Assembly: GCF_041146795.1 (NCBI RefSeq)
Contig: NC_135170.1
Span: 25,910,033 to 25,974,032 of the forward strand
From: Maylandia zebra
Taxonomy: Eukaryota; Chordata; Actinopteri; Cichliformes; Cichlidae
Length of the DNA stretch: 64,000 bases
Direction of reading: 5' to 3'
The notes beneath the pieces are model-generated. The model did not search any database. It had not been told where the DNA came from and saw nothing but the letters and a program-made list of their open reading frames with translations. Positions 1 to 64,000 of this stretch are shown piece by piece (position 1 is the stretch's first letter; each line of letters begins with the position of its first letter). A program made the translations under genes and the position numbers.

Positions 1-184
1 AACACCAGTAGGCGGTAGGGTAGATCTATCATATGACACTATATTGTCCAATATCATATGGCATTATATTATATTATAATATGTTATATTATATCCCCTT
101 TCACATTAGAGCCACAACAGGACCCACAAGAAAATGGGAACAAGTAAAAGTGGAATACAGGAGTATTCTACAGAATGGTAATAT

Positions 185-526
185 TTATCTCTTAGATTGC
201 TTTGCGTCTCTTGGCAAGGTAATACTGGCCTGTAATACTCTGTTAGTTTGTTCATAACAGCAACCAAGAAAAGGGCAGAGGAAAAAAAGACAGGTGGTGG
301 TCCTGCACCCCCTCGTCAACAAGTTGGTTAAGTAAATAATACCCTCACGGGAATATCGATATCTCTCTATGAGCACACTGTCGCGCTGAGGTAAAGGATC
401 CTGTCTGTCCCGCAATATACGCTGAATTCTGAGGACTCTCCTTATCAATCTTGCACCTTCCGCAATGGGTTGGTCGCGTATACGGACAGGACATGGCTGC
501 GACAGGCTTCCCAAATCCACCTTCAC
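185..526 (-). pseudogene. PIF/Harbinger transposase N-terminal relic
   Basis: The minus-strand reading frame contains a stretch like the N-terminus of PIF/Harbinger (HARBI1-type) transposases: an arginine-rich lead, then RDRQDPLPQRD, then ERYRYSREGIIYLTNLL. In the family this precedes the helix-turn-helix region. The reading breaks down after that and no DDE catalytic core is visible, so this is a fragment. The DNA next to it (about 760-960) includes a 12-bp-arm hairpin and may be the non-coding end of the same element. Identification is by remembered motif resemblance only. Confidence 0.5.
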
Positions 527-828
527 TTTTATAGCCGTGGTCTCTCATCTTGATTACACGAAGTAATTTACAATTACTACTCTGAAATATGAATTACATC
601 TGTAATAATCACATACATGTAATAGAATGTTAATAGTTCATTTCCCTTTTTTAGGAAATGACCTGTATGTATCTGTGTGACATCAATAAAAGGATCAAGT
701 GCTGCATTACCTTTAGTTACATTGATAATATTTATTTATGGTGAAACAGTGGAAAAATATCGCTGTTGCTTTCGTATAAATGAAGCGGACATACCTGCGT
801 GGCCGCGATCTAATCCTGTTTACATAAA

Positions 829-854
829 GTAAACCTGCTCCCGAGCAGGTTTAC
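829..854. repeat. Perfect 12-bp-arm hairpin in repeat-like DNA
   Basis: The arms GTAAACCTGCTC and GAGCAGGTTTAC are exact reverse complements separated by only two bases. The surrounding 760-960 sequence is richer in CG dinucleotides than its flanks and looks like transposon terminal or subterminal DNA, probably belonging to the Harbinger relic beside it. No target-site duplication could be assigned. Confidence 0.6.
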
Positions 855-932
855 GCTTACGGCTCTGTTGCTATGACAGCAAGTCCCGGATGAGCTTCGG
901 GGAACCGACTGATCCAGGATCACGCGAAATCG

Positions 933-1226
933 TCAACAATCTAATCCGGCTAACCTACTTAGCGAGGTACGAAGAACGGGCCCCTGATGAGGTAGTTCTG
1001 TGTTGTGCTTAGCCAGAGGGTGATTGGTTTCTCTGATAAATAACTCATTGTAATGTCCATGGCACTTAACAACATAGATTATATTACTCTTTGTTGGGGG
1101 AACTAAATCTTGGGGTCTACCAATTTTCAGTGTAGCACAATTTGGTGTTTGAAAACAACAGTGACAGTGTTTTGAGAAAATGTGTCTCACCTGTTCTGAT
1201 ATTAAGGGATTAGTGAAGGTTTTCAT
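933..1226 (-). pseudogene. Possible Penelope-like GIY-YIG endonuclease relic
   Basis: The minus-strand frame reads SNIIYVVKCHGHYNELFIRE then TNHPLAKH. This resembles the core of the GIY-YIG domain at the C-terminus of Penelope-like retroelements, where a typical form is IVY-x-C ... LYIGET-x-x-PL-x-R. The canonical Gly of the IGET block is replaced (IRET) and catalytic residues downstream are not convincing. No reverse transcriptase frame was seen nearby. It could also be another decayed retroelement C-terminus. Confidence 0.35.
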
Positions 1227-1229
1227 TTA

Positions 1230-2950
1230 GGAATTGGTTGTCCTTTTCTCTGGTATCACTTTGACCATATTTAAGGTACTTTCCAACTTTTGACAAATAT
1301 CCAGCTAGGGTAACCACATTTACTCAGGGCTTTTCGTTATGATGTTCTTCTGTGGCATGTCTGTGTCTGTGGGGATGATGTTAGCTCTGTGTTGTAGTGC
1401 CCTAGTGATATCTAGTTTTTGCTCCAGTGGATGATTAGAGTCAAACCTTAGTGATCCCTATGCAGTGGTTTACTGTTGACTATAAAACTGAAGAAAGCTA
1501 ACCTATTATTTTTCATATCCTCCTGGGTGAACTTGCTGTGTTTGTCCACCAAGTTAATGTGATCACTGAGATTTGATTTTCACCCAGGTGTCCTAAGAGT
1601 ACGTCGTTCACAATCACAGAATCCAGTGATTGCAGCCAACTCTCTGTGAATGGTACTGATGGCCACTAATCAACAGTCATGACAATTTGCATTTTAAAGA
1701 TCATGAAACTGAGCTCACAGCCCATTGTTAGGCAATAGTGCTAGTTCTGGTTATAATGTAAATGTACTGTTTAAAATGTTGGGGAAACCTGCAGTCACTG
1801 AGACTGAAGAATTTACTTGGACCAGAGACAAAACATTTCTCCTATTCCAAACGCTACATTCAGATGACCATATTCAACTTTGGGATTCTTTATATAAATG
1901 ATTAACCGTGCACAAAGGCAAATTGCTCTGACATGCAATAAAACAATGAATAAACATCTCAAAATTGAATGGGTAACACAAAGGTAAACCTCAAAAGCAA
2001 AAAACAACATAAATTATTAATACTGTGTATTTCACCCCAAGATGTCACAATGTAATAAACTGATTAAACCAAAAAGATCATGTTGTAAGCTATTAAGACT
2101 CCTGTCAGTGATTCAAACTTAATAAATAAAGGAAATACATTCACAACCAGTAGGATACATTTTGTTTGCTTGTTCATTTGTTCTCAGACTACACGGTTTT
2201 TGATCTAGGGGTCACTCACAACTAGGCCAAGGATGTTGTTACCATGGCAACTAAACCAGAAAGAACAGGACCAAAAAAGGTGCAAGAAAAGTATGTTCAG
2301 CTCTAGGAATCCCTCAGATATACTGCCTACCCGATTACTCAAAGGACTTTGACCCAGTCTTTCTTTGCTAATTTATGGTGCAGATGATAAGTTTAGACAA
2401 GGAAAACGAATTAGGAGTAATGTGATCAATAGTTCAGCCCCGTGAGCTTGTTTGACTTGCTCATTGCTCAGTAACTAGCCTTTGACCCAGCTGGTCCTAT
2501 TTATTTACACACACAGTGTACACACATGAGAACATCCCTTAGATTCAGGTGAATAATTTATCTCCTCAGTGGTGATAAGTTAATCACAAAAATCCAAATC
2601 CAACCATGGCTTTTAAAGTATATACATAAAACAACAACCTAAAAGATACTGCTCAAAGAAAATGAAAAGAAAGTCCATAGGTAATAACCAGTAAATGTTA
2701 TGCTAAAGCTTTAAAATGCTGTATGACTTCATGATTACTCGCCTCTAGGGAAAGAAGCTTGTACAAATAGTAATTTTTAGATTACTACCCTGTGCATGGT
2801 CACACACTTGCACCCCAAAATACTACAAAGATTGAAAGACTGAAAAATAAACTCCCAAGTTTCGTATCTGCAAAGCCTTAGAATGATTAGCTAAGTAACG
2901 GGCCTCAGCATGAGCAATCTCTAGAAGAACCCAGTCGGATGAATGCCCGT
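1230..2950. other. Intergenic, nothing recognised
   Basis: AT-rich sequence with only short random open frames on both strands. No splice-bounded coding exons, RNA gene or complete transposon was recognised. Confidence 0.5.
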
Positions 2951-3299
2951 GCTCTGTGTCTATAATGCTCAAACACATCTGTCTGGAATGGCAACAATTA
3001 CCAGATGTGGTGAATAAAAAGAAAAACTGCACAGTAATGACTGCTGGCGAGCAACAATCGTCGAGGAGCCAAGATCTTAAAGTTAGGCCACAGGGCATAG
3101 ATTACTGCCTGGGTTTCGTAATGGACGTCGGTACCATGCACAGCAGAACAGAAAACAAGACGAAGATGAAGGCGTTTGATTTCCGAAATTATGACAGCAC
3201 CGCTTTGGAAAATGCACATAAGGATTGTGTTTTTTTGTTACACGCTCAACTGACTGCATTCCCAGCAAAAAAAAAAAAGCTCCAGTGTGCGCCATCATC

Positions 3300-3809
3300 A
3301 CCGTGACGGCGTCACCGTCTCCCACAACACAAGACAGTCGACGAGCAAACTGGCAATAGATGCCAAACATGATGATCGCATCATCACTTATTTAACTATT
3401 TTAGCGTAGTTGTGGCTAACATTGAGTGAGACAGACAATGAGTGTCATGTACACACACATTGTAGGTGCGGTTATTGTGTCTTTTGATCCACAACCACCA
3501 ACTAGCTTTAGCAGCAAGCTAGCTACCAAAAACAGGCCGCCGTGCAAGAGAATGGTCTCAGTGGGCGCCGGTCATCAGTGCGCTCCCTTAGGCCTTTCCG
3601 CCGCTGTTACCGTTTCTTTTGCAGGTTATTCATTCGGTTTACACAGACAACATGACTGGCACAACAACGTTTTAAACAAGAGCCTTTACCTGTGTTTCTC
3701 AGGTTGCTAGGGCGCGCGGGATCTTTCTTTCCGAGGAACCTGAACACCTCTCGTTGTTGATGACGTCACGCGTAGGTCTTTGGATGAGGACGTAGAGAGC
3801 GCGTCACAA
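3300..3809. promoter_or_regulatory. CpG-rich promoter-like region with consensus CRE
   Basis: This stretch is distinctly richer in CG dinucleotides than its surroundings, with clusters such as GGGCGCGCGGG near 3710. It contains a full palindromic cAMP-response element, TGACGTCA, at 3761-3768, followed by ACGCG. A methionine codon with a good splice donor 98 bases on lies just downstream. The overall look is that of an unmethylated vertebrate promoter. Direction is not settled; a divergent minus-strand transcript is possible. Confidence 0.45.
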
Positions 3810-3907
3810 ATGTCGCGGACTGCAACTTCAGCGTCAAATGAGGAGCTCTCGTCTGTTGTCTTCTTACCCTGTGCAGATGGCATTCATAACGTTTGTTTTT
3901 CCGGCAA
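3810..3907 (+). CDS. Candidate first coding exon of an unrecognised gene
   Basis: An ATG at 3810 opens a frame beginning MSRTATSASNEELSSVVFLP and running to CFSGK, ending at a strong donor (GGCAA then GTAAGT at 3908). Read through, the frame stops at once, so if real it must be spliced. It lies 40 bases downstream of the CRE and the CpG-rich block. No following exon could be identified in the 1.6 kb before pet100, and the protein start is not one I recognise. A decayed or non-coding first exon is equally possible. Confidence 0.25.
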
Positions 3908-3909
3908 GT

Positions 3910-4715
3910 AAGTTGCCGGAAAACTTGTTGCCCAATACAGCAACAGTCTGTTATTATATTGATTTAAACAAACGAAAAGATCTTTCTAACAAAGTTAGAA
4001 AGTTAATTCAAAGTCTCATTTAAGCGGATCCATAGATTCTGTCCAGTTAACAATTTCTTTCAAAAATTAAAGAATGAAAATCTCGTGAAACGTGTTCCTT
4101 GGTCTTGTTATTTTTACATAAGGGTTCTGGAAAGGTGTATAATGTTATAATTTTTTTTTTAATGTTTCATATGGTATTCTCTTTTCTATAGTAATTTTAT
4201 ATTTGCCCGCTATGATTATTGAGACAAACATGTTGCTGACCTCTTGATTTGTTCCACACTGACAAAAGAAGATTTTCTTTTTTTAAAATTACTATTATTG
4301 ATATTTTATTATCTTGATCTAACTCAGTTATTTGTTTGTATTTTTTATTTTTATTTTTGCATCACCTTTCTTGGTTACTTAAAAGTTTAAAAAGCGGCAA
4401 CTTTGCATTCAAGTGAAGGGATGAAACTGCAATTAAATGTTACTGAAATATTTCTTCTATTTTTTTCTCCTCCTTCTGTAACTGTGATCGATTTGTATGT
4501 ATTTACAACACATAGCTATTCTGTTACCTTTCTCAGTTTCTTCAAGATTCGAAATAAAGCTTTGGGGAAAAGAAGGCATCAACTGAGTTTTTGCATTTGA
4601 AGGAATATATTGGTGAGTTTAGACACCTTTTAGGGGTGCTCAAGCATTTAAAAGGACCTCTGTCCCTTTTCTCATACAAAATGAGGGAGAGCAAAAAATA
4701 AACAGGTAAGAGTAT
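3910..4715. other. Intergenic, nothing recognised
   Basis: AT-rich DNA with homopolymer runs. Nothing coding or repetitive was recognised between the candidate exon and the SINE. Confidence 0.5.
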
Positions 4716-4719
4716 AAGT

Positions 4720-5040
4720 GCACGGTGGCGCAGTGATTAGCGCTGTTGCCTGACAAGGAGGTACTGAGTTTGATTGTATCATCAGGCCAGGGCCTTTCTG
4801 TATGGAGTTTGCATGTTTTCCCTGTGTTTGCGTGGGTTCTCTCCGGGCACTCAGGCTTCCCACATTCCAAAGACATGCAGTTAGTGGGGTTAGGTTAATT
4901 GGTAATTCTAAATTGTCCATAGAATGGTTGTCTGTGTTATCCCTGTGGCAGACTGGCGACCTGTCCGGGGTGTACCGTCCCCCTCCCCCTATGGTAGCTG
5001 GGACAGGTGATGAAGGAATACATCACGTTAAGGACTGAAG
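4720..5040 (+). mobile_element. Teleost tRNA-derived SINE
   Basis: The head matches a tRNA-type RNA polymerase III promoter: A-box-like GGCGCAGTGATTAGCGC near 4728-4743 and B-box-like GAGTTTGATTG near 4766-4776. It is followed by the familiar fish SINE body, with segments such as GGAGTTTGCATGTTTTCCC, GCGTGGGTTCTCTCCGGG, CCAAAGACATGCAG and CAGACTGGCGACCTGTCC. The copy has scattered differences and is probably old. Exact family name and ends are uncertain. It lies about 0.5 kb upstream of pet100. Confidence 0.8.
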
Positions 5041-5428
5041 CTATAATAAACATAACTATACCAAAGTATGGTGCTTAGCGTGCACTCGTTGGTTCTGAAA
5101 TTACTTAAAAGATTATATCAAAGTTACAGAATTGCAGTCACCATTCAGGTCGGACCAAATAAAGTTATCTGAAATATCCGCTTGCAAATATTACTCAGAA
5201 AGGACCGATCAACTACATTTGGACAGAATCGGTGGTTTTGGAGCCCCTCTGTGGACAACCTCGGTTTATAATGCCATAATCCAAACATTAGTGCGATGTA
5301 AAAGTGTTTGTCTGAAACAAATTTGATTTGATCGAGGAGCCAAAATGTGTACTGTGTAGTATATTGCAGCAGATTTAGTGACACATTCAATTTTTATCTA
5401 TTAAAAATATTTTCTCACAACCACCAAC

Positions 5429-5470
5429 GCATGCGCCATAGTTTTCTTGCGCTAGACGTAACCCGGAAGT
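5429..5470 (+). promoter_or_regulatory. pet100 proximal promoter: NRF-1-like and ETS/GABP-like sites
   Basis: GCATGCGCC at 5429-5437 matches the core of the NRF-1 palindrome, and ACCCGGAAGT at 5461-5470 matches an ETS/GABP (NRF-2) site. Both lie 60-100 bases before the pet100 start codon. These two factors are known to control many nuclear genes for mitochondrial respiratory-chain proteins, which fits an assembly factor of cytochrome c oxidase. Site calls are by eye against remembered consensus motifs. Confidence 0.5.
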
Positions 5471-5529
5471 AGTTTGAAGGTCTTTGCTTATAGTAGGAGT
5501 TTGGATAAGGTTGCTTGTTCACTGTGAAA

Positions 5530-7885
5530 ATGGGTGTTAAAATAGAGGTATTTCGAGTAAGTATTTATTTTATACTAAGGCCGTGGACATGTATATTTTC
5601 CCTACATTCTGAGACCTTTCGACTTTCTAGGGTTTAGTTTTCGCTCTAGTTAGCCATTTTCATTATGCTAGCAGAGGTACAGTTTTCTACTCTATGTTAA
5701 AAACCGATGCGTGTAATTTGTTTTGCACAGATGATGCTGTATCTCTCCTTTCCTGTGACCATGTTTTGGATCTCAAATCAAGCAGAGTACTTTGAAGAGT
5801 ATATAGTGAAGAGAAAGGTTAGAAATTTATTTTATGTATCGGTCTTCTCTAGATAATTATTCTTGTAGTAACAATTTTTGCATCTTTCTCTGTGCCATGT
5901 TGTCTATTTTTGTGGTATACAGAGGGAAATCTTCCCCCCCGACGAGGAATCGCAGGTAAGAAAAATGCACACAAGTTAGTTGCGATCAACACAAATCAAG
6001 GGTTGTATTTTTCTTATCTGCATTGAGTACCTTTAGGAATCACTCACAGTGCAGGCTGGAAAAAACGACGTTAATTGTTGAATTTAGTAACTTGTAGAAC
6101 CTCAGTGGCGAAAAAACCCCATCTTGTATTGATGTCCGTGCGTATTTTGCTGTGCCTCTGTGGGTTTTTTCACTTCTATCAGGTTTGTATGTTGTGATCT
6201 TTGACCAAGACCCACTGTTAGAATGAACTGGAATCCAGAATTTGTATAGAGTGTGTATTGGCTGGCAAATACCCTCTTCTTAAGGAATGCTTTGTAGTCT
6301 TTCCCAGCTTTGTGTATCTGTAAAGTTTTTTCTAGGACCCTGTGAAAGGTTTTATCATCAAGTCACACCAACCAGTCCTTCTCGAGAAGGGAAAGGCTTT
6401 GTCAGTAATTAGACTTTGTGCTTTTATTTATAAGGAGGAGTATCTCAATAATGCCATAAACACATGTACTCTAGCGCAGACATTCAAATATTTTATTTCC
6501 AGCATGGACTAATGATGACTCGGTGTGTTTAATAAAGACATGAAATGTGTTTCTCTTCCTAGTCAAATCTGTATTCATCAATAGTTGTGACTTAGATGAA
6601 GAGCAAACAAAATAACTTTGGGCATTGTTTAAAATCTAAATAAAATTGAATAGAATAATTTGCAGATTTCAAAACCATATTTTATTTACAGTAGAACATA
6701 GAAAACTGTCAAATATTTAAACTGAAATGTTTTACTGTTTCATGAAAAATATTAGCTTATTTTGAATTTAATGGCAGCAACATGCCATTAAATTCAAAAG
6801 GTAAGTGGTAATAAAAAGAAGCAGGTGGAGGAACATTTTGCAACCAGTTTGGTAAATTGGCAAAAGGTGAATAACATGATGTGTGTGTGTGCTGTGTGTA
6901 AACATAAAAAAAGACATTTTAAAAAGGGAGGTAAAGATGGGCAGAGTTTCACTAATCTTCAAAAAACTGCATTTAAAATTTGTGGATCAATAATGTTGAA
7001 ATAATCGTCCTTAATTTAGAATTGAAAAGACTTTGTCATATTTAGTACATAATATCACCAAAAGTGTCAAAGAATCTGGAGAAATCTCTGTGAACAAGGG
7101 ACATTGGCAGAAATCAGTCTTGGATGCTCATGATCTCCAGGCCATGAGGTGGGACTGTGTTAAAAATAGGGAGGATTCTGACATGAAAATTGCTGCAAAG
7201 GCTCATGAATACAGTTCACCACACCATTCATAATTGCATGTTAAAGTGCTATATTGCAAAGAAGAAGCAACTTGATCCAGAAACACTGCTGTCTTCTCTG
7301 AGTCAATCCTTATTTAAAATGAACTTGAGCAAAGTGGAAAACTGTTATGTGGTGGAACAAATTGAAATTTGAAATTCTTTTTTGGAAAACATGGACACAA
7401 TGTTCTTTGTTATTAGGAGGAGAGGAGCTATCCAGCTTTTTATCACTGCTCAGTTCAAAAACCTTTATCTCTAATGGTTCAGGGGTGCATTAATGAAAAC
7501 ATTTGGCACGACATCAACCAAAAACATATGACAGACAGGACTGTTGAGCAGCTAGAATCTTATATCATCCCATAACATAGCAGTCTTCTAAAAAATTTGA
7601 ATACCTATTGTCCTCAGTTCCCAGATGTTTATGGACTGTTCATAAAAGAATAGGGGAGTTGTAAATTTTGACTTGTCTGTCAATAGCTCAATGTCTTTGA
7701 CCTGTTCAAAAAGAACAGTATTTTCATAAAGACTGCTGAGTTACTGCTAAACAGCACATTATTTGATTATGGTTGTTCTATATATCTGTTTTCAGAGAAA
7801 AGAGTTGGAGGACTTCAAAGAGCGAATGCGTGTTCGTAAGGAGCAGCGGCTATTAAAAAATATTCCTCTAGAATCTGAGAACTGA
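5530..7885 (+). CDS. pet100: Cytochrome c oxidase assembly factor PET100
   Basis: Four exons: 5530-5556, 5731-5817, 5923-5955 and 7796-7885, all bounded by GT-AG and all in phase 0, giving 78 aa; the human protein is 73 aa. The product starts MGVKIEVFRMMLYLSFPVTM and continues with FWISNQAEYFEEY. That is a short N-terminal hydrophobic segment (about residues 10-24), then the SNQAE(Y/W)FE motif of PET100. The C-terminal half is charged and helical (KELEDFKERMRVRKEQRLL). PET100 is a small mitochondrial inner-membrane protein needed for complex IV assembly. The start is fixed by the family N-terminus. Introns 1-3 are about 174, 105 and 1840 bp; the last holds a Tc1 relic. A polyadenylation signal AATAAA lies near 8164. 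stxbp2 follows on the same strand. Confidence 0.93.
6760..6799. repeat. Hairpin with perfect 16-bp arms in pet100 intron 3
   Basis: TTTTGAATTTAATGGC at 6760-6775 is the exact reverse complement of 6784-6799, with an 8-base loop. It lies about 250 bp before recognisable Tc1 transposase coding remnants and may be part of a transposon end or the scar of a template switch. No direct repeats were found around it. Confidence 0.5.
7030..7580 (+). pseudogene. Tc1-like transposase relic in pet100 intron 3
   Basis: Several plus-strand segments, in more than one frame and interrupted by stops, resemble Tc1-family transposase in the right order. They are an N-terminal part with QKSVLDAHDLQAM and VKNREDS, a middle part reading FGKHGHNVL and a YHCSVQKPLSLMVQGCI block, and a segment like the one before the second catalytic Asp (RTVEQLESYI). 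Tc1 transposases carry a DD34E triad; none of it is intact here. The relic sits wholly inside the last pet100 intron in the same orientation as the gene. Confidence 0.6.
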
Positions 7886-9379
7886 AAATTACATGTTGAA
7901 GAAAATGATTTTCCACCCTTTACCAATGATACCAACTGTCTGGCAGTGATTTTGAGGCCCAAGGAAAAAAGTTGGACTGGAGTATGCCCATTTCATGTTG
8001 GAAATTTCTGCTAGATTAACTCTTCCCAAAGATGCGCTGGGTAATAATTATTTATGCCTAATAAGTTTATTGTGCTTTCATTTGTGTGCAACTTTTTTTT
8101 TCCCCACATGGTTTTTCAAATGGTACAATTGTTTTCTTAGCTGTTGTTTTTACATTGCCTTAAAATAAATACTGAGCTGCACATCAGATTGAATCTAGTT
8201 TATTATTATCTATTTGCAAGGTGCAGTGCCTAAATTGTTTTTACCTTGTCCTATTACTTATATTGTAGTGTATTGCAGCATTGTATTCTAGATAATGGTG
8301 CTTCAGATTAACAGAAATAAAAACTAACTATTAATCAGTTCTCCACAAACTCCTCTAAAATAATTAACAGAATAAACCAATTGTTTTCCAGTTAGCACAA
8401 CTTGATGTGCTTTCTGTTTGAATGAATGATGCTAGTTGGGTATTTTTAATAATGATGATTAAGTTATGTCATATTTTGTAAGTGCATTTTCCATGTATCA
8501 CTGTGGGGAAGAATTTGCTTGATTATTTGATTATTCATATACTTAGCAAACCATATAATTATGTTTTTTTTTAATGTTTTATTTATTAAAGCAAAAGCTT
8601 TTATTTACTGAATGAACGACAGTGATGTTATATGAAAGTGCATCTCATATTATGCAAAACGTAGGACATGTTTTAAACAAAATTACACTAATAATGGCTA
8701 ATAACTGCTTCATTTGCAACACTTAGAGTTTGTACACCTTCAGTAAAGGCTTGATACTCTACTAAACCATATCTCCTTGAATGAATGTGCTGCCCAACTT
8801 TTCATACTACTTGTTTTAAGAGGTGAGACTTGTTCCCACATCCTGAAGATTTGAAATCATTAATCATTTTGAAGGAGTCGTACCAAATGGAAATATAATC
8901 TTCTAAGTATAAATATTTACATCTGAGAGAGCCAACAGCTAAACTTTTTATCAATGGTGTTGAAGTGCTGACAGATTTTCCCCTTGGCTTGTCAGCTCAT
9001 ATCCTCAAATATATTTGGCAGTACAATACAGCCAGCTGGATCCCTCATGGCTGTCTCCTGGGCCACTGGTGAGAGAGAGTGTGAATTTCTTTCTTACTAC
9101 TGTTTATCTTTTACAACTGTCATTCACTTCTGAAGCCATATTTAAGCTCTCTGTTTTATGATGTAACAAGCAGGTAAGTGCTATTCATTTTATGATAATA
9201 GATGTAAATGACAGAAGCCAAGCGGTGATATATGGATGTAGCCTACACTTGAACCAATCAAAACGACCATAGAAAGGCTTACTAATTTCATTGTGTCCAG
9301 TTGTTTAAGGCGAAAATAACTCATTAATGCAGTCTAGGATACTTCTACATGTTTGTTATTTAAATCAAAAACTTAAATA
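7886..9379. other. pet100 3' region and intergenic DNA
   Basis: The pet100 3' UTR probably ends after the AATAAA near 8164. Beyond that is AT-rich unique-looking sequence with no recognised exon, RNA gene or repeat until the LINE tail that starts near 9380. Confidence 0.5.
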
Positions 9380-9780
9380 ATAATAATAATAATAAACTTT
9401 ATTTATAAAGCACACTAAAAAACCAAGGGTATACCAAGGTGCTTGACAAAAATAAAATAGGAAAAGGGAGATGGGAGGGAAAAGAGAAAGGACCTGGCAC
9501 GTATCAATTATAAAAACCTTGACAATCATAAGATATAAAAGTAGTTCACAAGCATAACGGATAAAAATGTACCAACGCACACCAAGCGTTAACTAGGTGG
9601 AAAGGCAAGATTAAACAAATAAGTCTTCAGCCGTAATTTAAACAGTGGCATAGAGTCAGACGCCCGAATAGCAACAGGAAGGTTGTTCCATAAGACCGGG
9701 GCAAATAAAAAGTCCAAAGCACGAGACTCTTGTAATGGTGATATATTTGACAGTAGGGGGCAGTATTTAGCTTTCAAATG
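9377..9780 (-). mobile_element. LINE 3' end (5'-truncated) at the stxbp2 promoter
   Basis: Read on the minus strand, the sequence encodes the C-terminal tail typical of fish LINE reverse-transcriptase ORFs, FAPVLWNNLP then FKLRLKTYLFNLAF, followed by a stop and a 3' UTR ending in an AAT/ATT microsatellite (about 9377-9394). The plus-strand form of the tail, AACTTTATTTATAAAGCAC, is a common fish LINE 3' end. The homologous part begins within about 60-100 bp of the stxbp2 start codon. The open frame running on into stxbp2 exon 1 is a coincidental antisense continuation. Confidence 0.7.
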
Positions 9781-9840
9781 CTTCGAAGCTTTGCTTAGAC
9801 CACAAGGAAGTGACCAACTCTCTAGAACACTGCTGTCAAG

Positions 9841-12800
9841 ATGGCACCGATTGGGCTGAAAGCTGTAGTCGGAGAAAGTAAGTGACGTATTTATTGTATC
9901 TAATCTCACTGTAGCAGTTTATTACAGTTAAAAAAAAAGTACTTTATTGTAACCTTTATCGCTGTAACTTGATGAACTGACGTTCAATTTATTAAAAAAA
10001 ATCGTGTTGTGGATGACGGTTCACCAACTCTTCCTGCTTCACTCCTAATATATATGCTAACGTTGCCGAAGGAACCGATGTCATCATTTAAAAAGTCATA
10101 TATATATAAAATAATAGTGTTACACGTAGTGATAGCAGTATTTGCTTAATTTGCTGAAGTTTCATGTGTTTTGTGACATTAGCCACACTTGAAAGTTAAA
10201 AGTCGCGACGTTAGGGATTGAAAATGTTGTGACAGTCCAAGTTATAGGCTAACCCAGGCTAGCTAATCTGAAAGGGAAGTCTAGTAACTTCGCTTGTGAT
10301 CTGTTAAATCATCCTGGACATTTAGGCTGTAAAACGTCAGGAAGTCACAACTTTTGTTACACAATAACTTGTAGTACATTGCGTTGAAAGTAAAAAAAAC
10401 AAAAAACAAAAACAAAAACGCATGCCGGGGTTAAAACATTACGTATTCACAAGGCTCATCTAGTAATGCTTATTTGTAATTATATGCTAATTGCTTCTGC
10501 TAGACTTTAGAAGCATTAAATTTGGGCTTATGTTCCTTCATCTCACATTTTCACTTCTTTTAAGAAGTCTGAAAAATAAAAAACAAACATACCATTACAA
10601 AGCGGTATGATTTGTAATTTACTATCTGCTATTATTAGCTGAAAACGTTGTCCATACAAGATGACTTAACCTATTTGGAGTATGCCAAAAATATCAAATA
10701 AAATCTCATATTCAATATTGTATTTACAGCAGAGACAATAAATCCCAATAAGGAAGTTTCCTTGCAAACTGGTTTTTTTATTTTTTTTTTATTTTTTTTT
10801 TAGATTTAACAAAACTCTTCGAAAGTATAATCTTTTCCAGTTCCCTGTATGAGCGACCTGGAAAATCATTAGTTAGTGATGAAGGTCACACTTGGTGCAA
10901 AAAAAGAAATCTTTTTTTTTTTTTTTTTTTTTTCCCATTTCTTTCTCTCAAAAGCCCTGAACCATAATACACATATATTCAGTAGCCACCATAATACCAG
11001 GAACCTTACCAGGATTTATACAGCAATCATAAAATAGTGATTACAGTGATGGCTAACTCGGAATAAAGAACACTTTTTTTTTTATGAACTCCCATAACAA
11101 GCTATTTATGTCAGCTATTACTGTGAAAACAGTGAGTCATATGTCTTAGGGAGCAGAATCTATGTTTTTAATCAGGTTCAAATCGTGGTTTAACAAGGAA
11201 GTGAAGACATCATATTGGTGCAGTTCAACTTTTGATGTTTCCTACCACACTGCTTTCTTCTGTACCCTAGTTAATTATTGTGTGATTCAATGAAAACTTC
11301 TTTTGGGAACAGTGGCCCACTGCAGGAGACTATTTGGCTGTTTGTTTTAACACACGTACCACACCTTAGCTGTTGTGCTTAGGACGTCAGTGGAACAATT
11401 GTGCTTCTGTCTATATAAGACCAGGAAGTTGCACCCAAGCAAGTTTGTTACTGCAAGTGTTAAATATGTTTAAAAAGGGTTCCTGTTTTTTTTAATTTTT
11501 GACAGTAGAGCTGACCTTTGACTTTTGTTGTTGTTTTATAAGTCACACAAATTCTTTGGAAACTATTCAGTAAGCTACATTTCATGAAAAGCTCAAATTA
11601 CTAATGAATGCTGCAACAACAATCTAGAGCATTTTGACTATATGAATGTTTCATAAAGTATTTTTTTATTATTATTGTTGCTAAATTTACTCCACTTGTG
11701 ACCCGTTTTAGCTTGTTTTTGTTATGAGGTTATGGGTTCTTGCATCACAAAATTATCTTTTCATCTACAGAAATCATCAGTGGTGTGATCAAGAGTGTGA
11801 AAAAGGATGGAGAATGGAAGGTAACGGTAGATACAAAAGAAGAAATTCTTTTGATTTTTGTTGCACTGAATTTATTACCACTGTGTGGCCTTTGTTTAGG
11901 TTCTTATTGTGGATCACATGACCACAAGAATTCTGTCCTCTTGTTGCAAGATGTCTGACATTTTGGCGGAGGGGGTGACCAGTAAGTATGGATATAATTC
12001 ATAGTTTTTAGTTTAGTTTTTTAAATAAATGAGAGATCAAACCTTTAGCTGTTGAAGAGTAAAATGTGCCAACTTAATTCATTTTCTGCGTTTAAATGAC
12101 ATTAAATTATCATATTGTCTTTTCTGTTTTTCAGTTGTGGAGGACATCAATAAACGCAGAGAACCCATCTCCAGTTTGGAGGCCATTTATTTAATCACCC
12201 CATCTGCAAAGGTTCAAAAGAGTTCCGTCTTTTAATGTTGCCATATCTTCAAGATTGTTCTCATGTGCATAATATTTTAAAGATAACTATGTGCATAATA
12301 TTTTAAAGATAACTATGTGCATAATATTTTAAAGATGAATATGTTTTCAATTACAGTCGGTTCATGGTCTCATTGATGATTTCAAAGATGCAGCCTTTAC
12401 ATACAAGGCAGCACACATCTTCTTCACTGACAGTAAGAGTGGAACTATAAATATGAGAAATGTATTTTTTTTTCCAGACTTCAGTGTAAAACGCTAAAAC
12501 TGACATTAATTCTTTTTTTTTTTTTTTTTGCCTTGTTTAGCTTGTCCAGATCCTCTCTTTGCTGATATTGGAAGAGCCAAAGTTTCAAAATTTATCAAGA
12601 CTTTAAAAGAGATCAATGTTGCTTTTCTTCCATATGAGTCGCAGGTGGGTAATTCTTATATTTCATTGAGTCCAAATTGTCTTTGGACATTTCATTAGAA
12701 ATGTTTTTGGTTTTGGACAAAACTTATTTGACAGTTAATCATGTAATTGTATGGCAAAAAGACAAACGTTTTCCCGAGCTGCAATCAGTTATAGTAATAT

Positions 12801-15800
12801 TGTCTGTCGGTTTATTGTGACAGGCAATACCTTTCACAGTTTCTCTTGTCCCCGTAGGTTTTCTCACTGGATGACCCAAAATCCTTGTACTCCTTCTACA
12901 GTTCAAAGGCAAATGAAACAAGAGATAAAATGATGGAAAATGTGGCAGAGCAGATTGCGACCCTGTGTGACACTCTTAAAGAGTACCCTGCAGTTCGTTA
13001 TCGCAAGTATGGGCCCCTTCATGAGAAGAGAGATAGATTTAAACAAATAAATCTTTTCCCACTGAATGTATTATGCTGATTTTAAAGTTGTATTCTACTT
13101 TGTTTTTAGGGGACCTGAGGAAAATGCTAGACTGGCTGAAGAGGTCTATCAGCGCCTCATTGCTCACAAAGCTGAAAACCCAACCATGGGAGAGGTAGGA
13201 AATACTTTGGTCTTCAACCACTCGATTTCTCACATTCTCTGCTGTGTAATTTCAAATCTTAAAAAAATGGTGAACAAAATGTTTACACTGCTTTTCTTTC
13301 CTGCTAAATCATCTTTCTCATGTAAGAGAATAAACCTCTGTTGGGATTCTGCAGCTCTTCAGCTTAACAGGTTGTGAATATTTCTTTGGTTTCTGGGATT
13401 TATTTCCTGATGATTATTTTCTCATCCTTTGCTGGACCTGTCCTTTTTTCCCTTCTTTTCTGTTTTTCTTAGCTGACATTTCCTTGCTCCTGAGATGAGT
13501 CTTAAAAGGCATGTATTACTGTTCCCTTTTTGCGTCTATGCATGTCAGGTGCTTTATCATACTATGCTGTACGTATTTCTTTTTTTTCTTTTTTCTACAT
13601 CTAGCTGTGATGCTAAATTATAATAATTGATAATTAATTGATTTCATTGCATGGCATTGCAACAGTTAATGTGTACTTTCAGCCAGTCTCTTTTAATGAA
13701 TCTTTAAATTAAATCATATATTTCAAAAGTACTGGATGATATCCTTAATTTGTATTATTTTTAGGGTCCAGATAAGGCGCGATCACAGCTAATCATTGTT
13801 GACCGTGGGTTTGATCCCGTCTCACCTGTTCTTCATGAGTTGACCTTCCAAGCAATGGCTTATGATTTGCTAGACATCAAACAGGACATCTATACGTAAG
13901 GGACTACCTTTATATTTTTATATTGCTCTGTCTGTTTGGTGTGGTGTCTTTGGTATACCAGTCCCTCCATTTGTGGACTTTTAAACATTTTTTTTAATTT
14001 ATTTTTGGATATTAAAGTTATCAGACAACCGGCATTGGGAACTCAAAAGAGAAAGACGTCTTACTGGATGAAGATGATGAACTCTGGGTTCAGCTCAGAC
14101 ACATGCACATCGCTGATGTCACCAAGTATGTTTGTCACAGTAACATTTCTACGACTGCTACAACTTGATTGTGGAGTCATTGTAATTCAGTCAAAGTTTT
14201 CCTGCGTTAGGTGTCTACTAATTTTCTCATTTGATTCTTGTAGGAAGGTGACAGAGCTTCTTCGCACATTTTGTGAGAGCAAGAGGATGTGCACTGACAA
14301 TGTGAGTGTTATGTGCATTATCTTTTCAGGTGTTTGAAAAGTCCACGGTAGACCCTGAGTATTGTTTTTGTGTTATGATGGAACTTTGGGGAAAATGTTT
14401 CTCTTTTCAGGCCAATATCAAAGATCTGTCTCAGATGTTAAAGAAGATGCCACAGTATCAGAAGGAGCTGAGCATGGTGAGTTACATTAACTAACAAACA
14501 AACAAACAAACCCTTATGTAACTTCTTATCATTATTTGTTTGTTTTAATTTATCTAATCCAAAAGCGCTGTCTGTTCAGTTTATTTAGACCTTTACTTAA
14601 AAATAGGGAAATGTTTTTGAAGCATATTAGGATACATTTGTGATGATAAATTAGATACAATTTAGACCATGGTTGTTTTGCCCAATTAAGCATTAGCTGG
14701 GCCAGCTAAAGTTTAGTTGGCCCAAATTCTAGTTATAATCTGACCATTATGACAAGACTTCCTAGAAAACGTTTTTTTCTTATATCAGAGTTGTCAGTCT
14801 TAATTATGTTTAATTTTTTTTAATAAAAATATGATGCCATATGTTAAAGTAATTAGTAATGTATTTTAATGTAATTTTTTTTACAGTACTCCACTCACTT
14901 ACACCTAGCTGAAGCTTGTATGAAGAAATTCAAGGCCTCACTTGATAAACTTTGTGAAGTGGAGCAGGTTAGTAGCCTTGTGCACAACATAATTTTTTGT
15001 AATAAAATGTTTGACTTGCAGCAGTCACCATAGTGGTTTTTTTTTTTTTTTTTTGGTAAATTACACTTTGAAAGTCCAGTTCAGTTTTTGGCTTTTGTTA
15101 TCATGTATGTCTACTTAAAAAATGTAATCAAAATTATTATCTTTGAGGACTATTGAACCTAATAGTTTTCAAATATTAATTATAATGCAATAAAAGTCTA
15201 TTAGGTTGTCACATTTCTGCCACATATGGTCAAATAGCACAATGCAATACACTGACACAGACTGTCTAAACAAAATGCCTGACATGGAATAACTACATTG
15301 ACTCATCACATTCAGTGACCTGAAATGTATCTTTGTAATTCCTGTGCTTCTTTGCTTCTGGTCTGTTGATATTTTTATTTGTTAACTAAAAAATAATAAT
15401 ATTTCATAAAACGCTTTAAACTACACATCAGCAGCGTAAATCATCGTAGATCTGTGAGCTTACTGTAAGCTTAAAGGCATGTAATAACACAGATGTACCA
15501 CTTGGTACAGTAGAAGTTCTTCCACCAGCAAGACCTGGGAAAAAAGCCACAATCCAAACTGGAGCCAAACCCCAGTGTTTTAGTTATATGTGCCAGACAT
15601 GCCTTGTGTTCCTGAGGGGAAATGTTTGGCCATATCTAGTCCAGTATCAGATGAGTGACAAGCACATGAGAAATGATAAGCTATGCATGGCTGTGGCATT
15701 ATGAGGTGCAAGTGTTAATGGGGCCTTTTTTATGAGTAAATCGCTCAACTGCCCTAATGGATTGTCAGCATGTCTGAAAGCTGTCTCTTTAATCCATTGG

Positions 15801-17467
15801 GCATGCTTTGGCTCTTAAGATGTGCAGTATGATCCAAATGGCAACAGCTCTCTGTCAGCTGTCATTTGTTCTACATTGTTTGGAAGCCCATTACAAATGT
15901 GTGTGTAATGTTGCAAATAAAATAATCTTTCAGTTGCTCGCAAAGTTTTGCTGCTGGCTTTAATGAAGTTTAGTCCAAATTCATGTAAGGTTAGCAAAAT
16001 TATTTAAGGCAGTTACACAGTTCCAAGTGACCATTTATTGGAGGATTGCAAAAAAGGGGAAATCTCAAAGCTACATATAGCTAGTGTACCCAATATTTAG
16101 CTTTATGTTGACATAACGTACCTGATTACAAATGCAAATCTGGAGATTTACTTTGCAATCTGAGATTTTCTTGTTGCAATAGTCTTATGGCAATATCATG
16201 GCTCTGAAAGAGAACGTGTGTTGGGGGAAAGGGGAATAAAGTGGTTTCATTCACCTCTCTTAACTGCCTGTCTTAAGTTGATGATATTCAGTAAAGGTTG
16301 ATCGTAAACTAGGGCTTTCTTCCACAGGACCTTGCAATGGGAGCAAATGCAGAAGGGGAACCACTGAAAGATGCCATGAAGAGCATTGTTCCTGTGCTCT
16401 TAGATAGTGACATTGATGCCTTTGACAAAATCCGCATCATACTGCTGTTCATATTTCACAAGAAGAAGGGTAAGAAGATCTCAAAACATTTTAAATCTTT
16501 TTAAGTCCTAATCTTGTTACATTGAAGAGAAGCTTTATTTGTCGTTACTTATTTATAGCAAACAGTGTTTTCATTGCCTGGTTGTCTATTCAGGCATTGG
16601 GGAGGAGAACCTTGCCAAGCTCATCCAGCATGCAAATATTCAGGCCGACAGCAACATTATTTACAACCTGCAGAACCTAGGCTGTAATATTATAGCTGGG
16701 GTAAGTTTGGCTACAGTCTCATGCTGTGGAACTGAGAATTTTATAAAACCTAAAAAAAAACCCTGAATATTTGACATACATTGTTTTTCAGGGTCGCAAT
16801 TCTGGGAAAACACTGCCAGATCGTAAGCAGCGTACAGAAAGCACATACCAGCTTTCCAGGTGGACACCCACTGTCAAGGACATCATGGAGGTATTAAGCC
16901 CTAAGTGAGGTTTCAGATGTCACTGGCAGACCTGCTCACCTTTGCTCACAACACAGCTTTTATAACATCTGTTTCTGGATCACAGAATGCCATAGAAGAC
17001 AAACTGGACAAAAAGCTGTGGCCATTCATCGCTGAACCAGCACCCATCAACACAACTCAGACTGCAGTCAGGTCGGGCGGTGCTCTCCCTCTATCTGAGA
17101 AATAAATAAATATATATAGATAGATGGGTAGATCTCTTTCCAAAACAGTTTGTATTTAGCAACAAGTGGGGTAAATGACAGATAATCTTATAAAATAAAA
17201 CCTTTTATCCCCTTAAAACCTTTTAAATGAATCAGAGCCGAGCTTTTGACAAAGTGAAGTAGAGTTTAAAGGGTAAATTTCAGTCATTTTTGAATACTCT
17301 ATAATCCCTAGGGAATTCCCATCATAATGATGGTGCTAATACTGACCACGCTTGTAGATCTAGATTTACTCATAATCTGTGGAGTGTTCCGGTACTTTTC
17401 TACTTTTTAAGCAAAATGCAGAATTAAAATGGAGAAGTTGATAATAATATAGACTGGCTATAACCCC

Positions 17468-17498
<31 letters not shown>

Positions 17499-18096
17499 AA
17501 AAACCCCAACAAAACAAAAAAAACCCAACCAACCAAACAAAAAAACTCAGGAGTTTCTGTTAGTATTTTCACATTCATACTTATTCATCAGGGTCAATTT
17601 CCTGACAACACGGTATGAAAATGAGCCATTGTATGACAATTGTATTAATTATTGTTTGAAATAATAAATGTCAGAAAATCAATAAATAGCTGAAAGGGAG
17701 CTGTAGTTTTAGTAATAGTTTTATGTTTCTCAATCATTTTCGAAATTCTTTTACAGCAGTGCACGTTTTGGACACTGGCACAAAAATAAGTCTCCAACGG
17801 AGTATCGGTCTGGCCCTCGTCTCATTGTTTTTGTGATTGGTGGGGTGTCATACTCTGAGATGCGTTGTGCTTATGAAGTGACTCGAGCCACAGATGGGAA
17901 ATGGGAAGTCCTGATTGGTAAGCAATTGCTAATTAAGAAGTTATGACTGATGAACCTGACTGTTGAACTGCTATTTAAATATTGTTGTTTTTTGTTGTTG
18001 TTTTTTTCCTTGACAGGATCATCTCACATCCTAACTCCAACCAGCTTCCTCAATGACTTGAAGACTCTGGACAAAGATACTAATCCTGATCCGTAA
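9841..18096 (+). CDS. stxbp2: Syntaxin-binding protein 2 (Munc18-2/Sec1 family)
   Basis: Nineteen GT-AG exons give 592 aa (human STXBP2 about 593): 9841-9877, 11771-11820, 11900-11981, 12135-12211, 12357-12432, 12541-12644, 12858-13006, 13110-13194, 13765-13895, 14018-14125, 14244-14301, 14411-14476, 14887-14967, 16328-16469, 16594-16700, 16792-16890, 16986-17071, 17757-17917, 18017-18096. All phases join without a stop. The protein starts [13 protein letters not shown], the invariant Munc18 N-terminus. Later landmarks are [76 protein letters not shown] and [20 protein letters not shown], spanning the three Sec1/Munc18 domains. SM proteins clasp syntaxin and drive SNARE-dependent membrane fusion; Munc18-2 serves granule exocytosis in non-neuronal cells. 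The choice of paralogue 2 over 1 rests mainly on the neighbours pet100 and pcp2. AATAAA lies near 18309. Confidence 0.94.
12263..12338. repeat. 26-bp tandem repeat, about 3 copies, in stxbp2 intron 4
   Basis: A 26-bp AT-rich unit beginning ATGTGCATAATATTTTAAAG is repeated two full times and a third time almost completely, ending about 20 bp before exon 5. The copies are essentially identical, so the expansion is recent and may vary in length between individuals. Confidence 0.85.
17464..17530. repeat. Poly-C / poly-A low-complexity tract in stxbp2 intron 17
   Basis: About 25 consecutive C residues (17464-17488) are followed by about 15 A residues and A/C-rich DNA. Homopolymers of this length are prone to sequencing error, so the exact length should not be trusted. 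Open frames across it are artefacts. Confidence 0.9.
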
Positions 18097-18870
18097 TCCC
18101 CAAGTCGGGACAGCAATACTGCAGTAGGAGTCTGGTTGTTCCTTTAAACTGATGTCTTTCTGTTGTCCTGTTTAGCTTCTCTAACATCTCTGATGTGAAA
18201 TCTTAGATGTAGTCATGTAAGAAAGCAGTTGTGACTATTCTATTATAGTGTGCTCTTTTGTTGTTAGTTGGGTTCTGTATACTGCTGTGATTGAAATTGT
18301 ATTTAAGTAATAAATGAAACAATATTAATATTTTCATTATTCTATTCATATTTAAATTCTTAATTTTGTTGTAATTGACTTGCTTAGTTATTTAGTCAGA
18401 AATTCCAAAAATTGTCACAAAGAAAGAGCAGCTCTCACCTCATAGAAATCTCTTAATTCAAGTATATTGTAGTTGCACACAATTGAAGGACATATTGTAT
18501 ATAGATTTAAAAGTAGATTAAAATTATTTTTTTTGGTAACTCTCTCCCTCAACCCTCTTCTTGAAATATTCATCTCAGTAATAATGTCAGAACTGCTGTG
18601 TTATGACCGTTGCACATTTACTAGATACTTTAATATATTGCTGGGCGCTAGAGCAGTGGGTGCTTGTTTATTTGTTGATGGAAATGAGCAATAAAATAAA
18701 AAAATATATATTGAATTTAATTTGTCTTTTTTTCTTTTCTATAGGACCTTTTAGTATGCTTCAATATGCATAATATTTTCATTTTGTTAAAAAAATTATA
18801 GTTTGTTCATATTATGCTAAAAAGTTTGCTAGTATTCTCCATATAGGCAAATTTTAACTTTATTTTTTCA
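18097..18870. other. stxbp2 3' UTR and intergenic DNA
   Basis: Contains the stxbp2 3' UTR with AATAAA near 18309, then AT-rich sequence. No further feature was recognised before the LINE relics. Confidence 0.55.
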
Positions 18871-18879
18871 AAAACTGCT

Positions 18880-19240
18880 GCTGTTCTGTATAGGCCTCAA
18901 CCCCCTAAGCCAGCTCATCACTAAGAGCGGATACATGATTAAGGTGTGGAGTGATCATTAACAACATGTACATGGGTGACATTAATCTGTATGCTAGGAA
19001 TAAGTGAGACATCAATTTACTGATCCAACTCACCAGATCCACAGCAAGGATATCAGGATGTCATTTTGACTATATAAGTGTGATCGAAGGGTCACAAAGA
19101 GAGGAAAGGTGATCCACACTGGAAGGGGTGGAATTTCCAGAAGACAGAGTAGCAGAGTAGTCCTTACCGGTCATTAGATACCCAGGTGGAATAATAAGCA
19201 GGCTTCAGGATGAGATAGATGTCACTGATGTCAACTCATA
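18880..19240 (+). mobile_element. LINE reverse-transcriptase relic, plus orientation
   Basis: The plus strand reads LLFCIGLNPLSQLITKSGY, then after stops a weak MGDINLY block in place of the usual YMDD-x-LY, and later DIRMSF and KCDRR. This is the order of the reverse-transcriptase core in a LINE family known from fish (R2/R4/Rex6-like by memory). Stops and shifts show it is dead. It abuts a second fragment of the same kind in the opposite orientation. Confidence 0.6.
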
Positions 19241-19244
19241 AAAA

Positions 19245-20300
19245 CTCCTCATAATGAGAGGTCCCCACCCAAAGTCCAGCACCCTTGGGGTCTGTGGCCA
19301 ACAGGAAGTAGGAGAGTGAGGTTAGTGAGTGTTGGAATGGCATTCCAGGATGAAACAAAGAACAGTTTGCACTGACAGAGTGCTTTGGATATATATTCTG
19401 GTAAACAGTTCGACGTCATCCATGTGGAAGAGATGGTAGATGATTGCTCCATTCCGTAGTCTGTATCCATATCCATGTTAATGATCTGCCTGAGGGGGTT
19501 CAGACCTATGCAGAACAGAAATTCCACACTTGATGGTGACTTGTAGAATTGGCTGCAAGTGTTGTTCTCTAGTGTTGATTGCTAATTCCCCATCAAATTC
19601 ATGATGAAGGCTCTTGGGGTCCTGATGATCTGATATTTTAGACATTCTAAGATTCATCTATGGGGCATTGAGTCATAGGCTTCCTTGTACTTAATCTGGA
19701 CAGTGCACAGGTTGGTCAGTATGGTTTTATGGTCTCGAAATACTGCTCTAGGTAGCAGTAGCTGGTGTTTTGACACTGGTGTTTTCTGGGATTTCATGTA
19801 TTGGGCCATGTTCCTCTTCATTTTAGCTGTTATGATGACTGACTGGAGCTTCCATGTTGTACTGAGGCAGGTTACTGGTCTGCAGGTAGACTGGGGACTA
19901 GTCCCTTCTGGGGATCGTACACCTTTGATGGTATACATTTTTTTTTTTTTAACCAAAGCTGCGAGTCTTTTCTTGGCAGTTTCTGAGGCCTAAAGGTATG
20001 GGCAGCTTACAGTATTTCTGAGGAGGGTGGAGATGATGACACTTCCCACTGACCTGAAGTCCTGGCTCCCCCTTCCTGTATCAATTGTGTTATACCACAT
20101 AAATCTCTAGTTCTGATAGCAGTTGCTTCTTTCGCGTGTTGGAAATCTGAGCTACTAGTTGTTTCATTGTCAGGTCCCACATGCTCCTCATGTAACCCCT
20201 TGCCTTGGGATTGCAGTCATAGTACCATTCTAGGATTCCCGTTTGTCTATCTGCTGCCTGCCTGCTTGCTTGCTCTATGTGAAGTGAAAGTGGGGCCTTT
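19245..20300 (-). mobile_element. LINE reverse-transcriptase relic, minus orientation
   Basis: On the minus strand, in shifting frames, one reads QIKYKEAYDSMPHR, then a LRAFIMNLMG-like segment (reconstructed across small shifts), FLFCIGLNPLRQIIN and HLFHMDDVELFTR. The last is the catalytic (Y)MDD block of a reverse transcriptase with His for Tyr. The order matches the plus-orientation relic beside it, extended towards the N-terminus. Frameshifts and stops are frequent. The upstream limit near 20300 is approximate. Confidence 0.6.
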
Positions 20301-20647
20301 AAAATGTAAACATGAACCTTAAGTAAAGTGTTAGGTCAGAAAGGAGAGCATGCGCACCTACCACGAAAAAAAGATCATCCCTCTGAGGATTATGTTTTCA
20401 TCTGGGATTACAGATGGCAATATGAAGAACAGGGCAGACGCTGAGGTCTTAATGGCAATCGGTTTATACTAAGGACTAAACCATTAAAACCTTTCTTCCA
20501 CTTCATATCCAGTACACACTGAGAGAAGCATCATTCGGTATCATTTCATTTATGCATAGTTCATCTTTTATAGAAGTTTTTTGTAACACTTTGCTTGCAT
20601 CTAGTTTTCATTTGGGGTTTATATATATTTTTTCAGTTATTTTTTTG
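20300..20647. promoter_or_regulatory. Region upstream of the pcp2-like gene, promoter not resolved
   Basis: About 350 bp between the LINE relic and the proposed start codon. It is AT-rich with no clear TATA box, CpG cluster or 5' UTR splice site that can be defended. An upstream non-coding exon is possible. Confidence 0.3.
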
Positions 20648-23600
20648 ATGGCAGCTGCTGGGATGGATTCAAAATCTAAACCCTCTGATGCTGTGCTGGT
20701 AAGATGTCAGTGCAAAACTGATTTCTATGTTCTTGTTCTAATTATATAGGGAGGACTATATTCTTTAGATTTTAGAAATATATTAATTCTTCTAATTAGT
20801 TAAAAAAAATGTGTGTTATCATTTTTAGTTCTTCATAATAGATACATGTATTGATGTAATACACTATAATTAATTTGTTTTTAATGTTCAATGTTAGCTT
20901 TACAGAACCTTTATTGTGATATTGGAAAAAGATTAGCCATTAGGATGAATTATCTTTACATTAAGATTCACATTTGACCTTGAGTCAAGATGGTCTGAAA
21001 AAACTATTCATATTGAGAAACTATAATGTTGACAGTTCAAACAATTTTAACAATCTCTATACTGAATAGGAATCCCCAGAACTCGAGCAGATTCTGGACA
21101 TAATGAGTTACTCACAGCGTGGACGAATGGACGGACAGTGTTGCACTCTAAGTCCTGCTAAAATAGAGACGACATCTGCAGGTTGGAATAGTGAAAATAC
21201 CACAGTACAGTATACATCTCCCTTTTTTGGCCTGATTATTGATTGTTTCATTCTTGCTTCCCACAGGGTCAAAAGATGAGAGATCATCCCATACTTCAGA
21301 TAATAAACAGGGACAATATGTCAACTCGCATTTATCGTTGCCTGGATTTAATTACCAAGTACTAGACTTATGACTATAATATGATGAGGGATACACTGTA
21401 CAAGTAAAACATGATTAAATTACATCAGCTCTCAATTATTACCTGTTTTCTCAGGAAAGTGGACGTAATGATCATCATGTCTCTGCACCTCATATCTCAG
21501 TGACTGAGAGTACTCCAGATAGAAACAGGAAGCATCTGTCAGTTCCAGTTGACCAATTACAGATTCCTTCTCAACGTGAACGCTCAAATTCTATAAAGGT
21601 CTGTTAATGTGTTAACAAGTTATAACAGTGTTATTCTGATAGCTGTAACAATTAGATTTGTTGATGTTGACTTGTTTAATAATTGTTATCACATATACAT
21701 CACCCCATTCATTGAAGCTTTATCATGCTGTTTTAACCCAAAAAGTCAGAATCATCTGCTGAACAGCAAAAGTTCATGGAGATGATTGCCTATGGACAGC
21801 GTGGACGCATGGAGGACCAGTGCTGCTCATTGGATCCAAGCAAGAGTGCTCCTTGCACACCCAGATACACAGAGAAAACAACTGTTGCAAGTATGTTAAA
21901 CATGGCTGAAAATTCAATAATTTCTTGCCATTTTAATAAATTGCATTCATCATTTTAAACTTCCTTTATGAATCTGACTGTTTCAGGTTCTGACAGATTA
22001 AATATTTATATTGAAAATTTGCTGTATTTGACCAGTGACAGATCCTGAAATGTTCTTCAATCTGTTGGCCGACACTCAGAGCCGACGGCTCGATGACCAG
22101 CGAGTGTCGCTTCCATCATTACCAGGCTTACAAAATGAAAAGGACACTGCTATGGGAGATTCAAGCTACTTGTGTTACATGGTCTCTAAAGTTCAAGTAA
22201 GGAATTTTCTTTGTTCTCTTTTAATACAAAGTATCAAAATGCTGCATGGAACTTGACTGCTTGAAATTATGATATTAACTGCTTTGAGTCTGTTTTAACA
22301 GGAATGCCACATTAAAACATTTGAGGCAGATTTTCCACAGCTGTCAACTACAAGTGTAGCTTTTTAGTTAAGAGTTTAATAACCATATTATTTTATGTAT
22401 TTATAGTCAACGTATTGATCAAAAATGCTGACCTAATCTATTTTCAGGGCTCCAGAATGGATGATCAAAGGTGTTCATTACCTCAAATCCTACCCCCAGA
22501 GACACCGTGTTCATCAAACAAGGATCAGTCTGAATCCGGTTTAAACCCATTACGCTCAGCCTCCTTCAGCTCCAGTTCAGACATAAAGCAACTAAAAAGT
22601 GAGGATAAAAATCCTCAAAAACAGGTATATCCGCGCTTTCAGTTTTAGCCCCCCAAAAGAAATTGTAAATGGCATCGACACTATACAATGAGGTTTTAGA
22701 TCACCCCATTTCTTTTTGCATGTGTTATATTTTTGTATTATTCATTCACTTAACAAAATTCACATTATCCCATCTAGTTCTTGACTCCAGCTGAACAGGA
22801 AGATCTTTTTACCTTAATTAGTAATTCCCACCATGGCCGGATGGATGAACAGCGATGTGTCCTAAATGCTACACCCCAGTCCACACCTAAGCACCATTTC
22901 AGTCAAAGTGAAATCCCCCAAGGTCAGAAAACAGGAAATTTTCCCTTTGTTTCTTTTTTTGCATTTGATATTTTTTCTAAATTGTTTTGTACGTTGATAT
23001 ATAACAGCGCATACATTTCTCAATGAAGCTAACAAGTATTTTATTTTTCTCTAACATCCAATGCCCAGATTCTGATAATTTCTTCAGCTTACTGGCCAAC
23101 TCACAGGGCCGACGGCTGGACGACCAGAGAGTGTCCCTTCCTTCACTACCTGGAATACAGAATGGAGGTACCACATTAACACCCACTGCTGCTGAGACGG
23201 ATGCAAGCTACTTGTGTTATCTGGTTTCCAAAGTCCAGGTTGGCCCTATATGTAACATTGCGAAAAGTTATTCACAGCTTTTGTTTCTTTGTTAAGTATC
23301 CACGAAGTTTTTGCACATATAGATTTATCAGTTTTTCTTTAATCAAACTTTTTACCCACAGGGCTCAAGGATGGATGAACAGAGATGTTCTGCACCCCAC
23401 ATCTTCCAGAATCTGGGTACCCCATCAGCTCAGCACACATCTGGTAAACCTCCTTGGAGGTCTGCCTCATTAAACCGTGACAAAACTGAACAGCGTGGGC
23501 AGGTCAATGTTCATACCACATATCACTCAACATTGTTTTACCTATACTTTTTCTGCCCTGTAATTTTATATTTCTTAAGCAAGCCACAAAAACTATATAG

Positions 23601-24203
23601 TGATTGACTAGAACTTTTATTATCTAGTCTTTTAAAGAAATAACATAGCTGTATTGATTGCTTAATGGCAGCCTCTGTTTGCTATGTCTTTTTGAGAGTT
23701 GTCCCATTTCTTATGACATATCTTTCTGTAAAAAAATTTAGGGAATATCCGCAGCTGAGGAGGAGCAGTTCCTTAAAATGATAAGTCGAATACAAAGTGG
23801 ACGCATGGAAGAGCAACGCTGCTTTTTACAACCCAGCAGAAGCACACCTTCCTCACCTACACACAATGGCAGTGCTTTGAATAAAGTACCCATAGGTCAG
23901 AAAAATGCACAGTGCACTTGAATATGAGTATTTTGTCTCTGAAATGTCAAGAATAATTATTTCTCCATTATAGGTGCAGAAGCAGAGGCGTTCTTCAAAA
24001 TCATCACCTCCAGTCAGTCACGACGACTAGATGATCAGCGCGTTGCACTTCCTACCTTGCCAGGGATAAGTGGAAATTCTGAAGGAAAAGTAGACATACA
24101 ACGACATACAACAGCTGAAATCCCAGTAAGTTACACAACATCTAAATTATTGGTACTGTGAAAATTAAGAAAAGTGTAATAAATGTGGTTTTATTTATAT
24201 GTA

Positions 24204-24235
<32 letters not shown>

Positions 24236-25662
24236 TCTATATTTTTTTTTAAAACTTTTTTTAACTCTATGCACTCCCACAGAAGTTAAGTGCATGCAGG
24301 ACACCATGTCTCTCTCTCTCTCAGTTTATCATACTTAGAGACCCATCATATCCAACCATGTAAATGACCATTATGTAGACCTTAGGCTATCTCTCGTAAC
24401 CTTTGGCTTGTCTACAGTACTGTAACTAGATAATCATGACCAAAATTTCTTTCATGGCTCTAAATTTAGTTACCACTCTGTCAAAAACCTCAATTAAGAG
24501 TGTTTTTCCACCATTCTACTGCTGATTATATTTTAATAAATTGCAACTGATCATTTGTTTTTCTGCAATACACTTGCCAGTTTAATGGTCTCTCATCATT
24601 TCTGTTCTGTAAGGTCTCTCCACTACCACAGATCACAGTGGCTAAATGTACACCTACAACTTCAAAAAAGTGTCCTACACCTGCCTCACAACCTCAAATG
24701 GCATATGGAAAGCCTGGTTCCACTGAGGCCTTACCCAAATCTGCTTCACTTATTCCCAAGGGAGAATTTAAGAAGAAGTCTAATTTCCCAGCTAAGGTAA
24801 ATTCTTCACTTTTCCATTTTTTCAGTACATTCAAGTTTGTAGACAAATATATAACAAGTAATGTAAACACACATTAGTAGAGTATAACAATTTACCAGTA
24901 TTTTTATTCTCTAAAATATTATATGTTTCTGTATGGGACAAACGGATTCTCCTTTTTGAAAGCCTCCTGAATTAGAAACACAAAGGCTGATATCCTAGTA
25001 AATGAAAAAACAGAACAAAACAAAAAAAGCTGATAAGAGATTCTGTAACACTGTTTGAGTTCAGTGACTTGTGACATGTTACAGGTAACAGTGAGTGTAT
25101 CTGTGAGCTTCACACCTCAGGAGGTAAGTTGTAAGATAACTTATTACCCAAAGGTACTGCCATAATAAAAGAAGTGCCTTCAGTACTACTCTTTTCTTCT
25201 CTGGAAAATGAACAGAAGAATGCCAATGAGCCAGATGCATTTCCAGATGTCTATCTAACTCTTGGAGCCCCAGGGGACAACCTTGTGATACCTCTGAGTC
25301 CAGTATGTGGCAGGCCCTTGTCCTTTGACTTAAACCTTGTTATGAAGGAAGATGTTAAGTTCAGGCATCGCTCTCCAAGCCATTCCAGTCCCAGAAAAAA
25401 CAACTCCAGGCCACCATCTCCCAACAAAGGTGCGACTGGTAAAGCACATCCTACATGCTCACATGAACAGGGGAAGCTTGTGACCAGCCACATCAGTGCA
25501 GATGTAAACTCCTTCTCCCCAACTGAAAAGACTCACCTGGAGAAAGGAATTGCTCAAGAAGGACAAAAGGGGAAAGGAGAACTTGGAAAGGTGAGGGAAA
25601 AGGCACAGCATGGAAAAGGAAAGGGCGCTGTAAAGAAAGACATGAAGAAGAATGGCAAATAA
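20648..25662 (+). CDS. pcp2: Expanded multi-GoLoco protein, PCP2/L7-like
   Basis: Proposed exons: 20648-20698, 21070-21181, 21267-21358, 21455-21598, 21746-21890, 22036-22196, 22448-22624, 22778-22922, 23069-23238, 23362-23502, 23742-23895, 23974-24125, 24614-24796, 25085-25123, 25216-25662. All join in frame for 770 aa; an alternative acceptor before 24581 would add 11 aa. GoLoco motifs bind GDP-loaded Galpha-i/o and block nucleotide release; PCP2/L7 is a Purkinje and retinal bipolar cell protein with two. Here nine cores are visible: [72 protein letters not shown] and SRRLDDQRV. Exons repeat as A-B-C cassettes. The C-terminal 149-residue exon is Ser/Pro- and Lys-rich and unfamiliar. Naming rests on the motif and on linkage to pet100 and stxbp2; GPSM-type proteins are the alternative. 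The exon 5 acceptor (AAAAG) is weak. Confidence 0.8.
21070..21598 (+). repeat. GoLoco cassette 1 (exons A1-B1-C1), two units degenerate
   Basis: Exon A1 (21070-21181) carries the core RGRMDGQCC, with Cys where the GoLoco Asp-Gln-Arg triad has Arg. Exon B1 (21267-21358) keeps only a LSLPGFNYQ tail resembling the SLPSLPG-x-Q of other B exons. Exon C1 (21455-21598) has [13 protein letters not shown] against [14 protein letters not shown] in cassette 3, so its core is lost. Exon phases (0-1, 1-0, 0-0) are the same as in the other cassettes. Confidence 0.7.
21746..22624 (+). repeat. GoLoco cassette 2 (exons A2-B2-C2)
   Basis: Exons 21746-21890, 22036-22196 and 22448-22624. A2 has RGRMEDQCC (Arg to Cys again). 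B2 has [20 protein letters not shown], a full motif, and ends [12 protein letters not shown]2 opens [12 protein letters not shown], so the C motif is assembled across the B-C intron, with its helix encoded by the end of B and its triad by the start of C. Confidence 0.8.
22778..23502 (+). repeat. GoLoco cassette 3 (exons A3-B3-C3)
   Basis: Exons 22778-22922, 23069-23238 and 23362-23502. Motif cores are [18 protein letters not shown] and GSRMDEQRC, all with the Gln-Arg pair intact. B3 again ends [11 protein letters not shown] before the intron, and C3 ends with a RSASL tail shared with C2 (RSASF) and C4 (KSASL). Confidence 0.8.
23742..24796 (+). repeat. GoLoco cassette 4 (exons A4-B4-C4), last unit degenerate
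   Basis: Exons 23742-23895, 23974-24125 and 24614-24796. Cores are SGRMEEQRC (A4) and SRRLDDQRV (B4). B4 lacks the SYLCY-VSKVQ tail and C4 lacks the triad, so the C-type motif is lost, but C4 keeps the KSASL tail and the 0-0 phase. The B4-C4 intron is longer than the others and holds a TA repeat. Confidence 0.65.
24197..24221. repeat. (TA)n microsatellite in a pcp2-like intron
   Basis: About 12 TA dinucleotides followed by T-rich DNA in which a TTTTTTTTAACTCTAT segment occurs twice in tandem. Confidence 0.85.
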
Positions 25663-26234
25663 TGTACTTGTAAATTATGGGATTTAAATGTAAAAAAAAT
25701 AAGTAGCAAAAAAATTGTATTTGTATTGCTAAAAGCTCTTATTAGAAATTATGTTGATTCTGCTTTATAGGGTCATTTGAAGGATAGTCCTTTGCTAGCT
25801 AAATTTACAGTACATATTGTGTCTATTGTTTTCAGTTTTGCAAATTTTCTAAATGTAAATACACTGTAAGGAATTCTATTCTTTCTGTCAATTATAATTG
25901 TAATCTTGAATTAAAACCTTTGGTCTGTTAAACTCTGTGAAGATGTGACAAAAACCAAACCAAAACAAACATGAAAAAAAAACCCCAACAGCAATAAATG
26001 GGGAATCATTTCCTTTGGTCTGAATTCTGAACTTTGACATCTGCATTTAGCATTGGAGCATATGGGTCGTCTACTCCACCTACAGAGCTGAAAACATGAC
26101 CATATGAAGTAGAACATGCTAAGCAATAAAAAGAAAACATAATACTTTGGAAATTTTCACCATTTATTGAGGATTTACAGAGTAAGTTGTTCATATTGTA
26201 TGAACTCTTAAATGCTGCAACTAGATTGCATTTC
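25663..26234. other. Convergent 3' UTRs of the pcp2-like gene and myosin gene
   Basis: The two stop codons face each other 572 bp apart. A plus-strand AATAAA lies near 25993 (pcp2-like) and a minus-strand polyadenylation signal (plus TTTATT) at 26163-26168 (myosin), so the mature 3' ends are probably within about 150 bp of each other. No other feature was seen. Confidence 0.6.
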
Positions 26235-37448
<11,214 letters not shown>

Positions 37449-38167
37449 GATGGAACTTTAGGGGGCTGAAATTGAGAGGTTGAGAGGTTTTGTTTTCTTT
37501 GTTGTCTTTATTTTCATAAACATCCCCATGCTAATGTGTGTGTTTGGGAATTGTTCAGATATCACAGAAAATACACTATAATGTACCTTCCTTAGTCCCA
37601 GCAGAAAACTGTAAACTCTTGATTCTGTTGCTTGAATCCTAATAACAAACCATCAACTGTTAGAGTTTGTATTGTTGATTGTCATTTATGCTTAGAAATA
37701 TTTAACCATATATGCTTAGAGGTGTATAATCACTTGTGTAGTGATAGGATGTGTGATCTTTAGCAGGCCCCAAAGGCTTGGTGTGCATTCCAGGAATTGT
37801 CCGGTTCTCTCCCGTGCACGAGTAACATGAAGAAGCTTGCCTACTTGAGTCTTGCTTTGCAGTGTAATTATATTGTCTTCAACGTTCCAGCGAATAGGTT
37901 TATGCTCTAAAACCTATCATCAACTATAATAAATATGGGTGTCCATTAATTTCAAAATATACTACTACTACTACTGCTAAAATTATTATTATTAGTTGTA
38001 GTAGTAGTAACCGTAAACAATTCTAAAAGCATTAAAACGTGCAGTGTTAAATATCCCAAAGCTATGATAAAATTGTGTTTCACAATGCAAAATAGCTGAA
38101 GTTAATGTTCTTACCTGAGTTGGAAGCCTATCAGTTGCTGACTCAGACTGAAGCACCCTCTTTTATA
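37449..38167 (-). promoter_or_regulatory. Myosin gene 5' UTR exons and TATA promoter
   Basis: The first coding exon begins at an acceptor at 37465 with 17 nt of leader. Upstream is a 22-nt non-coding exon at 37587-37608, supported by a 22-nt homologue with proper splice sites in the neighbouring copy (48186-48207). A first exon ends at the donor at 38115. TATAAAA on the minus strand (plus 38161-38167) is placed to start transcription near 38130-38140. Three-part 5' leaders with two introns before the ATG are usual for vertebrate MYH genes. Confidence 0.7.
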
Positions 38168-38543
38168 GAGGGAGAACTTTTTCCTCAGTAGGTGTGCCTT
38201 GCTCAGTTTGGTCATGTATTCTTGCCATGTTGCCGTTAATCCCGTGACAGTGACAGTTGCTGTGATTAAACTGCTTTGCAAGAACATTTATAACAGAAGG
38301 TGGCCAAACTGAGCAGTCATAAGACACAGTGCTGATTGAAGATGAAAGAAAATTACTGCAAGATCGATTACTTTGAACGATAACACAGCAGATATTTTAC
38401 ATTTGATAATTTATATAACTTACAAGGCATGTAACAAGGCTTTTCTTAATTTAGATGTGTAAAATGCTGTTCATATAAAAGATGAACTCGATTTATGAGC
38501 ATCAATGTTTTTATTAATAATACATTTCTATTATTACTTCTAT

Positions 38544-38595
38544 CAATAATAATAATAATAATAATAATAATTATTATTATTATTATTATCATCAT
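38544..38595. repeat. (AAT)n-(ATT)n palindromic microsatellite
   Basis: About eight AAT units are followed directly by about six ATT units, making an inverted, hairpin-capable microsatellite some 400 bp upstream of the myosin TATA box. Its length is likely variable. Confidence 0.9.
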
Positions 38596-38635
38596 AGCAG
38601 TAGGAGCAGAAGGTATATTAGAAGTACTTTTTACT

Positions 38636-38671
38636 TTGGAGAAGCACCAAATGTCACTGGTGTACAGTTGC
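38636..38671 (-). promoter_or_regulatory. Recurrent MYH-array element, copy E1
   Basis: GGAGAAG followed by TGTCACTGGTGTACAGTTGC, about 500 bp upstream of the intact myosin TATA box, with TTCCATAAA about 60 bp further on. The same arrangement recurs at 39017, 53504 and 56570. It contains an E-box (CAGTTG) of the kind bound by myogenic bHLH factors. A regulatory role is inferred only from recurrence and position. Confidence 0.45.
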
Positions 38672-39016
38672 TCTTCACACATGTCAGATTTGGTGGTCCA
38701 ATAAAAAAAGGGGGCAGCAAGTGAACAACTGTTCCATAAAGCAAGGTCAAAACATTCAATATAGATCGACTGATTTAAACACATTTTAGTATCAACAGAT
38801 TAATGAGTCTTTTTCTCCTAATGCTCACTCATTGTATCATCTGATTTAGCTCTGTAATGTGTAGAACAGTTGTTGCGCACGTATCAAAGATTCTAACCAT
38901 TTGTAGAAAATATATTCTTATAATATTTAATTAACATACAAGCCTGTCTGGTTCTTGCTTCTCTACAATGTTATTATTAATCATCCTAGTGGAACATGTC
39001 ATGACACAGGCTGTGA

Positions 39017-39060
39017 TTTTGGAGAAGCATATAAATGTCACTGGTGTACAGTTGCAGGAC
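39017..39060 (-). promoter_or_regulatory. Recurrent MYH-array element, copy E2
   Basis: GGAGAAG then AATGTCACTGGTGTACAGTT followed by GCAGGAC, with CATTCCATAAAAG about 40 bp later. It is a tandem second copy about 380 bp beyond E1, and the most intact of the four. Confidence 0.45.
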
Positions 39061-42000
39061 AAGCATACATCTCAGATGTCTGAACTGATATTGAGCGCCA
39101 TTCCATAAAAGCTTAGAAGAGATTACATATCGTCTTGGAATGGAGTGGATGAACAGTTGCCATCTAGAATGGGATAAGACCCAAAATAAGACCTGTGGCA
39201 ATAAACAAGATTTTAGAGATGCCAGGACTGTAATAGTAAAGTGAATGAAAACTATATCCGGGATTATTTTTACATTTAAGGCTTAGCTTAATAATAAATT
39301 CATAAAGGTAAAAAGGAAAACAAAGCTGTATTTTGTTTGTTTTTTTCTTTTTGCCTTTTTGAATTTAGCAATCCTTCATTCTTCAAAAGAGATGACCTTG
39401 AGGTATGTAATCCATATAACCTCTGTGCACAGGTGGGTTTTCAGAGCAAACATGCAGAACACGTGCTTCCCAAGTAAAGTCAAATGTCTTCAGTTTTTTT
39501 CAGTCACCCTTAATAGCATTTGCCATAGATGTTTTAAGATCTAACAGGGTCAACTTGCTTGTTAAAAACTTTGTATGCATGATCTTGATATAGTTATGGT
39601 TACACACTATTTCATACATATCATACAAATATAAATCTGTGATTCCATCCATGTTAATTTAGCAGCATTTTTTTTTTATTTCCTAAAACACAAAAACAAA
39701 AACAAAACAAATAAAGCTGTGCTGGGCTACCCTGAATACACGCTGTTTTTCATCTCTGGTGACAAAATGTAACAACAGTTCCAAATACACACAATTGACA
39801 AATTAAAGGAAAAGCACAAATGCATGACCCCCACAGTGAGGGGATCCGGTGGCTTTGTTTTGCTTTGGGAGGTATTTTGTTGACAATGTTTGGGCCCCCT
39901 TTAGAGGAAAGCCTTGTACTGTAAATCACTTAAGAGTTGTTCTGATTGATCACCTTTGTCCTGTGATGAAACTGTTATATTCTGATGGGACAGAATGGGA
40001 AGTTGGTTCTTCCAGCATCACAATTCCTTCATCCACATGGTGTGAGGGGTCAGCTAATGGTTTGATGCATTTGAAAATGGTATGAATCCGATCTCAGCTC
40101 AATGAAATACCTATGGGAGGTGATAAGCAGATATGTTAGACTGTATTCTCCTCTGCCATCAATAAAACAACAAATAAATGAATCCCTGCAGTAGAATTAC
40201 AAAGACTTTCAAATACCAGTGTGATTAACCCCAGAGCAGAAAGACTCTAACCTGCTTCAAGTTGCAGAATTAGTTTTAAACTGACCTTTGATAGTTTTAA
40301 GTACGGTTTGAAGTTTGCATATGTATACAAATGTAAAGTTTTTAATGATTTCTTGCTTAAACTTTTTTATTACTGTGAATCCAAACATCATACAATTTAC
40401 ACTTAATCTGCTGGGATACAGTGAATAAAACAAGCCTTTTTTTAGAAGGTGCCAATGGGTACATGGGCAGAGATTGATTGTCCTGACTAATGTTCTCCTT
40501 TGAATGTCCTTGGGTGTGTAGATGCTTATAGATGGCCCTCTGCACTAAGCCCTATACTGAGTAAAAACATGCCAACCATGTCTGGCAAGGAGGAGCCTAA
40601 GAAGCTTTAAAAGAGTGTGAGATTATTCCATGATGGGGTAGTAGCACTGGGAGAATGATGGGTAGTGTCTTTGGCTTTCGTTCTTTGACTTTAATCTTTG
40701 TTTTATGTTTTCAGAAAAAGGGTACAGACAGAGAAGGGGAACATTCTAGAGTGCCCCCTTTATAAGATAACTTATTAGTTTAATATGAAATGTAGTAACT
40801 TATAAAGTGACATAAAAATACAAGAAGGAAAAAGAAAGCTTGAAGAGGTGAGACTAACTATAAAACTCTCTATGTGTGCTTAACAATATTTTTGCATCAG
40901 ATCATTAATAAGCTAATACTAATTAGCATGCTGGAACTGGAGCTATTATATGTTATATATGATCATATAAATAAAAAGTACAGAACACAGTTTTAACTGT
41001 TTGAGAATATTGTGAACTAAACAGTGCTTGCCTTCTTGCATACTTGTAGAATGTTTCCTATGAAATGAGAAAAAAATGCCTAACACTTCAGTAGTTTGAG
41101 TGAGAAAATAAATAACATTAAATTGTAGTAGTTTCACTCCTTGTTCAAGCAGACAATTGCTGCTTGCCTAATTGGTCAGTTATTCATTAGAGACATGCTA
41201 ACAGCTTTGTTTAAAGGAACATAGTTTGTGTCAGTCATATGAGACTATATCTTTCAGCTGCTGGGTATGTGCACTACAATGCTCAAGCTAACCCCGAAAA
41301 ATGTACTGGCTCACAAATTCACATCCTGCTAGTGTAATATGATCTCATAAATACAATCTGTCCGGGGGCTTGGAACACCTGTGCCTCCTCTGGTGCCAAG
41401 CACAAAAGCTCCTTTAACTGCATCTAATTAATACTTCCTTCATGCCTCCTGTAGCCTGCTGTGTACAATATTGAGTTATAGCCATGTCCTTCACATTGTA
41501 GTTTTCCATTGTAGCAGACACCCCAGCTGTACCACAAATAAAAATAAAGAAATAAGAAAACAACTGTCTTACATTATACTCCTCAAAGATAATATAATGT
41601 TGAGTAATACTATATTAATTATCAATCATTTTACAAACATTCATAAAGTTCTTTGTCTTGTTCTGATTCGTCTTTTTCTTCTTCTTCTTACCAACACTCA
41701 CAGGAGCACTTCAATTACTATTGGCCTGTGTGACCTTTGATGAAAGCTGGGTTCATTTAAAATAGGTCACTCAGCAGTCAGCACTGTGTTTACAAGCAGG
41801 CTAAGTTGGCAACAAATACTGGTCCTGGTCATAAATTTAGAGCACTATTAGGATTCCTATTAATTTGCTGTCATACTGCTGAGCTTTCATAGCATTGACA
41901 ATACTGGCCAACAAGAAGCCACAAGAGAGTACTTGGATTCTTGCAATGGTTTTCAGCTTATACTAAGCTAATTGTCATTCCAGAACAGCAAGTGCCTCAC

Positions 42001-42590
42001 TGTTACAAGTGCCGTTGAGTCCCCGTTAAGTCCTAACATCTTCTTAAACACTGGCCTGACAGTGGTTGCTGTTGGGAAAGTTTTAATTACAGAACTTTAT
42101 TATTTTCTGTTTACTTAGTTCTTCTAAGAATAGTAAATTGGAAAACAACAATAAACACTTCTTGGAAGCTTGCTAGGAAATTGCGAAATGCTTAAAATTT
42201 GTTTCACTATATTAAATAATAAAATGATTAATCCATGGTGGTGTTAGTCAGACTCAAATCTTTTAGTCATTTTTTTTAAGCTTTTAACCAGCAAAGTATG
42301 TGTGAACAATTCTAATGCAATTATTAGCTATCACCTGAATAAAAAGCTCCCTTTCCAGCTCTCAGCCTGTGAACCGGGTACTCAAAACTGGAACATTAAG
42401 AGACATTAAGAAACATAGAGCCAAATTGCACTTAAACTGTTTTATGGATCAGTAGAGTACACTTTTCAACAAACATAAGTGTCATTAAATTGTAACTTTA
42501 CTCATAAATCAGGTTTTTGACTTGGAAATGGAATGACAAAGAACAACAGTACAGTACAAAGAACAAGATACAGTACTGCAGTTTGACGGC
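39061..42590. other. Intergenic DNA of the myosin array, nothing recognised
   Basis: AT-rich, with short random frames. No exon, RNA gene or clear transposon was recognised in this 3.5 kb stretch. Confidence 0.5.
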
Positions 42591-43670
42591 AAGATCCTGA
42601 AGCTTGGTCACATTCTTCTTCTCCTCCTCAGTCTATACAGATTACTAACTGTAATTAAAAGAGAACTGACTCAGCTCCACATCTCAGCTTAGTTTCGACT
42701 TCTAGTTCCCTCAGCTGTGAGATACAACACACACGAACAATGAAAAACTCTAATTATTCCCAAACCCTACCATGCATTCATGTCCAGTTTATACAGATCA
42801 TCATATCACACCTCAGGCTGACAAGTAAGCCATCAGCTTTTTCTTAGGGTTAAAAAACTAAAGTTCTGAAAGTTTAGAAAAATATGTTCACAATAAAATA
42901 TTGTAAATAAAAAAATACAACTTTTAACTGTTTTCTTTTTTTTTATTCTGTCTTATGCTATTGCTCTGACCGACTGTGAAGCACAACTTAATTGTATTAT
43001 TATGTGCTATAGAAATTAATTTTGATTTGATTGGATTGGGGTTTATATCTAGATTATACTGTTTTTGTCTCTTGTCACTGGTTACCAGGTGGTTTCAGAA
43101 TTTAACTGATTTTCCTGTTCAGATTTAAAACATTGCAACAACAGAGGGTTGGTTGAAATGGTTTGGTCCTTAATGAAACCTTGAAAGAGAGGATTTGAAA
43201 TATACTAGTGGTACATTCATGTAAACTTTTCCTCCTCCTTCTTAACCAGCTATGTGCCTTTTCCATTGCGTGCCTTTGACATGTTTACTGAACGTTGAAG
43301 GGTTTTATGGTTAAATTCCCTCTGTCACAGTGACCACCCGAATAGAAATTGTGTTTTTAAATATTCAACAGTATCTTTTTTGTGTACCAATATACCATCT
43401 TTTCACTGTGACTTTGCCACCCTTTCTCTTAATCAGTTTATATTAGACATACAGCTCATCGGGATCAGTTATAAAGAAAGTTGTTTTGGCCTCAAATGGT
43501 ACGTTCTGAGTCAGACTTCTCCTTACCTGCTAGATGTGCACTGTAGTAAGAGCTAGTTACTAACAGTAACTAGCTCTTACTACTGTTTATTGTTTGTACA
43601 CTAGACTTCTCCTTTTGTTGCCCTGTGGAAATAGATGGCCTGTGAGCTTCATCACTGTGCCTAGCTCATA
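42591..43670 (-). pseudogene. Remnant of a myosin heavy chain copy
   Basis: 42591-42632 matches part of the 96-bp rod exon (minus strand encodes TEEEKKNVTKL-like residues). 43400-43525 and 43603-43670 match the two halves of the first coding exon: the minus strand reads LIKRKGGKVTVK, and a GTGC...CTCAT end corresponds to the start-codon region. The first-exon match is split by a 78-bp palindromic insertion. Everything between, about 35 exons, is gone. It lies between the intact gene and the 44-48 kb copy, so the array once held one more gene here. Confidence 0.65.
43513..43614. repeat. Palindromic insertion flanked by 12-bp direct repeats
   Basis: AGACTTCTCCTT occurs at 43513-43524 and again at 43603-43614. 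Between them is a 78-bp insert containing a perfect hairpin, arm GTAGTAAGAGCTAGTTACT at 43543-43561 and its exact reverse complement at 43565-43583, with a 3-base loop. The insert interrupts the myosin remnant. It could be a tiny transposed element or the product of a replication template switch. Confidence 0.7.
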
Positions 43671-44246
43671 TTTAGTGAAGCCTGACCAACACATATATAA
43701 TATATGTCAGATATATATATATATCTGACTGCACTCCTTAAAACTGGAAAACAATTAAATAACACTGACAGGTTAAGGTGCTGACCATGAACAGTCCCTT
43801 AGTTATCAGCCCTATTCTCTTGTTATTTAGTCAATTCATAAAATGAAAAGCTGTCAAATGAAAATAAATAACTTCCTTATACGTACAATAAATACAATAA
43901 ATTTGACCAGTTCTTAGCAAATGGTTTCTGTCTAAATATTATTACTTCTTAGATATTTTCTGCATTATATGGCTATCTGTAGAGCTAATAAATATTCCTT
44001 CTGAATACTCCTTTTCAAAAGTGGCTACTAAGCAATTCAGTATGGCTTTTTATTTATTACTTTTAATAGCTCCCTCTTAATTGATTACATTTACATTCTA
44101 AACATTATTTTACGAAAGCAAAGAAACATTAAAATGAATGAGTCATTTTCAAAACATTGATTGATATTTTGCAATATGCATTAAAAGCATCCAACAGATG
44201 ATTCATATTTTATGAAATCTGTTGAACAGCTTCATTCAAGTGTGTC
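43671..44246. other. Intergenic DNA and 3' UTR of the second myosin copy
   Basis: AT-rich, with a short ATATAT palindrome near 43707-43733. The region just before 44246 would have been the 3' UTR of the adjacent degraded myosin copy. Confidence 0.45.
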
Positions 44247-48071
<3,825 letters not shown>

Positions 48072-48185
48072 TGGAGACTGAAAATATGACATAAATTGAA
48101 ACAATGTGACCATTTATGAGTTCTTGAAATTTTCTTAAGCAGATATCTTCTATCATGAAAATGTCATTTACATCGAACCACTTAC

Positions 48186-48508
48186 CTCACTGGACCCCAA
48201 CTGAAAACTAATAGTATCCTGTGTAAAGATGCTGCAATCTAAAGAAATGCCAAAATTAAGTTGCTTTGCTCCTTTGTGTCTAATATTTCAACCATCATAT
48301 TTCAGTAAAAATATTTATTCATTCAGTTGACTGACCAAAGTGCCACTACACTCAAACAGCAGCAACATATTTAACAGGAATGTCTAAACCGTTAAAATAT
48401 GGTATCCAGTGAATACTTGACCACACTCACCTGTGTCACATGCCTGTCAGCTGGATTGGGTTTCCAGAGTTGCTGCTCGAGTGTGTCTGCTCAGCACAGC
48501 TTTTCACT
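48186..48508 (-). promoter_or_regulatory. 5' leader of the second myosin copy, promoter interrupted
   Basis: A 22-nt non-coding exon at 48186-48207 matches its partner in the intact gene. A first exon ends at a donor near 48431 (plus CTCAC then CTGTGTCACATG). The minus-strand sequence AAAAGCTGTGCTGAGCAGAC near 48490-48508 looks like DNA just downstream of a TATA box, but the preceding bases are the 3' tail of a LINE. Confidence 0.5.
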
Positions 48509-51500
48509 TTATTAATCCTTTATTTATCCAGGTAAAAAATCTCATTGAGATTAAAAATCTCATTTCCAAGAGAGACCTGGCATCATAGCAACAAAAGTCA
48601 CATACCACATAGGTATAACATTTAAAACAAATACAATATCGCATACAAACATGTGTAAAATATACAATAACAGATCAAATACAAAAAGAGTACATTAAAA
48701 ACAATCACACTGAGTAAAAGAGCTGTTCTCTCGTTCCTTTAAGACAGACTTAAACTCTCCCAAGGTAACCAATTCTGATAATTTCAGTTCCTTCTGCAGA
48801 TTATTCCAGGAAGCAGGGGCAGCGTATTTAAAAGCCCCTTTCCCCCATTCTGTTCTGATTTTTGGGACAATCAAGTGTATGATTTTGTTCGAACGAAGGT
48901 TGTATTGGTTGTGGTTTTTACACATATAAACACATAAATAAGATGGAACCAGCCCAAGGAGAGATTTATAGATAAAAATCAACCAATGGGAGAGTCTACG
49001 AATATGCAAAGATGGACATTTAGCAGCAGCATACAGAGAACAATGATGTACACGACTTCCATAGCCAGTAATAAAACGTAAAGCACAATGGTACACAGTA
49101 TCCAACCTCTTTAGGTAGTGGGCAGGTGCATTCATAAAAAGCAGGTCACCATAATCCAATAAAGGTAAAAAGGTTGAACGAATCAAATGTTTTCTCACTT
49201 GGAGGGAGAAACAGGATTGGTTTCTAAAAAGTAACCTAGTTTTAGTTTTAACTTCGACACAAGCCTTTGAATGTGAGTCTTAAATGACAAATTCTGATCT
49301 ATAATGATCCCTAGATACTTGTAAGATGTGACCATTTCAATTTCAGATCCTTGAATTGTTTTAATCTTAGGAGACGTAGCTAACAACTCTTTGCCATTTG
49401 AGAATAACATAAACTTGGATTTCTCTGGATTTAACACCAACTTAAGTTGAGTTAAATGGGACTGAACGACATCAAAGGCAGACTGCAGAAATTGCAGGGT
49501 TTGTGCTACTGAAGGGGATGAACAATAAATAATTGTATCATCTGCATAAAGATGAAATGCTGCATTTGACAAATTATCACAAAGGTTGTTTATGTAAAGA
49601 GAAAATAGCAATGGTCCTAATATGGAGCCCTGCAGAACTCCTTTGGATACTGGGAGAAAAGAGGAAGAAGACCCAGCAGCACGGACACACTGTTTTCTTG
49701 CTGACAAGTAATTTGAAAACCAACTTACAGCATTTACAGATAGACCAATATTGTTTAGTCTATTTAATAAAATAGCATGGTCAACTGTATCAAAAGCCTT
49801 TGACAAGTCAAGAAAAAGAGCCGCACAGTATTTTTTGCAGTCCATTGAATCAACAATGTCATTAACCACTTTAATAGCAGCAGTTATTGTGCTGTGTTGT
49901 TTTCTGAATCCTGACTGATGTTGGGAAAGAACTGAATTTTTGTCCAAAAAATCTTTCAGTTGTTCACTAATGAACTTTTCTAGAACTTTTGCTAGAACAC
50001 ACAATTTAGATATGGGCCTGTAATTATTAACATCTGAAGGATCACCTCCTTTCAGCAAAGGGAGAACATAGGCAGATTTCTATATTACAGGGATCTCACT
50101 GTTCGAGAGGCTAAGATTAAAAATGTAAGTTATTGGTTCTGCTATAAAATCTGCAGCCAACTTAAGAAAATAGGGATCAAGTTGATCTGTTCCTCTGGAC
50201 CTCAAAAACATTTAGCGGAGAAAAACTGAAGGGTTGGACCACAGATTCAGTTTGAGCGGTTGCAGAGAGAGCCTCTTGTTGATTAAGCTGTTTTAAATCT
50301 GGATATAAAGATTCAAATAGAGATCCTGAAGAAACAAAATGCTCATTAAAGCAGTTTAGAATGTCGCATTTCTCTGTTAAAGTACAGGAGTCTTTTACAA
50401 CAAAAGTTGGCATCTCATTTGTAATTATGTCCCCATAAGAAGATTTTATTATTTTCCAGAATTTTTTAGGATCGTTCAAATGTTTAGTAGTATTTGAAAG
50501 ATAGAATTCTGATTTGGCCTTTTTAATTAAGGAAGTTGAACGGTTTCTAAGCTGTCTAAAAATCAGCCAATCCGCTTCGGATTTAGTTTTTCTGGCCTTA
50601 GCCCAGGCAGCATCCCTTTTTTTGAGTAGACTAGAGAGCTGAAGAGAAAATCAAGGGTTGTTTCTGCATTTTACTCTAAATTTGCAGATAGGGGCATGTT
50701 TATTTGTAATTTTGATAAAAGTATCATAAAAATAATTCCATGCCAGCTCAAGATCAGTTATCAGGTAGATTCTACTCCAGTTATAGTCCCATAAATCATG
50801 AAAGAAAGCTTGCTCACAGAAATGCTTAAAATCTCGTTTAAAAGCTATCTGTGGCCTTGATTTTGGGAGCTTCGATTGCCTGACTACTAGGGCTGCCACA
50901 AACGATTATTTTGATAGTCGACTAGTCACCGATTATTTTTGCGATTAGTCGACTAATCAGATCATCATCCATTAGACGTAAAACTACAGCTTATTGCACC
51001 AGCAGCATCTGCTCTTATATAACTATCATTAGCTTACAGCTTTAAGTGTTTAAGGTCTGTGCTAACTAAAAATAAAGACAAGATGATAGTTTATTGAATT
51101 TTAATGAAATTTGCAGATTGTTTCGGTGAAGATTAATAAACTCCTTGCTATCTAAAATATAACAGGACACTGGAGTATATTCTGGAGCATCTCACACTTC
51201 TGATAATCAGCTGTCTGCTTGACCTTTATTCAGCTGTGTAAAAACTATAACTTTAATCTCAGACAAACTGATTTACTCAGGAACAAATAAAATACTTAAA
51301 AAAAAAGCCAAACAACATTTTGAAGTTATCTAAGTGACTCATATATATTTAACCTGAGTAGCGAAAGACGGCGGTGGGTTTGAAAACGATTTGCGGGGAG
51401 TCCGGTGTTCTCACGGCGCTAGTGAGCCTAGCCCCCGGCTCGCTAACGAGCTAGTGGGTAACAGATGTCTCCGAAAACGTCGGAGCGCTTTTGAAAATAT

Positions 51501-52950
51501 GTGGTGTCCTGATAAACTGAGCAGATATTTGAGGTTTACACAGCTACATTCTCGCCTGAAAATATGTTAAACGTTTATTTTGTGACCCAGAAAGAATAAT
51601 AAGAGTAACATTAAAACTAACTAGCTGCCGCCATTGTTGGAAACTGCGCTGGGCTGCGCTATGAATTCTGGGACACAGCTGCTTCTTCTTCTTCTTCTTC
51701 GGGGTTTAACGGTAGCTGACATCCTTGTACATGCAGTGCTGCCATCTTCTGTTTCAGTCCGTTATTACACTCTTAAATCCTGCCACTTATTCCTGCGTCT
51801 TTTGTGATCGTACAAAGTTTCAAACGACGCGTCGACTATTAAATCAGTCGTCGACGATTTTGATAGTCGACGTAATCGTGACTAGTCGACAAATCGTGGC
51901 AGCCCTACTGACTACAGCTACCACACAGTGGTCACTGATATCATTTGCGAAAACCCCAGTGTGAGAATATTTATACGGCATATTAGTTAAAAATAAATCA
52001 ATAAGTGATGACTTTTCTGGGCATTTAAGATTTGGACGAGTTGTGCTGTAAATTAGTTGTGTGAGATTATATGAATCACACATGGATTTAAAACTGTCTG
52101 AGGCAGAGGACAACCAGTCCCAGTTGAAATCTCCGGCCAGCACAATTTCATTAAAATCTAAAGTAGATCGTTTTTCACTAAGTGAAACTAAAGCCTCACT
52201 ACTAGCTGAGGGGGGTCTATAACAGCCCACAATGGTAATAAAATAGCCCTTGAAAAGTTGGAGTTTGAGGGCAAGAAGTTCAAACTGCTTACAAACAGAT
52301 ACCGATGAATCGACAGTAACATGGAATTTGCTTTTTACATAAATTGCAACACCGCCACCCTTTCTGGGGCGGTCGCAACGGAAAAGATTATAGCCCGTTA
52401 TTGCAATGTCTTTGTCAGTAATTGATTTAGTAAGCCAGGTTTCTGATAATATAAGAATATCAGTATCTAACTCTTTCATCAAAATTTTCACAAAATCAAG
52501 TTTGGGAAGAAGACTTCTGACATTTAAATGAGTGATACCAAGACCTGTTCAAGTTTTGAAATCACAAGGAGTACTTAAGCATTTGCAGTCTGGATCGGGA
52601 TTAGGTTGCACATTTCCAGATAAAAGAAGCAGAAGAACAATAAAACATTTTCTTTTCATAGATTTTTCTTGTAGGATTACAGACTGATTTCTCTTAGGGG
52701 GGTGAGAAGATTGGGAAATAAACCAGTAATATGGAATGAATAAATCAGTTAAATCAGTTGAAATGAGATCTCTGCTGATAATCACGTTTGAGAAACTTCT
52801 AAAAGATGTAAAATCCCACCTTGTTCCCTTTGAGAGGAGTAAGAAGTATGGTGTCTCTTGCTCCACAGACTGTTCCTGCACCTCATGTAGGCAAAAAGCG
52901 GTCTTCATTACAGGGTGGTTCTGGGACTTTGTTACTTGACAGTTATCGAC
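48509..52950 (-). mobile_element. Near full-length LINE (Rex1/L2/CR1-type), disabled
   Basis: Minus orientation. An N-terminal hydrophobic stretch with GNVQPNPDP (52549-52908) is followed by an APE-type endonuclease (from 52491: ILSETWLT, GGGVAIYVK, LAGDFNWDW, SDHCVVAVV). After a nested hAT element come a linker (50899-50177) and a reverse transcriptase (50058-49195) with GFRKQHST, FLDLSKAFDTVDH, GVLQGSILGPLLFSLYINN and the catalytic YADD. A C-terminal part (49198-48695) ends in a PASWNNLQKELK region. The 3' tail includes TTTATTTATCCAGGTAAAAA on the plus strand. A TAG in place of an expected Trp near 50082 and frameshifts near 49200 and 50180 make it non-autonomous. Without the hAT it is about 3.4 kb. 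Confidence 0.88.
50888..51907. mobile_element. Non-autonomous hAT transposon with 8-bp target duplication
   Basis: The element starts TAGGGCTGCCAC and ends GTGGCAGCCCTA, perfect 12-bp terminal inverted repeats. It is flanked on both sides by CTGACTAC (50880-50887 and 51908-51915), an exact 8-bp target-site duplication, the hallmark of hAT elements. Subterminal regions are rich in GTCGAC/GACTAGTC repeats. The interior (1020 bp in all) has no transposase frame. It lies inside the LINE, between its endonuclease and reverse transcriptase parts, so it inserted later. Confidence 0.93.
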
Positions 52951-54790
52951 TCATTGCTGACACCATGAGTACTTATTAAAATACCTCTATGTTACTTTAT
53001 GATTGACAGAATAGTTGTGATTTTTGATTATGTTCTGTTAAACATGAGACAAAAAAAAATGCCAAAAATATTTTTTAAACATAATTTTATAGTCAATTTC
53101 TCTATAATAAAGAAGATAAAATACTGTTGGATCTAAAAAACAAATATTAATTAAAAATTTCTCAACTTTACATATTCTAATTAAGTACTGGTAAGTCAAT
53201 CTGTATAGAACTGTATTCGACTATATTATACATTCAGATATATATTATTAATGCATTTTCTTATAATGTTATTTTACTTTTAACACATCATTTTTAACTG
53301 ATTTGTAAATACAGTATTTACTACTCTTATTATGTTCACAGTTTATTCAATACTACATAGCAAGAGTGCACAGCATGGTTTGTGAAGTGTCTGCTCCAAT
53401 AAATCCAGAGAAGTACTTGGGGATCAGATTTCAGTTGACACATTTTATGATAGGCAGTTGCATCAATTTAATTTTGATATGACAGCCAGGACTGAGTGCT
53501 AATGTTGGGGAAGCGTCAGAATGTCACTGGTGTATAGTTGCACAGTATACATGTCTCTGGTATCTGATACTAATTTCATACTGCTGTACTTTCCATAAAA
53601 GTTAAAAGAGCAACACATGATTCCTGGAAACGTAATACAAGAAAAGTTGACACCTCAGGTAAGGCCTTAAATAACAGCTGCACAAATAAGATTTAAAATG
53701 AGTGTTTTTCACTTATGATTGTTGAAAAATGACAATTTTGGTACAAGAACATAGTATTAGTTTCTATTTAAAATGTTTATATTCAACTTTTACTGAATGA
53801 GCAGAGATGAAAAAGTATCTTGACGTTTGGAATAATTTCCAGTGTCCTCTCAGATTACGTGCTGAACCTGTTGACAGGTGTGGTTTATCATTTACCATCT
53901 TAACAGAGGATTACAAGTCATTGCTGTAGTCAAAAATAACAACAACTAAGGGACAGAGTTAGGATACCACTCTTGCACTGAGAGGACATTTGTCCGACAT
54001 ATCCAGAGAAGCAGGTGAATTTTGTGTTTTTATGTTATTTAATTTCCATAGTTTGATAGAAAATCTGTCAACTTATTTGTTTTGAATTCCCCTATGAAGT
54101 TTCACACAAAAGTAGGGCATTTTAGTCACAAAAACTGACTGTTGCTTGACATTTTCAGAAGTGGAAATCAAAATGAAACCTTGACTAAAGTTGAAAAATT
54201 AAAACTTTAATTCTCCAACTGTACAATATTACAAAAGTTCAACAAATTTCTGATATCGCTTATTATTGGCTATTATTTTACATAATGTAAAGCATACATA
54301 AAACAAGATAAAGTCTTTTATGCTCTTCCTGTCTATTTAGTTTACTTTAAGGTGTGATTCACACTTAAATAGCTTGAATATACTGAATGCAATGTTTGAT
54401 GGAGGGCATAGAATTTTCAGTTGTTTAGGATATTATGTTTTGGCACTGGAAGTTGCCTCAAAGGCTACTTTGCTCTCTTAAAGTGATTAAAATCTCCTTT
54501 GGATTAGAATATCAGTTTTGCAAGTATAATATATTGCGCTACACAGTTTGGATTGAGTTAAACAAATCATGGAAATGACCCAATTTTTGGGGTATTTTTG
54601 GTGGTTTATTTTTAAAAGACATTTTTGAACTAATTCCTACTGGTCGCTCTATATCAATTTACTTCTCAGGCTTGAAATATATTCCAGTATGCAGTGAAGG
54701 AAGAGGATAATTTCTTTCAATGCAAAGGATGTACATGGTCTGCAGCAGTTCTTAGGTATATGTCAAAGTAAAATCCGCAGATGTTACATG
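52951..54790. other. Intergenic DNA between myosin fragments
   Basis: AT-rich DNA that would have been upstream of the second myosin copy before the LINE insertion. Apart from element E3 nothing was recognised. Confidence 0.45.
53504..53542 (-). promoter_or_regulatory. Recurrent MYH-array element, copy E3
   Basis: GGGGAAG then AATGTCACTGGTGTATAGTT and GCAC, with TTTCCATAAAAG about 50 bp later. Subtracting the LINE, it would sit about 570 bp upstream of the second myosin copy's first exon, close to the spacing of E1 at the intact gene. The E-box is altered (TAGTTG). Confidence 0.45.
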
Positions 54791-56345
54791 GCATGATCAA
54801 ACTCTTGGCTCTTAGCTTATTGACCTGGGACTCAGCAATGTCATTGCACTCTTGAGCTTCTTCCAGCTCATGCTGAACCTTTCTCAGCCTGGGTAGGTAG
54901 ATGTTGGCATGTTCCTCTTGTAGTTGATGGGAATTAAAATGAGGGCACCCTCATTTATATATTAGTTAATTTAACTTCAGTTTAATTTAATATTTACTTT
55001 TCATATTTCTGCATTCTCTCTCAGGTAGTTGTACAGAATAGTATACAGTAGCTTTGTTTTGAGGAGCACTGTAAAAAGGATTTTAATATATTATTGTAAG
55101 TGTTAAAAACAATCAAACCTGAGGGAAGCAGTCTGACACGGTCACTAGCACCAACCAACTCCTGTCCAGCAACTCCTAATCCTCTCTCTGTCTGCTCCAG
55201 AGCGGCTCTCAGCTCCTCAATTTCAGCCATCATGAGACCATTTCTGCGCTCCACCATGGTGACCTGCTCCTTCATGTCTTCCTGTCCTCTGAAAGGATCA
55301 TCCAGGTGTAGCTGGGAATACTGATAAAGTATTTCAGACTTCTCAGTCTCAACAGTCTTCTTGGCCTTTTCCAGCTCATGGATGCTCTGTCCAGTCTCAC
55401 CAATCTGCTAAGTCAGATCTGAGATCTTCTCTAAAGAGCAAACACAGCCAAGAGTTAGAGTACTTGGAGCTGACATATGCAAATGTTTTTGCTACAACAA
55501 AAGCAAGATAAGCATACGCTGCAAGTTCTTGTTCTCTCTCTTCATGGTCTCAAGATGATCCAGAGCCTCTTCATATGAGTTCTTCATCTTGAACAACTCA
55601 GTGCAGAGAGAACGAGCCTCCTTTTGGGCTCCTTCCAGCTCTGCCTGGCTCTCCTCATACTTCTGCTTCCATTCTGCCAGGACCTAGGTTTATATAGGTT
55701 AATTAGTTAGTTGTTATTATTGGTGTATGCCTATTCTGATGATATTGGTTATGTTTAAATCTTTACTTTATCAAAGTTCCTTTGCTTCTTGTCAAGGTTG
55801 GCAGCCAGGGCTTTAGCTCTCTTCACATCAATCATGAGGTCCTCCACCTCACCCTGCAGCCTCTGCTTGGTCTTCTCCAGTGAGGCACACTTGGAGTTCA
55901 CAGCCTCAATGGATTCCTCAGCCTCCTGCAGGCGCTGGGCAATCTGCAACACTGTCAGCCTGCTTCTTGCGGAGAGCAATTTCTGAAACTCAGCTTCTCG
56001 CTTTGTGTTAAACTCAATCTGAGCAGCTGTTGCTCCACCAGCTTCATTGAGCCTCTTGCTGATCTCTTCAAGCTCCCTGGAGAGGTCGGCTCTCTGCTTC
56101 TCTATCTTAGCCTGAGCCGCCCTCTCAGCCTCAATCTCCTCTTCAATATGAGCCTAGTTTGAAGTTTTATATTAACAGAGCTTGTCAATGGGAACTTATA
56201 TTGTAATTGTTTTTCATATGAATGAATAATATTCATTATGAACGCTGTTCATTAGTTTTACCTTAAGTTACCTAAAGAATCTTGCTGAGAAGCTGGCTTA
56301 ATTCCTTAAGCCAGCTTCTCCATCAAGTTTTTCCTTGATGGAGAA
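54791..56345 (-). pseudogene. Myosin heavy chain rod fragment, multiply deleted
   Basis: Rod exon matches, from the 3' side: 54791-54919 (132-bp exon, acceptor AG changed to AA); 55119-55321 (204-bp exon with a 2-bp deletion near its donor end); 55328-55431 (125-bp exon, in-frame TAG, joined directly to the previous exon so the 309-bp exon is lost); 55517-55682 (166-bp exon, intact); 55768-55943 (184-bp exon) fused inside the exon to 55944-56155 (part of the 390-bp exon); and a trace of the 91-bp exon near 56275-56345, rebuilt into hairpins. Four rod exons between the first two are missing and no motor exon remains. Confidence 0.9.
56287..56344. repeat. Two overlapping perfect hairpins in a decayed myosin exon
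   Basis: First hairpin: GAGAAGCTGGCTTAA (56287-56301) and its reverse complement (56306-56320), loop TTCC. Second: TCTCCATCAAG (56317-56327) and its reverse complement (56334-56344), loop of 6. They share four bases. The left part matches the 91-bp rod exon (AAGAAGCTGACTGATTTC in the intact gene), so the palindromes were made from exon sequence. Confidence 0.8.
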
Positions 56346-59030
56346 ACCAATAGAGATTTTATAAGGTAAGTGTCCTCATAAATAGTGAGTACATCAGTAA
56401 TGTCTACAGTATACCCAGTGGTAAATTATAATAGTGCACTACATGGTTTGTGAATTATTTATTGCAATCAATCTTGATATTAACTTGACAGTGATATTAA
56501 GTTGAAAGAGTTTATACTAAACTCTAAGCTCAAGTCATTTTGACATTATAGCCAGTACTGAGTTTTAAATTCGGAGAAGTCTTGAAATGCCACTGGTGTA
56601 CTATTACAGGACATAAACACCTCAGCTATCTGAAATAAAATTCAGAGCAAGACTTTGTATTAATGCCAGACAAGTGTTATATATCTCTACTAGGAATAGA
56701 GTTTAAGAAGGACTGCCAGCTCAGATAATTCAATACTAGAAAATTGTTTGTTATAAAAAAAATGTTAATGTCTTTCTGCAAGGAAAAAATAATCATACAG
56801 TTTTTAAATTTTAATTTAGATGTACTGAGTAAGTGATAAATGATGAATGGAAGGAAAAGTCTGGGATCATAGCCAGAATTACCTTTCATTGCCAAGTTTT
56901 GCACAGACTTGTCTTAATGTCTGCTATCTTACCAGCAGGTCACGAGGTGCTACCATGGTCAAAAATAAATCCAGCAAAGAGAAGAAGCTGTGACTTGTCT
57001 TTTGCATAAGTGAAGGATATATTATAGGACAATATTCAGATATGTTGTTAAGACCATGTCCTAACCTGTAAGAGATTTGTCATCTTAAATAGTCTGTTTA
57101 ATTTCCAAATGTATTTTCCTAAAAAAGCACATGTTTAAAAGTAAGATAAGTTCATTGTAAAATGTTGAGTAAAATAACATATTGTGCATGTTCACTGTGA
57201 TCCAAGAGTTTGCTAGAATAGCAAGAAAAATGCAGAGTAGACACAAAGACAACAAAACAACCAAAACAGGGAAATTACTTATTTCCTCTGCTTCTTTTAG
57301 CTGTGGTATTTTAGAGGAACACATTACAGACAATGCAGTCTAATGTTTTAGTGTCTTGCTAGGTGTACAGTAGCAAGTGTTTAACCTTACTGAATTTTTG
57401 AAATTCTACGATACTGTTACTGTAGTACTGTTTTAATGAGCACAGATGAGTCACTTTGGCCTGCACTTCTGGAGAGACACAGTGACATTTCTCTAGAAAG
57501 ATCTAGCCACTTAAGCTTCCTTAGGAAACACAGTATAAATGGCTACTCATTTGCCTCTATGCTCACAATTTACTTTTGACTATATTCCATTTTTTTTTCT
57601 TTAGAAAATTTCTGTATTTGCAAATCCAGACATTAGGTGTCTCTGATACCTTCAACATTCACAAAGCCTTAAACTCTATGGAGAAAAAGCGAAGAGTGAC
57701 ATAAATAGGAGGTTATTGTCATCAAGTACTCTGCCAAAATAAAAGGTCTGAGGACAAGTAATGACCTGTATGAGAATGACTATTGGTATTTTGGAGACAT
57801 GCAACCACTCCCCACGTAACGTTAACCTGTATGCCATTTTAGATATATAACAATTATGGTGAAAGTGTAGGATTGAGTGAATAATACCTTGGTCATACAG
57901 CCCTAGAGGCTAGTGGTAACCACCTGTCACTTAAGTAGTTGGTCTATTCCCCAACCAGTTGGCAAAAACCTTGTGTTTGCTTTGGCCACTAGCATATTTC
58001 TGCTGTAGCAATTTGAATCGAAGTGATGGATGTATCCAAAAACACTGTCTACTCTCCGAGTTGTACTGAACCTGCCAAAAGTGTAACATAAACTAGAAAT
58101 GGAGGCAGTTGGCTTCAGAGTTATAGTGGCACTTTATGAAAAATTTTGGCTGAGGTGCAGCTTTTACTTTGAAGGCAAACCTTCTCCATTTCCAGTTTCC
58201 ATCACTCTTTCTAGTATTTCTACTGCTGGGCCAGTAGTTAGGAAGTATTCAAAGCATTTTTATCTGAAGAAGTACAGCTAACTGTGGAAATCTGCTAGCA
58301 ACCAGTGCAATAACTGGGAGGTTTTTGGTACAGAATCTTCTTTGATAATTTCACCTAGTTAAGCAACAACCTCACAAAGTGGCTAGAGAAGAAATAATTT
58401 ATGAACCTTTTTAAAATAAATAAATAAATTTTAGATAAATGTGTGATTGAGTAAAGTGTGTGTCATGTCATGTGAGAAACCTCTGTAAATGTTAGACATA
58501 ATTTAATGAAAGCTGTTGTTGAGTGCAAGGTAAGAGACAGGCATTTTCAGATCAGCAGGTTGGCACGCTAGAAAAAGATCACACCATATAGCTAAGGATA
58601 CAGCAACAAGTGAAGCACTGCAGTTTTATACTACAGGCAAGTGTAAATGGGAACAAGGCAAGCAAGCGACCTCAAAAGTAACCTCTATTCCCTGTAGTTT
58701 AAATGTCAGTGCTTTTCTATAATTATGCCTTTGAGACATTCTTATTTACAAAATCCAATGCTGCCCATTTTATCATTATGGGGAGCAATCCTGTTGTACA
58801 TCCCACCATTGCTGGGACACTATTCTGTTATGTTGCTGAAGTGAAGTTTAATCTCCAAACACTTTATTAAAGTTTATGGATTTGGTTTGTTGTAAAACTG
58901 TGTGTTTCAATAAAATATGCTGTTCTTTCTCTTTCTCCACTGTAATAACCTAGAGTAATATTAAAAATGCATGTTAGTTGCATCCAATCTTCATTAGCAT
59001 TTTTATTGAATATAACTATAGACTTTGGTC
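56346..59030. other. Intergenic DNA of the myosin array, nothing recognised
   Basis: Contains element E4 at 56570; otherwise AT-rich sequence with only short random frames. No exon or complete repeat was recognised. Confidence 0.5.
56570..56612 (-). promoter_or_regulatory. Recurrent MYH-array element, copy E4
   Basis: GGAGAAG then TTGAAATGCCACTGGTGTAC and TATTACAGGAC. Two changes in the core and loss of the E-box suggest decay. It lies just upstream of the 54.8-56.3 kb myosin fragment, the same side as E1-E3 relative to their copies. Confidence 0.4.
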
Positions 59031-59035
59031 TAACT

Positions 59036-60396
59036 TGACAAGGTGTCAAAAAACAAATATATACCCATTTCAATTATTTATTTTTACCAGTGAAACCAAT
59101 ATAACATCTCCACATTCACAAATATACATTTCTGACATTCAAAAACAAAACAAAAACAAATCAGCGACCAATATAGCCACCTATCTTTGCAAGGACACTC
59201 AAAAGCCTGCCATCCATGGATTCTGTCAGTATTTTGATCTGTTCACCATCAACATTGCGTGCAGCAGCAACCACAGCCTCCCAGACACTGTTCAGAGAGG
59301 TGTACTGTTTTCCCTCCTTGTAAATCTCACATTTGATGATGGACCACAGGTTCAAATGGGGTTCAGATCAGGTGAACAAGGTGGGCATGTCATTAGTTTT
59401 TCTTCTTTTATACCCTTTCTTGCCAGCCACGCTGTGGAGTACTTGGACGCGTGTGATGGAGCATTGTCCTGCATGAAAATCATGTTTTTCTTGAAGGATG
59501 CAGACTTCTTCCTGTACCACTGCTTGAAGAAGGTGTCTTCCAGAAACTGGCAGTAGGACTGGAAGTTGAGCTTGACTCCATCCTCAACCCGAAAAGGCCC
59601 CACAAGCTCATCTTTGATGATACCAGCCCAAACCAGTACTCCACCTCCACCTTGCTGGCGTCTGAGTCGGACTGGAGCTCTCTGCCCTTTACCAATCCAG
59701 CCACGGGCCCATCCATCTGGCCCATCAAGACTCACTCTCATTTCATCAGTCCATAAAACTTTAGAAAAACCAGTCTTGAGATATTTCTTGGCCCAGTCTT
59801 GACGTTTCAGCTTGTGTGTCTTGTTCAGTGGTGGTCGTCTTTCAGCCTTTCTTACCTTGGCCATGTCTCTGAGTATTGCACACCTTGTGCTTTTGGGCAC
59901 TCCAGTGATGTTGCAGCTCTGAAATATGGCCAAACTGGTGGCAAGTGGCATCTTGGCAGCTGCACGCTTGACTTTTCTCAGTTCATGGGCAGTTATTTTG
60001 CGCCTTGGTTTTTCCACATGCTTCTTGCGACCCTGTTGACTATTTTGAATGAAACGCTTGATTGTTCGGTGATCATGCTTCAGAGGTTTTGCAATTTTGA
60101 GACTGCTGCATCCCTCTTCAAGATATCTCACTATTTTTGACTTTTCTGAGCCTGTCAAGTCCTTCTTTTGACCCATTTTGCCAAAGGAAAGGACGTTGCC
60201 TAATAATTATGCACACCTGATATAGGGTGTTGATGTCATTAGACCACACCCCTTCTCATTACAGAGATGCACATCACCTAATATGCTTAATTGGTAGTAG
60301 GCTTTCGAGCCTATACAGCTTGGAGTAAGACAACATGCATGAAGAGGATGAAGTGGACAAAATACTCATTTGCCTAATAATTCTGCACTCCCTGTA
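59036..60396 (-). mobile_element. Tc1-like DNA transposon, disabled
   Basis: Transposase is on the minus strand. The 5' end near 60396 (plus ...CACTCCCTGTA) has an outer TTGCCTAATAATTCTGCAC (60370-60388) and an inner near-identical direct repeat TTGCCTAATAATTATGCAC (60196-60214), the IR/DR arrangement seen in Sleeping-Beauty-like elements. I could not find the matching inverted repeat at the other end. Homology seems to run out near 59036, so the 3' end is probably truncated. Confidence 0.8.
59161..60176 (-). pseudogene. Tc1-like transposase, frameshifted at the catalytic Glu
   Basis: The frame from the ATG at 60176 reads MGQKKDLTGSEKSKIVRYLE, a helix-turn-helix, then a GRKKHVEKPRRKIT basic segment, WTDEMRVSLDGPDGWARGWI (first catalytic Asp), a Gly-rich block, and FMQDNAPSHASKYS (second Asp) up to CSPDLNPI. 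There a small indel brings in a stop (59352) exactly where the family has Glu-(H/N)-LW. The next frame continues NLWSIIKCEIYKEG to GGYIG at 59161. So two Asp of the DD34E triad are intact and the Glu is lost. Codons elsewhere are clean, implying recent inactivation. Confidence 0.9.
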
Positions 60397-60826
60397 TATG
60401 ATACTGAAAGTATTTCTTTAATATCGAATTATTATCTTATTTGTTTAAATGATATGACAGTGGGAATTAATTGTCATTCTAAATGGACATTTTGCTTATT
60501 ATAGAGCATTTATGTTTAAATAATCTTAGGTTATGTAAGATATGGTTTCTTTAGTAAAGCTAACCTTGCTAGCACTGATACTGAAAGCTAGGATGAATGT
60601 TAAGCAGAGGTGCTGTCCTCATTTGCTAAATGTCCTGTAAGTATAAATGATGATTCTTCTGTTGAATATTATATTTTCCAATGTGAATTTTGTAAAAAAA
60701 ATTATACTGATTAAATGTAATGAAGTCACAGGAAAGAGTTTATTGAATTAATACATTGCAAACAGACAATTTAGCAGCTGTTTCATATTTTATGAACGCT
60801 GACAAAAGGTTCCAAATAGATGTCTC
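60397..60826. other. 3' flank of the last myosin copy
   Basis: AT-rich DNA that should hold the 3' UTR of the 60.8 kb myosin copy. A likely polyadenylation signal on the minus strand is AATAAA (plus TTTATT near 60740). Nothing else was recognised. Confidence 0.45.

Positions 60827-64000
<3,174 letters not shown>

What the first reader, a model, noticed from the sequence alone, without database searches (positions are those of the whole stretch)
20648..25662. Fourfold amplification of a phase-symmetric three-exon GoLoco cassette
Exons 2-13 repeat as A-B-C four times. Every A exon runs phase 0 to 1, every B exon 1 to 0 and every C exon 0 to 0, so the cassette can be duplicated without breaking the frame. 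The result is nine recognisable GoLoco cores in one protein of about 770 aa, against two in mammalian PCP2 (about 100-136 aa, recalled). A protein that could hold several GDP-bound Galpha-i/o subunits at once would differ in kind from mammalian PCP2. Seen in sequence: cores, phases, order. Inference: multivalent G-protein scaffold.
Basis: partly seen in the sequence, partly recalled or inferred. Interest (0 to 1): 0.8.

Follow-up and report, generated by a model that had tools for sequence, protein, structure and literature searches.

The report
Fish PCP2-like gene, fourfold GoLoco array
A fish gene that appears to be the counterpart of mammalian PCP2 carries a three-exon G-protein-binding unit four times over, so its protein could hold up to about seven G-protein subunits where the mammalian protein is said to hold two, but no transcript or binding test exists yet.

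Summary
A 15-exon chain at 20648-25662 has GT-AG borders at all 14 introns and keeps one frame for 768 aa; exons 2-13 run A (phase 0>1), B (1>0), C (0>0) four times. Pfam finds GoLoco at 164 bits and nothing else above cut-off. Two corrections. First, B1, C1 and C4 no longer carry GoLocos, and A1 and A2 have Cys where the GDP-contacting Arg belongs, so 7 of 12 slots keep the D/E-Q-R triad. Second, the cassette was not invented here: GPSM-type loci of the same genome carry GoLocos 1, 2 and 3 on exons with the same phases, GoLoco 3 being cut at the same residue in 4 of 5. The gene is a fourfold repeat of an old GPSM exon triplet, without TPR domain, beside stxbp2, a gene of the mammalian Pcp2 neighbourhood. 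dN/dS of about 0.08 with near-saturated silent sites between cassettes 2 and 3 says the repeat is old and selected as protein. Best reading: a multivalent Galpha-i/o-GDP binder. Binding, expression and spread among fish are untested.

The parts
20648..20698 (+). exon 1, start codon; a second in-frame ATG at 20663 has the better sequence context (by eye)
   Evidence: sequence
21070..21181 (+). exon A1 (phase 0>1), GoLoco core 21085-21153 with QCC instead of QRC
   Evidence: no Pfam match alone, matches A2
21267..21358 (+). exon B1 (1>0), no GoLoco, assigned by phase and place
21455..21598 (+). exon C1 (0>0), decayed GoLoco second half (weak match to C3)
21746..21890 (+). exon A2 (0>1), GoLoco core 21767-21835 with QCC instead of QRC
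22042..22196 (+). exon B2 (1>0), GoLoco core 22047-22115 with triad, and helix half of the next GoLoco
22448..22624 (+). exon C2 (0>0), second half of the intron-split GoLoco (22164-22483 with the end of B2)
22778..22922 (+). exon A3 (0>1), GoLoco core 22799-22867, triad kept, Pfam 18.0 bits (below cut-off)
23069..23238 (+). exon B3 (1>0), GoLoco core 23074-23142 with triad (43.7 bits), and helix half of the next
23362..23502 (+). exon C3 (0>0), second half of the intron-split GoLoco (23206-23397 with the end of B3)
23742..23895 (+). exon A4 (0>1), GoLoco core 23763-23831 with triad
23974..24125 (+). exon B4 (1>0), GoLoco core 23985-24053 with triad; no helix half of a next GoLoco seen (by eye)
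24614..24796 (+). exon C4 (0>0), no GoLoco, assigned by phase and place; codon usage looks coding
25085..25123 (+). exon 14, 39 nt, phase 0>0
25216..25662 (+). exon 15, 148-aa tail (basic at its C-terminal end, by eye) with no Pfam match and no second copy found in the genome
11700..18100 (+). neighbouring gene stxbp2 (Munc18-2), approximate limits, exons picked by eye

Best explanation
This is a real protein-coding gene, most likely the fish counterpart of PCP2. An exon triplet that carries GoLocos 1, 2 and 3 of the GPSM family (A = GoLoco 1, B = GoLoco 2, B/C junction = GoLoco 3) was duplicated in tandem to four copies inside one gene that has no TPR domain. Since then three slots have been lost and two have lost the GDP-contacting Arg, leaving seven cores with the full triad whose starts lie 39-77 residues apart, between residues 184 and 522. 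The protein most likely works as a receptor-independent, multivalent binder that holds several Galpha-i/o-GDP subunits at once, slows their GDP release and so keeps them from Gbeta-gamma. Shown: exons, frame, phases, motifs, triad loss, likeness of the exon triplet, neighbour, selection. Inferred: binding, valence of about seven, sign of the action, expression in Purkinje and bipolar neurons, effect on signalling.
For: Frame and 14 of 14 GT-AG introns. GoLoco 164 bits. Weak matches to crystallised LGN (GPSM2) GoLoco chains, E 0.003 to 0.19. GPSM-type loci of the same genome, by candidate splice sites picked by eye: GoLoco-1 exon phase 0>1 in 4 of 4 loci that have it, GoLoco-2 exon entered in phase 1 in 4 of 5 (no candidate listed for C12), GoLoco-3 exon entered in phase 0 in 5 of 5 and at the same residue as C2 and C3 in 4 of 5, C11 being off by one; both B/C cores score best against GoLoco 3. 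C7 matches GPSM2 at 84.9 bits. Upstream stxbp2: 420.9 bits to STXBP2 against 379.8 to STXBP1; Pcp2 and Stxbp2 are both drawn in the Retn neighbourhood (PMC4467842, passages). Cassettes 2 and 3: dN 0.12, dS 1.43, 25 of 40 differences at third positions. LGN and AGS3 GoLoco domains bind four Galpha-i3-GDP at once (PMC12151148, passages). An Arg finger of the motif contacts the GDP beta phosphate (PMC12329598, passages).
Against: No transcript was available. B1, C1 and C4 are not recognisable as GoLoco exons, and B1 is marginal as coding. A3 is below the Pfam cut-off alone. PCP2 orthology rests on one neighbour; that Pcp2 and Stxbp2 are direct neighbours in mammals is recalled (the passages list both but state no order), and the zebrafish neighbourhood is reported as dispersed (same paper). 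B cores score about as well against GoLoco 4 as GoLoco 2, and A3 and A4 score best against GoLoco 4, so for A and B the case rests on exon phase and order and, by eye, the LPG tail of B. The sign of PCP2 action is not uniform in print: one paper says that Pcp2 stimulates GDP release from Galpha-o (PMC6585000, passage).
Confidence: 0.68

Rival explanations
1. The gene is a GPSM paralogue (GPSM3-like, or a GPSM1/2 copy that lost its TPR part), not PCP2, and the closeness to stxbp2 is chance or secondary.
For: The exon triplet is the GPSM one. By eye the B/C core resembles that of the C12 locus. The other side of the gene holds a myosin heavy chain array, which is not in the list of mammalian neighbours that I saw.
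Against: Five other GPSM-type loci are already present in this genome. stxbp2 is the upstream gene. No GoLoco 4, which those five loci keep.
Confidence: 0.2
2. The array is spliced down in life: most transcripts carry one or two cassettes, and the extra cassettes are tolerated passengers or serve only rare isoforms.
For: Every C exon, every A+B pair and every whole cassette can be skipped in frame (phases). Mouse pcp2 is alternatively spliced, with products of different biochemical properties (PMC5243870, passages). Cassette 1 has decayed.
Against: Protein-level selection between cassettes 2 and 3 (dN/dS about 0.08); the triad is kept in the five recognisable cores of cassettes 3 and 4.
Confidence: 0.25
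3. Pseudogene or wrong gene model.
For: Three of 12 cassette exons are unrecognisable; the first ATG has a weak context (by eye).
Against: No stop or frameshift within 2307 nt, 14 of 14 GT-AG introns, third-position excess between cassettes.
Confidence: 0.05

Closest known systems
PCP2 (Purkinje cell protein 2, L7), mammals
   Same: GoLoco protein of the same gene neighbourhood as Stxbp2; the mouse frame spans exons 2 to 4 (PMC5243870, passages), which could be one A-B-C set (inference)
GPSM1 and GPSM2 (AGS3, LGN)
   Same: GoLoco 1-2-3 exons of GPSM-type loci here have the same phases, GoLoco 3 split at the same residue in 4 of 5; tandem GoLocos that bind Galpha-i3-GDP together
   Different: AGS3 and LGN have a TPR domain and four GoLocos (PMC12151148); here no TPR, no GoLoco 4, and four sets
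GPSM3 (short GPSM without TPR, recalled); the C12 locus here may be it
   Same: no TPR (recalled); B/C core like the intron-split GoLoco of C12 (by eye)
   Different: three GoLoco stretches in the C12 fragment, no repeat of the set seen there

Membership tests
GoLoco motif (PF02188) | whole-protein score above the curated cut-off of 25.1 bits | tested here: met
   164 bits, 8 stretches; single cores 6 of 9 above it
GoLoco motif (PF02188) | D/E-Q-R triad with the Arg finger | tested here: met
   in 7 of 9 cores; A1 and A2 have Cys for Arg
PCP2 | GoLoco motifs without TPR, RGS or GAP domain | tested here: met
   only GoLoco above cut-off in the protein; five open frames from the roughly 2.5 kb upstream, three + and two -, have no Pfam match
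PCP2 | gene lies with STXBP2 | tested here: met
   stxbp2 upstream here; both in the mammalian neighbourhood figure; direct adjacency in mammals recalled
PCP2 | short protein with two GoLocos (recalled) | tested here: not met
   768 aa, nine cores
PCP2 | groups with PCP2 in a gene tree | not tested
   no vertebrate PCP2 sequence was compared
PCP2 | expression in Purkinje cells and retinal bipolar cells | not testable with these tools
   no transcript data
GPSM1/GPSM2 | N-terminal TPR domain | tested here: not met
   none in the protein; the upstream gene is stxbp2
GPSM1/GPSM2 | GoLoco 1-2-3 exon phases 0>1, 1>0, 0 with GoLoco 3 split by an intron | tested here: met
GPSM1/GPSM2 | GoLoco 4 beside GoLoco 3 in one exon | tested here: not met
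   not seen in C1 to C4; present in five of five GPSM-type loci read

The most novel reading that the evidence does not exclude
Fish use an amplified PCP2 as a tunable sink for Galpha-o/i-GDP: about seven sites per molecule, with the number set by in-frame skipping of cassettes, so that one gene gives a graded series of buffers that set how strongly and how long Gbeta-gamma acts on calcium channels or on the ON-bipolar cascade. The mammalian two-site protein would then be the reduced form, or the single-set ancestor.
Probability: 0.25. Interest if true: 0.65.

Novelty: new variant of a known kind. Interest (0 to 1): 0.42.

Why it matters
It ties a PCP2-like gene to the GPSM family by exon structure and shows a natural series of tandem GoLocos with intact, Arg-less and lost sites in one protein. 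If the intact sites all bind, it would hold more Galpha-i/o-GDP than LGN or AGS3 with their four, and be a ready test of what valence does in neurons. A search of the held open-access library for the phrases 'five GoLoco' to 'ten GoLoco' found no paper, and one for GoLoco, PCP2 and zebrafish together found only one, on bird genes; subscription journals and sequence databases were not covered, so annotated copies may well exist.

Tried and rejected
Recent assembly duplication: rejected, since the long repeat blocks are 62-77% identical in DNA. A second copy of the tail in the genome: none found (three matches, the best apart from itself with E 1.7). A second array: the genome-wide GoLoco search gave 18 matches, four in this gene and 14 elsewhere; 12 of the 14 lie in five loci that read as GPSM-type (C7, C11, C12, C17, C18), two are single matches (C3, C6) where my motif pattern found nothing. 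That count is a lower bound: only four of this gene's own cores were listed. Searches with the whole protein or a three-exon-set stretch never ran. Placing A and B cores by sequence alone to GoLoco 1 and 2: inconclusive (the C11 GoLoco-1 row there is out of register by one residue, which lowers the GoLoco-1 means, and the C17 GoLoco-3 and C18 GoLoco-2 rows were left out). GPSM identity was checked against solved structures for C7 only; fragments of C7, C11, C12 and C17 were checked for the GoLoco family, six of six matched. A species name was not sought. No structure was predicted, because the protein looks mostly unstructured between short motifs (judgement, not tested).

Papers: passages seen of PMC6792250, PMC4467842, PMC8576264, PMC5243870, PMC12329598, PMC6585000 and PMC12151148; the other papers only in the listings. 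PMC6585000 says in one sentence that Pcp2 stimulates GDP release from Galpha-o, while the reference list of PMC5243870 has a title on a pcp2 form with reduced GDI activity; the sign of PCP2 action is thus not uniform in print.
Full report
WHAT IS THERE. The window holds, on the + strand from 20648 to 25662, fifteen exons that join into one frame of 2307 nt with a single stop at the end, 768 aa; all 14 introns begin with GT and end with AG. Exon 1 is followed by twelve exons in the order A, B, C four times. A exons run phase 0 to 1, B exons 1 to 0, C exons 0 to 0, then come a 39-nt exon and a 447-nt last exon. Pfam's GoLoco model scores 164 bits over the whole protein in 8 stretches; the only other listed family is below its cut-off. 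I set the exon borders by hand from the sequence; no transcript was available.

HOW MANY SITES. Cut out one by one, 6 of 9 cores pass the Pfam cut-off of 25.1 bits (A4 30.3, B2 36.2, B3 43.7, B4 28.9, B/C2 37.3, B/C3 33.0); A2 has 23.5, A3 18.0, and A1 is not reported; the joined B1-C1 stretch, given as a tenth piece, is not reported either. A1 is nevertheless a relative of A2 (alignment score 91, none of 1000 shuffles as high). The cassette offers three GoLoco places: A, B, and a third that is split by the intron between B and C, helix on the B exon and Arg part on the C exon. Of these 12 places, 7 keep the D/E-Q-R triad (B2, B/C2, A3, B3, B/C3, A4, B4), two have Cys for the Arg (A1, A2), and three are gone (B1, B/C1, B/C4). 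[quoted passage not shown] that is inference.

HOW FIRM ARE THE ODD EXONS. B1 is no closer to the other three B exons than shuffled sequence (138 to 345 of 1000 shuffles as good), C4 is no closer to C2 or C3 (389 and 538), and C1 shows no match to C2 (359) and a weak one to C3 and C4 (7 and 2). They are called B and C by place and phase. In a small codon-usage test trained on myosin frames and the other exons of the gene, C1 (0.26 bits per codon) and C4 (0.24) look coding and B1 (0.12) marginal, against about -0.55 for stop-free intron stretches; B1 scores 0.11 in another stop-free frame and exon 14 (0.12) scores higher in its other frames, so for these two the test does not pick the frame.

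AGE AND SELECTION. Cassettes 2 and 3, compared over 58 codons of B and B/C, have dN 0.12 and dS 1.43, with 12, 3 and 25 differences at first, second and third positions. Of the ten single-block pairs, dS is not computable for four and is 1.2 or more for the other six. The duplications are old, and the protein has been kept by selection.

WHERE THE CASSETTE COMES FROM. The window lies in a genome of 962 Mb held as 63 contigs. A genome-wide GoLoco search gave 18 matches, 4 in this gene and 14 elsewhere. Twelve of the 14 fall in five loci that I read (C7, C11, C12, C17, C18); two single matches (C3, C6) were fetched but showed no core with the pattern I used. C7 matches GPSM2 chains at up to 84.9 bits; the other four are called GPSM-type by their likeness to it. 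By candidate splice sites picked by eye from short lists, without transcripts: the GoLoco-1 exon is phase 0 to 1 in 4 of 4 loci that have it (C7, C11, C17, C18); the GoLoco-2 exon is entered in phase 1 in 4 of 5 (no candidate was listed for C12); the exon with the Arg part of GoLoco 3 is entered in phase 0 in 5 of 5, at the same residue as C2 and C3 in 4 of 5, with C11 off by one. The A-B-C cassette is therefore the GPSM GoLoco 1-2-3 exon triplet. B/C cores also score best with GoLoco 3. A and B cores are not sorted well by score alone: A1 and A2 score best with GoLoco 1, B2 and B4 with GoLoco 2, but A3, A4 and B3 with GoLoco 4, so for them phase and order carry the case. GoLoco 4, kept in all five loci, is missing here.

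WHICH GENE. Upstream on the same strand lie stxbp2 exons: a rough join of open-frame pieces matches STXBP2 at 420.9 bits against 379.8 for STXBP1 and 247 for STXBP3, and a piece from 17.7-18.0 kb matches the Sec1 family near its end. Pcp2 and Stxbp2 are both in the figure of the mammalian Retn neighbourhood (PMC4467842, figure legend and passages); that they are direct neighbours there is recalled. The same paper says that closely linked genes of the neighbourhood are dispersed in fish such as zebrafish. The gene has no TPR, which argues against GPSM1/2. PCP2 is the best name, with one neighbour as its main support and no gene tree. The orientation of the two genes may differ from mammals (recalled, not tested).

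HOW IT LIKELY WORKS. LGN and AGS3 GoLoco domains bind four Galpha-i3-GDP at once with affinities like those of single motifs (PMC12151148, passages). With 39 to 77 residues between the starts of successive cores from A2 on, the seven intact cores have room to do the same. The protein should hold several Galpha-i/o-GDP, slow their GDP release and keep them off Gbeta-gamma. In mouse, Pcp2 interacts with Galpha-o and modulates Go action on P/Q-type calcium channels; the paper that says so writes that it stimulates GDP release (PMC6585000, passages), which would be the opposite sign. Mouse pcp2 is made in Purkinje and retinal bipolar neurons (PMC5243870, passages); whether the fish gene is used there is unknown. 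Because C exons, A+B pairs and whole cassettes can be skipped in frame, valence could be tuned by splicing; that is inference, in line with known alternative splicing of mouse pcp2.

VERDICT. A true and interesting gene structure; a new variant of a known kind. The most important corrections are that the cassette is an old GPSM exon triplet, and that about seven, not nine, sites are likely to bind.

Noticed in passing
26230-38000, 44000-48100, 55000-56200, 61600-63800 (approximate, by eye): Array of myosin heavy chain genes or fragments, read mostly on the - strand, downstream of the GoLoco gene; the frame at 37170-37457 matches the myosin N-terminal domain.
   Followed up: partly
C18 locus (L019 with L020), GoLoco-2 exon: The GPSM-type copy on C18 has a GoLoco-2 exon without the D/E-Q-R triad, while its GoLocos 1, 3 and 4 keep it.
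   Followed up: no
35255-35605 +: Open frame of 116 codons on the + strand within the myosin region with a weak acyl-CoA dehydrogenase match (E 0.045, below cut-off).
   Followed up: no
48695-52950 - and 59352-60206 -: By eye, a LINE-like element with reverse transcriptase and endonuclease frames, and a Tc1/mariner-like transposase frame.
   Followed up: no
25216-25662 +: The 148-aa tail of the GoLoco gene has no Pfam match and no second copy found in the genome; its function is unknown.
   Followed up: partly
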